A stretch of DNA of 64,000 nucleotides from Flavobacterium petrolei (GTDB taxonomy: Bacteria; Bacteroidota; Bacteroidia; Flavobacteriales; Flavobacteriaceae). Under the pieces are notes generated by a model. It was not told the origin of the DNA and made no database searches. It saw only the letters and a list, made by a program, of their open reading frames with translations. The DNA lies in NCBI RefSeq assembly GCF_003314435.2, contig NZ_QNVY02000006.1, forward strand, positions 62,001-126,000. The letters run 5' to 3'. Below are positions 1 to 64,000 of the stretch, piece after piece (position 1 is the stretch's first letter; every line of letters begins with the position of its first letter). The translations under genes and the position numbers were made by a program.

Positions 1-711
1 TCAAACTCTTTTAAATGGTCAACAAACTTCAATCTGGCCGTTGCAAAAAATAAACTACTTTCTTTCCCGAATCTTTCAGGTTCCACTTTTGCAAATCGGT
101 ATGTGATTGGACAATCCATTGATATTGTAAAATTATACCAAAGCAAAGGTGTTAATCCACAAACAGGATTATACGATTTTGTAGATTTAAATGGGGATGG
201 AAGCATAACAGCAGGCGACAAGCAAATTATCAAGGACTTATCTCCAAAATATTTTGGAGGCATCCAAAACCAATTGGACTATAAAAATTGGCAATTGGAT
301 TTTTTATTGCAGTTCGTAAAAAGAGACAATTACGATTACATTTCAAATGTTCCGGGAGGTGGTCCAGTAAACCAAAGCAACACTATTGGCGATGCTTGGC
401 AGCAAATTGGGGATCAAAGCAGTTCGCAACTGCACACTACGGGACTAAATGGTGCTGCGGTAAGCACCTATTATAGGTACATAGAAAGTGATGCTGTAAT
501 TACAGACGGCTCTTTTATCAGACTAAAAAATATTTCACTTTCCTATGATATTCCGTTACAAGCGACCACTAATGTAAAATGTAAACTTTTTATTCAAGGT
601 CAAAACCTACTCACATTTACATCCTACAAAGCAGGTGATCCCGAGTTTAAGTTCTCAGGATTCCTCCCTCCGCTAAAAGTGATCAGCGGTGGAATGACAT
701 TAAACTTTTAA
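1..711 (+). CDS. SusC/RagA-family TonB-dependent receptor, C-terminal part (5' end outside window)
   Basis: The reading frame is open from base 1 and ends at 711, so only the last ~236 residues are present. The visible part is the C-terminal half of an outer-membrane beta-barrel: alternating aromatic strands (NWQLDFLLQF), a DLNGDGSITAGDK loop typical of SusC receptors, and a terminal strand ending in Phe (GGMTLNF), as expected for a BamA-inserted barrel. SusC proteins import oligosaccharides or peptides across the outer membrane with a SusD lid and TonB/ExbBD energy. A susD gene follows after 19 bases, confirming a SusCD pair. The S9 peptidase next to it suggests peptides rather than glycans, but that is inference. 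A GTG at 103 is internal and not the start. Confidence 0.93.
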   Translation, partial: SNSFKWSTNFNLAVAKNKLLSFPNLSGSTFANRYVIGQSIDIVKLYQSKGVNPQTGLYDFVDLNGDGSITAGDKQIIKDLSPKYFGGIQNQLDYKNWQLDFLLQFVKRDNYDYISNVPGGGPVNQSNTIGDAWQQIGDQSSSQLHTTGLNGAAVSTYYRYIESDAVITDGSFIRLKNISLSYDIPLQATTNVKCKLFIQGQNLLTFTSYKAGDPEFKFSGFLPPLKVISGGMTLNF

Positions 712-730
712 TCCTCAAAAAAATAGTAAT

Positions 731-2140
731 ATGAAAAATTTACAATTTATAATAATACTAACAAAGCCATTCCAGGTGTATCGCATTCTTTTGGTTTTGG
801 CACTAATACTGTCTTCAAGTTCCTGTAGTGAATTTGTGGAGGTTCCATTACCTAATTCTCAGCTTACAGGAACTACAGTTTTTGAAAGTGAATTGACAGC
901 AAATGCAGCAATGGCACAAATCTATGCACAACTTCGTGACGGCGGCATACTATCTGGATTACCTACTGGTGCATCTGTTAGAATGGGATTGTATGCGGAT
1001 GAATTACAAGATTATACCAACTCTACAATTTCGCTACCTATTTACAACAATGCGCTTACGGCTGACAATGCTACTGTGGCGTCACTTTGGACTTCAAGCT
1101 ATAGTCAAATATATAATGCAAATTCGGTTATTCAAGGTATTGAAAATTCGACTGGGTTACCTATTGCGGTTAAAAACAGAGTGTCGGGTGAAGCACTATT
1201 CGTTCGTGCTTTAGTGCATTTTTATTTGTTGCAAATTTATGGTAGCATCCCCTATATTACAGGAACCAATTATGAAATTAATAGAAAAGTTACTCGCAGT
1301 GCTGCGGATGAAGTATATGCAGCAATCGCGAAGGATTTAGAAAGTGCCAGTACTAGATTACCTGAAAATTATAGTTCTTCGGATCGTGCAAAACCCAATA
1401 AAATGGTGGCCAAAGCCATGTTGGCGAGAGTATATTTATACAGGAATAAAAATACAGAAGCAGCAAATGAAGCAACTACTGTTATCAATAGTCCGCTTTA
1501 TGCTTGGGAAACGGATTTAAACAAGATTTTTCTAAGAAATAGTAAAACTACTATTTGGCAATTAGCATCAGCAACAGCGGTACGAAACAGTAATGAAGGT
1601 ACAACTTTTATTTTCGTATCTGGACCGCCACCAGTTTGTGCGCTTCGCACCGATTTTATGATTGCATTTGAAACAGGTGACCAGCGCAAAGTGAATTGGA
1701 CAAAGTCAGTTACCACTGGACTAAATACTTGGTATCATCCCAATAAATACAAACTACGCACCGCAACAACAAGTTCGCAGGAATATTCTATTGTGTTGCG
1801 CTTAGCAGAACAATATTTGATCAGAGCCGAGGCAAGAGCCAAACAAGGTGATTTAGCGGGCGCAAAAGAAGATTTAAATAAAATAAGAACGACCGCAGGC
1901 TTACCAATAACTACATCATCTATCACTTCTGAAATTTTATCTGAAATTCAAAAACAACGAAGATTTGAGTTTTTTACGGAACACGGTCATCGCTTTTTTG
2001 ATTTAAAGCGCAGTGGAACAGCCGATGGAATACTATCTGTTTCAAAACCTGGCTGGAACAGTTCAGATATTTTGTGGCCTATTCCAGAGCTAGAATTGAA
2101 CGCAAATCCAAATTTACAACCGCAAAACACAGGATATTAA
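731..2140 (+). CDS. SusD/RagB-family outer-membrane lipoprotein
   Basis: 469 residues. An N-terminal signal peptide ends in a lipobox-like SSSC with Cys32 as the likely lipidated residue. The middle contains the SusD helix SGEALFVRALVHFYLLQIYG, and the C-terminal part has the family signature RRFEFFTEHGHRFFDLKRSG followed by the usual ending with WPIPELELNANP. SusD proteins cap the SusC barrel on the cell surface and capture the substrate. The gene lies 19 bases after susC and 4 bases before the S9 peptidase gene, so the three are almost certainly one operon. The ligand cannot be read from the sequence. Confidence 0.94.
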   Translation: MKNLQFIIILTKPFQVYRILLVLALILSSSSCSEFVEVPLPNSQLTGTTVFESELTANAAMAQIYAQLRDGGILSGLPTGASVRMGLYADELQDYTNSTISLPIYNNALTADNATVASLWTSSYSQIYNANSVIQGIENSTGLPIAVKNRVSGEALFVRALVHFYLLQIYGSIPYITGTNYEINRKVTRSAADEVYAAIAKDLESASTRLPENYSSSDRAKPNKMVAKAMLARVYLYRNKNTEAANEATTVINSPLYAWETDLNKIFLRNSKTTIWQLASATAVRNSNEGTTFIFVSGPPPVCALRTDFMIAFETGDQRKVNWTKSVTTGLNTWYHPNKYKLRTATTSSQEYSIVLRLAEQYLIRAEARAKQGDLAGAKEDLNKIRTTAGLPITTSSITSEILSEIQKQRRFEFFTEHGHRFFDLKRSGTADGILSVSKPGWNSSDILWPIPELELNANPNLQPQNTGY

Positions 2141-2144
2141 AGTT

Positions 2145-4727
2145 ATGAAGCTATTAAAAAACCGAAGTAATCAAACTTTAGGTTATTCTTGTAAAAAAAC
2201 AATTTTGTCATTTTGTATAGTAATATCCTGCTCTATTTACGGGCAGGATCATTCCAAAAACAATATTACTGAGGCAGAGTATGAAAGATGGGGCAAATTA
2301 GAAAACAGAGCTATTTCACAAAAGGGAAACTGGATATCATTTGATATGCAGTACAGCAATGGTTCAGATACACTCTTTGTAAAACATACGCAGAAAAATA
2401 TTGGATTTACTTTTCCACTAGGAACACAGGGCAAATTTGGCGGTGAAATTGCATTTGGTGCCTTTCAAGGAGATACTGTAATAGTAACCAACTTAGAAAG
2501 TAGTGAAAGTTCTGTTATAGCGAATAGTGCTGCTTTTGAATTTGCAAATAGTGGAAAAATTATTGTGAGCTATTCCAATGATTGGGAATTAATCATGAGA
2601 ACAATAAAAAATAAAGAAATCATCCGTGTTCCAAATGTAACAGAATACCAATTGGATCAGATTAATAATATCCTGTTTTATCTCACTAACCATGAAGGGA
2701 AAAGTAGTTTCGGAACAATTAATCTTAGGACAAATCAAAAAACAGAATATCACACAACGCCACACAAATTATCTGGTCTAACATTAGCAGAATATGGAAA
2801 AGGTATTTTTTGGCTCGAAGAGGGCATCAACGGGAAATACACAAAACTGAACTTCTACAAAACCCAAGATAAAAGTATTCAAACCTTTGAACCAAAATCA
2901 TTCTTAAATTTTCCAGAAAAGCATGAAATTGTTACCACAAAATCTTTCAAAATTTCAAGTGATGGTAAAAGGGTATTTTTTGGAATCGCAAAAGTCAAAG
3001 AAGAGGCAACACCAAAAAAAGACGATGTCGAGGTTTGGGATACAGAAGATTTATGGATTTATCCAAAAGCAAGTAGGGAAAATTTAGAAGGGTACTCCAC
3101 ATTATCGGTTTGGTTTATTGAAGAAAAGCGCTGGAATACGATTACAAGTAAAGAACTTCCTTTTGTACAGCTTAACGGGAGTAAATCAGTTGCATTACTT
3201 TACAATCCAACTGCATATGCTCCTCATTTTAAGCGCTATGGTGAGGTTGACTATTTCTTGTGCAATCTGGCTGATGGCACCAAAAAGTTATTTTTAGAAA
3301 AGCAACCTGGCGAAAATTACTTATTGTCTTTTTCCCCAAATGGAGCGTACATATGCTATTTTAAAGATAAAAATTGGTGGCTGTACAATATAAAAACACA
3401 ATCTACGGTGTCAATTGTTCCACCTGCAGGTTCCGAATGGGTTTCATATGATTTAAAGTACATAACAAGACCACATGTTTTTGGAATGAAAGGATGGAGT
3501 GATAATGGAGAATATCTTTTGGTACAAGATGAGTTTGATATTTTTAAATTTGATATAAAAACAAGTAAACTAAAACGGATTACAAACGGACGAGAAAGCG
3601 GTACTCACTTCACTGTAGATGGTTCGAACATCAAGCAAATAGGAAATGATAATTACAATGGTTGGGCTCTTACTGAAATTAATGCGACTAATAATTTAAT
3701 CGTTTCATCAAGAAATGCGGCCACCAAGTCACAACAATTTAAATTAGTTTCTACATCCAACACTTTAATTCCAGTAGCAAACAATGATACAAAATCAGAT
3801 GAATTGCGTAGAGCCAATAATGAAGTCTATGTCTATCGAGAACAATCACATAATGAGTCTCCCAGAATTGTATCATTTAAAAACGGTGTAAATAAGGTTC
3901 TGTTTGAAAGCAATACCCATGATAAAAACTTTAATCAAGGAAAGGTAGAACTAATTTCATTTTCGAATTCAAAAGGAGACAAACTGCAAGGTTTATTATA
4001 TTATCCGGTAAATTATGAAGTAGGCAAAAAATATCCGATGATAATCAATGTGTACTCTCAAATCACTAACTCATTGCATGAATATTGCATTCCGACTTTA
4101 TACAACGATACGGGTTTTAATGTAAAACATTTTGTGCAACGGAATTATTTTGTACTAATGCCTGATGTGAAATATTATGAAGGAGAAACTGGAAATAGTG
4201 CATTGGATTGTGTTGTTGCTGCAAACAATGAAGTTGTAAAAACAGGAATGATTGACTCCAGGCGAATTGGTTTAATAGGGCATTCTTTCGGAGGTTATGA
4301 AACAAATTACATTATTACAAAATCGAAAATTTTTGCAGCGGCAGTATCGGGTGCAGCAATTTCAGACATGGTAAGTTGGTATTTTAGTACCTCAAAAAGT
4401 CTCTATATCCCAGAATTGTGGCGCAGTGAATCGCAACAATGGAGAATAGGAAAATCTATTTATGAAGACAAAGAGTTGTACCTAAAAAATTCACCAATAC
4501 TTTATGCAGATAATGTTACTACACCATTACTTTCTTGGGTGGGTAAAATGGAGACTAATTTACCCTACGAACAGAGTTTACTTTTTTATAACGCATTGAG
4601 GAGAGCCAAGAAAAAGAATGTTTTATTGGTATATCCAAAAGATCAGCATGTAATTGTGATCAAGGAGAATAAAATGGATCTTACAAAACGAATTACCGAT
4701 TGGTTTGACCAATATTTAAAGGAATAA
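2145..4727 (+). CDS. S9-family (prolyl oligopeptidase/DPP-like) serine peptidase, exported, with Glu at the catalytic Asp position
   Basis: 860 residues. It has an N-terminal signal region (hydrophobic stretch around residues 20-33), a long beta-propeller-like middle, and a C-terminal alpha/beta-hydrolase domain. The nucleophile elbow GHSFGGYE places Ser714, and His835 sits in DQHVIV. Where S9 enzymes normally have the acid in G-x-x-D-x-x-V-P, this protein reads GKMETNLP, putting Glu803 at the catalytic Asp position. The family cleaves short peptides, often after Pro or other small residues. The gene starts 4 bases after susD, so the enzyme probably trims peptides imported by the neighbouring SusCD pair. 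It could still be active, since Glu can serve as the triad acid, or it could be impaired. Family call is firm; substrate is unknown. Confidence 0.9.
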   Translation: MKLLKNRSNQTLGYSCKKTILSFCIVISCSIYGQDHSKNNITEAEYERWGKLENRAISQKGNWISFDMQYSNGSDTLFVKHTQKNIGFTFPLGTQGKFGGEIAFGAFQGDTVIVTNLESSESSVIANSAAFEFANSGKIIVSYSNDWELIMRTIKNKEIIRVPNVTEYQLDQINNILFYLTNHEGKSSFGTINLRTNQKTEYHTTPHKLSGLTLAEYGKGIFWLEEGINGKYTKLNFYKTQDKSIQTFEPKSFLNFPEKHEIVTTKSFKISSDGKRVFFGIAKVKEEATPKKDDVEVWDTEDLWIYPKASRENLEGYSTLSVWFIEEKRWNTITSKELPFVQLNGSKSVALLYNPTAYAPHFKRYGEVDYFLCNLADGTKKLFLEKQPGENYLLSFSPNGAYICYFKDKNWWLYNIKTQSTVSIVPPAGSEWVSYDLKYITRPHVFGMKGWSDNGEYLLVQDEFDIFKFDIKTSKLKRITNGRESGTHFTVDGSNIKQIGNDNYNGWALTEINATNNLIVSSRNAATKSQQFKLVSTSNTLIPVANNDTKSDELRRANNEVYVYREQSHNESPRIVSFKNGVNKVLFESNTHDKNFNQGKVELISFSNSKGDKLQGLLYYPVNYEVGKKYPMIINVYSQITNSLHEYCIPTLYNDTGFNVKHFVQRNYFVLMPDVKYYEGETGNSALDCVVAANNEVVKTGMIDSRRIGLIGHSFGGYETNYIITKSKIFAAAVSGAAISDMVSWYFSTSKSLYIPELWRSESQQWRIGKSIYEDKELYLKNSPILYADNVTTPLLSWVGKMETNLPYEQSLLFYNALRRAKKKNVLLVYPKDQHVIVIKENKMDLTKRITDWFDQYLKE

Positions 4728-4730
4728 ATA

Positions 4731-4762
4731 AATAAGTGCAGTTTGAAAAAAATGCACTTATT
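4731..4762 (+). terminator. Hairpin just after the S9 peptidase gene
   Basis: Perfect 10-bp stem AATAAGTGCA / TGCACTTATT with a 12-base loop, four bases after the peptidase stop codon. No U-run follows the stem, so it may stabilise the mRNA end or be a weak terminator. Confidence 0.5.
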
Positions 4763-4834
4763 CGTTAAACGTAAATCCATTTAGAATTTTAATAAAACGC
4801 CGACTTTGGAGGCATTTTCCAGCCCCTTGCAAGG

Positions 4835-4888
4835 GCAAGTGGTTTTGAGCTGCGGAAAGTATTTCAAGCAGCTCAAAACACAACTTGC
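4835..4888. repeat. Nested inverted repeat (cruciform-like element)
   Basis: An inner perfect 11-bp stem TTTTGAGCTGC (4843-4853) / GCAGCTCAAAA (4868-4878) is enclosed by GCAAGT (4835-4840) / ACTTGC (4883-4888). A further small palindrome, CCCTTGCAAGGG, lies at 4824-4835. The element sits between the SusCD-peptidase operon and the accessory island. It could be a structured RNA, a protein-binding element or an element end. I do not recognise it as a named family. Confidence 0.6.
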
Positions 4889-4928
4889 TATTTTCCTGCG
4901 AAAATATTATTGGATATGGTTTTGATGG

Positions 4929-4951
4929 AAAGGGCTTGAGGCCCTTTTTTT
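4929..4951 (+). terminator. Rho-independent terminator
   Basis: Stem AAAGGGC (4929-4935) / GCCCTTT (4941-4947), loop TTGAG, followed by a run of T. It would end plus-strand transcription coming from the peptidase operon or from a short RNA made over the nested inverted repeat at 4835-4888. Confidence 0.75.
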
Positions 4952-5720
4952 ATTGTAATGGTTATAAAGTAATTTATTTTAAAGATATATCTAAATAAAT
5001 CGGATCCTTCTCATATGGCAGTGTTATTGTTTAAGCCAGCAGACTGCGGAGAGATATATGATGCAATAATTGAGTTGTATCTTAAAATATTTTCTTTCAA
5101 GAAAAGGCTCAAGTATGCAGGGATGCAAGTAAGCAAGCATAACGAAATGCAGGCATTCAAGTATACAAGTATGCAGGGATGCAAGTAAGCAAGCGTGAGG
5201 AAATGCAGGCATTCAAGTATACAGTAATGTAAGCATGCAAGTATGCAGGGATGCAAGTATGCAGGTATTCAGATGTGCAAGCCTGCAGGTATTTGCCTAT
5301 TTGCATAAGTGTTTTTAAAAGCATAAAATGTAAAAATGCTTTTATGGTTTTTCCGGAAACTTTGCGATTTTATTTCAGACAAACCTTGAAAAGATAATTG
5401 AACCTCACAATACCAATAAAAATATCTTTTCCAAAGAAAACCGAAAATCGGAAAAAAGAAAAAGAAAGCAATTTCAAAGGACGGGATGCAGACAGGACAA
5501 AAGGAAACGGAATAAGTCCCGAAGGGTGGTTTGTGAGGCACGAGCTAACCATTATGCCGTAGTCTTTTGGACAGGCTCATCCAGCACGTCCTACCTTGGT
5601 TTTCTTTTTAATATTTCTTTGAGTAAAATATAAAGTCCAACCCGTCCAAAGAGACTGAACAAAGCAAAGATGAGGAATTAAATAAACCAAGAAAAACCCG
5701 TTTAGGGATTTAGGTATTCA
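4952..5720. other. Long non-coding stretch at the left side of the accessory island
   Basis: No convincing gene is present. Open frames here are compositional artefacts of the repeats at 5111-5300 or lack any recognisable protein character. The segment at ~5590-5700 holds a loose inverted repeat (CTTGGTTT near 5594 and AAACCAAG near 5683). GC is somewhat higher at 5480-5600 than in the flanks. The left boundary of the mobile island probably lies in this stretch or at the nested palindromes before it. Confidence 0.5.
5111..5290. repeat. Imperfect 56-bp direct repeats of ATGCAAGTA-like units
   Basis: Two 56-bp units (5111-5166 and 5167-5222) are nearly identical, with three differences. Each starts AAGTATGCAGGGATGCAAG. 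A third, diverging copy starts at 5239. Inside each unit shorter GCAAGTATGCAGG-like motifs recur. Read on the minus strand this gives a repetitive CLHPCIL-type peptide, which I take as a by-product of the repeat and not a gene. Confidence 0.8.
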
Positions 5721-6032
5721 CTAAATCCAGTGATAGGGTTTGTCTTTGCGGTTCAGATAGCAATACATCTCTTCCTTTTTGAGTTCGGGAAAGAATTTAA
5801 GAGCATTCTCAATGGCATAGTTGGGAAGAAAGAAAATCTCGTCACGGATAGAAGTAATTACTTTTTCACGACCATAAAAACGGACGATTTCGTCAATTTG
5901 ATCCTGACCTCCACGCTCAACAATACGGGCAATTACCATTTTATATCCTCCATCCCAGTCTATACTGTCGAATCTAAAATCCCAGAAGAATTTAGGGTGA
6001 AGATTAGGTATATGTTTGGTTAATGGCTTCAT
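5721..6032 (-). CDS. Small protein paired with the AbiEii-like toxin (DUF6922-like, putative antitoxin)
   Basis: I place the start at the ATG at 6032 (MKPLTKHIPNL), giving 103 residues. The longer frame to 6089 would overlap the upstream gene and adds unconserved-looking sequence. The protein has an FFWDFRFDSIDWD segment followed by a VIARIVERGG and EIVRFYGREKV pattern. This resembles the small DUF6922-type proteins found beside AbiEii nucleotidyltransferases in Bacteroidota. It lies 47 bases downstream of the toxin-like gene on the same strand. By analogy it may be the antitoxin. The assignment is from memory of the family and is not certain. Confidence 0.6.
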   Translation of the reverse strand: MKPLTKHIPNLHPKFFWDFRFDSIDWDGGYKMVIARIVERGGQDQIDEIVRFYGREKVITSIRDEIFFLPNYAIENALKFFPELKKEEMYCYLNRKDKPYHWI

Positions 6033-6079
6033 TGTTTTTTTAATTGGTGTAGTATCAAATATAAGTATTTTTTGCTTAA

Positions 6080-6769
6080 TTACCTGCAAAATCCTCTATT
6101 TTTGTTGGGATTAATCGGTAAATCCTGGCTTTCTGATTTAAATTTATACAAAGGATTTTTTACTGCCAGTTCCAGCCGTTTTTGGATAATTTTCCAGTTT
6201 TGCTCTTTTTCTTTCAGCATATCTATACCTTCAAAGGTACTAATCTTGTCATATGTATTCAGACCTATGGAAGCCCAGTAGGGATCCTTATCGTATTTTC
6301 TCTGATAGGCTTGTAGGTAGAACTTTAATGGTTCTCGTTCAAGCATAAAGTACATGTCAACAAAATCCTTGTACCTGTCTCCGCTCTGATGAATCGCATG
6401 GAGTTTCATTGCTCCAATATCTTCATTGGAAATCATGCGGACTCCTTCAGCTGTTTCCACGGAATTCAGAAGAGGGTAATTGTGTGTAACAATATCGACT
6501 TTTATATCATCGATGTAGGTAAGAACAGTGTTCGGGAAGAACTGGCTTTCCTTTTCATTTACATCGTAAGTGTCATGCAGATATTTGAGCATCATCTGCG
6601 AATTAAAAGTTTTTGTTGTAAAAAGATCTAGATCCACTGATAAGCGATGTCCCAGTCGTAAGGCTAACGCCGTACCGCCGACCAATATATAGTCTTTCAA
6701 TTTTTCATCTTTCATAAGCCTTTGGAGAAGTTCCCACATCTCCTTGCTAACTGTTTCTTTGTAGAGCAT
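6080..6769 (-). CDS. AbiEii/AbiGii-family nucleotidyltransferase (putative toxin)
   Basis: 229 residues. The nucleotidyltransferase signature GGTALALRLGHRLSVDLDLF lies at residues 31-50, with catalytic carboxylates Asp46 and Asp48. Further on, EDIGAMKLHAI and the downstream DRYKDFVDMYF match the conserved AMKL and RKDFVD blocks of AbiEii proteins. Members of this family act as toxins in type IV-like toxin-antitoxin or abortive-infection modules; some transfer nucleotides to tRNA acceptor ends. Here the gene is first and the small partner (5721-6032) second, opposite to the usual AbiEi-AbiEii order. It is divergent from the mobilisation genes and looks like cargo of the mobile island. Activity is not shown. 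Confidence 0.87.
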   Translation of the reverse strand: MLYKETVSKEMWELLQRLMKDEKLKDYILVGGTALALRLGHRLSVDLDLFTTKTFNSQMMLKYLHDTYDVNEKESQFFPNTVLTYIDDIKVDIVTHNYPLLNSVETAEGVRMISNEDIGAMKLHAIHQSGDRYKDFVDMYFMLEREPLKFYLQAYQRKYDKDPYWASIGLNTYDKISTFEGIDMLKEKEQNWKIIQKRLELAVKNPLYKFKSESQDLPINPNKNRGFCR

Positions 6770-6985
6770 AATTTCACGTTTCTCATGAAATTAATCCCGA
6801 AAGCGAGGCACTCTTAGAAAGGGTCCTGTCGTGGCTTTGTTTGACGGAAGTTGTCCTTAAGGCGAAAATCAACATGCGGAAATAGTAAGCCAAATGCTTC
6901 CATATTCTCCAATATCCAGAGGTCATTACTAATGATAAAGTATATTGGTTTTTAAATTGTTTAAACGAAACCAGTAATAACGGTA
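6770..6985. other. Divergent intergenic region between toxin and mobilisation genes
   Basis: A 7-bp inverted repeat AATTTCA / TGAAATT (6770-6776 and 6786-6792) abuts the toxin start codon and could be an operator for autoregulation. The rest, higher in GC, lies just upstream of the mobilisation gene. In Bacteroidota mobilisable elements oriT is usually located in this position, but I could not identify a nic site by eye. Confidence 0.4.
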
Positions 6986-7417
6986 ATGGAAAGCAACGGC
7001 AAAACCACCCCGCATAAAGGAGGCAGGCATCCCAAGAAAGATCCCGCCGTTCACCGCTATTCTATAAGCCTTAGTGCTGAGGAAAATGCACGATTCCTTT
7101 CTCTCTACGAAGCTTCACGCATGGATGTTATGGCACATTTTATTACGGCATGTATTTTCCAAAAAGCAATTACGAACGTAACGGTTGACAAGGCAACCAT
7201 GGATTACTATATGCGCCTGACTACCCTATTCGGACAGTTCAGGGCTGTAGGAACCAATTATAACCAAGTGGTAAAAATACTGTACCGCAATTTTTCCGAA
7301 AAGAAAGCCGCAGCCTATCTCTATAAATTGGAAAAACAGACAGCAGAAATGGCGGTATTGTGCCAAAAAATCATTCTACTAACTGAAGATTTTGAAGCAA
7401 AACACCTGAAAAAATGA
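6986..7417 (+). CDS. Mobilisation accessory protein (MobA/MobC-like relaxosome component)
   Basis: 143 residues. The basic N-terminus (GGRHPKKDPAVHRYSISLS) followed by a ribbon-helix-helix-like segment (EENARFLSLYEASRM) and a central block VGTNYNQVVKILYRNF match the small accessory mobilisation proteins of Bacteroidota mobile elements, where they are often called MobA. The N-x-NQ-x-x-K motif is typical of MobC-type relaxosome proteins. They bind oriT and help the relaxase nick it. The stop overlaps the relaxase start (ATGA), so translation is coupled. The ATG at 6986 has no Shine-Dalgarno site, as usual in this phylum. Confidence 0.85.
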   Translation: MESNGKTTPHKGGRHPKKDPAVHRYSISLSAEENARFLSLYEASRMDVMAHFITACIFQKAITNVTVDKATMDYYMRLTTLFGQFRAVGTNYNQVVKILYRNFSEKKAAAYLYKLEKQTAEMAVLCQKIILLTEDFEAKHLKK

Positions 7418-8703
7418 TAGCTAAGATAGGAAGAGGAAACAATCTGTATGGCGCATTGGCATACAATCAACTCAAAGTGGAAAAGGAAAATGGGCAGGTT
7501 TTGTATACCAATAAGATAATTGAAACTCCTGATGGCATTTACGCCACTAGTCAACTGTTGCGTTCATTTGAACCGTACCTGCTGGCCAATCGAAAGACTG
7601 AAAAACCAATATTACATATCTCTCTCAATCCTGATCCGAAGGATAAAGTAAGTGATGAACAATTTGAAAAGCTGGCGCAAAAGTATATGCAGAAAATGGG
7701 TTACGCTGAACAGTCTTTTGTGGTATTCAAACATACTGATCTTGAGCGTACCCATATTCATATCGTATCAGTTTGTGTGGATGAAAATGGCAGGAAAATA
7801 TCGGATAAATTTGAAAAAAGGCGTTCGATGGATGTCTGTCGGGAATTGGAAAAACAATTCTGCTTGATATCGGCTATCGAGAAAAAGCAAAATCCACAAA
7901 ATCAAATATTCAAACCCGTTGATTATAAGGCTGGTGACATAAAGAGCCAGATGGCTTCGGTAATCCGTAATTTGCCAAAGTATTACAAATTTGAGGGTTT
8001 CGGCACCTACAATGCCCTGCTTTCCCTTTTCAATATTACAGCCGAAGAAGTCAAGGGTGAATTTAATGGAATCCCAAAACAAGGACTGGTATATTTTGCA
8101 TTAAATGAAAAGGGAGAAAAAGCAAGCAATCCTTTTAAGGCTTCGTTGTTCGGTAAACAGGCAGGATATGTTAATCTTCAACAACACTATGGGAATTCCA
8201 GAGAATTATTGAAAAATGAGCCATCCAAACCTTTGCTTAAGACAACCATTGAGATGTGCTTGCAGACGGCATCGGATGAAAAAGAATTCAAAAAACGGTT
8301 GTTGGAACGAGGTATTAATACCGTTGTAAGACGAAATACGCAAGGCAGAGTTTATGGAATAACCTTTGTTGATCATAGTTCAAAATCCGTGTGGAATGGT
8401 TCGCAATTAGGCAAAAACCTTTCGGCTAACGTTTTCAATGACTGGTGGAATAATGGCACTAAAATAGAGCAGCCTGTACAGGGAAATGGTGTTTCAAAGA
8501 ACAATACGACTATAAATGAAGATGTCAAACAATCACACAAGCTGTTTGACTTTTTGGTTAAGGAAAATATGTCCTATAGCCACGAAGAAAATAACCTTAT
8601 TGAAGTCTTTGGAGGGTTATTATCCATTGGAAAAGCAGAAGACTATGATGAAGAATTATTTGCCAACCAAACGAAAAAGAAAGCCAGACGCAAAAAAAGA
8701 TAG
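7414..8703 (+). CDS. Relaxase/mobilisation nuclease (MobB-like, MOBP type)
   Basis: 429 residues. The N-terminus MIAKIGRGNNLYGALAYNQ matches Bacteroidota relaxases and contains candidate catalytic tyrosines Tyr12 and Tyr17. The metal-binding motif is ERTHIHIVS, with His114 and His116. The protein would nick the island at oriT and pilot the single strand during conjugation. No conjugation machinery (Tra genes) or coupling protein is in the window, so the element would need a helper. The C-terminus is Lys/Arg-rich (TKKKARRKKR). The start overlaps the accessory gene by four bases. Confidence 0.92.
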   Translation: MIAKIGRGNNLYGALAYNQLKVEKENGQVLYTNKIIETPDGIYATSQLLRSFEPYLLANRKTEKPILHISLNPDPKDKVSDEQFEKLAQKYMQKMGYAEQSFVVFKHTDLERTHIHIVSVCVDENGRKISDKFEKRRSMDVCRELEKQFCLISAIEKKQNPQNQIFKPVDYKAGDIKSQMASVIRNLPKYYKFEGFGTYNALLSLFNITAEEVKGEFNGIPKQGLVYFALNEKGEKASNPFKASLFGKQAGYVNLQQHYGNSRELLKNEPSKPLLKTTIEMCLQTASDEKEFKKRLLERGINTVVRRNTQGRVYGITFVDHSSKSVWNGSQLGKNLSANVFNDWWNNGTKIEQPVQGNGVSKNNTTINEDVKQSHKLFDFLVKENMSYSHEENNLIEVFGGLLSIGKAEDYDEELFANQTKKKARRKKR

Positions 8704-8789
8704 TGCATACTATCAATTTTAATCGCCAGCCTTTTTGTTGATTCACGACAAAGGAGTGATTCATCAAATTGGCTGTACCAACTCTTTTT

Positions 8790-8838
8790 AAAAACAAAGA
8801 CTGTCCCGACGATAAGGAGGGATTGTCTTTGTTTTTTT
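8790..8838 (+). terminator. Strong terminator after the mobilisation genes
   Basis: Stem AAAAACAAAGAC (8790-8801) / GTCTTTGTTTTTT (8825-8837), with an internal TCCC/GGGA pairing and a closing run of T. It separates the mob operon from the recombinase operon. A second, imperfect inverted repeat (TTGATTCAC / GTGATTCATCAA) precedes it at ~8739-8766. Confidence 0.8.
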
Positions 8839-8970
8839 ACAACTGTTTCTAATATTGCTTTGAGACTAATGCAGCCAAAGAGTTCCTAGGTGAGACTGTA
8901 ATTACTCCTAAGCTGTCAGATGGGTTAAATTCATTGGCTCATTAAAAAATATTGTTTTAACAAAAGGCAA

Positions 8971-8979
8971 AGGAGGTAC
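8971..8979 (+). promoter_or_regulatory. Strong Shine-Dalgarno site before the 51-residue ORF
   Basis: AAAGGAGGT immediately precedes ACAAA and the ATG at 8983, giving near-perfect complementarity to the 16S 3' end. Such sites are rare in Bacteroidota genes, including all others checked in this window. It suggests this expression unit came from, or is adapted to, other hosts. Confidence 0.75.
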
Positions 8980-8982
8980 AAA

Positions 8983-9138
8983 ATGAAACAGGAATTTATC
9001 AAACAGACTGATGTAGAAGAATATATCTTAAAAAATTATGAAGATATAGAACGGGAAAAAGAACAAAAATTCGTAGATTTAATGATTGAAATTATTGTAT
9101 CATTAACATTGAAAGAATTATATGAAGAGGGCGATTAG
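8983..9138 (+). CDS. Small acidic protein upstream of and overlapping the serine recombinase
   Basis: 51 residues, MKQEFIKQTDVEEY to KELYEEGD, rich in Glu, Asp and Lys and predicted helical. It is preceded by a strong Shine-Dalgarno site, and its last 17 bases overlap the recombinase gene in another frame (the recombinase ATG is at 9122). The overlap implies translational coupling. It could be a recombination directionality factor, a leader peptide used to set recombinase level, or another small regulator. I recognise no family. The ribosome site and tight coupling are the evidence that it is translated. Confidence 0.65.
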   Translation: MKQEFIKQTDVEEYILKNYEDIEREKEQKFVDLMIEIIVSLTLKELYEEGD

Positions 9139-10645
9139 ATATTTAAGATTTAGTCAATTAGGGCAAAGTAACGGCTCGATTGAAAGACAGGAATTGTATA
9201 CCGATCAATACCTGCAATATAATAATATACAGTTGGTGGATTCCTTCATTGACAGGGGTAAAAGTGCCAAGACTTTTGACCGTCCAGATTTTATAAAATT
9301 ACAGGCATTCATTGCAAAACATTATAAATCAGTAGATTACCTTCTTGTAGACCAGCTTGACCGCTTTAGCAGGGATGCTGGTGAAGCTATGAGTTTGGTC
9401 AAACAATTTCAAAAAAAATACAGTATTCAGATTATCAGCGTAACTGAAGGGATCGTTTTTGATTATGATACACCGGGAAGCTTTTTCCGAGCAGGCTTAC
9501 AATTGTTGCTAGCTGAAGAAGACAATATCAACAGGAGTATAAAAGTGCGTGGCGGACTCTATACAGCCCGTGCAAAAGAAGGTCGCTTCCTTACTAGAGA
9601 AAAACCTTTCGGCTACAGCAAGGTTGGAGAAGGAAAACAGCGCCACCTTGAAGTAAATGAGATAGAAGCTAAAATTGTCAAAACAATTTATGATATGTAT
9701 CTGCGTGATGTGCCGTTATATAAAATCAAAGAAATAGCTTATCAATCAGGTTTTGACAGGAAAGGCAACATGGCTATTGATCGTGTGCTTGCAAATCCTG
9801 TTTATGCAGGGCTTGTAAGGGTTGAGCCGTTCAAAGATCTGCCGGGAGGTCTTTTTCCAGCCATTCATGAGCCAATAGTTGATAAGACAACATGGACAAT
9901 GGTACAGTCCAAAATGAAGAAAGTTGATAAAGTAAAGGTAGTTATCGATGATGAAATACCGCTACGGGGCGTTGTAAAATGCCATTGTGGAACTCCGCTT
10001 ACTGGTGCGCCTTCTCGTGGTAAATCTGGAAAATACTTCTACTATTATAAATGCAAGCATTCAAAACATAACAATATAAGTGCAATCAAAGCACATGAGC
10101 AATTCTTAAACGTCTGCGATCTCATGAGCGTTCCCGAAAGACAGATTAAAGAGATAAGAGATGGCAGTTACTCCTCAATTGAACAGGAAGTAAAGGCAAA
10201 CAAGAAAAAAGTAGCAGACAAAAAACATGAGCTGGAGGGAGTACAGCAGCTATTAAATGCAGTAGAAGAAAAATGGTTTAGAGACGAGATAAACAAGGAT
10301 ACCTACGAAAGATGGTATTCAACCTACAGTGACCATATATTGACCATTACAGCAGCAATAGAAAGACTTAGCCCAAATCAAGGGAAGGCCTTCGAAATTT
10401 TAGACCGTAATCTGGATTTATTGGGTGATATCAAACATGTCTACACGAGGTCAGATACTTTGCAAAAGCGTGAGTTTGTAAAGATGGTGTTCAATGGTAA
10501 CTTATACTACCAAGAGGGTATATATCGAACACCTACAATTTTAGATATATTTTCTCATAATGCCAGTAAAATGGAGGAAAAGGGATGTCTTATATACAAA
10601 AAAAAGAGGGAAAACCTTTCGGTAATCCCTCACAGTGGGCGATGA
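9122..10645 (+). CDS. Large serine recombinase (site-specific integrase of the island)
   Basis: 507 residues. The resolvase N-terminal domain has YLRFSQLGQSNGSIERQ with catalytic Ser11, and LLVDQLDRFSRD supplies further active-site arginines. A recombinase domain follows (KPFGYSKVGEGKQRHLEVNEIEAKIV), then a zinc-ribbon-like C-x-C...C segment (VKCHCGTPLTG...YYYKCKH) and a coiled-coil stretch around residues 355-385. This architecture belongs to large serine integrases that insert and excise mobile elements at short att sites. The last codons, including the stop, lie within the 3' end of the tRNA-Val gene on the other strand (10-base overlap), so the right end of the element is at or near this tRNA. 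The start overlaps the upstream small ORF. Confidence 0.93.
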   Translation: MKRAIRYLRFSQLGQSNGSIERQELYTDQYLQYNNIQLVDSFIDRGKSAKTFDRPDFIKLQAFIAKHYKSVDYLLVDQLDRFSRDAGEAMSLVKQFQKKYSIQIISVTEGIVFDYDTPGSFFRAGLQLLLAEEDNINRSIKVRGGLYTARAKEGRFLTREKPFGYSKVGEGKQRHLEVNEIEAKIVKTIYDMYLRDVPLYKIKEIAYQSGFDRKGNMAIDRVLANPVYAGLVRVEPFKDLPGGLFPAIHEPIVDKTTWTMVQSKMKKVDKVKVVIDDEIPLRGVVKCHCGTPLTGAPSRGKSGKYFYYYKCKHSKHNNISAIKAHEQFLNVCDLMSVPERQIKEIRDGSYSSIEQEVKANKKKVADKKHELEGVQQLLNAVEEKWFRDEINKDTYERWYSTYSDHILTITAAIERLSPNQGKAFEILDRNLDLLGDIKHVYTRSDTLQKREFVKMVFNGNLYYQEGIYRTPTILDIFSHNASKMEEKGCLIYKKKRENLSVIPHSGR

Positions 10646-10710
10646 GGGGTTCGAACCCCCGACCCCCTCGGTGTAAACGAGGTGCTCTGAACCAGCTGAG
10701 CTAATCGCCC
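10636..10710 (-). tRNA. tRNA-Val (anticodon TAC)
   Basis: A full cloverleaf can be drawn on the minus strand. Acceptor GGGCGAT pairs with ATCGCCC, D-stem GCTC/GAGC, anticodon stem CCTCG/CGAGG around loop TTTACAC (anticodon TAC, reading GUA), T-stem GGGGG/CCCTC around TTCGAAC, discriminator A. It is 75 nt with no encoded CCA. The 3' end overlaps the stop region of the convergent serine recombinase gene, making this tRNA the likely chromosomal target next to the island. A consensus promoter lies upstream at 10750-10779. Confidence 0.96.
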
Positions 10711-10749
10711 TAAACAATTTGGTTACTTTCGTTTCCGTTATTGCGTGTG

Positions 10750-10779
10750 CAAATATACGACTAGAATTGGTATTTGCAA
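10750..10779 (-). promoter_or_regulatory. Bacteroidota-type promoter for tRNA-Val
   Basis: On the minus strand TTG (10779-10777), a 19-base spacer and TATATTTG (10757-10750) match the sigma-A consensus TTTG-N19-TAnnTTTG of this phylum. Transcription would begin about 30 bases before the tRNA. Confidence 0.8.
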
Positions 10780-10796
10780 GTAAAAAAATAAAAAAA

Positions 10797-12017
10797 TTAT
10801 AAAATTTCTGCGACTACAAATGTACTTCCTCCAATGTATATAAAGTCAGTGATCTCTGCATTTTTTAGTGCTTTTTGGTAAGCTTCTGAAACAGAATTGT
10901 ATACTTCTCCTTTTAGTTCGAAACTGGTAGCTTTTTGTTTTAAAATTAGAACATCAAGACCGCGAGGAATATTTGGTTTACAGAAATAATAAATTGCTTT
11001 TTTAGGGAATAAAGGCAGAATTTCATCTAAATCTTTGTCATTTACTACTCCCAAAACAACATGTAAAGTATCAAAATCTTCTTTCTGGATTTGTTTCAAT
11101 ACAATTTCCAGTCCATTTTTGTTGTGTGCAGTATCGCAAATAACTTTTGGAAATTCTCTTAATTGCTGCCATCTTCCTTGAAGTCCTGTATTTTTCATCA
11201 CATTTAATAAACCTGATTTTATATTCTCCGGAGTGATTTTAAATTCATTTTGTTCGTTTAAAACTTTGACAGTTTGTAAAACAGTTTTTTTATTATGAAT
11301 TTGATAATCACCAATTAAGTCAGAAGAATAGGTTTCTGAAATTAAATCAGCAGCAAAATAAATTTCCGAATTGCATTCTTTGGCTTTAACCAAAAAGACA
11401 GGTTTTGTTTCAGTAGTGTATTCGCCAATAATTATGGGAATATTTGGCTTTATAATTCCTGCTTTTTCAAATGCAATAGCTTCAAGCGTGTTGCCCAAAA
11501 ATTGTGTATGATCCAATCCTATATTGGTAATCACCGAAACTAATGGAGTGATGATATTGGTGGCGTCCAATCTTCCTCCCATTCCCACTTCAATAACTGC
11601 GATGTCTACTTTTTCTTTGGCGAAATAATCAAAGGCTAAACCAACGGTCATTTCGAAAAAACTCATGTCATTGGATTCAAAAAAAGTTTTGTGTTCATTG
11701 ATGAAATCAGTAACAAATTCTTCAGATATATCCTTTCCGTTAATTTTTATGCGTTCTCGAAAATCCTTTAAATGTGGTGAAGTGTACAATCCAACTTTAT
11801 AACCCGCTTCTTGAAGTATGGATGCCAACATATGTGAAGTGGATCCTTTCCCGTTAGTTCCTCCAACATGAATACACTTTATTTTTTCTTGTGGATTATC
11901 AAGATGGGCTATAAGTAAATGCGTGTTGGTTAAATCTTTCTTATAAGCTGAAGCGCCCTGAAGTTGGTACATCGGGAGTTGGTTAAACATCCAATTTATG
12001 GTTTCCTGATAGTTCAT
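10797..12017 (-). CDS. folC: Bifunctional folylpolyglutamate synthase/dihydrofolate synthase
   Basis: 406 residues. The Mur-ligase-type P-loop GGTNGKGSTSHML is at about residues 53-65, followed by the family motif GLYTSPHLKDFRERI, then IEVGMGGRLDATNI, ITNIGLDHTQFLG and a C-terminal CDTAHNKNG block. FolC adds glutamate to dihydropteroate and then to folates in the cytoplasm. Length and motif order are typical. It stands alone on the minus strand, between tRNA-Val and the divergent exbB. Confidence 0.96.
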   Translation of the reverse strand: MNYQETINWMFNQLPMYQLQGASAYKKDLTNTHLLIAHLDNPQEKIKCIHVGGTNGKGSTSHMLASILQEAGYKVGLYTSPHLKDFRERIKINGKDISEEFVTDFINEHKTFFESNDMSFFEMTVGLAFDYFAKEKVDIAVIEVGMGGRLDATNIITPLVSVITNIGLDHTQFLGNTLEAIAFEKAGIIKPNIPIIIGEYTTETKPVFLVKAKECNSEIYFAADLISETYSSDLIGDYQIHNKKTVLQTVKVLNEQNEFKITPENIKSGLLNVMKNTGLQGRWQQLREFPKVICDTAHNKNGLEIVLKQIQKEDFDTLHVVLGVVNDKDLDEILPLFPKKAIYYFCKPNIPRGLDVLILKQKATSFELKGEVYNSVSEAYQKALKNAEITDFIYIGGSTFVVAEIL

Positions 12018-12146
12018 TTTTGTAATAAAATAGTAGTTGTTTAAAATATTTTTCGTTTTTTTTAGTTTAATAGTACATCGAAAAGTATCTTTAGTGCAAA
12101 ATTGAAATAATTTTTAGAATTAATGATTAAAATCCAATAATATTAT

Positions 12147-12842
12147 ATGTTTAGTTTTATACAATTACAGGCCGACACCATTACCAACGCTGCTTCAAAC
12201 GTAGTTATTGAAAAAATTGCTCCAAATGCCGAAATATCCACTTTGGGATTCCTTTTAAAAGGTGGTGTGTGGCTTATCCCAATCGGGATTCTATTATTTT
12301 ACACGTTTTACTTGATTATTGAACGCTATTTATACATTAGTAAAGCATCAAAAATTGATACTCTTTTGATGCGCGATGTTCGTGATAATCTCAATTCCGG
12401 AAATCTGGATTTGGCGCGATCAATCGCTGAACGGAACAGTACCGCTTCAGGGAATATTATCAAAGAAGGAATTCTGGTTATTGGAAGACCTATTGTTGAA
12501 ATCGAATCGAATATGGATCGTGCAGCCGATATCGAAATAGGGGAAATGGAAAAGCATTTAGGACATTTAGGACTTATTGCAGGAATTGCACCTACACTTG
12601 GATTTGTTGGAACTATTTCCGGAGTTATCAAAATATTTTATAGTATTTCAGTTACTGAAAATATCAGTATCGGTAATATTTCCGGAGGATTGTACGAGAA
12701 AATGATTAGTAGTGGTGCTGGATTAATCGTTGGTATAATCGCGTACAGCGGCTATCATATATTAAACGGCAAGATTGATAATTTTGCTTTAAAAATTCAG
12801 AAACAAGTACTTGAATTTGTAAATATTATTCAAAGATCTTAA
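12147..12842 (+). CDS. exbB: ExbB/TolQ-family proton channel subunit
   Basis: 231 residues. One membrane segment lies near residues 37-60 (GGVWLIPIGILLFYTFYLIIERYL) and two more in the C-terminal half, around the conserved HLGLIAGIAPTLGFVGTISGVI block and the SSGAGLIVGIIAYSGYHIL helix. With ExbD it converts the proton motive force into TonB movement, powering receptors such as the two SusC proteins in this window. exbD follows after a single base. Confidence 0.95.
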   Translation: MFSFIQLQADTITNAASNVVIEKIAPNAEISTLGFLLKGGVWLIPIGILLFYTFYLIIERYLYISKASKIDTLLMRDVRDNLNSGNLDLARSIAERNSTASGNIIKEGILVIGRPIVEIESNMDRAADIEIGEMEKHLGHLGLIAGIAPTLGFVGTISGVIKIFYSISVTENISIGNISGGLYEKMISSGAGLIVGIIAYSGYHILNGKIDNFALKIQKQVLEFVNIIQRS

Positions 12843-12843
12843 T

Positions 12844-13239
12844 ATGTCTATAAAAAGAAAAAGAAGATTTCATGCTGAGGTCGCGACTTCTTCATTAAGT
12901 GATATTATGTTTTTCCTGTTGTTGTTTTTCTTGATAATATCAACATTGGCGAATCCTAATGTTATCAAGATGACGTTGCCAAAAGCACAATCCAACGAGA
13001 AAACAAACAAGCAGTACATCAGTTTATCTGTCACAGAGGATAAAAAATTCTACATAGACAAGCAAGCAGTTTCCTTTGAAGAATTGGAAACAACCTTGAT
13101 GTCTAAGATGGATTCATCAAAGGACCAAACTGTTATTGTTCGTATTCCGTTCAATTTACAAGTACAGGATTTAGTTGACGTACTGCAAATAGGAGTGAAG
13201 AACAATCTAAAGTTTGTGATTGCTACTAGTCCCAAGTAA
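12844..13239 (+). CDS. exbD: ExbD/TolR-family transport energiser
   Basis: 131 residues. A short cytoplasmic N-terminus, a single membrane helix with the conserved Asp (SLSDIMFFLLLFFLIIS) and a periplasmic domain are visible. The Asp in LSDIMFF is the proton-carrying residue of the family. It is co-translated with exbB, one base between the genes. A palindromic intergenic element follows the stop and probably acts as terminator. Confidence 0.95.
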   Translation: MSIKRKRRFHAEVATSSLSDIMFFLLLFFLIISTLANPNVIKMTLPKAQSNEKTNKQYISLSVTEDKKFYIDKQAVSFEELETTLMSKMDSSKDQTVIVRIPFNLQVQDLVDVLQIGVKNNLKFVIATSPK

Positions 13240-13277
13240 AAGTTATTACTAGTTTTTATATAGCATTTGCATTATTT

Positions 13278-13389
13278 GGGCGTGACCACAATAGAAAAAG
13301 GAGCTGATCAACTTTATGCTGATCAGCTCCTTTTTCTATTCCGGTCGGGCTATCCGCAGTACTTCGGTACTTGCTCCTATCCCTCACGC
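13278..13389 (+). repeat. Palindromic intergenic element (type B) with a 20-bp perfect hairpin
   Basis: Begins GGGCGTGACC and ends CCTATCCCTCACGC, terminal segments that are partial inverted copies. In the centre a perfect 20-bp stem (13291-13310 with 13320-13339) has a 9-base loop and contains AAAAAGGAGCTGATCA. A second palindrome, AGTACTTCGGTACT, follows. It resembles a dispersed element I recall from Flavobacterium genomes. It lies between convergent exbD and the TonB-like gene, where the hairpin can terminate both. Confidence 0.75.
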
Positions 13390-13467
13390 AAATTAGTAAA
13401 ACATCAAATTCTTGAGTAGTCATTGCGAGGTATTCTTGAAAATAAAAAAGTGACGTTTCTAATTGTT

Positions 13468-14367
13468 CTAATTCAAATTGAAATTGTAAACAATCTTACC
13501 GACTTGTTTTTCTGGTGCATCGCTGCTGGCATCCCATCTGGTATTCATCGCAGCAATTCTAGCTTGGTCTAACAAACATTTTGCAGTATTTGTAGTTCCT
13601 TTTACGCCGGCAACTGCATTTACAGTTCTTCCGGTTCTGTCTACAGAAACTTCTACGACTACTTTTCCTTGTTCATTACATGTATATTTTGGTGCAGGTT
13701 TAGATAATGCTTTTCGGTTTCCTAAAGAATATCCAACGCCTCCGCCAGAACCGCTTCCGGTTCCTCCTCCGCTTCCAGAACCATAACCGCTACCAGTTCC
13801 TATTCCTGTTCCAGTACCATTTCCACCGCCCGTTCCTCCACCAGAACCACCTGTTCCGTAATACCCGTTAGAACTTAAGCTTCCGTTAGATTTTCCTTTG
13901 TTTCCGGCTGCTTTGTCATCGCCATCGCCACCTTTATTAGAACCTTTTAATATGCTGGATAAAGCATCATTTGTATTGTTAGAAACTTTAGGTTTTACAA
14001 CGACTGGTCTCGTTTCTTCTTTTACAACGACTGTTGGTTTTTTAGTTTTTTCTTTCGTCGGAATCACAACGCTTTCTTCAGTGCTGTTTTCCTGAGATAA
14101 GATAGCTTCCTCTGGAGTTGATTTTGCTGGCGTTTGTCTGGTTTGGTTTTTTACTTCCAAAACTTCACTTTTATAATTCGCACCTGAACCGAAATCGCTA
14201 TCGCCAAAATTTACCGTAACGCCACCGCCTCCTCCGCCACCGGCAAGTTCATCCATGTTTGCAGGAGGCCAAAATCGGATGAAAAATAAAATTAACAACA
14301 TTGTCGCATACAAAACAATGGATATTGCTAATGATTTCTTTTGATCTGATGAAATGGTGGAGCTCAT
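13468..14367 (-). CDS. Glycine-rich TonB-type energy transducer
   Basis: 299 residues from the ATG at 14367; the frame is open further upstream, but MSSTISSDQKKSLAIS is the likely N-terminus. A membrane helix spans about residues 13-31. The periplasmic part starts with a run of seven Gly, continues with a Pro/Thr/Lys-rich linker, then a long Gly/Ser/Thr repeat (GTGGSGGGTGGGNGTG), and ends in a TonB-like C-terminal domain with VVVEVSVDRTGRTVNAV and a final VGKIVYNFNLN strand. It would couple ExbBD to outer-membrane receptors. It converges on exbBD rather than sharing their operon. Confidence 0.85.
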   Translation of the reverse strand: MSSTISSDQKKSLAISIVLYATMLLILFFIRFWPPANMDELAGGGGGGGVTVNFGDSDFGSGANYKSEVLEVKNQTRQTPAKSTPEEAILSQENSTEESVVIPTKEKTKKPTVVVKEETRPVVVKPKVSNNTNDALSSILKGSNKGGDGDDKAAGNKGKSNGSLSSNGYYGTGGSGGGTGGGNGTGTGIGTGSGYGSGSGGGTGSGSGGGVGYSLGNRKALSKPAPKYTCNEQGKVVVEVSVDRTGRTVNAVAGVKGTTNTAKCLLDQARIAAMNTRWDASSDAPEKQVGKIVYNFNLN

Positions 14368-14490
14368 TTGTATTTTAAATTTTAAAAAGTGTATTATTAA
14401 AAAACGTTGAAAAGTACTAAAAATTGTCAAGAGTAAAAAGCGACTACCGGAATATAAATAATATTGCTTTCACTTAGAATTAGAAATAAG

Positions 14491-14532
14491 AACTGGGATT
14501 AAGTAGATTTTAAAATCTGCTTAATCCCAGTT
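14491..14532. terminator. 42-bp near-perfect palindrome, probable terminator
   Basis: The left arm AACTGGGATTAAGTAGATTT continues into its mirror image, with one G-T pair in 21. It stands between the dehydrogenase gene (ending at 14562, minus strand) and the start of the TonB-like gene. On the minus strand the hairpin is followed by a T-rich segment, so it probably terminates the dehydrogenase transcript. Confidence 0.65.
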
Positions 14533-14561
14533 CCGGTAAATAGTTATAAATACTATTTGTT

Positions 14562-15788
14562 TTAAGTAAGCTGCTTCAATGCGATTTCGAAAGCAGTGGC
14601 ACTAATATTTGTTTTACTTGGATTTAAAGCATGTGCTTTTTCAATGGCTTTTTTGATAATTTCTGAAGTGTCTTGAAAAATAGCTTCATCTGTCATTTGT
14701 ACTTTCTTTTCCATAAAGTAAGCAAAAACACGAGCCATACCGCAATTAGAAATGAAGTCAGGAATTAAACTTACTTTGTGGTCGACATCTTCCATAATTG
14801 GACCAAAAAAGATTTCCTTATCAGCAAAAGGTACATTTGCGCCACAAGAAATTACCTCAAGACCATTAGTAATTAAACTGTCAATTTGTGATTGAGTTAC
14901 CAATCGGGAAGCGGCACACGGAGTGAATATTTCAGCACCAATGGTCCATATTTTTTGATTGATTTCTTCAAAAGGAATCATATCTTTTGAAACCAGTTTA
15001 TTTCCGTCTTTTGCAAGAAATAAAGCTCTTATTTCTTCAAAAGAGAATCCTTCTTCGTTGATTAATCCGCCATCTCTGTCGATTATACCAATTACTTTAG
15101 CACCCATTTCCGCTAAGTAAAATGCAGCAGCCGATCCTACATTTCCAAAACCTTGTACAATTGCTTTCTTCCCTTTTACATCTCCACCATAAATGGTGTA
15201 ATAATTACGTACGGCTTCGGCAACGCCATAACCGGTAATCATATCGGCAACAGTATATTTTCTAGAAACATCAGGTGAGAATTTTGGATTTTCAATCACT
15301 TTCACCACACCTTGACGCAATTGTCCAATTCTATTGATTTTGTCGGCTTCTGTTGGTTTGAAGTGACCGTTGAAAACGCCTTCTTGCGGATGCCAAACAC
15401 CACACTCTTCCGTCATTGGAATCACTTCGTGAATTTCATCTACATTCAAATCACCGCCAGTTCCGTAGTAACTTTTCAATAATGGAGAAACGGCTTTATA
15501 CCAACGTTGTAAAACGCCTTTTTTTCTTGGATCATTTGGGTCAAAATTAATTCCAGATTTAGCGCCGCCAATTGCAGGTCCAGAAACCGAAAATTTCACT
15601 TCCATGGTTTTTGCCAAAGACAAAACTTCATTCATATCCAACCCTTTTCTCATACGTGTTCCACCACCGGCAGCACCACCACGTAGTGAATTGATGACTG
15701 TCCATCCTTCAGCTTCCGTTTCAGCATCTTTCCAATGGAAAACTATCTCAGGTTCTTTATTTTCGAATTTCTTTAATAAATCTTTCAT
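14562..15788 (-). CDS. Glu/Leu/Phe/Val-family amino acid dehydrogenase
   Basis: 408 residues from the ATG at 15788 (MKDLLKKFENKEPEIV); an in-frame TTG at 15815 is less likely. The N-terminal substrate domain carries RGGAAGGGTRMRKGLD and the catalytic-lysine motif GPAIGGAKSGI. The dinucleotide domain contains VQGFGNVGSAAAFYLAEMGAKVIGI, a GxGxxG Rossmann motif. It interconverts an amino acid with its 2-oxo acid and ammonia. Whether glutamate or a branched amino acid is preferred cannot be told by eye. A TATATTTG box lies just upstream on the minus strand (15820-15813) without a clear -33 element. Confidence 0.93.
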   Translation of the reverse strand: MKDLLKKFENKEPEIVFHWKDAETEAEGWTVINSLRGGAAGGGTRMRKGLDMNEVLSLAKTMEVKFSVSGPAIGGAKSGINFDPNDPRKKGVLQRWYKAVSPLLKSYYGTGGDLNVDEIHEVIPMTEECGVWHPQEGVFNGHFKPTEADKINRIGQLRQGVVKVIENPKFSPDVSRKYTVADMITGYGVAEAVRNYYTIYGGDVKGKKAIVQGFGNVGSAAAFYLAEMGAKVIGIIDRDGGLINEEGFSFEEIRALFLAKDGNKLVSKDMIPFEEINQKIWTIGAEIFTPCAASRLVTQSQIDSLITNGLEVISCGANVPFADKEIFFGPIMEDVDHKVSLIPDFISNCGMARVFAYFMEKKVQMTDEAIFQDTSEIIKKAIEKAHALNPSKTNISATAFEIALKQLT

Positions 15789-15891
15789 TTGTTGCGATAT
15801 GTTTAATTTTGGCAAATATAAAAAATAGAATAATGCGAATTTGATTTTTTTAGGTATTATTTACCAGATGCGTTTTAGTCAAAAAAAGCTA

Positions 15892-16476
15892 TCAAGATTT
15901 ACCTAATAAGTCATTTTTAAGTTTTTCATCAACCGGTTTGTTAGAAAGCCAAATCCCGAAAAATAATTTTTTGAATTCAAATCCTGGAATTTTTCCTTCA
16001 TATCGGTCATTTTTAAATACCCAAAGGGATTCATCCGCAGAATTATATATGAGGTTAAAAGCATCGTCCTTAACCGTTTTTTCCTTATTAAGAAGTGATT
16101 CAAGCATTGCTATTTGAGATTTGAAGTTTGCAAGGTTACCATCACCAATTGATTTCACCAAACCCTTGTTAAGGGATTTTGAAAGTTTGTCTGAAGTAAC
16201 CATTGATGATGTAATTTGTAATCTAATTGCCATCTCTGAATTACTTTCAATAATTCTTTCCGCATCTTGTGAAAGTTCAGATAGGTATAGCGCTTGAACA
16301 TAAACGTCAACCCACATTTTAGATCTTATGCCAACACCGTTTAGCATCAACTGCCTTTGTTTGAACTCAATAGTTCTAGGTAAAACAACTCCTTCAACTT
16401 CAATTTGTTTTTGTGCGGATACGTGACTTACCTGCACAGATAGTACAAACAAGAAAAGTAATAATAGATTTTTCAT
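15892..16476 (-). CDS. Secreted chalcone-isomerase-like (Chalcone_3) protein
   Basis: 194 residues from the ATG at 16476. A signal peptide (MKNLLLLFLFVLSVQVSHVSAQ) is followed by IEVEGVVLPRTIEF, LNGVGIRSKMWVDVYVQALYL and FKKLFFGIWLSNKPVDEKLKNDLL, the conserved blocks of bacterial chalcone-isomerase-fold proteins. These lack plant isomerase activity; the fold binds fatty acids or other small ligands. The protein probably acts in the periplasm. No partner is evident nearby. Confidence 0.87.
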   Translation of the reverse strand: MKNLLLLFLFVLSVQVSHVSAQKQIEVEGVVLPRTIEFKQRQLMLNGVGIRSKMWVDVYVQALYLSELSQDAERIIESNSEMAIRLQITSSMVTSDKLSKSLNKGLVKSIGDGNLANFKSQIAMLESLLNKEKTVKDDAFNLIYNSADESLWVFKNDRYEGKIPGFEFKKLFFGIWLSNKPVDEKLKNDLLGKS

Positions 16477-16968
16477 AGTATAACTGATATAAATTTTAGC
16501 AAAACTATCATTTATTTTTTTAGAAGTCAAAAAATACTTTTTTAAGTAGAGATTGTCTAATTCTCTTTTTGATTTTATTATGCCATTACATTGATTTATA
16601 AATAGTTACGATAAAAATTAATTTGTAGGAGTAGTTCTCTTATGCATTTGATAATATTTATCATGTTAGTTTCACCTTGGGCTGCAAAAAGGTCGAATAG
16701 ACTAAAGTAATAAGTTATTTTGTTTAATGTTGTTATGTTGAAACTGACGGTCATCTTTTCTGAAAAAAAATGCAAACTGTAGCGTAAGTTATTTAATTAC
16801 CTGTAAGGCTATTAGGTTTAACACCTTAATAAACTGCAGAAAGATTTTGGATTTATATTTTACAATAAATAATTAAGATAAAAAGTGTGTTCCGTAGGGA
16901 GTGTTTTCGTTGTGTTTTTATTCAACTTTACATTTTGTCGTTAAACATAGGCTAAATTTACGAAATCG
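16477..16968. other. Intergenic region upstream of the acyl-CoA dehydrogenase
   Basis: AT-rich, about 490 bases. I see no ORF with protein character, no RNA gene and no strong hairpin. It separates two divergent genes and contains the promoter for the rightward gene at its end. Confidence 0.5.
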
Positions 16969-16999
16969 TTTGAAATCTGATATTAAATAATTACTTTTG
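16969..16999 (+). promoter_or_regulatory. Consensus promoter for the acyl-CoA dehydrogenase
   Basis: TTTG (16969-16972), 19-base spacer, TACTTTTG (16992-16999) is a full match to the Bacteroidota consensus. The start codon chosen at 17036 lies about 36 bases downstream, whereas the alternative TTG at 16997 would overlap the -7 box. This decides the start. Confidence 0.85.
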
Positions 17000-17035
17000 A
17001 CCACAAATTTAAGAACATTTAATTTACAACAAAAT

Positions 17036-18175
17036 ATGGATTTTAATCTAACCGAAGAGCATTTAATGATTCAGCAGGCCGCTAAAGATTTTGCTATAGC
17101 AGAATTATTACCGGGTGTTATTGAACGTGATGAACATTCAAAATTTCCAACGGAGCAAGTGAAAATGATGGCCGATTTAGGTTTTATGGGAATGATGGTA
17201 GATCCTAAATATGGTGGATCTGGTTTAGACAGTATTTCCTATGTTTTGGCTATGACGGAAATTGCAAAAGTTGATGCTTCTGCGGCTGTGATCATGTCTG
17301 TAAACAACTCTTTGGTCTGTGCAGGTCTTGAAAAATATTGCAATGAAGAGCAAAAAATGAAATATTTAGTGCCACTAGCAAAAGGAGATGTGATTGGCGC
17401 TTTTTGCTTATCAGAGCCTGAAGCAGGAAGTGACGCTACTTCTCAAAAAACAACAGCAATAGATAAAGGCGACCATTATTTATTAAACGGTACAAAAAAC
17501 TGGATTACTAACGGATCAACTGCATCCACTTATTTAGTTATTGCTCAAACTGATATTGAAAAAGGACATAAAGGAATCAATGCTTTTATCGTAGAGAAAG
17601 GTTGGGCCGGATTTGACATTGGACCAAAAGAAAGAAAAATGGGAATTCGTGGAAGCGATACGCATTCTTTAATGTTTTCAGATGTAAAAGTTCCGAAAGA
17701 AAATAGAATAGGTGAAGATGGATTTGGATTTGCTTTTGCAATGAATGTTTTAAACGGCGGAAGAATTGGAATTGCATCTCAAGCGTTAGGAATTGCGACA
17801 GGTGCATATGAAATTGCTTTGAAGTATTCGCATGAGAGAAAAGCATTTGGAAAAGAAATTTTCAATCATCAAGCCATTGCATTCAAACTGGCTGATATGT
17901 ATGTGAAAGTAACTGCCGCAAAATTATTGGTAATGAAGGCGGCTTGTGAAAAAGATGAAGGTAAAGACATTGCGCACTCTGGTGCTATGGCAAAATTATA
18001 CGCTTCTGAAATCGCTTTAGAAGTGGCTAATGAAGCCGTTCAAATTCACGGTGGAAACGGTTACGTAGCTGAATATCATGTGGAACGTATGATGCGAGAC
18101 TCTAAAATCACACAAATTTATGAAGGAACTTCTGAAATACAACGAATTGTAATTTCAAGAGGATTGATTTCGTAA
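17036..18175 (+). CDS. Acyl-CoA dehydrogenase
   Basis: 379 residues, MDFNLTEEHLMIQQAAKDF. Family landmarks in order: FCLSEPEAGSDATS (flavin contact), KNWITNGSTASTYLVIAQT, GIRGSDTHSLMFSDVKVP, then LNGGRIGIASQALGIA and the C-terminal VQIHGGNGYVAEYHVERMMRDSKITQIYEGTSEIQR, which carries the usual catalytic Glu (YEGTSEI). The length fits short-chain acyl-CoA dehydrogenases. It oxidises acyl-CoA to enoyl-CoA with FAD in fatty-acid or branched amino-acid breakdown. Its own promoter and terminator make it monocistronic. Confidence 0.95.
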   Translation: MDFNLTEEHLMIQQAAKDFAIAELLPGVIERDEHSKFPTEQVKMMADLGFMGMMVDPKYGGSGLDSISYVLAMTEIAKVDASAAVIMSVNNSLVCAGLEKYCNEEQKMKYLVPLAKGDVIGAFCLSEPEAGSDATSQKTTAIDKGDHYLLNGTKNWITNGSTASTYLVIAQTDIEKGHKGINAFIVEKGWAGFDIGPKERKMGIRGSDTHSLMFSDVKVPKENRIGEDGFGFAFAMNVLNGGRIGIASQALGIATGAYEIALKYSHERKAFGKEIFNHQAIAFKLADMYVKVTAAKLLVMKAACEKDEGKDIAHSGAMAKLYASEIALEVANEAVQIHGGNGYVAEYHVERMMRDSKITQIYEGTSEIQRIVISRGLIS

Positions 18176-18195
18176 AGAGAACAAAATAGTTGTTT

Positions 18196-18237
18196 AAGCC
18201 CTTTCTAATTTCGGTTAGAAAGGGTTTTGTTTTTTTA
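18196..18237 (+). terminator. Terminator after acyl-CoA dehydrogenase
   Basis: Stem CCCTTTCTAA (18199-18208) / TTAGAAAGGG (18215-18224), loop TTTCGG, then TTTTG and a run of T. Typical rho-independent structure. Confidence 0.88.
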
Positions 18238-18261
18238 ATACATTTACGAAAATAAATTTTT

Positions 18262-18939
18262 ATGTACGAAGATTTAAAATATTGGTATTTGCGCGATCAC
18301 AAATTATTTAGAACATTGAGTTTTGGACAAATCAAACAATTGTGTATTATTACTGGTTTTAAAAAAGCGCAGAAAGGCGAAATCATCTATTTTTCTTCAT
18401 CGGATTTACCAAGAATTTTTTTACTGAAAAAGGGAAACATAAAGATTGTTGCAATTGATGAAGACGGAAACGAAACTATAAAAGATATTATTCAAAAAGG
18501 AGATTTATTTGGAGAGCTGACTTTGGAAGCTGATGGCCAGTCCAATGAATATGCAAAAGTACTTTCAGATGATGTGGCTATTTGTAGTTTTCTAATGTCG
18601 GATTTTGAAGATTTATTGCTTCGAAATCCAAGTCTGGCGTTGTCTTACACCAAGTTTGTAGGTCTAAAGATGAAACGCATTAAGAACAGCTATGCTAATC
18701 TGATTTCCAAAGATGCCAAAACCAGATTGTTTCAGTTCCTAAAAGATTGGGCTGAAAAAGAAGGTGTAAGGACTGAAAATACAGTTGTTATTGAGAATTA
18801 CCTGACCCAAAACGATATGGCGCAAATTATATGTACTTCCAGACAAACGGCGACTCAATTGCTCAATGAAATGGAGACCAATGGAACTATTGTTTACAGC
18901 AGGAAAGAAATTATTATTACGGATATTCGTAAACTATAA
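18262..18939 (+). CDS. Crp/Fnr-family transcriptional regulator
   Basis: 225 residues. The N-terminal cyclic-nucleotide-binding-like domain contains GEIIYFSSSDLPRIFLLKKGNIKI and GDLFGELTLEADG. The long dimerisation helix runs around residues 125-145. The C-terminal winged helix has LTQNDMAQIICTSRQTATQLLNEMETNGTIVYSRKEI, a typical Crp recognition helix. There is no Fnr-type cysteine cluster at the N-terminus, so iron-sulphur sensing is unlikely. The signal is unknown. It may control the redox-related genes downstream, but the sequence does not show this. Confidence 0.93.
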   Translation: MYEDLKYWYLRDHKLFRTLSFGQIKQLCIITGFKKAQKGEIIYFSSSDLPRIFLLKKGNIKIVAIDEDGNETIKDIIQKGDLFGELTLEADGQSNEYAKVLSDDVAICSFLMSDFEDLLLRNPSLALSYTKFVGLKMKRIKNSYANLISKDAKTRLFQFLKDWAEKEGVRTENTVVIENYLTQNDMAQIICTSRQTATQLLNEMETNGTIVYSRKEIIITDIRKL

Positions 18940-19020
18940 TTATTTTACTGGAACTGTAACATAGCCGACAAATGTTTTCGAAATAGCATAGTAGTTTTAC
19001 AACTTCAAAAATGTAATATT

Positions 19021-19620
19021 ATGAAAAAAATAATTTGTCTGGCTTTATTTGCAATTGGATTATCCGTTCATGCTCAAAATGACTTGCCAAAACAGGCAAT
19101 AGAAATTGCTCCATTACTTATTGGAGAAAAAATTCCTTCAATCACTTTAAAATCTGTAGATAATACAGATGTTGATTTACTGGAATTAATCAGTAAAAAA
19201 AGGACGGTTTTAGTTTTTTACCGCGGTGGTTGGTGCCCGTATTGTAACGCTCATTTAGCAGCCTTGGCTGAAGCCGAAAAAGAATTATTAGATTTGCGAT
19301 ATCAAATCATCGCTATAAGTCCTGATGCTCCAAAAAGCTTGAAAGTTACAGATGATAAAGAAAAATTAAATTATGTATTATTGTCAGATAGTGTAGGCGA
19401 ATTGTCGAAAGCAGTTGGTATTGCTTTTGAAGCTCCAGAAAATTATAAGGCTACAATAGCTAAAGGTTCTGATGGTGTGAATAATTCTTTTTTGCCTGTT
19501 CCGGCGGTGTTTATTTTAAATGTAAATGCTGAAATTGAATTTGAACACATCGCCCCAAATTTCAAAAATAGAATTTCAAATGATTTGCTGATTGCTGTTG
19601 CAAAGTCTTTAAAAAAATAA
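19021..19620 (+). CDS. Exported peroxiredoxin-like (AhpC/TSA family) protein
   Basis: 199 residues. A signal peptide (MKKIICLALFAIGLSVHAQ) precedes a thioredoxin-fold domain with FYRGGWCPYCNAHLAAL around residue 70, where the CPYC motif is the redox centre. LLSDSVGELSKAVGIAF is also typical of AhpC/TSA proteins. It probably reduces peroxides or disulphides in the periplasm. It is the first gene of a tightly spaced co-directional run; the YHS-domain gene starts 2 bases after its stop. Confidence 0.9.
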   Translation: MKKIICLALFAIGLSVHAQNDLPKQAIEIAPLLIGEKIPSITLKSVDNTDVDLLELISKKRTVLVFYRGGWCPYCNAHLAALAEAEKELLDLRYQIIAISPDAPKSLKVTDDKEKLNYVLLSDSVGELSKAVGIAFEAPENYKATIAKGSDGVNNSFLPVPAVFILNVNAEIEFEHIAPNFKNRISNDLLIAVAKSLKK

Positions 19621-19622
19621 TC

Positions 19623-20081
19623 ATGAAAAATCTGCTGTTTATTTTGACCATATTGTTTACTATTCCTTGCTTCGCGCAAAAGGAAAGCAAACGTCTAACT
19701 CATTTTAATGTTGAGAAAAATGTAGCTATTCAAGGATATGATCCTGTGGCTTATTTCAAACAAGGAAAAGCAGTCAAAGGGAAAAAAGAAATCACAACAT
19801 CGCATGAAGGTGTGGTTTATTATTTTTCGATGCCAGTTAATAAAGAATATTTCTTGAAGAATCCTTCGAAATTTGAACCTCAGTATGGTGGTTGGTGCGC
19901 TTTTGCGATGGGCGACTCTAATGAAAAAGTGTCTGTAAATCCGGAAACTTTCAAAATTAGTAATGGGAAGTTGTATTTGTTTTACAATGCTTTCTTTAAT
20001 AATACATTGAAAAGTTGGAACAAGAATGAATCTGGATTGATGTTGAAGGCCGATGTAAACTGGAATAAAATAGTTAAATAA
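19623..20081 (+). CDS. Exported YHS-domain protein
   Basis: 152 residues with signal peptide (MKNLLFILTILFTIPCFAQ). The core has VAIQGYDPVAYFKQGKAVKG, a YYFSMPVNKEYFLKNPSKFEPQYGGWC segment and KISNGKLYLFYN. This is the pattern of YHS-like proteins, thought to bind metal or haem-related ligands. Two bases separate it from the peroxiredoxin-like gene, so they are co-translated and may act together in the periplasm. Exact role unknown. Confidence 0.85.
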   Translation: MKNLLFILTILFTIPCFAQKESKRLTHFNVEKNVAIQGYDPVAYFKQGKAVKGKKEITTSHEGVVYYFSMPVNKEYFLKNPSKFEPQYGGWCAFAMGDSNEKVSVNPETFKISNGKLYLFYNAFFNNTLKSWNKNESGLMLKADVNWNKIVK

Positions 20082-20094
20082 AAAAATAGAAATC

Positions 20095-20475
20095 ATGAAA
20101 GTATCTCTGTTTTTCTGGTTGCTGAGACTTGCGGTAGCAGTAATTTTATTGCAAACACTATACTTTAAATTTACTTCTAGTGAAGAATCGGTTTATATTT
20201 TTTCTGCTTTGGGAATCGAACCTTATGGAAGAATTGGTACTGGAATTGCCGAGTTGATTGCGGTTATTTTGATTTTAATACCAAGGACTTCGTTATTTGG
20301 TGCTATGATGGGTTGCGGCGTTATGGTTGGTGCAGTTTTTGCTCATCTGTTTCTGCTTGGCATTGAGGTTAAAAATGATGGTGGCACACTTTTTATTTTG
20401 GCACTAATTACCTTTCTTTGCTGTGTTATTTTAGTTTTTAAGGAGAGGACTAGATTGATGAATTTGTTGAATTAA
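20095..20475 (+). CDS. DoxX-like small membrane protein
   Basis: 126 residues with four hydrophobic segments. The LRLAVAVILLQTLYFKFTSSEESVYIFSALG start and the GTGIAELIAVILILIPRTSLFGAMMGCGVMVGAVFAHLF middle are typical of DoxX/DoxD-type proteins. It follows the YHS gene by 13 bases. Related proteins often accompany thiol or oxidative-stress genes, which fits the neighbourhood, but function is not established. Confidence 0.8.
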   Translation: MKVSLFFWLLRLAVAVILLQTLYFKFTSSEESVYIFSALGIEPYGRIGTGIAELIAVILILIPRTSLFGAMMGCGVMVGAVFAHLFLLGIEVKNDGGTLFILALITFLCCVILVFKERTRLMNLLN

Positions 20476-20484
20476 AACTTTAAT

Positions 20485-20973
20485 ATGTTAATACCTTCTA
20501 TAAATAATAGTTTGAACGAACTAATTGATTTGCTGAATCAATTGTCTCAAACAGAATATTCAAATTCTTGTATGGAATTAAGCAATGCGACTATTGGGGA
20601 GCATACAAGACATATTATTGAAATGTTTCAGTGTTTAGAAAATCAATATGGTTTAGGTGTTGTGAATTATGATAAAAGAGAACGAAATATTCGAATTCAA
20701 ACGGATACTGCTTTTGCTATTAAAAACATCCTATTGATTCAACAAAATTTAGATAAACAAAATAAAAATATCGAGTTGTTGCAGGTTATTGATGGAGAGG
20801 AAATCCGAATAGAAAGTAACTATTTCAGAGAATTATTGTATAATTTAGAACATTGTATTCATCATCAGGCGCTTATAAAAGTGGCTATTTTACAATGTGA
20901 AACAGTAACAATTGACCCTAATTTTGGCGTTGCTCGCTCTACCATAGAATACAGAAATCAATGTGCACAGTAA
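20485..20973 (+). CDS. DinB/YfiT-like putative metal-dependent enzyme
   Basis: 162 residues, predicted to form a four-helix bundle. Candidate metal-binding histidines occur in ATIGEHTRHIIEMF near residue 40 and in NLEHCIHHQALIKVA near residue 130, the spacing seen in DinB-like proteins. Some members are thiol-dependent (mycothiol or bacillithiol) transferases. The gene overlaps the NRDE gene by 13 bases, so the two are coupled. The assignment is moderately confident; the substrate is unknown. Confidence 0.75.
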   Translation: MLIPSINNSLNELIDLLNQLSQTEYSNSCMELSNATIGEHTRHIIEMFQCLENQYGLGVVNYDKRERNIRIQTDTAFAIKNILLIQQNLDKQNKNIELLQVIDGEEIRIESNYFRELLYNLEHCIHHQALIKVAILQCETVTIDPNFGVARSTIEYRNQCAQ

Positions 20974-21671
20974 GTTTTGTAGCAACGAATGATAAAATTA
21001 TCATTACCTCCAATCGGGATGAAAAAATAGTAAGACCGAGTGCAATACCACCAAGAAGTTATACCGTAAATGGAAAAAATCTTATTTTTCCAAAGGATCC
21101 CAAAGCAGGAGGAACGTGGTTTGTAGCTAATGCTGATGGAGTAATTTTGGTGCTTTTAAATGGTGCCGATGAAAAGCATGAAGTACAGCTTCCGTATCGA
21201 AAAAGCCGAGGCTTGATTGTTTTAGACATGATCAGCAGCTTATCGCCAAAGGATTTCTGGAACGCAATTGATTTGGACAACATAGAACCTTTTACGTTAG
21301 TCTTATTCCAAAACAACGATCTTTTTCAATTGCGCTGGAACGGAAAAGAAAAACGAACAACTCCTTTGGATATTCATCAAAATCACATTTGGTCTTCATC
21401 GACTTTGTATTCCTCATCGATTCGTGAAAAACGCGCCGACTGGTTTCATACTTTTATGGATGGAAATTCTGAAATTTCCGAATCAAAAATGCACGATTTT
21501 CATCGCTACACCGAAGAAGAAAATGATGAAAATGGTTTGGTCATCAATAGAAATGAGGAGATGAAAACGTTAAGTATTACGCAAGCGGTTATTGAAAAAA
21601 ATAAAGTAGTTATATTGCATTACGATTTGATTGCGCAACAGGATTTTTCGACCTCATTTATCACCGTTTAA
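20961..21671 (+). CDS. NRDE (TANGO2-like) family protein
   Basis: 236 residues. It opens MCTVSFVATNDKIIITSNRDEK, with Cys2 at the N-terminus and the family-naming NRDE motif at about residues 18-21. It continues with FPKDPKAGGTWFVANADGVILVLLNG. The Met-Cys start resembles N-terminal nucleophile hydrolases; eukaryotic TANGO2 has been linked to lipid or haem handling. In the cell it is probably cytoplasmic. It is translationally coupled to the DinB-like gene. Confidence 0.9.
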   Translation: MCTVSFVATNDKIIITSNRDEKIVRPSAIPPRSYTVNGKNLIFPKDPKAGGTWFVANADGVILVLLNGADEKHEVQLPYRKSRGLIVLDMISSLSPKDFWNAIDLDNIEPFTLVLFQNNDLFQLRWNGKEKRTTPLDIHQNHIWSSSTLYSSSIREKRADWFHTFMDGNSEISESKMHDFHRYTEEENDENGLVINRNEEMKTLSITQAVIEKNKVVILHYDLIAQQDFSTSFITV

Positions 21672-21693
21672 AAAACAAACATTGACCCGAGTT

Positions 21694-22743
21694 ATGACGA
21701 ACAGGCGAAGTAAACTATTTTTTCATAAAATTACGCATTGGGAATATTGGCCTTTCCAGATTGTTTACATTCCTATTTATTTTTTATGGTCTTATTATTC
21801 GATCAAGGCAAAATCTATTTTTTTCTTCAATGCCTCTAATCCAACCATAAAAAATGGTGGTTTTATGATGGAGTCCAAAAAAGAAATCTACAATTTGATT
21901 CCACAACAGTATTACCCAAAAACGGAATTAATAAAAGAAGGAACTGCTCTTGAAGATGTTTTAAATGTGATTGAAGCAGTGAAAATAAAATATCCTTTAA
22001 TTGCAAAACCAGATATTGGACTGCGAGGATCTGGGGTCAAAAAAATTAACACCGTTCAGGATTTAAAAGAATATGCTGAAAAAGCTAATTTCGATTATGT
22101 AGTGCAGGATTTAATTCCGTACGAGAATGAAGTTGGGATTTTTTATGTGCGTTATCCTCATCAAAAAACCGGCAGAATAACAGGGATAGTTTCGAAAGAA
22201 TTTTTGATTATTACTGGAAACGGATTCTCTACGGTAGAAGAATTAATCAAAGAAAATCCGCGATACGAATTGCAATTAAAGGTTTTGAAACAGGAATACG
22301 GAAAAAAACTACTCGATATTCTTCCAAAAGGGGAAAAATTGAATTTGGTACCTTATGGGAATCATGCACGAGGTGCAAAATTCATTGATGGAAGTCATTG
22401 GATAACACCAAAATTGACACAAACTATCAACGAAATGTGTCTCCAAATCCCAGGTTTCTACTTTGGCAGATTGGATGTAATGTATACTACAATTGAAGAA
22501 TTGGAACAAGGATTAAATTTTTCAGTGGTCGAACTTAATGGCGCTGCAAGCGAGCCTACCCATATTTATGACCCAAAACATTCTTTGTTTTTTGCATGGA
22601 AAGAACTTGCGCGTCACATTACGTATATGTATGAAATAAGTGTCGCAAACCATAAAAATGGGGCTCCATATTTACTGCATAAAGAGGGTATGAAGGAATA
22701 TAGAATGCATTTGGAACAAAGCAATAAAATTGTAAATTTCTAA
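21694..22743 (+). CDS. ATP-grasp-fold ligase-like protein
   Basis: 349 residues from the ATG at 21694; a TTG-initiated extension would overlap the NRDE gene. The N-terminal part, HKITHWEYWPFQIVYIPIYFLW, is aromatic and may touch the membrane. The ATP-grasp region contains YPLIAKPDIGLRGSGVKKI (nucleotide-binding lysine and Gly-rich loop), FDYVVQDLIPYENEVGIFYV, and a late FSVVELNGAASEPTHIYDP that supplies the metal-binding Glu and Asn. The arrangement resembles D-Ala-D-Ala ligase-type enzymes that join a carboxylate to an amine. Its substrates are unknown. The LysE-like exporter gene starts 4 bases after it. Confidence 0.82.
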   Translation: MTNRRSKLFFHKITHWEYWPFQIVYIPIYFLWSYYSIKAKSIFFFNASNPTIKNGGFMMESKKEIYNLIPQQYYPKTELIKEGTALEDVLNVIEAVKIKYPLIAKPDIGLRGSGVKKINTVQDLKEYAEKANFDYVVQDLIPYENEVGIFYVRYPHQKTGRITGIVSKEFLIITGNGFSTVEELIKENPRYELQLKVLKQEYGKKLLDILPKGEKLNLVPYGNHARGAKFIDGSHWITPKLTQTINEMCLQIPGFYFGRLDVMYTTIEELEQGLNFSVVELNGAASEPTHIYDPKHSLFFAWKELARHITYMYEISVANHKNGAPYLLHKEGMKEYRMHLEQSNKIVNF

Positions 22744-22747
22744 AATC

Positions 22748-23395
22748 ATGAAAGCATTAAAGAACATTTTTGTTGGTTTTTTAGTGAGCTTTATCGGTTC
22801 GATACCATTAGGATATTTGAATGTTATAGGTTTTGAAATCTATTCAAAACTAGGTATGAATAGTTTGATTTTGTTTTTGTTAGGAGTTATTTTTGTGGAG
22901 ATGTTTGTAATTTATTTTACTTTAATTTTCGCAAAGCAATTAGTTAACAATAAAAAATTAATGAAGATTATTGATTTTTTCGCTATTTTCTTCCTGTTGA
23001 TAATAGGCTATTCTTTCTATGCAAGTGCTAATCAAACAATGGATCAGCAAGGTGTTTTAGAAAAATATGCGATGTATTCGCCCTTGTTAATAGGTGTTTT
23101 TTTGAGTGCAATCAATTTTCTTCAAGTGCCATTTTGGACCGGTTGGAATCTGTATCTGATCAATGGTAATTATATATCCATTGTAAATACACTCAAACTG
23201 TATTATATTGCGGGGACTTTAATAGGTACATTTGTCGGAATGTTGAGTTTGGTTCTGATATTGAATGTTTTAGCTAAAAACACAGCAAGTTTTTTTAAAT
23301 ATATAATTCCAATTGTAATTCCATCATTTTTTGTGGTTTTAGCTTTTTTTCAAATAGTTAAAGTGTGCAAAAAATATTATCGAGAAAGAGTCTGA
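22748..23395 (+). CDS. LysE-like multi-pass membrane transporter
   Basis: 215 residues with about six hydrophobic segments. The N-terminal helix FLVSFIGSIPLGYLNVIGFEIYSKLG matches the GxxxSxPxGxxN signature of LysE-type exporters of amino acids and related solutes. It begins 4 bases after the ATP-grasp gene, which suggests the exporter handles the ligase product, though this is speculative. Its C-terminus is basic (CKKYYRERV). Confidence 0.75.
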   Translation: MKALKNIFVGFLVSFIGSIPLGYLNVIGFEIYSKLGMNSLILFLLGVIFVEMFVIYFTLIFAKQLVNNKKLMKIIDFFAIFFLLIIGYSFYASANQTMDQQGVLEKYAMYSPLLIGVFLSAINFLQVPFWTGWNLYLINGNYISIVNTLKLYYIAGTLIGTFVGMLSLVLILNVLAKNTASFFKYIIPIVIPSFFVVLAFFQIVKVCKKYYRERV

Positions 23396-23451
23396 ATATA
23401 AAAGTTAATGCTAAATTATATCATTTTACTAACCAAAAATCCGCTTTAATT

Positions 23452-24423
23452 ATGAAAAAAGTTTTTCTGTTACTTCCATTTCTTTTCTTGTGCTGCAAAC
23501 CAATTTCTTCGGTTGTGACTGAGACCACAACAAGTGAACCGCTGTCAATCGAGTATAAAGTAAAAGAAAATGATGTCGCTAAAACATTAAAATATTTAGC
23601 TTCAGATGAATTAGAGGGAAGAGAAACCGGAAAAGCAGGAATGGTAAAAGCGGCGGATTATTTAGAGCAGTTTTTCAAGGATAACAATGTAAAGCCTTAT
23701 TTCAAATCGTATCGCGATACGTTGACAACTTTTAAGGAAACTGCCTTCAATGTTGTAGGTGTTGTTGAAGGAAATGATCCGGTTCTAAAGAATGAATTTA
23801 TAATTTTAAGCGCACATTACGATCATATTGGTTTGGATAAAAATGGGGTAAACGGTGATTTTATAAATAACGGAGCCAATGATGATGCTTCAGGAACAAC
23901 TGCAGTTGCTGAAATGGCAAAATATTTCAGTACCGCTAAAAATAATAAACGAAGTATTCTTTTTGTATTTTTTGCTGGAGAAGAAAAAGGGCTGTTAGGC
24001 TCTAAACATTTGGCCAAAAAATTGAAAGCACAAGATTTTAAATTGTATGCGCAGTTCAATATTGAAATGATTGGTGTGCCAATGAAAAGAGATTATCTGG
24101 CTTATATAACGGGTTTTGACAAATCTAATATGGCAGATAAAATCAATGGATATACTGGGAAAAATACGATTGGTTTTCTTCCAAAAGAAGCCGAATATAA
24201 ATTATTTTACAGATCCGATAACTATTCTTTTTACGAACTTTTTAAAGTGCCTTGTCAGTCTGTGAGTACGTTTGATTTTGAAAACTTTGAATTTTACCAT
24301 CATGTTTCTGATGATTTCAAAGCGATGGATATTGCGCACATAACTTCGTTTATTCAGGAGTTACTACCGGCTGTATCGCAAATGGCAAATTCGCCAACAC
24401 AAGAAATCATAATGCTCAAATAG
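23452..24423 (+). CDS. M28-family zinc aminopeptidase, probable lipoprotein
   Basis: 323 residues from the ATG at 23452; the open frame further upstream overlaps the LysE-like gene and is unlikely to be used. The N-terminus MKKVFLLLPFLFLCCKP resembles a lipoprotein signal. The M28 metal ligands are clear: SAHYDHIG, NDDASGT, FAGEEKGLLGS and the late FYHHVSDD. It would remove N-terminal residues from peptides at the cell envelope. Its 3' end overlaps the convergent GNAT gene by 8 bases. Confidence 0.9.
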   Translation: MKKVFLLLPFLFLCCKPISSVVTETTTSEPLSIEYKVKENDVAKTLKYLASDELEGRETGKAGMVKAADYLEQFFKDNNVKPYFKSYRDTLTTFKETAFNVVGVVEGNDPVLKNEFIILSAHYDHIGLDKNGVNGDFINNGANDDASGTTAVAEMAKYFSTAKNNKRSILFVFFAGEEKGLLGSKHLAKKLKAQDFKLYAQFNIEMIGVPMKRDYLAYITGFDKSNMADKINGYTGKNTIGFLPKEAEYKLFYRSDNYSFYELFKVPCQSVSTFDFENFEFYHHVSDDFKAMDIAHITSFIQELLPAVSQMANSPTQEIIMLK

Positions 24424-24994
24424 TTGAAGAAACTGCCTTTTTCATATCATACGCCAAAATGAAGTATTCATTATTATTGAATTGAAAATCCCCAATAATG
24501 GTCCATTTTAGTTTTTCGGTATGCGCTTTTGTAGACGGGATATTTACTTTGTTGATAAAGGTCAAAGCCAATGGGTATTTTTTAACAACGTGTTTTCTCA
24601 TGAACTCAAACAGCGGTGTGATCAACCCCTTTCCTCTATAATCTTTGTGAATGCATATAGGTCCATATTGAAAACTATTGGTCGTGGTGATGTCAAAATC
24701 TAAAAAAGTAAGTTCTGGGAACAACGAACTCATGTAATTGAAAATCGGCCATTGTTTGAAAAAATCCCAACTTCCGGCAAAAATGTAAGCAATGACTTTG
24801 TTGTTGTCTTTGGCAATAAATAAGTTGTTTTCATGGATAACTTCTGTTAGTTGCGCGACGGTAAATGGTGTAGTAACAAAGCCCGAAGCTTTTTCTTCTT
24901 CGGATAGATTAGCTACAAGGTACAATTCCTGTAGTGCCAATACGCCATCAATATCAATTATTTTTGCAGTTTCGAATTGTATGCTTTCTGTCAT
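24416..24994 (-). CDS. GNAT-family N-acetyltransferase
   Basis: 192 residues. The acetyl-CoA-binding segment GPICIHKDYRGKGLITPLFEFM carries the R-G-K-G loop of the family, preceded by a strand NNKVIAYIFAG. The C-terminal YFILAYDM strand is also typical. The acceptor substrate is unknown. It overlaps the M28 gene tail to tail by 8 bases. Confidence 0.85.
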   Translation of the reverse strand: MTESIQFETAKIIDIDGVLALQELYLVANLSEEEKASGFVTTPFTVAQLTEVIHENNLFIAKDNNKVIAYIFAGSWDFFKQWPIFNYMSSLFPELTFLDFDITTTNSFQYGPICIHKDYRGKGLITPLFEFMRKHVVKKYPLALTFINKVNIPSTKAHTEKLKWTIIGDFQFNNNEYFILAYDMKKAVSSTI

Positions 24995-25125
24995 TTTATG
25001 AAAATTCAGGTGATAATTTACTTTGTCAAAAATAAGTAAAATTATAGGAATCTTTAATTTTTATTGCAGCAAGAATCCTTTGCGTAAAGCATTAGTTTTT
25101 TATCGTTTTTGTTTATTTTTGCTCT

Positions 25126-25803
25126 ATGAAAAATATCATCATCACAGGAACGAGTAGGGGAATAGGATTTGAGTTGGCATTGCAATTTGCTAATGCGGGA
25201 CACCAAGTGTTAGCCATTTCCAGAAAAATTCCTCAAGCTTTATTGGGTAATGAAAATATTACCTGTCTTTCAGTTGATTTATCCACAGAATCTGAAGTAG
25301 TGAAAGTAAGCGATTTCCTTTCCAAGTCTTGGAAACAAATAGACGCAGTCATTCATAATGCGGGAAGTTTATTGCTGAAGCCCTTTTCAGAAACGACTCA
25401 GGAAGATTTTGAAAATATCTATAGAGTAAATGTTTTTGGAGTTGCTAATCTGACTCGAATTTGCCTGCCTTATTTACAAAAAGGAGGCCATGTGGTAACA
25501 ATAAGTTCTATGGGCGGAATTCAGGGAAGTTTAAAATTTGCCGGATTAGCAGCGTATAGTTCGAGTAAAGGAGCTGTTATTACACTATCAGAATTATTGG
25601 CAGAAGAATACAAAGAGCGTGGGATTTCTTTCAATGTTTTGGCTTTGGGTTCCGTTCAAACAGAAATGCTGGCTGAAGCTTTTCCAGGCTATCAAGCACC
25701 AATATCAGCGGGCGAAATGGCCAATTATATTTATGATTTTACTTTGACTGGAAATAAATATTTCAACGGTAAAGTATTGCAAGTTTCTTCTACGAATCCT
25801 TAA
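25126..25803 (+). CDS. Short-chain dehydrogenase/reductase (SDR)
   Basis: 225 residues. Cofactor-binding motif TGTSRGIGFEL at residues 6-16, NAG in VIHNAGSLL, catalytic Ser in TISSMGG and the Tyr-x-x-x-Lys motif in AAYSSSKGA. Lack of a large insertion suggests a classical SDR acting on a small carbonyl or alcohol. A TATTTTTG box (25114-25121) sits immediately before the start codon without a matching -33 element. A SprT-like gene follows after 12 bases. Confidence 0.92.
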   Translation: MKNIIITGTSRGIGFELALQFANAGHQVLAISRKIPQALLGNENITCLSVDLSTESEVVKVSDFLSKSWKQIDAVIHNAGSLLLKPFSETTQEDFENIYRVNVFGVANLTRICLPYLQKGGHVVTISSMGGIQGSLKFAGLAAYSSSKGAVITLSELLAEEYKERGISFNVLALGSVQTEMLAEAFPGYQAPISAGEMANYIYDFTLTGNKYFNGKVLQVSSTNP

Positions 25804-25815
25804 TTCATAATTACT

Positions 25816-26418
25816 TTGAGCGAAACCTTAACCAGATACATTCCAGAGCATGCGGTAAAACCCGTTTTCGAACTTATTGTTGCCAATCAGGTGCATCTTA
25901 AGATTGTGAACGAGCGTCAGACGCGTCACGGTGATTATCGAAAAGGGTTGAACGGAAAGCATGAAATCACGGTAAATTCAAATCTGAATAAATACAAGTT
26001 CTTGATTACATTGATTCATGAAATTTCTCATTTGGTTGCGTTTGAAAAATTTGGAAGAAACATTAAACCTCATGGAAACGAGTGGAAATATTCTTTTCAG
26101 CGGTTGATGATTCCCTATATTCGGCCAGAGATTTTTCCGAATCATTTGTTGCCTTTATTAGCGAGGCATTTCAAAAATCCAACAGCCAGCAGCGATACTG
26201 ATGCCACATTAGCTTTGGCATTGAAACAATTTGACCAACAAAATGATAAAAATTATGTGTTTGAAATTCCGTACGGAAGTATTTTCAGAATCCAAAACGG
26301 AAAGATTTTCAAAAAAATAGCGATAAGAACCAAGCGTTTTGAATGTCTCGAAATGAGTTCTGGAAAGACTTATTTATTCAATCCTAATGCTGAGGTAGAA
26401 TTGTTGAAATCAAGTTAG
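25816..26418 (+). CDS. SprT-like zinc metalloprotease-domain protein, TTG start
   Basis: 200 residues. The HExxH zinc site is in LIHEISHLVAFEKFGRNIKPHGNEW, with another His (PHGNEW) further on as in SprT domains. A C-terminal tail carries IPYGSIFRIQNGKIFKKIAIRTKRFEC. There is no in-frame ATG near the conserved N-terminus, so TTG at 25816 (SETLTRYIPEHAV) is the best start. SprT-like proteins are linked to DNA-protein crosslink repair in eukaryotes; the bacterial role is unclear. It is likely co-transcribed with the SDR. Confidence 0.85.
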   Translation: MSETLTRYIPEHAVKPVFELIVANQVHLKIVNERQTRHGDYRKGLNGKHEITVNSNLNKYKFLITLIHEISHLVAFEKFGRNIKPHGNEWKYSFQRLMIPYIRPEIFPNHLLPLLARHFKNPTASSDTDATLALALKQFDQQNDKNYVFEIPYGSIFRIQNGKIFKKIAIRTKRFECLEMSSGKTYLFNPNAEVELLKSS

Positions 26419-26422
26419 CCTT

Positions 26423-27184
26423 CTATTCTTTCAAATATGCTTCTCTTACTTTTTTGAACAAATTAGAAGAATAAACAAAGGCAACAACAGCTTCGTTATC
26501 GGTTCTAAAAATTTCTTCTTTAGTTCCTTCCCAAGCTTTTAAACCATCTTTAAGGAATAGAATTTTTTCTCCAATTTCCATCACAGAATTCATATCATGG
26601 GTATTTATAACCGTTGTGATGTTGTATTCTTCGGTAATTTCTTTGATAAGATTATCAATCAAGATTGCTGTATTTGGATCTAAACCAGAGTTTGGCTCAT
26701 CACAAAAGAGGTATTTTGGATTGTTTACAATCGCGCGAGCAATCGCCACCCTTTTTTGCATTCCTCCTGAAATTTCAGATGGTAATTTTTTGTGCGCATC
26801 CGTTAGAGCGACTCTTTTTAATACAAAGTCTACACGCTCTTGAATTTTTTTATTATTGTCTTTAGTGAACATTCGCAACGGAAAACCAACATTTTCAGCC
26901 ACAGTCATCGAGTCAAACAAGGCACTTCCTTGAAAAACCATTCCGATTTCAGTTCGCAATTCTCGTTTTTCATCCGGATTTAATTCGGAGTAAATTCGGC
27001 CATCAAATGAAATAGTCCCAGATTCTGGCGTATGAATGCCTAACAGACTTTTAAGTAAGACCGTTTTTCCGGATCCACTTTGTCCAATAATTAAATTTGT
27101 TTTTCCGGTTTCAAAAATCGTCGAAATACCTTTAAGAATTTTATTTCCGTTAAATGATTTTTCTATGTTTTTTACTTCTATCAT
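26423..27184 (-). CDS. mlaF: ABC transporter ATPase of the Mla lipid-transport type
   Basis: 253 residues from the ATG at 27184, which overlaps the stop of mlaE (ATGA). Walker A GQSGSGKTVLL, signature SGGMQKRVAIARAI, Walker B LFCDEPNSGLDP and switch His in INTHDMNSV are all present. GMVFQGSALFDSMTVAENVGFPLR is a hallmark of MlaF. With MlaE it moves phospholipids between membranes to keep outer-membrane asymmetry. An MCE-domain MlaD gene is not in this cluster. Confidence 0.92.
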   Translation of the reverse strand: MIEVKNIEKSFNGNKILKGISTIFETGKTNLIIGQSGSGKTVLLKSLLGIHTPESGTISFDGRIYSELNPDEKRELRTEIGMVFQGSALFDSMTVAENVGFPLRMFTKDNNKKIQERVDFVLKRVALTDAHKKLPSEISGGMQKRVAIARAIVNNPKYLFCDEPNSGLDPNTAILIDNLIKEITEEYNITTVINTHDMNSVMEIGEKILFLKDGLKAWEGTKEEIFRTDNEAVVAFVYSSNLFKKVREAYLKE

Positions 27185-27930
27185 GATCCTAGTAACAACT
27201 GCGTTAATATATAATTGAAAAGTATTATGGAAACCGATGTCCAAACAAAGGAAACGGTACTGGCTTTACCAACTTCTAGAGCACCGCCTTTCATATAATA
27301 ACCGTGAAAAGAAGGAATAGTTGCTAATAACATCGCAAAAATCAATGTTTTAATGAAAGCGTAAACAATATGAAACGGAATAAAATCCATTTGAGTTCCA
27401 TTTATAAACTCAGCGCTTGAAATAAATCCACCATAAACACCAGCCATCCATCCACCGAGAACACCCAGAAACATAGCAATTCCTATTAGAAACGGGTACA
27501 ATAGTAAAGCAATTATTTTAGGGAAAACAAGGTAATTCAATGAATTTACTCCCATCACTTCCAGTGCGTCAATTTGTTCTGTAACCCTCATTGTTCCAAT
27601 ACTAGAGGTAATAAATGAACCCATTTTTCCAGCCATAATCACCGAGATAAAAGTAGGCGCGAATTCTAATATTACAGATTGTCGTGTTGCGAAACCGATA
27701 AGGTATTTTGGAATTAAAGGGTTTGTAAGATTTAAGGCTGTTTGAATAGCAACAACCCCTCCAACGAAGAAGGAAATGAAGGCAACAATACCTAATGATC
27801 CGATAACTAAATCATCAATTTCTTTAAAAATTAGATTTTTCATCACAGACCATTTTGTCTGTTTATTGAAAATTTCTTTCAGCATTAAGAAGTATCTTCC
27901 TATTTGCGTTATATAGCGAATGAGCATCAT
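27181..27930 (-). CDS. mlaE: MlaE-family phospholipid ABC transporter permease
   Basis: 249 residues with five or six membrane segments. Conserved blocks: FVGGVVAIQTALNL, ILEFAPTFISVIMAGKMGSFITSSIGTMRVTEQIDALEVMGVNSLNYLVFPKI, and a C-terminal GGALEVGKASTVSFVWTSV. This is the MlaE signature. It pairs with MlaF through an ATGA overlap. Confidence 0.93.
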   Translation of the reverse strand: MMLIRYITQIGRYFLMLKEIFNKQTKWSVMKNLIFKEIDDLVIGSLGIVAFISFFVGGVVAIQTALNLTNPLIPKYLIGFATRQSVILEFAPTFISVIMAGKMGSFITSSIGTMRVTEQIDALEVMGVNSLNYLVFPKIIALLLYPFLIGIAMFLGVLGGWMAGVYGGFISSAEFINGTQMDFIPFHIVYAFIKTLIFAMLLATIPSFHGYYMKGGALEVGKASTVSFVWTSVSIILFNYILTQLLLGS

Positions 27931-28010
27931 AAGTTTTGCGAATATGGGCTAAATTACAAAAAATGTCAGGAGTTATCCCTTTTGGTTCAGCAGTTTTTTG
28001 ATTTTGTTGG

Positions 28011-28859
28011 CTAAAAAAGCTTTTCTTTCATTTTTTTCAAACGATATTTCCGAATGAATTTTGCTTGTTCTTCTGTTACCAATAAAGGCGTTTTGGCCGC
28101 TTTAGCTTTCCAATACCCTTTAATATAATCTATAAAGAGCAGCGGTTTCTTCTTCATCATCGCCAGTTTTGCAGAAGCGATAGAAGTGATAAGGAACCCG
28201 TAACCTAAAGTATAAAATGCTTCTCCTTGTTTGTATCGGGCTGTTTTGTTGTAGTTTGCGCCGGTTGGTTTTAAATGTTTTACAATTAATGAAGCATCAG
28301 TAACCACTTTCCAACCATAGAATTTTGATAGCAATTCATCAACCGTGTCCCAACCCATAGCAGGTTTTAAATTTCCTATTTGTTGGAAACATTGTTTTCT
28401 ATACGCTTTGAATGCACCACGAATATGGTCTTTATCAGTAAGATTTTCCAGAATCCATTCGCCATTTTTTTCGATGTAAGCGAATCCGCCAGCCATTCCT
28501 ATCGTAGCATCGTTTTTGAAAATGTTTAAAATAGTTTCAAAATAATTGTTGGGTAGAATTAAATCGGCATCCAGTTTTACAATCACTTCATAATTTTCGT
28601 CTAGTGTTTCAAAACCTTTGTGAAAAGCCTGAATAACTTTGCTTCCTGGCAAATGTATCGCTTCAGATGTTTTATTTACTAAAGTAATAAAAGGATTATT
28701 ATTAGCGAACGCTGTTACTATTTCGGCAGTTTTATCCGTTGAATTATCATTGACAACGACAATTTTTTTTGGCAAAACGGTTTGTGAAATCAAAGAATCT
28801 AATGTTAAAGCTATAAAAGCTTCTTCGTTATGCGCCGGAATGACAATGTAGTAATTCAT
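28011..28859 (-). CDS. Family 2 glycosyltransferase
   Basis: 282 residues. GT-A fold: YIVIPAHNEEAFIALTLDSLISQT at the N-terminus, VVNDNSTDKT, and the metal-binding DxD-like KLDADLI around residue 96. The later WDTVDELLSKFYGWK is typical of GT2 acceptor regions. It overlaps the upstream methyltransferase gene by one base (TAATG), so the two are coupled. They may modify a surface glycan or lipid, but the target is unknown. Confidence 0.9.
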   Translation of the reverse strand: MNYYIVIPAHNEEAFIALTLDSLISQTVLPKKIVVVNDNSTDKTAEIVTAFANNNPFITLVNKTSEAIHLPGSKVIQAFHKGFETLDENYEVIVKLDADLILPNNYFETILNIFKNDATIGMAGGFAYIEKNGEWILENLTDKDHIRGAFKAYRKQCFQQIGNLKPAMGWDTVDELLSKFYGWKVVTDASLIVKHLKPTGANYNKTARYKQGEAFYTLGYGFLITSIASAKLAMMKKKPLLFIDYIKGYWKAKAAKTPLLVTEEQAKFIRKYRLKKMKEKLF

Positions 28860-29383
28860 TATTTTATTTTTTCGGCGTAAACGATGTAATATCTTGGCGT
28901 GAACTTTCTTAGCAATGGTCGAATTCCAAATTTCTTAACGGGATTGGTCCATTTTTCTCTATCTATTATTTTCCAACCTGTTTTTTCCAAAAGCCAGTCC
29001 AGTTGCCAATCTTCAAATTCATGGTAATGTCTGTCCCACATATCAGTTTTACTGCGGTAAGCTGGTGAAAACCACAAACGCAATGGAATGGAAATAATAA
29101 GTTTATCTGATTTTATTTCACTTAAAATCGTGTAAGGATTTAGTAAATGCTCAAAGATTTCGAAAGCGGTTACTACTTCCTGTTTTTCAATTGAAAATAC
29201 TGATTGGTCTTTGTCTAAGTCTTCTCCTGTTGTATTTGTAACTGAAAACCCTTCGGATTTCATGATTTTAGAAAAAGGATTCTCAACACCTAAATCTAAT
29301 ATTGTCTCTGAAGTGGAGACGTGTTTTTTTAAAAATTCTAAAGTATGTTTGAATCTTTTATTGGGAAACGTTTTTTCGTACAT
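28859..29383 (-). CDS. Small SAM-dependent methyltransferase-like protein
   Basis: 174 residues. The Rossmann motif ETILDLGVENPFS is a divergent glycine motif I, and VVTAFEIFEHLLNPYTILSEI matches the class I methyltransferase region after strand 4. The tail has YRSKTDMWDRHYHEFEDWQLDWLLEKTGWKI. Motif I lacks the usual GxGxG, so SAM binding should be checked. It is translationally coupled to the GT2 gene. Confidence 0.78.
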   Translation of the reverse strand: MYEKTFPNKRFKHTLEFLKKHVSTSETILDLGVENPFSKIMKSEGFSVTNTTGEDLDKDQSVFSIEKQEVVTAFEIFEHLLNPYTILSEIKSDKLIISIPLRLWFSPAYRSKTDMWDRHYHEFEDWQLDWLLEKTGWKIIDREKWTNPVKKFGIRPLLRKFTPRYYIVYAEKIK

Positions 29384-29455
29384 GTTTTTTTGATTTTGCC
29401 GCTAGGGCACGAAGGCACAAATATAGTAATAAATGTGTTTTTTGGCATTGTTTTT

Positions 29456-29595
29456 TAGCCCGGATGGAAAGAAAATCCCGGAGCTTCAAAATGTAGTTTT
29501 TCAAGGTGCAAAAAGCGACTGAAAGAAGCTTTCTTGCACCTTATAAAAACAAGATTTGTAGTGAGGAATTGTAATGTACAGCCGGATTAGCTCCT
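29456..29595 (+). repeat. Palindromic intergenic element (type A), copy 1
   Basis: Starts TAGCCCGGATGG, continues with ATCCCGGAGC, holds a central inverted repeat (AAGGTGCAA / TTGCACCTT, 29501-29545 approximately) and ends AGCCGGATTAGCTCCT. The ends and internal order are shared with copies at 48958-49043 and 57734-57837. It lies between the methyltransferase and FabH-like genes. Confidence 0.72.
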
Positions 29596-29617
29596 GAATG
29601 ACATATTCCTGAATGGA

Positions 29618-30676
29618 CTAATATCGGTAAACAAAGGCATTAATGTTCATTCCGGCTCCAACAGAAGCAAAAATCATAACATCGCCTTTATGGATTTCTT
29701 GGTTTTCGATTTCACCACGAACTAGCAAGTCAAAAAGGGTAGGAACTGTAGCCACACTGCTGTTTCCAAGTTCATGGATGCTCATAGGCATAATGTCTTT
29801 AGGAACAGGCCTATCGTATAATTTGTAAAAACGTTGAATTATTGCTTCATCCATCTTCTCGTTGGCCTGATGAATGAGAATCTTTTTTACATCGTCAATT
29901 CCAAGTCCGCTTTTGTCTAAACAACTTTTCATTGCTGTAGGAACATTGTTTAATGCAAATTCATAAATTTTACGTCCGTACATTTTGATGTAACGGGTGT
30001 CTGGGTCTAAATCCGAATTGTATGAATTTCCGAAATATAAATAATTAGCTTCGTCGTTAGCATACGTTGCACTTTCATAAGACAGCATTCCAGTTTCATC
30101 ATCGGAAGCCTCAATAATAGAAGCGCCAGCTCCATCAGAATAGATCATAGAATCTCTATCGTGCGCATCTACCACTCTAGATAGCGTTTCGGAACCAATA
30201 ACCAAACAGCGTTTCGCCATTCCTGATTTGATGAATGCGTTGGCTTGAAGTACACCTTCAATCCAGCCTGGACATCCAAAAAGAATGTCGTAAGCGACAC
30301 ATTTTGGATTTTTTATCTGTAATTTATTTTTGACGCGAGTGGCCAAACTTGGAAGCATATCAGATTGAATTGTCCCGTGTTTTACATCTCCAAAGTTATG
30401 TGCAAATATAATGTAGTCAATTGTTTCCGGATCGATCCCAGCATTTTCAATTGCTTTTTGAGAAGCAAAAAAAGCTAAATCAGATGAATTTAAATGGTCT
30501 TCAGCATATCGCCTATGTTCGATTCCGGTGATGCCCTTGAATTTTTTAATTACGACTTCGTTAGGATAACCAAATGCGGTTCCATCTTCATTCAAAAAAA
30601 CATGTTCGCCAAAGTCAGTATTACTTACTTTTTTCTCAGGAATATAGCTTCCTATTCCAGCTATTTTTATTTTCAT
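29618..30676 (-). CDS. FabH-like 3-oxoacyl-ACP synthase III family protein
   Basis: 352 residues. The triad of KAS III enzymes is visible: Cys135 in LFGCPGWIEG, His269 in LIHQANEKMDEA and Asn305 in ELGNSSVATVP. SDGAGASII and a terminal FASVGAGMNINAFVYR complete the thiolase fold. The protein is longer than classical FabH (about 320), with an insertion around YLYFGNSYNSDLDPDTRYIKMYG. It is therefore likely a specialised condensing enzyme (branched primer, lipid or pigment precursor) rather than the housekeeping FabH. It stands alone. Confidence 0.87.
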   Translation of the reverse strand: MKIKIAGIGSYIPEKKVSNTDFGEHVFLNEDGTAFGYPNEVVIKKFKGITGIEHRRYAEDHLNSSDLAFFASQKAIENAGIDPETIDYIIFAHNFGDVKHGTIQSDMLPSLATRVKNKLQIKNPKCVAYDILFGCPGWIEGVLQANAFIKSGMAKRCLVIGSETLSRVVDAHDRDSMIYSDGAGASIIEASDDETGMLSYESATYANDEANYLYFGNSYNSDLDPDTRYIKMYGRKIYEFALNNVPTAMKSCLDKSGLGIDDVKKILIHQANEKMDEAIIQRFYKLYDRPVPKDIMPMSIHELGNSSVATVPTLFDLLVRGEIENQEIHKGDVMIFASVGAGMNINAFVYRY

Positions 30677-30907
30677 TGCGTTAAATTTCCAAAATTTGAT
30701 GCTAATTTAATCATTAAAATTTTACTACACTCACAAAATTTACTATGCGTGCATATAATTGTGAAATAATAATTTATTGGCAAAAATATTGATTATTTCA
30801 TTACGAATTATAAGTTTTGGTGTGAATTTTATTTCTTTAATCTCGTAAGTGAAAATACAGTTGTTATTGTTGCAATTTAATGATAATTTTCGATAAGTAA
30901 TTTTTAT

Positions 30908-30942
30908 AAAAAAAAATGTCCCGATTTCTCGAGACATTTTAA
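30908..30942 (-). terminator. Terminator after gcvP
   Basis: Read on the minus strand: AAAATGTCTCGA, loop GAAA, TCGGGACATTTT followed by a T-run. It starts about ten bases after the gcvP stop. One mismatch in a 12-bp stem. Confidence 0.85.
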
Positions 30943-30950
30943 GTTATTAT

Positions 30951-33800
30951 TTAGCTTTCCATGTATGCTTCAATCGGTGCACAAGAACAAACTAAATTTC
31001 TATCGCCGTATGCTTCATCTGCTCTACGAACGGTAGGCCAGAATTTATTTAAGGCAATGTATTCCAGTGGAAATGCTGCTGCTTCACGAGTGTATGGGAA
31101 GCTCCAGTTATCAGTGGTAACCATCATCAAAGTATGTGGTGCATTTTTTAATACATTATTTGGGTTTTCTAAAGTAGCGGCTTCAATTTCTTTTCGGATA
31201 GCAATCATCGCATCACAAAAACGGTCTAATTCCTCTAAATTTTCACTTTCGGTAGGTTCAATCATTAAAGTTCCGGCAACAGGGAACGAAACGGTTGGAG
31301 CATGAAAACCATAATCCATCAAACGTTTTGCAATATCAGTTACTTCAATTCCTTTTTCTTTAAATGGACGGCATTCCAAAATCATTTCGTGTGCCGCACG
31401 ACCCATTTCTCCAGAATACAACGTATCATAGTGACCGTTTAATTTCTCTTTAATATAGTTCGCATTTAAAATTGCATATTCAGTAGATTGTTTCAAACCT
31501 TCAGCACCAAGCATACAGATATAACCATATGATATTAAACAAACCAAAGCGGAACCCCATGGCGCAGCAGAAATTGCCGTAATAGCGTTTTCTCCACCAG
31601 TTGGAATTACAGGATTTGTTGGTAAAAATGGAACTAATTGTGGCGCTACACATATTGGTCCTACACCAGGTCCACCACCTCCATGAGGAATAGCGAATGT
31701 TTTGTGTAAGTTCAAGTGACAAACATCAGCACCAATAGTTGCAGGATTTGTTAATCCAACTTGTGCATTCATATTCGCACCATCCATATATACTTGTCCG
31801 CCGTTATCGTGAATCAATTGTGTGATTTCTTTAATTGCGCTTTCAAAAACACCGTGAGTCGATGGGTATGTAACCATCAAACAAGAAAGATTGTCTTTGT
31901 GTAAAAGTGCTTTTTCACGTAAATCTTCTACGTCGATATTTCCGTTTTCTAATGTTTTAGTAACCACAACTTTCATTCCTGCCATCGCTGCTGAAGCTGG
32001 ATTTGTTCCGTGAGCCGATGATGGAATTAAAGCAATATTTCTATGGTGATCTCCTCTGGATTGGTGGTACGCACGAATAACCATTAATCCGGCATATTCA
32101 CCTTGAGCTCCTGAATTAGGTTGTAAAGTAGTTCCGGCAAAACCAGTAATGACATTTAATTGTTGTTCTAGTTTAGCCAACATTTCTTGATATCCTTGTG
32201 CTTGGTCTAATGGTGCAAACGGGTGAATGTTATTCCATTGTGCCATACTTAGAGGTAACATTTCTGAAGCAGCATTCAGTTTCATGGTGCAAGAACCTAG
32301 TGAAATCATCGAGTGATTTAACGCTAAATCTTTTCTTTCCAGCATTTTGATGTAACGCATCAAAGCGGTTTCTGAATGGTGTTTATTGAAAACATCGTGC
32401 TGCAAGAACGTTGATGTCCTGTTTACGTTTTCTGGGAAATGATTGGTTTCTGATAAACTTTCAATAGTGTTTACCGGAGTTCCATTTGCAGAAGCGAAAA
32501 CAGCAATAATTTTATTTAAATCGGTAATACTTGTTGTTTCGTTTAAGGAAATTGAAATCGTATTGTCGTCTACGTAATAGAAGTTAATTTCGTTTTCTTC
32601 AGCAATCGATTTTACTTTTTTGGCATCAGCCTTAATAACGATAGTGTCAAAGAAAGCGGTATTGGTTTGTTGATAACCTGATTTTTCTAGTGCGTTTGCC
32701 AACGTCGCTGCAGAAGCGTGAACTTTGTCAGCGATGTATTGTAATCCTTTTGGACCATGATAAACGGCATACATTCCTGCCATAACTGATAATAGAACTT
32801 GCGCAGTGCAAATGTTTGAAGTTGCTTTATCGCGCTTGATGTGTTGCTCACGTGTTTGCAACGCCATACGCAAGGCACGATTTCCGTCGGTATCAACAGT
32901 TACACCGATGATTCTTCCTGGCATACTTCTTTTGTATTCGTCTTTTGTAGCGAAGTAAGCAGCGTGTGGACCACCGTAACCTAAAGGAATTCCGAAACGT
33001 TGTGTAGTTCCAAGGACTACAGCAGCGCCCATTTCTCCTGGAGGAGTCAGTTTTACTAAACTTAAAATATCAGCAGCAACAGCTACTTTTATTTCGTTTT
33101 CAGCAGCTTTAGCGATAAATGCGGCATAATCATAAACTTGTCCAAATTTCCCCGGATATTGCAGGATTGCTCCAAAATATTCCGATGAAAAATCGAATGT
33201 TTCATGGTTTCCAACTACTAATTCAACTCCGATTGGTGTCGAACGTGTTTGTAAAACAGATAAAGTTTGTGGTAATATTTCTTCAGAAACGAAGAATTTA
33301 TTAATGTTGTTTTTCTTTTGGTCACGAGAACGAACGTCAAAAAGTAATGCCATTGCTTCTGCAGCAGCAGTTCCTTCGTCTAATAAAGAAGCATTAGCGA
33401 TTTCCATTCCGGTTAATTCGATAACCATAGTTTGGAAATTCAAAATTGCTTCCAGACGACCTTGAGCAATTTCAGCTTGATACGGTGTGTAAGCAGTGTA
33501 CCATCCTGGATTCTCAAATACATTTCGTTGGATTACTGCAGGAATAATTGCTGCATTGTACCCTAAACCTATGTACGATTGAAAAACTTTATTCTTATTC
33601 CCTAATTTCTGAATGTGATTTGCAAACTCATATTCGGTCATTGCAGGTTCTAAGTCTAAATCAGATTTTAAACGAATGTCACTTGGAATCGTTTCTTGAA
33701 TCAATTGTTCCAGTGTTTCTGCCCCAATCGTCTTCAACATGTGTTCTAAATCATTTTCTCTTGGGCCAATGTGTCTTAATGCAAAAGCGTCTGTTTTCAT
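30951..33800 (-). CDS. gcvP: Glycine dehydrogenase (aminomethyl-transferring), P-protein
   Basis: 949 residues, the full single-chain P-protein. The PLP lysine lies in CHLNLHKTFAIPHGGGGPGVGPI in the C-terminal half. Other landmarks are PSDIRLKSDLDLEPAMTEYE near the N-terminus, GTTQRFGIPLGYGGPHAAYFAT and SLGSCTMKLNAASEM. It decarboxylates glycine and passes the aminomethyl group to the lipoyl H-protein of the glycine cleavage system. The other subunits are not in this window. The length rules out the split two-gene form. Confidence 0.97.
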   Translation of the reverse strand: MKTDAFALRHIGPRENDLEHMLKTIGAETLEQLIQETIPSDIRLKSDLDLEPAMTEYEFANHIQKLGNKNKVFQSYIGLGYNAAIIPAVIQRNVFENPGWYTAYTPYQAEIAQGRLEAILNFQTMVIELTGMEIANASLLDEGTAAAEAMALLFDVRSRDQKKNNINKFFVSEEILPQTLSVLQTRSTPIGVELVVGNHETFDFSSEYFGAILQYPGKFGQVYDYAAFIAKAAENEIKVAVAADILSLVKLTPPGEMGAAVVLGTTQRFGIPLGYGGPHAAYFATKDEYKRSMPGRIIGVTVDTDGNRALRMALQTREQHIKRDKATSNICTAQVLLSVMAGMYAVYHGPKGLQYIADKVHASAATLANALEKSGYQQTNTAFFDTIVIKADAKKVKSIAEENEINFYYVDDNTISISLNETTSITDLNKIIAVFASANGTPVNTIESLSETNHFPENVNRTSTFLQHDVFNKHHSETALMRYIKMLERKDLALNHSMISLGSCTMKLNAASEMLPLSMAQWNNIHPFAPLDQAQGYQEMLAKLEQQLNVITGFAGTTLQPNSGAQGEYAGLMVIRAYHQSRGDHHRNIALIPSSAHGTNPASAAMAGMKVVVTKTLENGNIDVEDLREKALLHKDNLSCLMVTYPSTHGVFESAIKEITQLIHDNGGQVYMDGANMNAQVGLTNPATIGADVCHLNLHKTFAIPHGGGGPGVGPICVAPQLVPFLPTNPVIPTGGENAITAISAAPWGSALVCLISYGYICMLGAEGLKQSTEYAILNANYIKEKLNGHYDTLYSGEMGRAAHEMILECRPFKEKGIEVTDIAKRLMDYGFHAPTVSFPVAGTLMIEPTESENLEELDRFCDAMIAIRKEIEAATLENPNNVLKNAPHTLMMVTTDNWSFPYTREAAAFPLEYIALNKFWPTVRRADEAYGDRNLVCSCAPIEAYMES

Positions 33801-33947
33801 TGTATATAAAATGGGTTGTGTGTTTCTTGTTTTAAAAGGCTGTAAAATTAAATATTAATATGCTATTAATTGCCTTTTTTTACTTGATTTTCTGTGAATT
33901 TTTCAACTAAAAGCCGTTCTTATTAACACTTTGATTAATTTTGTCTA

Positions 33948-34760
33948 ATGAGGTTTTTTAAATTAATTTTTGATTTCTATATTAATAGTAGTATTCACGT
34001 GGCTTTTTCGTGTTATGCCTTGGTCAGAATGACGCAACACATGTTCCACATTCCGGAAGGCGATGCAGTTGCTCAGTTTGCTTTTTTCGGAACGATTGTC
34101 GGCTATAATTTTGTGAAATACGATGCTTTGGCTCGAGCCAAAAAAATACAAATGCGGAAGGAACTTAAAGCAATTACTTTGTTCAGTTTTTGTTCGTTTA
34201 TTTTGGTTGGCTTTTATTTTTTTCAGTTGGAACGCGTTACCCAGATTGTTGCTATTGCTTTTTTGAGTGTCACATTGCTGTATACGCTTCCCTTTTTTCC
34301 AAATAAAAAAAATGCAAGGAATTGGGCTGGTGTCAAAATTTATATCGTGGCGTTGTGTTGGGTTGGTGTGACGCTGGGATTGCCAATTTTAGATGCGGGC
34401 ATATCAATAAACCTGGATTTCTATCTAAAATGTATGCAACGCTTTGTATTGATTTTTGTATTGGTCCTTGTTTTTGAAGTCATTGATTTGGCTAATGATG
34501 GTCCACATCTTAAAACCGTACCGCAGCAAATAGGAGTAAACCGAACCAAAATATTGGGGATTTTACTTTTGATTCCATTTTATTTTCTGGAGTTTTTCAA
34601 AAGTGTTTTGGATAAAAATCAGTTAATAATCAACTTGATTTTAGTGATTGTCATTTCGTGTTTTATCCTTTTTGCTAATGAAAAACGGACAAAATATTAC
34701 ACTTCTTTTTGGGTAGAGAGTGTGCCGATTTTTTGGTGGTTATTGCTTCTCATTTTCTGA
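33948..34760 (+). CDS. UbiA-like multi-pass membrane protein of unknown function
   Basis: 270 residues with seven or eight hydrophobic segments. A late EVIDLANDGPHLKTVPQQIGVNRTK resembles the second aspartate motif and following loop of UbiA prenyltransferases. The first aspartate motif (NDxxDxxxD) is not evident; the corresponding loop reads GYNFVKYDALARAKK. It might be a divergent, possibly inactive member. The 3' end overlaps the convergent SRPBCC gene by 21 bases. A TAATTTTG box is present just before the start (33936-33943) but no -33 element. Confidence 0.7.
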   Translation: MRFFKLIFDFYINSSIHVAFSCYALVRMTQHMFHIPEGDAVAQFAFFGTIVGYNFVKYDALARAKKIQMRKELKAITLFSFCSFILVGFYFFQLERVTQIVAIAFLSVTLLYTLPFFPNKKNARNWAGVKIYIVALCWVGVTLGLPILDAGISINLDFYLKCMQRFVLIFVLVLVFEVIDLANDGPHLKTVPQQIGVNRTKILGILLLIPFYFLEFFKSVLDKNQLIINLILVIVISCFILFANEKRTKYYTSFWVESVPIFWWLLLLIF

Positions 34761-35198
34761 TAAAGCTTTCAGTGTTTTATTTCTTTCGAGAATGAAATTA
34801 ATCATGTGATTTTTCAAAAACAAGAAATCAAATAATTCTCCAAAAAAACCATAGGGTACTTCGTAATATATTTTGTCTTTCATAACGGTTAATCCGCCTT
34901 TTTCAAAAAAAATATGTTCATGACGAAAGGATTTGAATTTCCCTTCCTCCATTTCATCCACAAAATAATCATAGAGATTCATCGCTGTTATTCTACTTTT
35001 ATGTGTCAGGTAAAAACCAAAATGCTTCCCACGCCAAGTTACCGTTTCGTTGTAATTTATCAATCCAGAAGTAACGCCGTCAATAGCGGTTTCTTTTGTG
35101 GGACTGGCAGATTTTTGATGAACGTCAATGTCTCTGGAAATGTCAAAAACAGTTTGTATGGGTGCATTTATTTTGGTCCGAATTTTTATTCTGGTCAT
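34740..35198 (-). CDS. SRPBCC (START-like) domain protein
   Basis: 152 residues. The pattern RTKINAPIQTVFDISRDIDVHQKS at the start and DYFVDEMEEGKFKSFRHEHIFFEKGGLTVMKDKIYYEVPYGFFGELFDFL belongs to the SRPBCC/START-like fold, which binds hydrophobic ligands. It overlaps the preceding DUF2071 gene by one base, so the two are coupled. Ligand unknown. Confidence 0.85.
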   Translation of the reverse strand: MTRIKIRTKINAPIQTVFDISRDIDVHQKSASPTKETAIDGVTSGLINYNETVTWRGKHFGFYLTHKSRITAMNLYDYFVDEMEEGKFKSFRHEHIFFEKGGLTVMKDKIYYEVPYGFFGELFDFLFLKNHMINFILERNKTLKALSENEKQ

Positions 35199-35911
35199 TA
35201 AAGTTTTATTTTTCGTTTGTCTTCAATAGTGATTTTCGAGCCTATGGCCAGAAATACAGAAGTGGGTTTTAAATCTTTAATAAAAGCAAATTCTTTTCCA
35301 TAAACACTTTCAAAATCAATAACGGATTCGTTTCTGGTTACTTCATATTGCTGCCATCTGGGATGGGTGACTTGGTATTCAAAAGTTTCATTTTCATTGA
35401 TTTTGGTATAGCCAAAATAATGCTCCGTGATAAACTCAGCTTCAGAATCGGGTTCAATTGCAATGGGATTTTTTTGTGTTGCTACCTGGATGGTATTCCA
35501 ATTATTATTCACTTTCCATTGGTATATAAATTCTCGGGAGTTTTCATTTACTTTCAGCATATGTTTCATGGGCAAAGTTCGGTAATGCTCATTGTAAAAG
35601 GTATTGGCAACAAATGAAATCGCATATTTTGGAACAATTTCACTGATAAAAACCGCACCTCTTTTCCACACACCGTTTTCAAAACGTCTCACATAAAACC
35701 GAAGATTTACCTCTTCAAAATCAGAATGAAACGGTATTTTCATTCCCAAAACACGAACATTTTCAAATAGGAATCCAATAAAACTAACATAACATTTGCC
35801 GTTCCAGAAATCTATTTCCGTTCCTGCAGGAACATACTTTTGCAGGATTTCGGGATTGACTTCATAATTAATCATGGCTAAATTGTTCCATTCGGCTTTT
35901 AAAAAACTCAT
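35198..35911 (-). CDS. YqjF-family (DUF2071) protein
   Basis: 237 residues beginning MSFLKAEWNNLAMINYEVNPEILQKYVPAGTEID. The block YVSFIGFLFENVRVLGMKIPFHSDFEEVNLRFYVRR is the DUF2071 signature. No catalytic function is known for the family. It is transcribed with the SRPBCC gene; the M3 peptidase gene just upstream on the same strand has its own terminator. Confidence 0.88.
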   Translation of the reverse strand: MSFLKAEWNNLAMINYEVNPEILQKYVPAGTEIDFWNGKCYVSFIGFLFENVRVLGMKIPFHSDFEEVNLRFYVRRFENGVWKRGAVFISEIVPKYAISFVANTFYNEHYRTLPMKHMLKVNENSREFIYQWKVNNNWNTIQVATQKNPIAIEPDSEAEFITEHYFGYTKINENETFEYQVTHPRWQQYEVTRNESVIDFESVYGKEFAFIKDLKPTSVFLAIGSKITIEDKRKIKL

Positions 35912-35952
35912 CTTTTGTTGGTTTTAATTTTTGGGTGTGTTGGAATGCTATT

Positions 35953-35982
35953 AAAAAACCCGAAGTAACAGACTTCGGGTTT
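35953..35982 (-). terminator. Terminator after the M3 peptidase gene
   Basis: AACCCGAAGT (35957-35966) pairs with ACTTCGGGTT (35972-35981), loop AACAG. Six A on the plus strand (35953-35958) give the U-run for minus-strand transcripts. Confidence 0.85.
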
Positions 35983-35997
35983 TCAATAATTATGTTT

Positions 35998-38025
35998 CTA
36001 AAGCAATCCTGCTCTTCTTAATAGGGCTTCTGGCTTTGGTTCTTGTCCTCTAAAACGTTTGTACAAAATCATCGGATGTTCTGTTCCGCCTTTCGAAAGT
36101 ACATTTTCCTTGAATTTAGTTGCCACTTCTTTATTGAAAATACCTTTTTCCTGAAAATATTCAAAAGCATCAGCATCTAGCACTTCGGCCCATTTGTAGC
36201 TGTAATACCCAGATGAATACCCGCCTTGAAATATGTGTGAAAACGAAGTACTCATTGCATTCTCCTTTACATCAGGATACAATTGTGTGGCTGCGAACTG
36301 TTCGGTTTCAAAAACCTTGATGTCTTTGATATTGGAAGGATCTTGCGCATGCCATCCCATATCTAATAATCCAAAACTCAATTGGCGCATGGTTGCCATT
36401 CCTTCTTGGAAACTCGCGCTTTCTTTGATTTTATGCACTAATTCCATCGGAATCATTTCGCCGGTTTCATAATGGTATGCGAATAAAGCCAATGCTTCTG
36501 GTTCGTAGCACCAATTTTCTAAAATCTGACTTGGTAATTCCACAAAATCCCAATATACTGAAGTTCCTGATAAACTTGGATAAGTGGTGTTGGCTAAAAT
36601 GCCGTGTAAAGCATGACCAAATTCATGAAACAAAGTCGTTACTTCATTGAAAGTTAACAACGATGGTTTGGTCTCAGTAGGTTTTGTGAAATTACACACA
36701 ATAGAAATGTGTGGTCTTTCGTTACTTCCTTTTTTGATGTATTGGGATTTAAAAGACGTCATCCAAGCACCGTTTCGTTTGCCTTTTCTTGGAAAGAAAT
36801 CAGCATAAAAAACAGCAACAAGTTGGTCATCTTCATCTTTTACTGCGTATGTTTTTACTTCTTCGTGATATTTATCCACTTCAAAAATTTCTTCGAAAGT
36901 GATTCCGAATAATTTTTGCGCTACTGCAAAAGCACCGTCCAGAACTTTTTCTAATTGAAAATACGGTTTTAATATTTCATCGTCCAAATTGAATAATTGC
37001 TGCTTCAATTTCTCCGAATAATACGCGCCATCCCATTTTTCGAGTTGCTCGATTCCGTGAAGCTCTTTTGCGAAAGCAGTCAATTGTGCAAATTCTTTCA
37101 AAGCGGCCGGTTTGGCTTTTTCTAGTAAATCATTCGAGAATGTTTTTACTTTCTCCGGACTTTCTGCCATGCGTTCTTCAAGCACAAAATGAGCGTGAGT
37201 GGCATAACCTAAAACCTGTGCTCTGTCAAAACGTAATTTTGCAATTTTTAGCACGATTTCTTGGTTATCAAATTCGTTGTTTTGAAAACCTTTGGCACCA
37301 AAAGCAATTGCCATTTTCTTGCGCAATTCTCGATTATCAGCATACGTCACAAATGGAACATAACTTGGGTAATCCAACGTGAAAATCCAACCTTCTTTTT
37401 CTAGGCTTTTAGCTAAAGAATGAGCGGCTTCGATTGTTCCTTCGGGTAAACCGGCTAAATCGGATTCATTTGTAATATGCAATTGATACGCTTGTGTTTC
37501 GGCCAAAACATTTTCGCCAAACTGCAAACTTAATTTTGATAATTCTTTGTCGATTTCTCGCAATTGATTCTTTTTGTCTTCCGATAAATTGGCCCCGTTT
37601 CTGGAAAAGCTTTTGTATTTTTTGTCCAAAAGTGTGGTTTGTTCCGGATTGAGATGTAGTTTTTCTCGTTGCTCATAAACCGCTTTTACTCTGGCGAATA
37701 AATCCGGGTTTAGACGAACATCGTTTCCGAATTCAGACAATAAAGGTGAAACTTCCTGAGCGATTTTCTGAATTTCATCATTAGTTTCTGCGGAATTCAA
37801 ATTGAAAAAGATACTTGAAATTCTGTCCAAAACATCGCCGCTGAATGCTAATGCTTCAATCGTATTTTCGAAAGTTGGTTTTATCGGATTTCGTACAATT
37901 GCATCGATTTCGGCTTTTGCCAATTCGATTCCTTTTTGAAAAGCAGGAAGAAAATCTTCATTTTTAATTTTCGAAAAAGGTGCAGTATTATATTTTGTAT
38001 TGAAATGGTGTGTTAGGATGCTCAT
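35998..38025 (-). CDS. M3-family metallopeptidase (peptidyl-dipeptidase Dcp / oligopeptidase A type)
   Basis: 675 residues. The zinc motif HEFGHALHGILANTTYPSLSGTSVYWDFVELPSQ contains HExxH and the distal Glu of the thimet family. LNPDLFARVKAVYEQRE and LAGLPEGTIEAAHSLAK are typical N-terminal blocks. There is no signal peptide, so it is cytoplasmic, where it degrades short peptides. A TACCTTTG box lies upstream on the minus strand (38073-38066), but no -33 match. Confidence 0.93.
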   Translation of the reverse strand: MSILTHHFNTKYNTAPFSKIKNEDFLPAFQKGIELAKAEIDAIVRNPIKPTFENTIEALAFSGDVLDRISSIFFNLNSAETNDEIQKIAQEVSPLLSEFGNDVRLNPDLFARVKAVYEQREKLHLNPEQTTLLDKKYKSFSRNGANLSEDKKNQLREIDKELSKLSLQFGENVLAETQAYQLHITNESDLAGLPEGTIEAAHSLAKSLEKEGWIFTLDYPSYVPFVTYADNRELRKKMAIAFGAKGFQNNEFDNQEIVLKIAKLRFDRAQVLGYATHAHFVLEERMAESPEKVKTFSNDLLEKAKPAALKEFAQLTAFAKELHGIEQLEKWDGAYYSEKLKQQLFNLDDEILKPYFQLEKVLDGAFAVAQKLFGITFEEIFEVDKYHEEVKTYAVKDEDDQLVAVFYADFFPRKGKRNGAWMTSFKSQYIKKGSNERPHISIVCNFTKPTETKPSLLTFNEVTTLFHEFGHALHGILANTTYPSLSGTSVYWDFVELPSQILENWCYEPEALALFAYHYETGEMIPMELVHKIKESASFQEGMATMRQLSFGLLDMGWHAQDPSNIKDIKVFETEQFAATQLYPDVKENAMSTSFSHIFQGGYSSGYYSYKWAEVLDADAFEYFQEKGIFNKEVATKFKENVLSKGGTEHPMILYKRFRGQEPKPEALLRRAGLL

Positions 38026-38252
38026 TTGTATTTTGTAATAAAAATAATTCGATGTTTAAAGAAATCAAAGGTACGGATTTAATAAAAAAAATGGTGTTGT
38101 CGAGGGGATTGATTTGAACCAAAATAGTGGATTCTAAAGTGTTATTTAAATGTTATTTATTTCGTTTGGCAGTAATAAAGCCCTAAATTGTGAAAAAATG
38201 ATTCGTTTTATAAAAGACGAATCAGAAAAAATATAATAAATTTAAAGAAAAG

Positions 38253-38924
38253 ATGAATTATCAAATTACAATAAATAGCGCGAATACTGTTGATGAGGTT
38301 GAAGAATATTGGACAAATGAAGATTATATAAAACTACTTGAAAAATTTGATTATCCGGATGCTGCGGAGGCGGATCCTGCCAGTTTAAGAGAATTGTTAT
38401 TTATGGCAATTTCTGATTTTGAAGCCAGAGATGCTGCTGCAATTGTATTGGAATATAAATTATCAGAAGCTTTGAATGAAGGTCAGATTCAGCAAATTTC
38501 AAATGATATGTTCTTGGATAAAGTATGTGAGGAATATCCCGAAATAGGATTGCATTCGACTTTGTTTCATATTAATCAACTGCTTTTTAAAGCCTATAAC
38601 GGTACTTTTCCTAATGCAAAAGCGACGATTATCGAATGTAGTTTTGCGCCAGCAGAAGGTGAAAATGAAAATGAATTGACTAAAGAAAGTATTTTAAAAT
38701 TATTAAATAACGGATTGTCAGGTAGTAATTTGATCAAAAGATTATTTGACAGCCAAATGTCGGAAAACGCGCCTTTCCCAGAAGCCGAAGACATTTTATG
38801 GGATGTTAAGATAACGGATAATGTGAATTATACGATTATGACTTCTGAATATTGGTTGAGCAAGGACGATATCATTGCATCAGAATTTGAAGGAGTTCTT
38901 GAAATTGTAGTTGATGCTGAATAA
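38253..38924 (+). CDS. Acidic cytoplasmic protein of unknown function
   Basis: 223 residues, no signal peptide or membrane segment, strongly acidic (many Glu and Asp). It begins MNYQITINSANTVDEVEEYWTNEDYIKLL, has an alpha-helical middle (SLRELLFMAISDFEARDAAAIVLEYKL), and ends in a beta-rich DVKITDNVNYTIMTSEYWLSKDDIIASEFEGVLEIVVDAE. I do not recognise the family. The coding character (third-position bias, intact length) is good. It is a single-gene unit between the M3 peptidase gene and purE. Confidence 0.8.
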   Translation: MNYQITINSANTVDEVEEYWTNEDYIKLLEKFDYPDAAEADPASLRELLFMAISDFEARDAAAIVLEYKLSEALNEGQIQQISNDMFLDKVCEEYPEIGLHSTLFHINQLLFKAYNGTFPNAKATIIECSFAPAEGENENELTKESILKLLNNGLSGSNLIKRLFDSQMSENAPFPEAEDILWDVKITDNVNYTIMTSEYWLSKDDIIASEFEGVLEIVVDAE

Positions 38925-38949
38925 CCGTTTCAAGGTTTAAATAAATGAA

Positions 38950-38974
38950 AAAAAGCTCCGTTATGGAGCTTTTT
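38950..38974. terminator. Bidirectional terminator between the acidic-protein gene and purE
   Basis: AAAAAGCTCC (38950-38959) / GGAGCTTTTT (38965-38974), loop GTTAT, with A-rich and T-rich flanks on both sides. It serves the convergent genes. Confidence 0.88.
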
Positions 38975-39457
38975 CTATTTCTGTAGACTTTCGGAAGCGA
39001 TGATAACCGCTTCTTTCAATCCGGTTTTGTATTTAATTACTTTCTCTAGTATACTTTTATTGTGACTTCCTATGATTTGAGCGGCAAGGATTCCTGCGTT
39101 TTTTGATCCGTTTAAGGCAACGGTTGCTACGGGAACACCACCGGGCATTTGCAGAATGGATAAAACACTATCCCAACCATCGATTGAATTACTGGATTTT
39201 ATAGGAACTCCAATTACTGGAAGTGGCGACATTGAAGCGACCATTCCTGGTAAATGTGCAGCGCCTCCGGCACCAGCTATTACTACCGAAATGCCACGAG
39301 TGTGTGCGTTCTGACTAAAATCAAATAATTTTTCCGGTGTTCTGTGTGCCGAAACTATATCGACTTCAATTTCTATTTCGAATGCTTTTAGGATATCGAT
39401 GGCTTCTTGCATGATGGGCATATCGGATATACTTCCCATTATTACGGCTACTTTCAT
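38975..39457 (-). CDS. purE: 5-(carboxyamino)imidazole ribonucleotide mutase
   Basis: 160 residues. Class I PurE motifs: VIMGSISDMPIMQEAIDIL, VSAHRTPEKLFDFS, and VVIAGAGGAAHLPGMVASMSPLPVIGVPIKSS. It converts N5-CAIR to CAIR in purine synthesis. purK lies upstream on the same strand across a 115-base AT-rich spacer, so the pair is likely one purKE operon. Confidence 0.96.
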   Translation of the reverse strand: MKVAVIMGSISDMPIMQEAIDILKAFEIEIEVDIVSAHRTPEKLFDFSQNAHTRGISVVIAGAGGAAHLPGMVASMSPLPVIGVPIKSSNSIDGWDSVLSILQMPGGVPVATVALNGSKNAGILAAQIIGSHNKSILEKVIKYKTGLKEAVIIASESLQK

Positions 39458-39572
39458 TTTTTCTTATTTAAAGATTTAAAGATTTAAAGATTTAAGTATT
39501 TAAAGATTTTTGAAAAATTCAATTTAGTAGAAGTTCTGAATTTTTCAATCTTTAAATTTTTCAATCTTTCAA
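39458..39572. repeat. Short tandem AAAGATTTA repeats and an inverted repeat between purK and purE
   Basis: Three to four 9-base AAAGATTTA units run from about 39471. An inverted repeat pairs TTTAAAGATTTTTGAAAAAT (about 39497-39516) with ATTTTTCAATCTTTAAA (about 39540-39556). It could fold in the purKE mRNA; no function is evident. Confidence 0.55.
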
Positions 39573-40724
39573 TTAACTTATTACTCTAATCGTATTCTTC
39601 ACCTCTTCAGCAATTCTTCGGGCTTCATTGATGTCTTCGTTTACTATGGTTACATGTCCCATTTTTCTGAAAGGGCGTGTTTGTTTCTTTCCGTAAATGT
39701 GAGGTGTAACACCATTCCAGCCTAATATTTTTTCGATGTTTTCGTAGACTACATTTCCAGAAAAACCTTCGGCACCAACTAAATTCACCATAATTCCGGC
39801 TACTTTACTGTCTGTATTTCCCAGAGGCAAATCAAGAATAGCACGCAAATGGTTTTCAAATTGGGACGTATAACTAGCTTCAATGGAATAATGTCCGGAA
39901 TTGTGCGGGCGCGGAGCCACTTCGTTTACAAGGATTTCATCATCTTCGGTTTGAAACATTTCAACTGCTAATAATCCGACATGATTGAATTTTTCGGAAA
40001 CATTCAATGCGATTGCTCTTGCTTTTTCGGCAACTTTATCATCAATTCGAGCAGGACAAATCACATATTCCACTTGGTTGGCTTCGGGATGAAATTCCAT
40101 TTCTACCACAGGATAAGTTTTTATTTCACCAGAAGGATTGCGGCAAACGATAACGGCCAATTCATTTTTGAACGGAACCATTTCTTCGGCAATGCACTCT
40201 ACGTTGGCTAAATTATCCAAATCCGAAATGTGTCGAATCACTTTTACGCCATTTCCATCATATCCAAATTCCGTGCATTTCCAAACAAACGGAAGTTTTG
40301 TTTTCGAATCCAGAATGTCAACAATTAGACTTTTTAGATTGTCAAATCGTTTATAATTTGCTGTCGGGATGGCATGTTGAATATAAAAATCTTTCTGAAT
40401 TCCTTTGTTTTGAATGAGTTTCAATGTTTTTGGCGAAGGAAATACTTTTAATCCTTCTTCTTCGAGTTTTACCAAAGCTTCCAGATTAACCAACTCAATT
40501 TCGAAAGTCAAAACGTCTACTTTTTTACCAAAGTTATAAACGGTTTCAAAGTCCATTAAATCCCCATTGAAGAATTGGTCACAGGCAATTTTACAAGGCG
40601 CTTCATCACTTGGGTCCAAAACATAAGTTTGTATGTCGAATTTTCGGGTGTCAAACAATAGCATTTTGCCCAGTTGTCCGCCACCGAGAATTCCTAATTT
40701 GAAATCAGAAGAAAAATAATTCAT
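39573..40724 (-). CDS. purK: 5-(carboxyamino)imidazole ribonucleotide synthase
   Basis: 383 residues. ATP-grasp protein opening with the dinucleotide-like FKLGILGGGQLGKMLLFDTRKF. VNEVAPRPHNSGHYSIEASYTSQFENHLRAI is the PurK signature. It carboxylates AIR using ATP and bicarbonate, making the PurE substrate. A probable promoter lies upstream (40745-40776). Confidence 0.96.
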   Translation of the reverse strand: MNYFSSDFKLGILGGGQLGKMLLFDTRKFDIQTYVLDPSDEAPCKIACDQFFNGDLMDFETVYNFGKKVDVLTFEIELVNLEALVKLEEEGLKVFPSPKTLKLIQNKGIQKDFYIQHAIPTANYKRFDNLKSLIVDILDSKTKLPFVWKCTEFGYDGNGVKVIRHISDLDNLANVECIAEEMVPFKNELAVIVCRNPSGEIKTYPVVEMEFHPEANQVEYVICPARIDDKVAEKARAIALNVSEKFNHVGLLAVEMFQTEDDEILVNEVAPRPHNSGHYSIEASYTSQFENHLRAILDLPLGNTDSKVAGIMVNLVGAEGFSGNVVYENIEKILGWNGVTPHIYGKKQTRPFRKMGHVTIVNEDINEARRIAEEVKNTIRVIS

Positions 40725-40744
40725 GGTGTAGTTGTATGTTTACG

Positions 40745-40776
40745 CAAAGATACTTTATAATGATTGAATCCGAAAA
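40745..40776 (-). promoter_or_regulatory. Probable promoter of purKE
   Basis: Minus-strand TATCTTTG (40752-40745) matches the -7 consensus exactly. About 19 bases upstream TTTTCG (40776-40771) is an imperfect -33 box. Confidence 0.6.
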
Positions 40777-41121
40777 TTCAATTTATATTCTTGATTTACT
40801 CTTGAGTAGTCATTAGAAGGTAAAAAATAAAATGTTTTACTGGCATTTGCAATCAGGTATTTTTACGTGGTTTTGCGTAAAATTAAAATTGTTTATTTGC
40901 AGCATATCTTATAGTAATCATGTATTGTAAACATCTTTATGTTGTTGAAATCTGTTAAAAAAAACTAGTACAAGCAATAATGCAAAGTGATGTACTAAGT
41001 TTTTTATGAATTTGTTATATTATTATTTCACAATACTTTATACAGATTTTTTATTATAATATTTTGTTAATATTTTAAAAAAAAGTTGTTATTTCGCACT
41101 CAAATTAATGAACACAAACTT
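40777..41121. other. AT-rich intergenic region before the giant surface-protein gene
   Basis: About 345 bases of very AT-rich sequence between divergent purK and the surface protein. I see no ORF or RNA gene. TATTTTGTTAATATTTT near 41060-41080 could belong to a promoter, but it lacks an exact -7 match. Confidence 0.4.
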
Positions 41122-44100
41122 ATGAAAAAAAACTACTTTCTCCTAATTATGGCGTTTTATTGTCTTTTTAGTGTGACACAAAAATCGTATGGGCAATTGA
41201 GTTTTGACTCAACACCTGTGACTACTGCTACGGTGGGAGCACCTTACACTTATTCCTCATTTGCTTCAGACGGAACTAGTAATGGACCAGCAATGACTTG
41301 TTCTACAAAGCCAGCTTGGATGAGTTTTGCCGCGACTGGTTCTACATCAATGCAAACTTTTGGTCCAACTATTTCAGCTCCTGGGGGTATTGCTGGAGAT
41401 GCTGATGGCAATACCTATGTAGTTAGTAGTGACGGAACTGGGAGGTTTATCTATAAAATAGCGCCTGACGGAACTACTAATACAAGCTGGGCAGATGCAG
41501 ATAATGGACTCATTTATGGAATGAATGTGGATGGTGGGTATCTTTATGTTTCGTATTATTATAATGATGTAACGGGTACTTCCTGTATAAAGAAAATTAG
41601 TTTGGCTGATCCGGGTGCCGGACAAACGCTGGTTTATGCTCTTAATACTACTTCTGGTTTGCTATCGCTTGTTTTTAGAGGGGGATATATTTATTGTGCT
41701 GCTTATAACCAAGGCCAAATTTTAAAAATTGACCCTGTCACAGCAACTGCAACGGAGTATGTTTCCGTACCAAATCCTTGGGGATTGGGTTTTGATACTA
41801 GTGGTAAATTATTTATTGCAAGCTTTGGATCAGGCACCATTTCCACTTATGACGGTGCTACTTTGAGCGTTGTGAAATCTGGTTTGGCAAGTCCAACGGA
41901 TGTGAAAATTGATGCAAACGGAAATGTCTATGTTTCTTTTTATTCGAATGGAGGTATAATAAAGTATAATGCAGGACTAACAACGGAAATTATCTTAGTG
42001 CCTACGGACGGTATAAATCAGATATTGGGAATGAATTTGACTCCTACAGGGTCATTGGTGTTTGGTATTTATAATCAAAATAAATGTGCTCGTTTAGGAA
42101 CTGGAGCGGTGATTTCGGGTACGCCTGCACTGTCAGATATTGGTACTCATAATGTAACGATAAGAGCAACTAGTGCAACTGAGACTGTTGATCAGAGTTT
42201 TGTTGTTACGGTGCAAGGTCCACCAACACTAAGTGGTTTTCCAGATTTAAATGGAGCAGTAGGTACAAACTTGACACTTACAGATCCTACTTCTAACAGT
42301 GCAGGTGCTTTTACCTATACCAGTTCAAATCCCTCTACCGCAACAATAAGTGGTAATACGGTAACGCCTGTTGCGGCTGGGACAACAACAATAACGGCAA
42401 CTCAGGCTGCATCTGGAAATTATACACAAGGAACAATAACTAGTGTGCTTACTGTCACCACTTGTGCCACTCCTGTTGCCATTACAAAAGACATTATAGT
42501 TCAACTGGATGCTGCAGGAAATGCCACAATTGTTGCATCTGACGTGGACAATGGCTCGACTTATGCATGTGGAATTGCAAGCATGAGTTTAGATAAAACA
42601 ACTTTCTCTTGTACTGATGTTGGTGTAAATACAGTAATCTTAAAAGTTACTGATGTTAATGGAAACGTTGCTAATCAATCTGCGACAGTTACAGTTGAAG
42701 ACAAGATTGCTCCGATATTTACAAGTATTCCAGAAATAAATGTGAATACTGATTTGAACACATGTGGTGTTGTAGTTACTTACACAAAGCCTTTAGTTAA
42801 TGACAATTGTGCGGGTAATTCTAATGTATTGTTGATTTGGGATGAAATAAACTCAAATACAACAAGTTTACAGAACGCATTGATTGCAGCAGGAAATACA
42901 GTAACACTTAGTGCTACCTCAGAGACTGCATACAATGGTACGAATCCTGCTTTAACAGGTTTTGATGCTGTTGTTCATTTAAATGGGACAACTTTTGGAA
43001 CTGCCATGCCAATAGGAGGTCAAAACGCAATACTTGATTTTGTTTTAAATCAAGGTAAAACATATGTTACAGATGAATGGTCCGCTTATGAGGCCGATGA
43101 TGCTGGTACAATGGCAGCGATGAAAGAGATAATTGTTTTGCAAAGAAATAGTGGTTTTACAGCTTCAACTACTTATACGCAGGTTTCTTCTCAAGCATCA
43201 CATCCTATTCTTGCTGGCGTTCCTACTTCATTTAATTTGCCTGTAGCAGATGGAAATATTGGATTTGCAAGAGTGTATTCTAGCAATCAACCTATAGTAT
43301 TGATGACTTCATCTCAAGGAGATGCTGTTGCTGTTAGGGAGTTTTCAAATGGAGGAAAGGCGATTGGTTTTCAAAACGCAGGAAATTACGATGGTTCAAC
43401 AGTCTTGTCAGATGTGAACATTCAAAAATTGTACAGTAATGCAGTTAGTTATGGTGCAATTGTACAATTGACTCAAACAGCAGGTTTAGTATCAGGTTCT
43501 CTTTTTCCTGTGGGCACAACAACAAATACATTTACAGCTACAGATGGAAGTGGCAATATGTCAACAACAAGTTTTGATGTGGTTGTAACAGATAATCAAC
43601 TTCCTATTATAGCTTCAAATGGGGATATAAATGTAAACACAGATTTAGATACTTGTGGCGCTACAGTTGTTGTTTCGGCAACAGCAACAGATAATTGTAC
43701 TGTTGGATTACCAACGGGAGTTCGTAGTGACGGTTTATCGCTAGATGCACTTTATCCAGTAGGTACAACCACTATTAAATGGAATGTTTCAGATGCTAAC
43801 AGCAATGCAGCAGTGGAGGTTATTCAAACCGTAGTTGTAACGGATAATCAAGTTCCAGTTATTGTTTCCAATGGAGATAAAAATGTTAATACAGATGTAA
43901 ATGTTTGTGGAGCGGCAGTAGTTGTTTCTGCAACAGCGACAGATAATTGTACAGTTGGAGCGCCAGCAGGAGTTCGTAGCGATGCTTTGGCATTGAATGC
44001 AATTTATCCAGTGGGAACAACAACTATTAAATGGAATGTTTCAGATGCTAACAGTAATGCAGCAGTTGAAGTTATTCAAACCGTAGTTGTAACGGATAAT

Positions 44101-46527
44101 CAAGTTCCAGTTATTGTTTCCAATGGAGATAAAAATGTTAATACAGATGTAAATGTTTGTGGAGCGGCAATAGCTGTTTCTGCAACAGCGACAGATAATT
44201 GTACAGTTGGAGCGCCAGCAGGAGTTCGTAGTGATGCTTTGGCATTGAATGCAATTTATCCAGTTGGAACAACAACTATTAAATGGAATGTTTCAGATGC
44301 TAACAGCAATGCAGCAGTTGAAGTTATTCAAACAATAGTTGTAACGGACAATCAAGTTCCAGTTATTGTTTCCAATGGAGATAAAAACGTTAATACAGAT
44401 GTAAATGTTTGTGGAGCGGCAGTAGTTGTTTCTGCAACAGCGACAGATAATTGTACAGTTGTATCGCCAACTGGGTTAAGAAGTGACGGAGAATTACTTT
44501 CGGCAGTTTATCCGGTAGGGATCACAGCGATTACTTGGAATGTAAGTGATAGTAATGGAAATGACGCGGTAGCAATAATTCAAACAGTAACCGTGGTTGA
44601 TAATGAAGCTCCAGTTGTTGTTACTAAAAATATCACAGTTCAACTAGATGCTTTAGGGAATGCTACAATTGCTGCTGCTGACGTAAACGATGGTTCAATG
44701 GATGCTTGTGGAATAGATTTATTAGAATTAGACATAACTTCATTTACTTGCGCCAATATTGGTCTAAATACAGTAACATTAAAAGTTACGGACGTTAATG
44801 GAAATGTTACTTCAAAAACAGCAGTAATTACAGTTGAAGATAAGATTGCTCCAGTTGTAGTTACTAAAAACACTACGATTCAATTGAATGCTGCAGGAAC
44901 TGCTTCGATAGTTGTTGCAGATGTGAACAATGGTTCAACAGATAATTGCGGAATCAGTTTAGTAGAGTTGGATAAAATGGCATTCACATGTGCTAATGTT
45001 GGGGCAAACACAGTAACATTGAAAGTTACAGATAACAACGGAAATATCGCTACTCAAACAGCTATTATAACTGTTGAAGATAAGATTGCTCCAGTTGTAG
45101 TTACTAAAAACACTACGATTCAATTGAATGCTGCAGGAACTGCTTCGATAGTTGTTGCAGATGTGAACAATGGTTCAACAGATAATTGCGGAATTAGTTT
45201 AGTAGAGTTGGATAAAATGGCATTCACATGTGATAATGTTGGAGCAAACACAGTAACATTGAAAGTTACAGATAACAACGGAAATATCGCTACTCAAACA
45301 GCTATTATAATTGTTGAAGATAAGACTGCTCCAGTTGTAGTTACTAAAAACATTACGATTCAATTGAATGCTACAGGAACTGCTTCGGTAGTAGCTGCTG
45401 ATATCAATAATGGTTCAACGGATGCTTGTGGAATCAGCTTATTAGAATTAGATAAAAGTACATTTACTTGCGCTAATATTGGACTAAATACAGTAACATT
45501 AAAAGTTACTGATGTTAATGGAAATGTTACTTCAAAAACAGCAGTAGTTGCAGTTGAAGATAAAATGGCTCCAGTTGTAGTTGCTAAAAATAAGACTATT
45601 CAATTGAATGCAGCAGGAACAGCTTCGATAGTTGTTGCAGATGTAAACAATGGTTCAACAGATAATTGCGGAATCAGTTTAGTAGAGTTGGATAAAATGG
45701 CATTCACATGTGCTAATGTTGGAGCAAACACAGTAACATTGAAAGTTACAGATAATAACGGAAATGTTGCTACTCAAACAGCTGTTATAACTGTTGAAGA
45801 TAAAATTGCACCAGTGGTAATTACAAAAAACATCACTGTTCAACTTGATGCATCTTCAAATATATTGATAGCTGCTGCCGATGTAAATAATGGTTCAACT
45901 GATAATTGTGGAATCAGTTTATTAGAACTCAATAAAGCATTATTCAGTTGTGCCAATGTAGGTGAGAATGTCGTTACTCTAAAAGTAACAGATAATAGTG
46001 GAAATGTTACTACTAGAACAGCTATTGTAACAATTGTTAATAGTCAGCCTAATTTAATTAGAAAACATTTTGACGATGTTATTTTCTTTGATAATAGTTC
46101 TAAAGCCTTCGTTGCTTACAGTTGGTATAAAAATGGAGTTTTAGTATCTAGTCAAACAGCTCAATATTTTAAAGATAGTGGAGTTCTTAATGGCACCTAT
46201 TATGCTAAAGCTACAAAAATAGACGGAACTGTTGTTACAACATGTCCTTTGACGTTTTCTGCATCAATAGTAGATGAATATTTAAAGATTGCACCTAATC
46301 CGGTTAAGAGTAATGCAAGCTACCAAATCCTTACTAATGTAGATTCAGTTAAGTTGCAAAATGCTCGTATTACAGTTTTTAATATACTGGGAGTACTAGT
46401 GAACGATAAAATAGTTGATGGCATAACAACGGATATGATTGCGCCAAATACGGAAGGGATTTATGTGGTAAGAATGACCTTAACAAATGGCAAATACTTT
46501 ACAAAAAACCTTTTGGTTAAAAATTAG
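41122..46527 (+). CDS. Giant T9SS-exported surface protein with NHL-like propeller, HYR-type repeats and an inserted GATase-like domain
   Basis: 1801 residues from the ATG at 41122 (MKKNYFLLIMAFYCLFSV, signal peptide ending near residue 25). Approximate order: propeller-like region 86-335 (GIAGDADGNTYVVSSDGTG, DVKIDANGNVYVSFY); Ig-like BIG2 module 366-446; one HYR-like module 448-527; a HYR module at 531-823 split by a ~210-residue GATase/ThuA-like segment (568-779, starting NVLLIWDEINSN); four 84-residue modules (TDNQVPVIVSNGDKNVNTD); six ~80-residue modules (DKIAPVVVTKNTTIQLNAAG); an Ig-like linker; and a C-terminal T9SS type A sorting domain (KIAPNPVKSN to GKYFTKNLLVKN). It is probably a surface-anchored adhesin or extracellular binding protein. 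It is followed by an outer-membrane protein gene. Confidence 0.92.
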   Translation: MKKNYFLLIMAFYCLFSVTQKSYGQLSFDSTPVTTATVGAPYTYSSFASDGTSNGPAMTCSTKPAWMSFAATGSTSMQTFGPTISAPGGIAGDADGNTYVVSSDGTGRFIYKIAPDGTTNTSWADADNGLIYGMNVDGGYLYVSYYYNDVTGTSCIKKISLADPGAGQTLVYALNTTSGLLSLVFRGGYIYCAAYNQGQILKIDPVTATATEYVSVPNPWGLGFDTSGKLFIASFGSGTISTYDGATLSVVKSGLASPTDVKIDANGNVYVSFYSNGGIIKYNAGLTTEIILVPTDGINQILGMNLTPTGSLVFGIYNQNKCARLGTGAVISGTPALSDIGTHNVTIRATSATETVDQSFVVTVQGPPTLSGFPDLNGAVGTNLTLTDPTSNSAGAFTYTSSNPSTATISGNTVTPVAAGTTTITATQAASGNYTQGTITSVLTVTTCATPVAITKDIIVQLDAAGNATIVASDVDNGSTYACGIASMSLDKTTFSCTDVGVNTVILKVTDVNGNVANQSATVTVEDKIAPIFTSIPEINVNTDLNTCGVVVTYTKPLVNDNCAGNSNVLLIWDEINSNTTSLQNALIAAGNTVTLSATSETAYNGTNPALTGFDAVVHLNGTTFGTAMPIGGQNAILDFVLNQGKTYVTDEWSAYEADDAGTMAAMKEIIVLQRNSGFTASTTYTQVSSQASHPILAGVPTSFNLPVADGNIGFARVYSSNQPIVLMTSSQGDAVAVREFSNGGKAIGFQNAGNYDGSTVLSDVNIQKLYSNAVSYGAIVQLTQTAGLVSGSLFPVGTTTNTFTATDGSGNMSTTSFDVVVTDNQLPIIASNGDINVNTDLDTCGATVVVSATATDNCTVGLPTGVRSDGLSLDALYPVGTTTIKWNVSDANSNAAVEVIQTVVVTDNQVPVIVSNGDKNVNTDVNVCGAAVVVSATATDNCTVGAPAGVRSDALALNAIYPVGTTTIKWNVSDANSNAAVEVIQTVVVTDNQVPVIVSNGDKNVNTDVNVCGAAIAVSATATDNCTVGAPAGVRSDALALNAIYPVGTTTIKWNVSDANSNAAVEVIQTIVVTDNQVPVIVSNGDKNVNTDVNVCGAAVVVSATATDNCTVVSPTGLRSDGELLSAVYPVGITAITWNVSDSNGNDAVAIIQTVTVVDNEAPVVVTKNITVQLDALGNATIAAADVNDGSMDACGIDLLELDITSFTCANIGLNTVTLKVTDVNGNVTSKTAVITVEDKIAPVVVTKNTTIQLNAAGTASIVVADVNNGSTDNCGISLVELDKMAFTCANVGANTVTLKVTDNNGNIATQTAIITVEDKIAPVVVTKNTTIQLNAAGTASIVVADVNNGSTDNCGISLVELDKMAFTCDNVGANTVTLKVTDNNGNIATQTAIIIVEDKTAPVVVTKNITIQLNATGTASVVAADINNGSTDACGISLLELDKSTFTCANIGLNTVTLKVTDVNGNVTSKTAVVAVEDKMAPVVVAKNKTIQLNAAGTASIVVADVNNGSTDNCGISLVELDKMAFTCANVGANTVTLKVTDNNGNVATQTAVITVEDKIAPVVITKNITVQLDASSNILIAAADVNNGSTDNCGISLLELNKALFSCANVGENVVTLKVTDNSGNVTTRTAIVTIVNSQPNLIRKHFDDVIFFDNSSKAFVAYSWYKNGVLVSSQTAQYFKDSGVLNGTYYAKATKIDGTVVTTCPLTFSASIVDEYLKIAPNPVKSNASYQILTNVDSVKLQNARITVFNILGVLVNDKIVDGITTDMIAPNTEGIYVVRMTLTNGKYFTKNLLVKN
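43590..44595 (+). repeat. Four 252-bp coding repeats (84-residue HYR-type modules)
   Basis: The phrase AACGGATAATCAAGTTCCAG recurs at an exact 252-base period from about 43839. The second and third units are nearly identical; the first and fourth have diverged at their edges. The repeats lie inside the surface-protein gene. Confidence 0.9.
44596..46035 (+). repeat. Six ~240-bp coding repeats (80-residue modules)
   Basis: GTTGAAGATAAGATTGCTCC-like starts recur at an exact 240-base period at 44833, 45073, 45313, 45553 and 45793, preceded by a first unit at 44596. Units at 44833 and 45073 are identical over long stretches, pointing to recent duplication or gene conversion. Confidence 0.92.
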
Positions 46528-46608
46528 AAATCAAATTATTAAGAGTATGAAATCCTCGTTTATTAGAGACGAGGATGGATTACTCAAATGCAATAAAAAC
46601 AAATAAAT

Positions 46609-47439
46609 ATGAAATTTGATGTTAAATATATAGTAGGATTTGCACTAATTTTATTCTCTCAAGGAATTAAAGCGCAGTTTTATGTAGGCGTACAAACAGG
46701 AATAGGGAATATTCAAAGTGATGTAAAAGGGGTGAGGTCAGCCACTGATATTGGCGGAGCATTAAAGGCAGGTTACATATACTCATTGACGGATCACATA
46801 GGTATCGGGTCTGGAGTTGAGTTTGCCCAATATAAGCAAAAGGTGTTTTTAGAACAACCCTCAGCAACGCTGACTAATTTTGAGGTTGATCAAACTGGCT
46901 CGGCATTTTCTTATAGTGTGACTACAGGAAATTATAAAGAATCTCAAACCTTGCAGGCTATTCAGATTCCGCTTTTTGTGCAGTATAAAAAGAATATTAA
47001 CAAAGGAATTGATTTCAATTTTAGGGCTGGTGTTAAATACTTCTTACCTGTAAATTACAAAATTGAGTGTTCAGCGTCATCTGTAAATGGGATTGCTTAC
47101 TACCCGGATGTTAATTTATACATTGATAATTTGCCAGAATATGGTTTTGGGAATCAAACCAATTACGCTGCATCAGGCGAGTACAACACAAAAGGTATTT
47201 TGATGAGTACGTTTGAGCTAGGGTTTACTTTTAAAACTGGAGAAAAGAACGCTTTGTATGCCGCTATGTTTCTTGACAGCGGTTATGGAACAATCCTTGA
47301 TCAAAAACAAAACGAGTCTTATTTAAGCTATAATCCAACATCAAGTACTGACAGAAAAGCAAACGGCTTGTATAGTACCGACAAAGACGCGACTATCAAA
47401 CCGGTTGCATTCGGATTAACAGTAGGATTGAATTTTTAA
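46609..47439 (+). CDS. Outer-membrane beta-barrel protein (porin-like, PorT-type fold)
   Basis: 276 residues. A signal peptide (MKFDVKYIVGFALILFSQGIKAQ) precedes a series of amphipathic strands: FYVGVQTGIGNIQSD, ALKAGYIYSLTDHIGIGSGVEFAQYKQ, FELGFTFKTGEKNALYAAMF and a final GLTVGLNF ending in Phe. It starts 81 bases after the surface-protein gene without an intervening terminator. The pair may form a unit in which the barrel helps anchor or display the adhesin, but that is inference. Confidence 0.82.
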   Translation: MKFDVKYIVGFALILFSQGIKAQFYVGVQTGIGNIQSDVKGVRSATDIGGALKAGYIYSLTDHIGIGSGVEFAQYKQKVFLEQPSATLTNFEVDQTGSAFSYSVTTGNYKESQTLQAIQIPLFVQYKKNINKGIDFNFRAGVKYFLPVNYKIECSASSVNGIAYYPDVNLYIDNLPEYGFGNQTNYAASGEYNTKGILMSTFELGFTFKTGEKNALYAAMFLDSGYGTILDQKQNESYLSYNPTSSTDRKANGLYSTDKDATIKPVAFGLTVGLNF

Positions 47440-47784
47440 TAAATTTCGTTATGGTTTAAGATTTAGATGCTATAGTAGACCAAGCAGTAAAAAAAAACAC
47501 AAATGAACGAAGGGTTTTTTGCTCTGATTTCAAAAGTATTTTAATTTAAAAATAATCAAAGGCTTTCTTTTTTATAAAGGCGGCCTTTTTTTGTTTCTCT
47601 TATGATTCAAGTCGACAATAAAGAGAAAGTAAAACAGTAGGTCGAATATTTATGAATTACCTCTAAATCCTTTAATGTTGAAAATGCTATTTTATTTTTT
47701 CGGAATTTATAGTACAAGATTTGTTGTAATTCATTTTTGAGTTGTTTTTTGTAGATTTCACTTAATAACAGAAATTAATGTCCA
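47440..47784. other. Intergenic region before hpt
   Basis: About 345 bases. It contains a weak terminator-like hairpin (AAAGGC at 47558-47563 with GCCTTT at 47583-47588, followed by T7). No ORF with protein character or RNA gene was seen. Confidence 0.4.
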
Positions 47785-47819
47785 TTTGTCAATTCACAAA
47801 TCCGAATTCTGTATCTTTG
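47785..47819 (+). promoter_or_regulatory. Probable promoter of hpt-adk
   Basis: TTTG (47785-47788) and TATCTTTG (47812-47819) separated by 23 bases. The -7 box is an exact match; the spacer is longer than the usual 19-20. The start codon lies 25 bases after the -7 box. Confidence 0.55.
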
Positions 47820-47843
47820 CGCATTATTTTAAATACGAAAATA

Positions 47844-48374
47844 ATGATACAACTTCACGATAAACAATTTGTTCCGTTTATTTCTGCCAAAGAAATAGAA
47901 TTTGCCTTAACAAAAATGGTAGCTCAGATCGAAGACGATTTTGCGGATGAAACTCCAGTATTTGTTGGTGTTTTGAACGGTGCTTTTATGGTAGTTTCTG
48001 ATTTTATGAAGCTTTACAAAAAACCGTGCGAAGTGTCTTTTATCAAAATGGCTTCTTACGAAGGGATTTCTTCAACAAATGAAGTGAAACAATTAATAGG
48101 ATTGAACCAGGATTTAACGGGACGCACTGTCGTTATAATTGAAGATATTGTTGATACTGGAAATACTTTGGTGGAATTAAAACAGTTATTCAAGCAACAA
48201 AATGTAAAACATTTTAAAATTGCAACACTTTTTTTCAAACCGGAAGCGTATACAAAAGATATCAAAATAGATTATATTGGAATTAGAATTCCAAATAAAT
48301 TTATCGTTGGTTATGGATTAGACTACAATGGATTAGGGAGAAATTTACCCGAAGTATATAAACTAAAAGAATAA
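47844..48374 (+). CDS. hpt: Hypoxanthine phosphoribosyltransferase
   Basis: 176 residues from the ATG at 47844; the longer open frame would run through the promoter. The PRPP-binding motif VVIIEDIVDTGNTL and the substrate-side FVGVLNGAFMVVSDFMKL are characteristic, and FIVGYGLDYNGLGRNLPEVYKL is the usual C-terminus. It salvages hypoxanthine (and guanine) to nucleotides. adk follows after 12 bases. Confidence 0.95.
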   Translation: MIQLHDKQFVPFISAKEIEFALTKMVAQIEDDFADETPVFVGVLNGAFMVVSDFMKLYKKPCEVSFIKMASYEGISSTNEVKQLIGLNQDLTGRTVVIIEDIVDTGNTLVELKQLFKQQNVKHFKIATLFFKPEAYTKDIKIDYIGIRIPNKFIVGYGLDYNGLGRNLPEVYKLKE

Positions 48375-48386
48375 CTACACAACAAC

Positions 48387-48959
48387 ATGACTAACATTGT
48401 TTTATTTGGAAAACCAGGAGCTGGTAAAGGAACTCAAGCAGAATTTTTGAAAGAAAAATACAAATTAACGCATATTTCCACAGGTGATGTATTTCGTTTT
48501 AATCTAAAAAACGATACAGACCTTGGCAAACAAGCAAGAGTATATATGGATGCCGGCGATTTAGTGCCGGATGAATTGACTACAAAAATGCTGATTGATG
48601 AGGTAAATAAACATCCGGATACAAACGGAATTTTGTTTGACGGATATCCAAGAACAATCTCGCAAGCCGAAGCTTTAGATGCATTTCTTACTTCAATTGG
48701 TTCAAATGTTGCTGCAACAATTGCGCTTGAAGCCGATGATGAGATTTTAGTGCAACGATTATTAGAAAGAGGAAAAACAAGTGGTAGAATTGATGATCAA
48801 GATGAAGAAAAAATCAGAAATCGCTACCAAGAATACAATGAGAAAACTGCGCCTTTGATGAATTATTACGAGGAGCAAGGAAAGTTTCATTCCGTAAATG
48901 GAATTGGTTCCATTGCAGAAATTACAGAAAGAGTAAGTAACGTGATTGATAATTTATAG
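48387..48959 (+). CDS. adk: Adenylate kinase
   Basis: 190 residues. P-loop GKPGAGKGTQAEFL at residues 7-20, STGDVFR AMP site, FDGYPRTISQAEALD, and a short LID (ERGKTSGRIDDQDEEKIRNR) without the zinc-binding or long lid of larger forms. It interconverts ATP + AMP with 2 ADP. Co-transcribed with hpt. Confidence 0.96.
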   Translation: MTNIVLFGKPGAGKGTQAEFLKEKYKLTHISTGDVFRFNLKNDTDLGKQARVYMDAGDLVPDELTTKMLIDEVNKHPDTNGILFDGYPRTISQAEALDAFLTSIGSNVAATIALEADDEILVQRLLERGKTSGRIDDQDEEKIRNRYQEYNEKTAPLMNYYEEQGKFHSVNGIGSIAEITERVSNVIDNL

Positions 48960-49043
48960 GAGCAATTCCAGCTGTACGTTACAAATCCTCGACAAAAACA
49001 ACATTTTTTTTTACCTCCGGGCTTTTCACCACCATCTGGGCTA
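48958..49043 (-). repeat. Palindromic intergenic element (type A), copy 2
   Basis: On the minus strand it starts TAGCCCAGATGG, continues AAAAGCCCGGAGG and ends CAGCTGGAATTGCTCCT. This is the same order of boxes as the copy at 29456-29595, with a shorter middle and no central hairpin of note. It touches the adk stop codon. Confidence 0.68.
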
Positions 49044-49120
49044 TACTATTACGCATACAAAAAACCGATTTCAAAGAATTAGAAATCACATTTTAAGATA
49101 TAAACGAATCAATTAAGAAA

Positions 49121-50395
49121 TTGGAAATAGTAATAATATTTTTTCTGATACTGCTAAATGGGGTTTTCTCGATGTCGGAAATTGCATTGATTTCAGCACG
49201 AAAAAATAGACTAGAAACCGCAGCGAAAAAAGGAAATAAAAGTGCCAAAATTGCTTTGGATTTGGCAAATTCGCCCAATAAGTTTTTATCAACCGTGCAA
49301 ATAGGAATTACCTTGATAGGAATTCTTACCGGTATTTATAGTGGAGACAAAATAACAAAAGATGTTGAAACTTTTATAAAAGGATTTGAAACTTTGGTAC
49401 CTTACGCGCATCCTGTTGCTGTAGGTTTAGTAGTTGTTACTTTGACTTTTTTCTCTCTTGTTTTAGGGGAATTATTACCAAAAAGAATTGGACTAAACCA
49501 TCCTGAAGCAATCGCAAAAGCAGTGGCTCTTCCGATGAAAATAGTTTCAATAGTTACTGCGCCATTTATTTGGTTGTTAACACATTCTACTGATTTTTTA
49601 CTGGATGTTTTACAGATAAAACCAACCGCTGACGGGAAAGTAACCGAAGAGGAAATAAAGGCAATTATCAAAGAAGGAACTGAAGGCGGTGAAGTTCAGG
49701 AAATAGAACAAGATATTGTAGAGCGCGTTTTCCACATTGGAGACAGAAAAATAAATTCATTGATGACACACAGGAAGTCAGTGGTTTTTTTACCTTTGCA
49801 TTCTGATAAAGAACAAGTTAGGGAGTTTATGCTCAAAGAATTACATTCTATTTATCCGGTTTACGGTGAAAATTATGATGATATCGTTGGGGTTGTAAAC
49901 CTGAAAAATATTTTTGCTCATTTTGAAAATGAAAATTTCAATTTATCTTCAATAATGACTGAAGCTCCTTTCATGATGGAGCAAACTACGGCTTATATCG
50001 CTTTAGAGAATTTTAAAAAGTCAGGGATACATTACGCTTTTGTATCGGATGAATATGGTGTTTTTCAGGGAGTTATTACACTGAATGATATTCTTGAAGC
50101 TCTGGTAGGTGATGCTTCTGATTTTTATAAAGATGATTTTCAGTTGATAGAAAGAGAAGATGGAACATGGCTGGTTGACGGACATTATTCATTACATGAT
50201 TTCTTGACCTACTTTGAATTAGATGAATTAATCAATGATTATGAAGTAACAACAGTAAGCGGATTAATAATGACTGAACTCTCTCATATTCCAAAACAAG
50301 GGGAGAAATTAGTCTGGCAAAAATTTGAGCTAGAAGTTATCGATATGGATGGCGTGAAGATTGATAAAGTGATGGTGAAGGCGATTAAATTATAA
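49121..50395 (+). CDS. CNNM/CorC-type membrane protein with CBS domains (hemolysin family), TTG start
   Basis: 424 residues. An N-terminal DUF21 membrane domain (EIVIIFFLILLNGVFSMSEIALISARKNRLE; FLSTVQIGITLIGILTGIYSG) is followed by tandem CBS domains (LMTHRKSVVFLPL; HYAFVSDEYGVFQGVITLNDILEALVGD) and a CorC/HlyC C-terminal domain. Members are linked to magnesium or other cation export. The start is TTG at 49121; the next ATG would delete half of the first membrane helix. Confidence 0.9.
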   Translation: MEIVIIFFLILLNGVFSMSEIALISARKNRLETAAKKGNKSAKIALDLANSPNKFLSTVQIGITLIGILTGIYSGDKITKDVETFIKGFETLVPYAHPVAVGLVVVTLTFFSLVLGELLPKRIGLNHPEAIAKAVALPMKIVSIVTAPFIWLLTHSTDFLLDVLQIKPTADGKVTEEEIKAIIKEGTEGGEVQEIEQDIVERVFHIGDRKINSLMTHRKSVVFLPLHSDKEQVREFMLKELHSIYPVYGENYDDIVGVVNLKNIFAHFENENFNLSSIMTEAPFMMEQTTAYIALENFKKSGIHYAFVSDEYGVFQGVITLNDILEALVGDASDFYKDDFQLIEREDGTWLVDGHYSLHDFLTYFELDELINDYEVTTVSGLIMTELSHIPKQGEKLVWQKFELEVIDMDGVKIDKVMVKAIKL

Positions 50396-50460
50396 AAATA
50401 GATGTACGTTGGAAGTTTGAAAGTATTCAAGCTGAAAGTTGAAATCTGAAATTAAAAAAA

Positions 50461-51462
50461 ATGACAGAAGGGAATTTTGTAGATTATGTTAAAATATATG
50501 TTTCATCCGGTAAAGGTGGAAAAGGATCTACGCACTTGCACAGAGAAAAATTTATTGAAAAAGGTGGACCTGATGGTGGTGATGGAGGTCGTGGAGGACA
50601 TGTATATTTAGTTGGGAATAAAGGTCTTTGGACATTATTTCACTTGAAATTCGCCAGACATATCAAAGCAGGAAATGGCGGTGATGGTAGTGGTGACAGA
50701 AGTACAGGTGCTGATGGTGATGATAAATTCATCGAAGTGCCATTAGGAACCGTTGTAAAAGACAAAGAAACAGGAGAAATATTATTTGAAATTACCGATG
50801 ATGGTGAAAAACAAATTCTTTCTCGCGGTGGAAAAGGTGGTTTAGGTAATTGGCATTTTAGAAGCTCAACGAATCAAACGCCAAGATATTCTCAACCGGG
50901 ATTGCCTGGAGCAGAAAAGGATGTAATTCTAGAATTAAAAGTATTGGCTGATGTAGGTTTGGTAGGTTTTCCTAACGCAGGAAAATCAACACTATTATCG
51001 GTTTTAACATCTGCCAAACCAAAAATTGCTGATTATCCGTTTACAACTTTAAAACCAAATCTTGGAATTGTAGCTTACAGAGATTTTCAATCTTTTGTAA
51101 TTGCTGATATTCCTGGAATTATTGAAGGTGCTGCCGAAGGGAAAGGTCTTGGACATTATTTCTTGCGTCACATTGAACGTAATTCGACTTTATTATTTTT
51201 AGTTCCAGTTGATACTCCGGATATCAAAGCGGAATACGATATTTTGGTAAACGAATTGACGAAATACAATCCTGAAATGCTGGACAAAGAACGTTTGTTG
51301 GTGATTTCAAAATGTGATATGCTTGATGATGAGTTAAAAGCAGAATTGAAAACCGAACTAGATGTAGCTTTTAAGGATGTTCCTTATATGTTTATTTCTT
51401 CTGTAGCTCAACAAGGTTTAACAGAGTTGAAAGATAAATTATGGAAAATGTTGAATGACTAA
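50461..51462 (+). CDS. obgE: GTPase Obg
   Basis: 333 residues. The glycine-rich Obg domain ([28 protein letters not shown]) occupies residues 1-155. The G domain has G1 [12 protein letters not shown]3 [16 protein letters not shown] and a SKCDMLDD G4 motif. It takes part in 50S ribosome assembly and stress control. It sits alone, with a terminator directly downstream. Confidence 0.97.
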
Positions 51463-51486
51463 TTCTTGATTTTATTTACATAATTT

Positions 51487-51521
51487 AAACCGTCTCGTAT
51501 ACAATGCGAGACGGTTTTTTT
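51487..51521 (+). terminator. Terminator after obgE
   Basis: AAACCGTCTCG (51487-51497) / CGAGACGGTTT (51507-51517), loop TATACAATG, then a T-run. Perfect 11-bp stem. Confidence 0.93.
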
Positions 51522-51588
51522 GTAAAAAATAGTTAAACCTTTCACATACTTGGAGAGTTACAATTATAAATTTCGCTATTTTTGAAGA

Positions 51589-52287
51589 ATGAAACATATT
51601 TTTTATTTATTTGTATTTCTACCAATTATGATATGGGGTCAATCTGATTTTGATAAAGCAGAAAAACTATATAGGGCGAATAAAATGGATCAAGCCGAGT
51701 TGGTTTTTGATTCTGTTTTAAGATCCAATCCATCGGATTTAAAAACGATTGAGTATTTGGGAGATATTGCAGGTCACGGTAAATCTTGGGATAAAGCGAT
51801 TGGATATTATAAGAAACTCAAGCAACTAAAACCTTCAGAGGCTAATTATCATTATAAATATGGCGGAGCTTTAGGGATGAAAGCCAAAGAATCAAATAAA
51901 TTCAAGGCGCTTGGAATGATAGATGAAGTGAAAGCTTCTTTTGAAAAAGCGATTAGTTTGAACCCAAAACACATTGAATCACGATGGGCTTTGATAGAAA
52001 TATACATTCAATTACCCGGAATTGTTGGCGGAAGCGAATCTAAAGCTATAAAATATTCCAATGAATTATTGCGTCTGTCACTAGTTGATGGTTATTTGTC
52101 AAGAGGTCATATTGACGAATATTTTAAAAGATATGCAGCTGCAGAACAACAATATAAAAAAGCTATTCTTGTAGGAGGTTCCAAAACAAGTTACCAAAAG
52201 TTAGCCAGCTTGTACAAGAACAAAATGCGTGATCCTGAAAAGGCAAAAATAATACTAGAAACGTATAATAAAAAAAATCAGGATTGA
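51589..52287 (+). CDS. Exported tetratricopeptide-repeat protein
   Basis: 232 residues. A signal peptide (MKHIFYLFVFLPIMIWGQ) precedes TPR units: AEKLYRANKMDQAELVFDSVLRSNPSDLKTIEYLGDI, WDKAIGYYKKLKQLKPSEANYHYKYGGAL and later AEQQYKKAILVGGSKTSYQKLASLY. It probably mediates protein contacts in the periplasm. A TATTTTTG box lies immediately upstream (51577-51584), with a TTG 24 bases before it. Confidence 0.88.
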   Translation: MKHIFYLFVFLPIMIWGQSDFDKAEKLYRANKMDQAELVFDSVLRSNPSDLKTIEYLGDIAGHGKSWDKAIGYYKKLKQLKPSEANYHYKYGGALGMKAKESNKFKALGMIDEVKASFEKAISLNPKHIESRWALIEIYIQLPGIVGGSESKAIKYSNELLRLSLVDGYLSRGHIDEYFKRYAAAEQQYKKAILVGGSKTSYQKLASLYKNKMRDPEKAKIILETYNKKNQD

Positions 52288-52330
52288 TTATAATTGCTCC
52301 TGAATCCAAAATCTATAAACCAAAATTAGA

Positions 52331-53686
52331 ATGCGTACACATTTTATAGCTATCGGCGGAAGCGCTATGCACAATCTGGCCTTAGCACTTCATAACAAAG
52401 GATATCAAGTTACGGGAAGTGACGATGCGATTTTTGAACCTTCAAAATCAAGATTAGATAAAAAGGGAATTTTGCCTCCAGAATTAGGTTGGTTTCCTGA
52501 AAAAATAACTCGAGAGATTGAAGCAGTTATTCTTGGAATGCATGCAAAAGCGGATAATCCTGAATTATTAAAAGCTCAGGAATTAGGACTGAAAATATAC
52601 TCTTATCCGGAATTTCTTTACGAACAATCCAAAAATAAAACACGTGTTGTTATAGGCGGTTCTCATGGAAAAACAACGATAACTTCAATGATTTTACATG
52701 TAATGCACTATCATGACATTGCTGTAGATTACATGGTTGGCGCACAACTGGAAGGTTTTGATACGATGGTTCATCTTACGGAGGAGAATGATTTTATCGT
52801 TTTGGAAGGAGATGAATACTTGTCTTCGCCAATTGATCGCCGACCTAAATTTCATTTGTACCAACCAAATATTGCTCTAATTTCAGGAATTGCTTGGGAC
52901 CATATTAATGTTTTTCCTACGTATGAGAATTACGTTGAACAGTTTGAAATTTTTATTGGCAAAATTACAAACGGTGGGATTCTCGTTTACAATGAAGATA
53001 ATGCTGAAGTAAAACGTGTTTCAGAAGCCGCAACAAACCCAATTCGAAAATTAGCGTATCATACCCCAAAATATTCTGTAAGTGATGGCGTGACACTGCT
53101 CGAAACTCCGGAAGGCGACATGCCAATTGAAGTTTTCGGAGCGCATAACCTTAATAATTTGGCTGGAGCCAAATGGATTTGCCAAAACATGGGTGTTGAT
53201 GAAGCTGATTTTTATGAAGCCATTGCTAGTTTTAAAGGTGCTTCAAAACGATTGGAAAAAATCGCAGAAAGCAAAACAAAAGTTGCCTATAAAGATTTTG
53301 CGCATTCACCAAGCAAAGTGGCTGCAACTACGAAAGCGGTGAAACAACAATATCCTAATCGAACTTTAGTGGCGTGTTTAGAATTGCATACGTACAGCAG
53401 TTTGAATGCTGAATTCCTAAAAGAATACGAAGGCGCACTGGAATATGCTGATAAAGCAGTTGTTTTTTATTCACCCGATGCGGTAAAAATCAAACAGCTG
53501 GAAGAAGTGACTTACGACCAAATAGCAAATGCTTTTAATAGAAAAGATTTGATTATTTATACCAATCCAATAGATTTCAAAGATTACTTATTTAACCTGA
53601 ATCTTGAAAATTCTGCTTTGTTATTAATGAGTTCCGGTAATTACGGTGGATTAAACTTTGACGAAGTAAAGGAATTAGTAAAATAA
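52331..53686 (+). CDS. mpl: Mpl-like UDP-N-acetylmuramate:peptide ligase
   Basis: 451 residues. Mur-ligase order: N-terminal MRTHFIAIGGSAMHNLALALHNKGYQVTGSD, ATP loop VIGGSHGKTTITSM, FIVLEGDEYLSSPIDRRPKFHLYQPN, ISGIAWDHINVF and a C-terminal YKDFAHSPSKVAATTKAV. The GDEYLSSPIDRRPKF block fits Mpl, which reattaches tripeptide recovered from old peptidoglycan to UDP-MurNAc, better than MurC. It heads a run of closely spaced genes with a GNAT protein 7 bases downstream. Confidence 0.88.
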   Translation: MRTHFIAIGGSAMHNLALALHNKGYQVTGSDDAIFEPSKSRLDKKGILPPELGWFPEKITREIEAVILGMHAKADNPELLKAQELGLKIYSYPEFLYEQSKNKTRVVIGGSHGKTTITSMILHVMHYHDIAVDYMVGAQLEGFDTMVHLTEENDFIVLEGDEYLSSPIDRRPKFHLYQPNIALISGIAWDHINVFPTYENYVEQFEIFIGKITNGGILVYNEDNAEVKRVSEAATNPIRKLAYHTPKYSVSDGVTLLETPEGDMPIEVFGAHNLNNLAGAKWICQNMGVDEADFYEAIASFKGASKRLEKIAESKTKVAYKDFAHSPSKVAATTKAVKQQYPNRTLVACLELHTYSSLNAEFLKEYEGALEYADKAVVFYSPDAVKIKQLEEVTYDQIANAFNRKDLIIYTNPIDFKDYLFNLNLENSALLLMSSGNYGGLNFDEVKELVK

Positions 53687-53693
53687 AAGTGAT

Positions 53694-54152
53694 ATGAATG
53701 ACACTGTAAGAATTTCTAAAACTACGAGTGAAAACCCGGATTTTGTTAATCTGATTGCCGCATTAGATAAGAGTTTGTGGGAGCGTTATCCTGAATTGAA
53801 AACAAATTATTGGGGTAATAATATTTTGGAATTAAATCCAAATGTTATTGTTGTTTACTTGCATGAAAAACCTGTCGCTTGTGGTTGTTTCAAAAAATAC
53901 GATAAAAATGCAATAGAAATAAAACGTATGTTTGTTTCACCCGAAGTTCGAGGAATGGGTTTGGCACAAACTATTTTACTTGAATTAGAAGGTTGGGCAC
54001 ATGATTTAGGATATTCTTTTTCTGTTTTGGAAACGTTATACAAACAAAAAGAAGCGATTGCTTTATATCAAAAAACGGGATATACCATAGTTGATAATTA
54101 CGAGCCTTATGTAGGTTTAGAAAATAGTATTTGCATGCGGAAACAAATTTAA
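53694..54152 (+). CDS. GNAT-family N-acetyltransferase
   Basis: 152 residues. AcCoA-binding segment VSPEVRGMGLAQTILLELEGWA and a preceding EKPVACGCFKKYDKNAIEIKRMFV strand pair are typical. The neighbouring ALYQKTGYTIVDNY is also seen in GNATs. The acceptor is unknown. Spaced 7 bases after mpl and 12 bases before radC. Confidence 0.87.
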   Translation: MNDTVRISKTTSENPDFVNLIAALDKSLWERYPELKTNYWGNNILELNPNVIVVYLHEKPVACGCFKKYDKNAIEIKRMFVSPEVRGMGLAQTILLELEGWAHDLGYSFSVLETLYKQKEAIALYQKTGYTIVDNYEPYVGLENSICMRKQI

Positions 54153-54164
54153 ACAACAAAATGA

Positions 54165-54860
54165 ATGGCTGAAAATTCCTTTTTCCCTATAACGAATTGG
54201 TCCGAAGATGATAAACCACGTGAAAAATTGATGCTTAAGGGCAAAAGTGTTTTGAGTGATGCGGAATTAATTGCCATTTTGATTGGTTCAGGAAGCAGGA
54301 GCGAATCAGCTGTGGATTTAAGCAAACGAATTTTAGCTAGTGTTGACAATAATTTGAACGCCTTAGGGAAATTAGCGTTATCGCAGCTCATGCAATTTAA
54401 AGGAATAGGGGAGGCAAAAGCAATTTCGATTATTGCAGCCTTAGAATTAGGAAGACGCCGAAGAGGAGAGGATGCAGTGGAATTGAAGAAAATAACGTCG
54501 AGTAAAATTATTTTCGAAATCATGCAACCTATTATTGGGGAATTGCCACACGAGGAATTTTGGATTATTTACATGAATAATTCGAATAAAGTGATTGCAA
54601 AATCCCAGTTGAGTAAGGGCGGAATCACGGGAACATTAGTTGATGTGCGAATAGTTTTTAAAACAGCACTCGAGATGGGAGCTACTGCTTTGATATTGTG
54701 TCACAATCATCCTTCGGGGACGTTGATTCCGAGTGATGCAGATAAACATATTACGAAGAAATTGAAATTAGCTGGCGATAGTTTAGAAATAAAAGTATTG
54801 GATCATCTCATTGTAACTGAAGCCAGTTATTTCAGCTTTGCAGATGAAGGAATATTTTAA
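54165..54860 (+). CDS. radC: RadC-family JAMM-domain protein
   Basis: 231 residues. The N-terminal helix-hairpin-helix region (LMQFKGIGEAKAISIIAALELGRR) is followed by a JAB/JAMM domain with the metal motif LCHNHPSGTLIPSDADKHIT. The start chosen is the ATG at 54165; another ATG at 54161 is out of frame. The name RadC reflects old genetics; real function is uncertain. Confidence 0.94.
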   Translation: MAENSFFPITNWSEDDKPREKLMLKGKSVLSDAELIAILIGSGSRSESAVDLSKRILASVDNNLNALGKLALSQLMQFKGIGEAKAISIIAALELGRRRRGEDAVELKKITSSKIIFEIMQPIIGELPHEEFWIIYMNNSNKVIAKSQLSKGGITGTLVDVRIVFKTALEMGATALILCHNHPSGTLIPSDADKHITKKLKLAGDSLEIKVLDHLIVTEASYFSFADEGIF

Positions 54861-54869
54861 AAATATAAA

Positions 54870-55559
54870 ATGAAACAAACACATATAAAGGATGTTTTTT
54901 TTGATTTAGATCATACACTTTGGGATTTTGATAAAAATTCAGAGTTGACTTTTGAGACGATTTTCAATAGAAATCATCCATCAATAATAACTAAAGATTT
55001 TATTGAGAAATATGTTCCAATAAATCAAGAATGTTGGAAATTATATCAATATGATAAAATTACTCATGAAGAATTGCGTTACAATAGACTCAAGTATTCT
55101 TTTGATGCAATAAATTACTCAGTTTCGGATGAGGAAATTGATGGAATTGCAAATGATTATATTAAATTTTTGCCAGAGAATAATCATCTTTTTGATGGAG
55201 CAATCGAACTTTTGGATTATCTTAAGCCTAAATATAATTTGCATATTATAACCAATGGTTTTGCGGATGTTCAATTTAAAAAACTAAATAATTCAAAAAT
55301 AGGTTCTTATTTTCAGACCATAACTAATTCAGAAATGGCTGGAGTAAAAAAACCAAACCCTATTATTTTTGATTACGCTTTAGATTTGGCAAAAGCCATA
55401 AAAGGAAATAGTATTATGATTGGCGACAGCTTAGATGCTGATGTTCAAGGAGCTCTTGATGCTGGATTAGACGCTATTTTTTTTAATGAAAGTAAAATGC
55501 TTGTTGAAGATCATATCATACAAATTAATCATTTATTAGAACTTAAAAAATATTTATAA
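54870..55559 (+). CDS. YjjG-type HAD nucleotidase
   Basis: 229 residues. HAD motif I DVFFDLDHTLWDFDKN carries the nucleophile Asp, motif II is ITNGFADVQF, motif III includes the Lys in GVKKPNPIIF, and motif IV is IMIGDSLDADVQGALDAGL. This matches the YjjG family, which removes phosphate from non-canonical pyrimidine nucleotides. It is 9 bases after radC. Confidence 0.9.
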   Translation: MKQTHIKDVFFDLDHTLWDFDKNSELTFETIFNRNHPSIITKDFIEKYVPINQECWKLYQYDKITHEELRYNRLKYSFDAINYSVSDEEIDGIANDYIKFLPENNHLFDGAIELLDYLKPKYNLHIITNGFADVQFKKLNNSKIGSYFQTITNSEMAGVKKPNPIIFDYALDLAKAIKGNSIMIGDSLDADVQGALDAGLDAIFFNESKMLVEDHIIQINHLLELKKYL

Positions 55560-55561
55560 AG

Positions 55562-56326
55562 ATGAAAAAATCCTTCCTGTTTTTGCTAATCTTCTTCGTC
55601 AGCTACTCTTATGCTCAATCTGTAAACGATTATAAGGCTGTTGTAGTTCCTTTAAAATATGATTTCCTTAAAGGTGAGAACCAATATCGGTTGAACACCT
55701 TGACTAAATTTAATTTGAATAAAGCTGGTTTTGAAGCATTTTATAGTAATGAGGCTATTCCAAATGATTTTAGTGATCGATGTAGTTTGCTTTATATTGA
55801 TGTGTTAAAAGAGAATGGCTTTTTGATAACTAAATTATTTTTAACGCTCAAAGATTGTTATGGTAAAATTATCTTTCAATCCCCTATTGGAAAAAGTAAA
55901 GAAAAGGAATATCAAGTTGCTTATACCGAGGCGTTGAATGAAGCTTTTCAGTCTCTTTTTGCGTTGAAATATAAATATAATGGTAGTACAACTACAAAGG
56001 TTCAGTCTGAAATACAATCAGAAGTTGTTAAGCCAATGCCAGCAACTGTTACTACCGCTAAGAATGTTCTAAGTGAGCCTGTTGTTGTCAATACTGTTGT
56101 TGCGGATTCTAATTTGTTGTATGCACAGCCAACTGCTTCGGGTTTTCAATTAATTGACAGCGCGCCAAAAGTGGTTATGAAAGTGTTTAAAACTACTAAT
56201 CCATCTTGTTATATTGCGGTTAAGAATGGCTTGCAAGGTGTTTTGTTGCTTAAAGAAAATCAGTGGTATTTTGAATATTATCAAAACGATAACTTAATGT
56301 CTGAAAAAGTAGTTGTTAAGTTTTAG
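55562..56326 (+). CDS. Secreted protein of unknown function, conserved-looking
   Basis: 254 residues with signal peptide MKKSFLFLLIFFVSYSYAQ. The N-terminal part (DYKAVVVPLKYDFLKGENQYRLNTLTKFNLNKAGFEAFYSNEAIP) resembles a small alpha/beta domain, then a Thr/Val-rich linker and a C-terminal beta-strand module (GVLLLKENQWYFEYYQNDNLMSEKVVVKF). No catalytic motif is visible. It begins 2 bases after the yjjG-like gene. Confidence 0.82.
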   Translation: MKKSFLFLLIFFVSYSYAQSVNDYKAVVVPLKYDFLKGENQYRLNTLTKFNLNKAGFEAFYSNEAIPNDFSDRCSLLYIDVLKENGFLITKLFLTLKDCYGKIIFQSPIGKSKEKEYQVAYTEALNEAFQSLFALKYKYNGSTTTKVQSEIQSEVVKPMPATVTTAKNVLSEPVVVNTVVADSNLLYAQPTASGFQLIDSAPKVVMKVFKTTNPSCYIAVKNGLQGVLLLKENQWYFEYYQNDNLMSEKVVVKF

Positions 56327-56354
56327 TCTTCAAAAATCTGTTGCTGAAAATAGT

Positions 56355-56396
56355 TTCATAAAAAAAGTCTTGAGAAATCAAGACTTTTTTTATGAA
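56355..56396. terminator. Strong bidirectional terminator
   Basis: A perfect 19-bp stem 56355-56373 with 56378-56396, centred on GTCTTGA/TCAAGAC, loop GAAA, with A-run and T-run built in. It lies between convergent genes (unknown secreted protein and rarA). Confidence 0.93.
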
Positions 56397-56398
56397 AT

Positions 56399-57676
56399 TT
56401 AATAGCCGTATTTATCTTTCCAGCGGTTTTTAAGAAATTCTCGGATACTGTTTTCTCTGGAATTGTTTCCAGGTACATAGATTGGGGTTTTGCTTAAAGC
56501 TTGTGGTAAAAACTCTTGTTCAGCAAAATTATTGGTATAATCATGGGCATATTTGTATTCTTCACCATAACCTAATTCTTTCATTAATTTTGTGGGTGCA
56601 TTGCGCAAATGAATGGGCACGGGTAAGTCTCCAGTTTGTTTTACAAGTTGTTGGGCAGTTCCAATAGCTAGGTAAGAGGCGTTACTTTTTGCGGAAGTAG
56701 CTAAATAAACAGCGCATTGACTCAATATAATTCTACTCTCAGGATATCCAATTGTAGTAACAGCTTGAAAAGTATTATTAGCCATAATAAAGGCAGTTGG
56801 ATTAGCATTTCCTACATCCTCACTGCTAAGTATTAGCATTCTTCGTGCAATAAATTTTACATCTTCACCACCTTCAATCATTCGAGCGAGCCAATAGACA
56901 GCGCCATTTGGATCACTTCCCCGAATAGATTTTATAAAAGCAGAAACAATGTCATAATGTTGTTCGCCGGTTTTGTCATACAAAACAGTGTTTTGTTGGA
57001 CTAATGAGAACACCAGATCATTTGTAATAAAAATTTCGTCTTCATTAGACGCATTTACCACAAGTTCAAAAATATTTAATAGTTTGCGTCCATCTCCGCC
57101 GGAAAGTCTTAACAAGGCTTCGGTTTCTCCTAAAATAATATTTTTTGTAGACAAATAAGTATCTGTTTTCATCGCTCGTTCAAGCAGAGACTCTAAATCT
57201 TTTTTTGTAAAAGCGTTTAAAACATAAACTTGACAACGGGAAAGTAATGCTGGGATAACCTCAAAACTTGGATTTTCTGTAGTGGCGCCTATCAGTGTAA
57301 TCCATCCTTTTTCGACTGCAGCCAAGAGGGAGTCTTGTTGTGATTTACTGAAACGATGAATCTCGTCAATGAACAAAATAGGGTTTTTGGCGGTAAACAA
57401 ACCGCCGCTTTGCTTCGCTTTTTCAATAACTTCTCGAATATCTTTTACACCTGAATTGATAGCACTTAAGATATAGAATGGTCGTTTTGATTCTTGTGCG
57501 ATAATTTGCGCCAATGTTGTTTTCCCTGTTCCGGGTGGTCCCCAAAAAATTAATGAAGGTATTATTCCTTTCGCAATTTGTTGTGTCAAAGATCCATTAG
57601 GTCCAACTAAATGAGCCTGACTAATATATTCTTCAAGTTTTTGTGGCCGTATACGTTCTGCAAGTGGTGCTTCCAT
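56399..57676 (-). CDS. rarA: Replication-associated recombination protein A (MgsA/RarA AAA+ ATPase)
   Basis: 425 residues. N-terminal [25 protein letters not shown] is diagnostic. Walker [17 protein letters not shown], Walker [17 protein letters not shown], sensor [21 protein letters not shown] and the C-terminal RarA domain [25 protein letters not shown] are all present. It acts at stalled replication forks. Confidence 0.96.
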
Positions 57677-57733
57677 TTTGTAAAATTACTATATTTCAAA
57701 CTGAACTTGTTTTAGTTTCTGTTTTTTTTTTTT

Positions 57734-57837
57734 GGAGCTATTTCTCCCGAAGCTTCGGGATATACTATATCTTTTTATCTCGTTAAAAAACGAGATATAA
57801 AAGGATGCCTCCCGAGACTTTGGGATCATCTGGGCTA
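57734..57837 (-). repeat. Palindromic intergenic element (type A), copy 3
   Basis: On the minus strand it starts TAGCCCAGATGAT, includes CATCCTTTTATATCTCG and its mirror CGAGATAAAAAGATA (a long central hairpin), then CCCGAAGCTTCGGG, and ends with ATAGCTCC. Same terminal boxes as the copies at 29456 and 48958. Confidence 0.72.
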
Positions 57838-57945
57838 GGGAGCGCATTAAAAAATGGTTTTCAGTTTAAATATGACAAAATAGCATTAAATTACTTTTGG
57901 ATAAGTTTTTGAATTATAACAAGAGATTAAAACTTTAAATAATTA

Positions 57946-58734
57946 ATGGAAAAGGATTTTAAATTTACCAATTCAGTTATAGGATTACCTCTTTTTTTTG
58001 TGGTATTTCTTTGGTTTGTTTTTTGGCTCGAAATCCGATTTGATTTTGATTTTGTTCAAAACGGTATTTATCCTAGAACTTTTGCAGGTTTACAAGGGGT
58101 TTTGTTTAGTCCATTCATTCATGCTGATATGGAACACCTTTATAACAATTCGATTCCGTTACTAATTTTATTGGCGGCTCTACAATTTTTTTATGCGGAG
58201 CAATCGAAAAGAGTTATTGGATACGGTATTTTAGTTTCGGGGTGTATTACTTGGGTTATTGGCAGAGAGAATTATCACATAGGGGCAAGTGGATTAATTT
58301 ATGTTCTCTTTAGTTTTGTTTTCTTTAAAGGAATACAAACTAGATACAATCGCTTGGTTGCCTTGTCGCTTGCGGTAATAGTCATTTATGGTGGTTTGGT
58401 TTGGTATGTTTTTCCAAGCCCTGAGATAACTGGGAATAAATCTATTTCTTGGGAAGGTCATTTGGGAGGATTACTCACTGGATTTTTTCTTTCGTTGGTT
58501 TATAAAACTCCAGAGTATAAAAAGGTAATTAAATATGATTGGGAGCTTCCGGATTTTGATCCCTTTGAAGATAAATTTATGCAGCGTTTCGATGCTAATG
58601 GAAATTTTGTGAACCTACCAGAAATAGAAGAAACTGAAGTGCAGCAGGAATTTTTGCCATATTATACTTCCAATTTTCTTGTAGATTATGAGATTGTCAC
58701 AAATAAAAAAAATGAATCAAAACCTGAGTCTTGA
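57946..58734 (+). CDS. Rhomboid-family intramembrane serine protease
   Basis: 262 residues with six or so membrane segments. The catalytic dyad is Ser115 in IGASGLIYV and His172 in WEGHLGGLLTG; HADMEHLYNN provides the conserved His/Asn of the second helix. A hydrophilic ~75-residue C-terminal tail is present. Substrate is unknown. A TACTTTTG box (57892-57899) precedes the gene. Confidence 0.92.
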   Translation: MEKDFKFTNSVIGLPLFFVVFLWFVFWLEIRFDFDFVQNGIYPRTFAGLQGVLFSPFIHADMEHLYNNSIPLLILLAALQFFYAEQSKRVIGYGILVSGCITWVIGRENYHIGASGLIYVLFSFVFFKGIQTRYNRLVALSLAVIVIYGGLVWYVFPSPEITGNKSISWEGHLGGLLTGFFLSLVYKTPEYKKVIKYDWELPDFDPFEDKFMQRFDANGNFVNLPEIEETEVQQEFLPYYTSNFLVDYEIVTNKKNESKPES

Positions 58735-58796
58735 TTCATTTTTCATTAAAGAGTTTAGACTTTTTAATATTCTAAAAATTTAAGAAGTCTAATAAT

Positions 58797-59531
58797 CTAA
58801 GATCGTTGTCTTACCGCTTCATATAAAAAAGCACCACAAGCCACTGATACGTTCAATGAACCAATAGTTCCAAACATTGGAAGTTTTGCTTTCTCATCAA
58901 CAATCTTAAGAACTGATGGGTTGACACCTCTGTCTTCCGATCCCATAATGATAGCAACAGGCTCGTTTAGAGAAATGTCATAAATATTTTGATCTGTTTT
59001 CTCTGTCGCAGCCACGGTTTTAATACCACTGGCTTGCAAAAGAAATATAGCATCTTTAATGTGTTCTACTTTACAAATTGGAATGTTGAAAACTGCTCCA
59101 GCAGATGTTTTTACAGTGTCGCCATTAACAGGTGCAGATCCTGCTTTTTGAACAATAATACCATTTACTCCGGTACATTCTGCAGTTCTGATGATAGCAC
59201 CAAAATTACGGGCATCAGATATTTGATCCAGAATTAAAAATAAAGGTTTTTTACCATTTTCAATTACTGATTCTATTAAAGATTCTAAGTCAAAAAAGGA
59301 AATAGGAGAGATAGTAGCTACTGCACCTTGATGGTTGTTAGGTGTCAATCTATTTAACTTTTCAATAGGAACATAGGAAAAGTTGATATTTCCACGCTTC
59401 ATTACTTTCATTAAGTCTTTCATTAGTTCGCTGTTAGCTTCCTTTTGAATATAGACTTTGTCTACAGTTGCGCCTGCTTGTATAGCTTCAATGATCGCTC
59501 TAATCCCAAATATTTGATGTTCTTTTTCCAT
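58797..59531 (-). CDS. rlmB: TrmH-family 23S rRNA (guanosine-2'-O-)-methyltransferase, RlmB type
   Basis: 244 residues. The N-terminal substrate-binding domain opens EKEHQIFGIRAIIEAIQAG. SPOUT-knot motifs: LDQISDARNFGAIIRTAECTG, IIMGSEDRGVNPSVLK and IGSLNVSVACGAFLYEAVRQR. It methylates G2251-equivalent in 23S rRNA. A TATATTTG box lies just upstream on the minus strand (59543-59536). Confidence 0.94.
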   Translation of the reverse strand: MEKEHQIFGIRAIIEAIQAGATVDKVYIQKEANSELMKDLMKVMKRGNINFSYVPIEKLNRLTPNNHQGAVATISPISFFDLESLIESVIENGKKPLFLILDQISDARNFGAIIRTAECTGVNGIIVQKAGSAPVNGDTVKTSAGAVFNIPICKVEHIKDAIFLLQASGIKTVAATEKTDQNIYDISLNEPVAIIMGSEDRGVNPSVLKIVDEKAKLPMFGTIGSLNVSVACGAFLYEAVRQRS

Positions 59532-59561
59532 GGTGCAAATATAGGGATAATGTTTTTATAA

Positions 59562-59594
59562 AAAAAAGCCACCCCAAATGAAAGGGATGGCTTT
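59562..59594 (-). terminator. Terminator after the SusD gene
   Basis: Minus strand AAAGCCATCCC / GGGTGGCTTT with a T-run (run of A at 59560-59567 on the plus strand). It separates susD from rlmB. Confidence 0.88.
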
Positions 59595-59621
59595 AGTATG
59601 AAAATTTGGTTTAAAATCTAA

Positions 59622-61199
59622 TTATTTAGCCCAAATTAATTTAGTGTTTAATTTATCACCTCCAATAGCAGTAGCTGCAGCAGTAACATTATCACCATTT
59701 AACTGTTGTAAGTTAACTGGGTAAGTAAATCTAGCAGGCATAGCTGTTAAGTTGTTTAAAGCTATGAAAGTATAAGTAGTTACTCCAGAAATCGGATTGT
59801 TTAAATTGTAAGTTCCTCCTGGTTGAAGAAGTGTATTTGGATATCCAGTTCTTCTGTACTCAGCAAATGCTTCATATGGTTGCATGAATAATGCAATATA
59901 CTTTTGTGTGATTACATTTGCTTGATTAGCTGGAGCTAAAGTAGCTAAATAAGCTGTGATCTTTACTGTAGAAACACCCCAACGCTCCATCGAAGCTCTT
60001 ACTCCTTTTTGATAATTGGTGTTGTTCCATGCATTGTTTTCAGCTAATAAGAATTCTACTTCAGAATATTCCATTAAGATTTCAGTATAATCTTGTTTTA
60101 AAACATTTGAACTCCAAAAAGAAGTACCAACTCTTTGGCCAGCAGCCTGAGCACTAGTAATACCATAAGGCATACCCACATACTTAGTTAAATCATCAGT
60201 TTCGACGTAAGTTTTTGCCTTAACCTGAGCTTTAGTAGCTGTTATTGGTGCTGCGTATTTTTGCAATCTTGGGTCAACTCCAAATGTTCCTAAATTTCCT
60301 TTTAATAAGTCAACAAGTGTATTTGAAATTGCAAAATCAGTTCTGTTAGAAATCCAGAAATCTTCATAAAATGGACTTGGATTAATATCAGTTGCTTCAT
60401 ATTTAACACCAACATTGTCAGCGTTAGATGTCATAACACCAGCAGCAATGGCTTCTGTAATATGTAATTCAGCTCCGGGAACTTTACCTTTAACTCTATT
60501 CGCAATACGCAACCTTAACGAATTAGCGAATTTTTTAAGTTTTGCAGGTGTTTTAAAAAGTTGGTCGCCTTTAGTGAAAACATTAGATTCGCTAGTTACA
60601 ACCATTGCAGCTGCTTCTTTCAACTCTTTCATAAGATCCGCGTAAATCTTTACTTGAGAAGCGAATTTTGGTTTATCTATTCCTTCTAACAATTGCAAAG
60701 CTTGAAAGTCAGCATCCTTGTTTCCATACGAATAATAAGGAACATCACCATAAGCATCTACTAATTGTAAGAAAGTGTAGGCTAGCATTACCCTTGCAGC
60801 TGCAATTTGGTTATTGCTATTTCCATAAGGCGAATTCGCTATTTTTGTGATAGGATCCGTGTTCAAATCAATTACAGTTTTAAAATCCTGTGCTGCTAAA
60901 TAGTAGTTCGTGTACAAAGCTTGATTTGTAACTTCTCTAAATTGAAATCTATCTTCTTCAGTATAATTTCTTTGAGCAGAATATTGTACCCAAGGTAGTG
61001 CCATTCTTCCAGAAGAAAAACTTCCTCTTGATTGATCCATGACAAATACTACTGCATTATTGTAGAATGCGTATGCCGGAATACTAGGAACTGCTGGAGC
61101 ATTTGGGTTTTCATTGATGTCCTCTAATTGATCGCTACAACTTACAGTAGTTGTAAGTATTGCTACAATTGATAATAGTGATATTAATAATTTTTTCAT
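59622..61199 (-). CDS. SusD/RagB-family outer-membrane lipoprotein (second locus)
   Basis: 525 residues. Signal peptide ending in TVSC with lipidated Cys21 (MKKLLISLLSIVAILTTTVSC), followed by SDQLEDINENPNAPAVPS, typical of the SusD-like branch with extended N-terminus. RVMLAYTFLQLVDAYGDVPYY and EILMEYSEVEFLLAENN are the conserved helices. It lies 13 bases after the SusC gene on the same strand. It lacks the EGHRFFDL-type ending of the first SusD, so the two loci belong to different subfamilies and probably different substrates. Confidence 0.94.
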   Translation of the reverse strand: MKKLLISLLSIVAILTTTVSCSDQLEDINENPNAPAVPSIPAYAFYNNAVVFVMDQSRGSFSSGRMALPWVQYSAQRNYTEEDRFQFREVTNQALYTNYYLAAQDFKTVIDLNTDPITKIANSPYGNSNNQIAAARVMLAYTFLQLVDAYGDVPYYSYGNKDADFQALQLLEGIDKPKFASQVKIYADLMKELKEAAAMVVTSESNVFTKGDQLFKTPAKLKKFANSLRLRIANRVKGKVPGAELHITEAIAAGVMTSNADNVGVKYEATDINPSPFYEDFWISNRTDFAISNTLVDLLKGNLGTFGVDPRLQKYAAPITATKAQVKAKTYVETDDLTKYVGMPYGITSAQAAGQRVGTSFWSSNVLKQDYTEILMEYSEVEFLLAENNAWNNTNYQKGVRASMERWGVSTVKITAYLATLAPANQANVITQKYIALFMQPYEAFAEYRRTGYPNTLLQPGGTYNLNNPISGVTTYTFIALNNLTAMPARFTYPVNLQQLNGDNVTAAATAIGGDKLNTKLIWAK

Positions 61200-61212
61200 C
61201 TTGATTTTTTTT

Positions 61213-64000
61213 TTAGAATTTAAATTCTAGATTCATTCCGTATGTTCTAGTTGATGGTAATGAGCCTCCTTCAAGACCTTGAGTGTTGCCACTACCATAA
61301 GAAGCCATCTCTGGATCCATTCCCTTCCAATCTAAGCCCCATGCAAATAAATTTCTTGCAAAAAGAGAGAACCTTAAGTCACCGAAATCTCCGATGATTT
61401 TTTTAGGTAAAGTGTAACCAAGAGTAACCTCTCTTAATTTTACATAACTGGCATCAAATACATTCATAGCATCAAGGCCATAATGTTGTTGAGCCCATGC
61501 TTGTCCAGGTAATACTGATGTGTTTTTACTACCATCTTCGTAAACAGCGTCTACTATTATTCCATTTTCACGAATATCGTTAGCAGCTGTCGCTTCTAAC
61601 AAACCTGAATAAGAACCCCACATGTGTGTAGTAGAGAAGTAACTACCGCCTTTTTGTATGTCAATTAAGAAGCCGAAATTTAAGTTCTTGTATTTGAATG
61701 AGTTTCTTATACCCATGTTATATTCCGGAATGATTGTACCTAAAGATTTTCTTGTTGTAGGAATGTATGCACCGTCACTATCTACAACTTTGTTTCCGTT
61801 GTCATCATAAGTAAAATCAGTTCCGTAAATCTGACCGTAAGGTTGTCCGGTTACAGCTAATAAAGTAGCTTGGAATGGAGCTGAACCAATGATTAATTCA
61901 TTCAGTCCTGGAGCTAATTCAATTAGTTTGTTGTTGTTTTTAGCAAAGTTCCAAGTGATATCCCATGTAAAATCTTCCGTTCTTACGGGGTTAAGCGTTA
62001 CTGTAGCCTCAAAACCTTTGTTTTGTAATTTACCTGCATTTCTTAAAGACGAAGTAAATCCCATGGAAGCGTCACCTTGAACCGGTGTTATTAAATCTGT
62101 TGTAACTACATCGTAGTAAGAAACATCTAATCCAACTCTTCTGTTGAATAAACTTAATTCTAAACCTACCTCTTTAGTAGTTTTTAACTCAGGTTTTAAA
62201 TTAGGATTAGAAGCTGAGTTTGGTTGGCTATATCTAATATCACCTTGAAAAGGTGTGTCAGATACACCATCGAAAGATAATCTGTAAGGAGTAGTTGCAT
62301 TTCCTGCTTGAGCCCAACCTCCTCTAATTTTACCGTAGTTTAACCAAGATAAATCTGTTAATTCTGAAAAAATGAAACTTCCAGTTAATGAAGCGTAATT
62401 TACGCCTTCATTTACAGTACTAAACCAGTCGTTTCTATCAGTAGCTTCTAAAAATAGAAAGTCATCATAACCTAACGAAAGGAAGCCGTAAACACTATTT
62501 GTTCTAGTTTTTTCTTCGTAATTTGTTGCTTGCGCAGCAGTCGCACTGTTTGATAAGTTGTAGATGTTAGGAAGGACTAATCCACCAACTGTAGCTCCAG
62601 AAACTCTTGATAAATTGTAACTTCTTCTGTTAACACCAGCAAACGAGTTTAAACTGAATTTATCGAATTTTTTATCGTAATGTAAACGACCTTCATAATT
62701 GAAATCAGTCAATGTTCTGGCACTAGTAGCGAAGCTAGAAGTAGCTTGAGAACCTATTGCAACTCTTTCATTGATGTTTAAAGAATAAGTATCTCCGTAA
62801 ACGTTACCAACAGCATAAAAATCTGGAGTAAAGTTATAAGTGATTTTCCCATTTCCATATAATCTGTTTCTTGTATCAGCTGATGTGTTTTCGTTGATAA
62901 TCCAATATGGATTATCAGAATAATTAGGAGTTGCATCGTCCCAAGCGATTCTGTTCCACGATCTTTGTGATCCATCAGATAATTTGTAATCTTTCAATTC
63001 ATTGTAATCTAATTGTCTTTGGCTCCACTGATAGAATTTTTGAGCTAAACCATTATCTCCATAACCAACTTCAGGTCTGTTAAAACCTCTTGTTTGAACA
63101 TACGTAACCATACCTTCAACTTTAAGTTTTTCACTTAATTTTGAGTTAGCATTGATAGAAAATGTATTTTTTGTTAAAGAAGAATTTGGAACTATACCTT
63201 CAGTTTTTTGATTAGCATAAGAGAATCTTACACCTGAATCTTGGTTTGATTTGGTAAATGACAATGAATTATTTCTTGTAATTCCCGTATTAAAGAATGA
63301 TTCAACACCATTTTTAGGTGCAATCCAAGCCTTTTCTTTTAAATAATCATTAGCAAATTCTGGATCAAATGCATTCCAAGGCAAATACAATAATGTTGGG
63401 TCATATTTAGGTCCCCAGCTTTCATCTGTGGCATAATCAGCTAAATTGTATGTTTTACCATTAATTACTTGATTTTCAAAAGTAGTTGAACTACCACCGC
63501 CATATTGATTTTGTAGTTTTGGAGCAATGTAAGCATTTTCAAATGTGATACCAGTGGTAAATGATATTTCAGATTTTCCACTACCTCTTTTTCCAGATTT
63601 TGTTGTGTATAAAATAGCTCCGTTACCTGCTCTACTTCCGTAAAGAGCTGCTGCAGGACCTCCTTTTAATACCGTTACTGATTCAATATCATCAGGGTTA
63701 ATGTCTGCTGATGCATCACCGTAATCTCTACCACCTGCTCCTCTTTGCGTGTTTGCAGTGTTGTAATTACCATTGTCTAATGGGATACCATCAATTACAA
63801 TTAAAGGTCTATTTTCTCCGGTTACCGATCCAATACCTCTAAGTACGATTCTTGTAGATCCTCCCATTGTAGATGGAGCAGTTACTTGTAAGCCCGCAAC
63901 GTTTCCTGATAAGGCAGAAACAGCATTGTTAGAGCCTCCTTCGTTCAATGTAGAACCTTTTACTTCTTGTGCAGCGTAGCTTAAAGATTTCTTTTCTCTT
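61213..64000 (-). CDS. SusC/RagA-family TonB-dependent receptor, 5' end outside window (second locus)
   Basis: The frame is open to the window end, so the N-terminus is missing; the in-frame TTG at 63948 is internal. The visible upstream part, REKKSLSYAAQEVKGST, is the end of the conserved region before the plug. The plug has ALSGNVAGLQV and RIVLRGIGSVTGENRPLIVIDGIPLDNG. The barrel follows and ends in TYGMNLEFKF. At least 929 residues are present. With the downstream SusD lipoprotein it forms a substrate importer powered by TonB/ExbBD. Confidence 0.95.
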   Translation of the reverse strand, partial: REKKSLSYAAQEVKGSTLNEGGSNNAVSALSGNVAGLQVTAPSTMGGSTRIVLRGIGSVTGENRPLIVIDGIPLDNGNYNTANTQRGAGGRDYGDASADINPDDIESVTVLKGGPAAALYGSRAGNGAILYTTKSGKRGSGKSEISFTTGITFENAYIAPKLQNQYGGGSSTTFENQVINGKTYNLADYATDESWGPKYDPTLLYLPWNAFDPEFANDYLKEKAWIAPKNGVESFFNTGITRNNSLSFTKSNQDSGVRFSYANQKTEGIVPNSSLTKNTFSINANSKLSEKLKVEGMVTYVQTRGFNRPEVGYGDNGLAQKFYQWSQRQLDYNELKDYKLSDGSQRSWNRIAWDDATPNYSDNPYWIINENTSADTRNRLYGNGKITYNFTPDFYAVGNVYGDTYSLNINERVAIGSQATSSFATSARTLTDFNYEGRLHYDKKFDKFSLNSFAGVNRRSYNLSRVSGATVGGLVLPNIYNLSNSATAAQATNYEEKTRTNSVYGFLSLGYDDFLFLEATDRNDWFSTVNEGVNYASLTGSFIFSELTDLSWLNYGKIRGGWAQAGNATTPYRLSFDGVSDTPFQGDIRYSQPNSASNPNLKPELKTTKEVGLELSLFNRRVGLDVSYYDVVTTDLITPVQGDASMGFTSSLRNAGKLQNKGFEATVTLNPVRTEDFTWDITWNFAKNNNKLIELAPGLNELIIGSAPFQATLLAVTGQPYGQIYGTDFTYDDNGNKVVDSDGAYIPTTRKSLGTIIPEYNMGIRNSFKYKNLNFGFLIDIQKGGSYFSTTHMWGSYSGLLEATAANDIRENGIIVDAVYEDGSKNTSVLPGQAWAQQHYGLDAMNVFDASYVKLREVTLGYTLPKKIIGDFGDLRFSLFARNLFAWGLDWKGMDPEMASYGSGNTQGLEGGSLPSTRTYGMNLEFKF

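Follow-up and report, generated by a model that had tools for sequence, protein, structure and literature searches.

The locus analysed here raises the question of how a whole domain comes to lie inside another domain of a giant secreted protein, and of what such an arrangement may serve. HYR domains are Ig/cadherin-like beta-sandwich repeats from which, in Bacteroidota, the stalks of giant secreted proteins are built, and the module was reportedly described by Callebaut et al. 2000. In the window, i.e. the whole stretch of 64,000 nucleotides from Flavobacterium petrolei that was analysed, one such repeat of an 1801-residue protein is opened at a single loop (Table 1). Our study suggests that this split stalk repeat probably serves to hold binding domains which can be exchanged. 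The reading is built on the split itself, the recurrence of the insertion site, the variety of the guests, the absence of cysteine from the insert and an abrupt step in divergence at its edge.

Table 1. Features of the giant gene in the window, with the basis of each assignment
Feature	Position	Strand	Basis
Giant secreted multidomain protein, 1801 aa	41122..46527	+	ORF; ATG at 41122, alternative TTG start at 41086
Probable signal peptide, MKKNYFLLIMAFYCLFSVTQKSYGQ	41122..41196	+	Sequence reading
N-terminal region with weak NHL-type and beta-sheet matches	41197..42462	+	Pfam
LapB/HYR-like repeat preceding the split HYR	42463..42711	+	Sequence reading; such repeats match NF033932
Split HYR, N-half, 33 aa ending in DNC, PIFTSIPEINVNTDLNTCGVVVTYTKPLVNDNC	42712..42810	+	Half-model, 20.7 bits
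Linker AGNS, 4 residues, from HYR N-half to insert	42811..42822	+	
Inserted 214-aa domain, cysteine-free, Rossmann-like by pattern, NVLLIWDEINSN...SNAVSYGAIV	42823..43464	+	Alignment; 12 copies
Low-divergence tract against F. sinopsychrotolerans and F. limicola	42823..43647	+	Sharp 5' edge at the insert's first base
Split HYR, C-half, QLTQTAGLVSGSLFPVGTTTNTF...VVVTD	43465..43593	+	PF02494 positions 47-81; half-model, 53.9 bits
Further HYR and LapB-like repeats	43594..46041	+	NF033932 stretches; sequence reading
Probable T9SS type A sorting domain	46267..46524	+	TIGR04183

The complete protein scored 42.4 bits against PF02494 (Pfam cut-off 21.7), and the four PF02494 matches found in its own genome at E <= 0.1 are all located within this reading frame. 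Moreover, NF033932 (NCBIfam) was matched by seven stretches across the protein. In the N-terminal region the Pfam matches to NHL (E 0.13) and HL_N-beta (E 0.021) were both below the cut-offs. The C-terminus scored 21.3 bits with TIGR04183 (E 2e-4), which is below the cut-off of 23; the protein is likely to be a T9SS type A cargo despite this sub-cut-off score, and a surface location via T9SS may be presumed from the same score. The signal peptide and the names given to the neighbouring genes (purK-like, CorC-like, hpt, adk and AraC-type) are assignments made by reading of the sequence. The purK-like gene is the upstream neighbour of the giant gene. In the corresponding loci of F. sinopsychrotolerans (L003) and F. 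limicola (L004), a gene resembling an AraC-type regulator was seen between these two genes (L003:2241-3305 and L004:2240-3304), and the same interval of the window, 40725-41121, is too short for such a gene. The giant proteins encoded at the same gene position in these loci (L003:4024-8985 and L004:4024-7674) have a quite different N-terminus, which itself reads as another Rossmann/GATase-like domain; Pfam gave no match for the N-terminal stretch of L003.

A domain-in-domain insertion at a HYR loop had been proposed in the preliminary description at 42715-43590, and these coordinates proved correct within a few bases. The interruption of the HYR domain by the 214-residue insert at one loop is confirmed, as both flanks were scored by half-models built from the intact HYRs of relatives (N-half over positions 6-33, with 217 aa between the two halves) and the insert lies at the same place in 12/12 copies. 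In the Pfam search of the split module the C-half alone scored, with 33.3 bits against the cut-off of 21.7. C20 and the DNC motif of the N-half were found to be invariant in seven aligned sequences, and both cysteines of this pair are kept in all 12 copies. The outer cysteine pair (CP at the start and CSF near the end), which is common in flavobacterial HYRs and not defining for them, was present in none of the 12 cassette copies versus 78 % of 597 intact HYRs. The split is more than a chance arrangement, because it recurs in every copy of the insert and because a survey of the gap between HYR halves gave a bimodal distribution.

This survey covered 60 regions of HYR-rich Flavobacteriaceae genes along with the window and loci L003-L007. 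The top PF02494 matches listed supplied 59 of the 60 regions, and L045, with four inserts, was chosen because the window's insert occurs in it; the window and L003-L007 were included for the same reason, and they supply 6 of the 57 long gaps. From the end of DNC to the C-half, 571 HYRs showed a gap of -6 to 12 aa and 57 showed 77-279 aa, with none at 13-74 aa, although several of the 57 are weak (for example L052, L080 and one of 77 aa in L063). The remaining 51 long gaps, all within the 60 regions, likewise span 77-279 aa. C-type lectins, laminin-G domains, glycine-rich segments (8/57 by motif) and unnamed domains were all found in this loop.

Further, a sliding split-point scan of the 60 regions, leaving aside the window and L003-L007, yielded its highest counts at columns 33 and 36, with 24 clean splits each (from 16 and 15 loci, respectively, and largely in the same domains). 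The counts elsewhere were 0-1 at columns 12-27, 5 at column 30, 10 at column 39, 7 at column 42 and 2-8 at columns 45-69; at columns 57 and 60, where 7 and 8 splits were counted, the 12 rows listed of these 15 were all DNC-loop inserts already present in the gap survey. The scan rejects bridged complete repeats, and when this filter was omitted 4-32 apparent splits were obtained at every position. Nineteen of the 57 inserts, chosen to differ from one another, were scanned with Pfam. The cut-off was passed by five, all of lectin type (Lectin_C in L045, L102 and L103, laminin-G/ConA in L102 and SUEL lectin in L092), four gave sub-threshold matches and ten gave no match, so that to speak of a lectin slot is to generalise from a minority (5/19) of the scanned inserts.

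When the sampling was done by C-type lectin, 9 of 139 genomes yielded 16 such domains, of which 11 were located between HYR halves by the test used; two proteins contribute two each, and four of the 11 (L177, L187, L188 and L190) were already part of the HYR survey. Among the other five, the one in L183 was accompanied by a C-half only and four by no HYR. The insertion had been considered unusual at first, a view which could not be maintained, since the survey, the split scan and the lectin sampling show such inserts to be common in HYR-rich Flavobacteriaceae. The shells which carry inserts also resemble one another: among their five nearest shells from other loci, 38 % carried inserts as well, versus 5.5 % for intact shells and a base rate of 9.4 %, with inserts of the same kind excluded except among the unnamed ones. 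The share was 30 % for carriers without the window's insert family, 17 % for unnamed inserts and 0 for the three SUEL carriers. This likeness may partly reflect the HYR type which is best seen by the half-models.

The insert family itself is rare, with a narrow and patchy spread over Flavobacteriaceae and the Pontibacter family. A pattern scan of one genome per species in 84,980 species returned five loci, namely two from close Flavobacterium, one from F. kayseriense and two from Pontibacter. In the genome searches, each counting the window's own genome, carriers were found in 2/397 genomes of the family, 3/395 of the phylum and 1/199 of the genus. In the Pontibacter family 7/200 genomes carried the insert; a weak eighth match (L175), which reads as a TonB-dependent receptor, was rejected as false. 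No relative of the insert was found in the viral contigs, phages and plasmids searched. In total 12 distinct copies are available including that of the window, and in all the 12 loci supplied the insert is preceded by DNC and followed by the Q..GL motif, as a copy was required to be; every true copy found was inside a HYR. A second Rossmann-like insert was read in the same HYR loop at L064:7624-8274 (+), and it occurs in 1/249 genomes, its own.

In the preliminary description the insert was compared to a GATase/ThuA-like domain, and this comparison stands in so far as a Rossmann-like fold of this type is plausible by pattern and length. The start pattern is collinear with that of the ThuA/class I GATase-like domains (PF06283 and relatives), with 68 columns paired by hhalign, the length of about 210 aa agrees, and GG...GF and HP motifs can be recognised by eye. 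On the other hand, the insert differs from these domains in having no significant score, in lacking cysteine and in lying always inside a HYR. Pfam gave no match at E <= 1 for the window's insert and NCBIfam gave none either; for seven insert members Pfam returned two isolated matches at chance level (E 0.076 and 0.1) and no GATase-like family at E <= 10. No significant relative was found in the PDB (best E 0.81 and 0.53). In hhalign ThuA came second among 30 targets, behind an unrelated control, in a test of low power, as is marked by the 0.2 % obtained for ThuA versus DUF4350 themselves (the ThuA profile comprised 29 of 30 sequences fetched, one with a cut locus being dropped, and the DUF4350 profile 30). 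As the insert is free of cysteine in 12/12 copies, a catalytic class I glutaminase, which depends on a Cys nucleophile, is ruled out.

Structure prediction of residues 531-823 (numbered from the ATG start; window 42712-43590) had been suggested as a check on the split HYR fold and the Rossmann-like insert, and the models obtained were of low confidence. Mean pLDDT was 48.5 in the AlphaFold model of shell plus insert and 39.8 in that of the insert alone, each made from six sequences. In the model of shell plus insert, residues 1-30 average 62-79 by tens, residues 31-40 average 51 and residues 251-296 average 73-87. Neither model found a match in Foldseek at E <= 0.001. In VIA-align, 42 of 50 rows for shell plus insert span from residue 1 to 293-296 with 70-83 residues aligned, both shell halves being matched there by a single beta-sandwich domain (cadherin, PKD, Fn3 and similar, judged by title). 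The remaining 8 rows begin at residue 37-38, which is within three residues of the insert's edge, and match Rossmann- or flavodoxin-like chains with Z of 5.1-5.8. All these Z values are below 8, a range in which a common arrangement may be the sole meaning. The pairing of both HYR halves in one beta-sandwich is thus weakly suggested by the models, and it is better supported than the fold of the insert. For the insert model the best Z was 5.5 and covered residues 2-62 only, in a low-confidence model, and no chain titled ThuA or GATase was among the matches listed.

The proposed mechanism may be described as follows. The loop that leads from the DNC motif to the strand beginning with TQTAGL would accept whole domains while the sandwich is left unbroken, and the guest domain would project sideways from the HYR stalk. 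In the window the guest would be a cysteine-free, probably Rossmann-like domain. Ligand binding is its most likely role, because the guests which can be named at the same site in relatives are of lectin type, and the ligand may perhaps be a carbohydrate or another surface molecule. Over evolutionary time the guests would have been swapped, and in at least one case the edge of a recombination would fall on the HYR/insert junction.

The last step can be examined in the comparison with L003 and L004, where the giant gene has the same position and its N-terminal region (41197-42462 in the window) is not similar by blastn. The collinear blastn alignment begins at 42592. Up to 42822 it contains 53 (L003) and 55 (L004) mismatches in 231 bases, and from 42823 to 43464 it contains 12 and 18 in 642 bases. 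In either comparison the best split point was 42823, the base with which the insert begins, with a maximum z of 10.5 (L003) and 9.9 (L004), and the largest z among 200 shuffles was 4.1 and 4.3, respectively; as L003 and L004 are mutually close, the two comparisons are not independent and represent one event seen twice. The 3' edge of the low-divergence tract is gradual, at about 43648-43714, and a further stretch nearly identical to L003 was found at 44902-45033. The dS of the insert is 0.045 (L003) and 0.048 (L004), or 0.06 when the linker is counted. These values are far below those of the flanking genes, for which the purK-like gene gave 0.29 and 0.32 and the CorC-like gene 0.31, and therefore a recent exchange is indicated. 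The HYR N-half has a dS of about 0.8, and for the C-half against L004 the dN of 0.09 exceeds the dS of 0.05, on 10 differences. We prefer to interpret the step as the trace of a recent exchange or fusion whose 5' edge lies at the HYR/insert junction; it was seen in one lineage, and exchange as a repeated process would be an extension of this reading.

A rather doubtful, though not negligible, alternative is that no guest was exchanged at all, and that the flanking half-HYR is a diverged paralogous repeat, the insert and everything downstream having arrived jointly with the gene's C-terminal portion. Such a history would agree with the continuation of the low-divergence tract past the insert and through the C-half to about 43650, and with the C-terminal tail of the giant gene, whose dS of 0.18 is also below that of the neighbour genes. 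The upstream N-termini are dissimilar, and a single fusion of two genes would produce a step as well. Moreover, two close pairs showed no step: dS in the N-half, insert and C-half was 0.04, 0.18 and 0.06 for L077/L078 and 0.37, 0.22 and 0.27 for L065/L079. However, plain vertical descent predicts an insert dS near 0.3 instead of 0.045, and in each comparison the best split coincides with the very start of the insert. A fusion at 42823 would itself be a recombination at the junction, so that this history differs from guest exchange mainly in the frequency of the events.

The function of the guest can also be explained differently. It is unlikely that the insert is an enzyme, namely a hydrolase of GATase/ThuA-like fold which uses non-cysteine residues and is displayed on the stalk. 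An active site would fit the 77 of 218 positions (linker included) that are invariant in 12 sequences, many of which are polar (D11, E38, H56, N58, E89, E94, H131, R176 and D201 among them), but in a family this shallow the invariance may equally be due to a constraint on fold or on ligand. The lack of cysteine in 12/12 copies, the lack of any significant match to an enzyme family and the lectin type of the named guests at the same HYR site also argue against an enzyme. Still less probable is a mere spacer or structural element which widens or stiffens the stalk and whose identity is irrelevant. The occurrence of very different inserts of 77-279 aa in the same loop, including the glycine-rich ones with no evident binding role, is what a spacer would lead one to expect. 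Against it, the window's insert is 62-67 % identical to the Pontibacter-family copies and the HYR N-half only 39-52 %, although the C-half, with 60-73 %, is not exceeded. Further, dN/dS of the insert is below 1 (0.011/0.045, about 0.25, for L003 and 0.023/0.048, about 0.47, for L004), on few substitutions. A holder for binding domains hence remains our preferred reading of the split repeat. As a more tentative extension, which we consider possible and somewhat short of even odds, HYR repeats of giant surface proteins in Bacteroidota may serve as a general cassette holder with one loop open to lectins and other binding domains, in which lineages swap guests by recombination at the loop junction and so alter the specificity of the adhesin while the stalk stays constant; the insert would then be the founding member of a Rossmann-type binding family confined to HYR.

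The best VIA-align row for shell plus insert was that of the ligand-binding region of SraP from Staphylococcus (4m00; Z 6.9, 77 residues aligned, rmsd 2.7, 31 % identity), a repeat of which matches the two shell halves by structure only. In SraP the lectin module reportedly precedes the repeats and is not placed within one, and this would distinguish it from the window protein. With the HYR module in general (PF02494) the window repeat shares both flanks, which are HYR by model and motif, and a sandwich indicated by weak structural matches; it differs in being opened. The usual HYR module is uninterrupted and about 75 aa long in HycP of Clostridium cellulolyticum, according to the available part of its description (PMC3723904). 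The same part of that source describes HycP as a secreted or membrane protein with a C-terminal CBM3 and 23 HYR modules forming most of the rest, and it makes no mention of a domain placed within a HYR (PMC3723904). HycP is similar to the window protein as a secreted protein rich in HYR modules, to which in HycP a carbohydrate-binding module is added.

In the portion of the openly accessible journal literature that was searched, no account of a domain insertion into HYR was found. The HYR module and insertion into loops are already known as such; what appears to be new is the recurrent mounting loop of HYR with its presumably exchangeable guests and the guest family of the window, which defines an unnamed domain family. 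Giant Bacteroidota proteins look like strings of repeats, and domains held in their loops are easily overlooked, as in the present case, where Pfam detects half of the split HYR and leaves the insert unnamed. If the mounting loop is indeed common, it would show where the binding parts of giant proteins are to be sought and would suggest a route for quick change of binding specificity. It would also offer a natural frame to display a chosen domain on a stalk.

Some further arrangements were seen in the surveyed loci. SUEL lectin inserts are present at L092:11927-12214 (-), which was tested with Pfam, and by motif at L093:8531-8827 (+) and L102:17892-18191 (-); on reading, the repeats that hold these three are LapB-like sister repeats, in which the insertion point differs slightly. 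Seven split HYRs, six strong and one weak, occur in a single giant protein, L102:3414-11609 (-), and by motif their inserts fall into four kinds or more (laminin-G-like, C-type lectin and two unnamed). In L063, two insert copies in LapB-like repeats (6368-6868 and 7340-7840, +) have a dS of 0.07 between them, and the surrounding halves have 0.27 and 0.20; the likeness of these copies hints at gene conversion.
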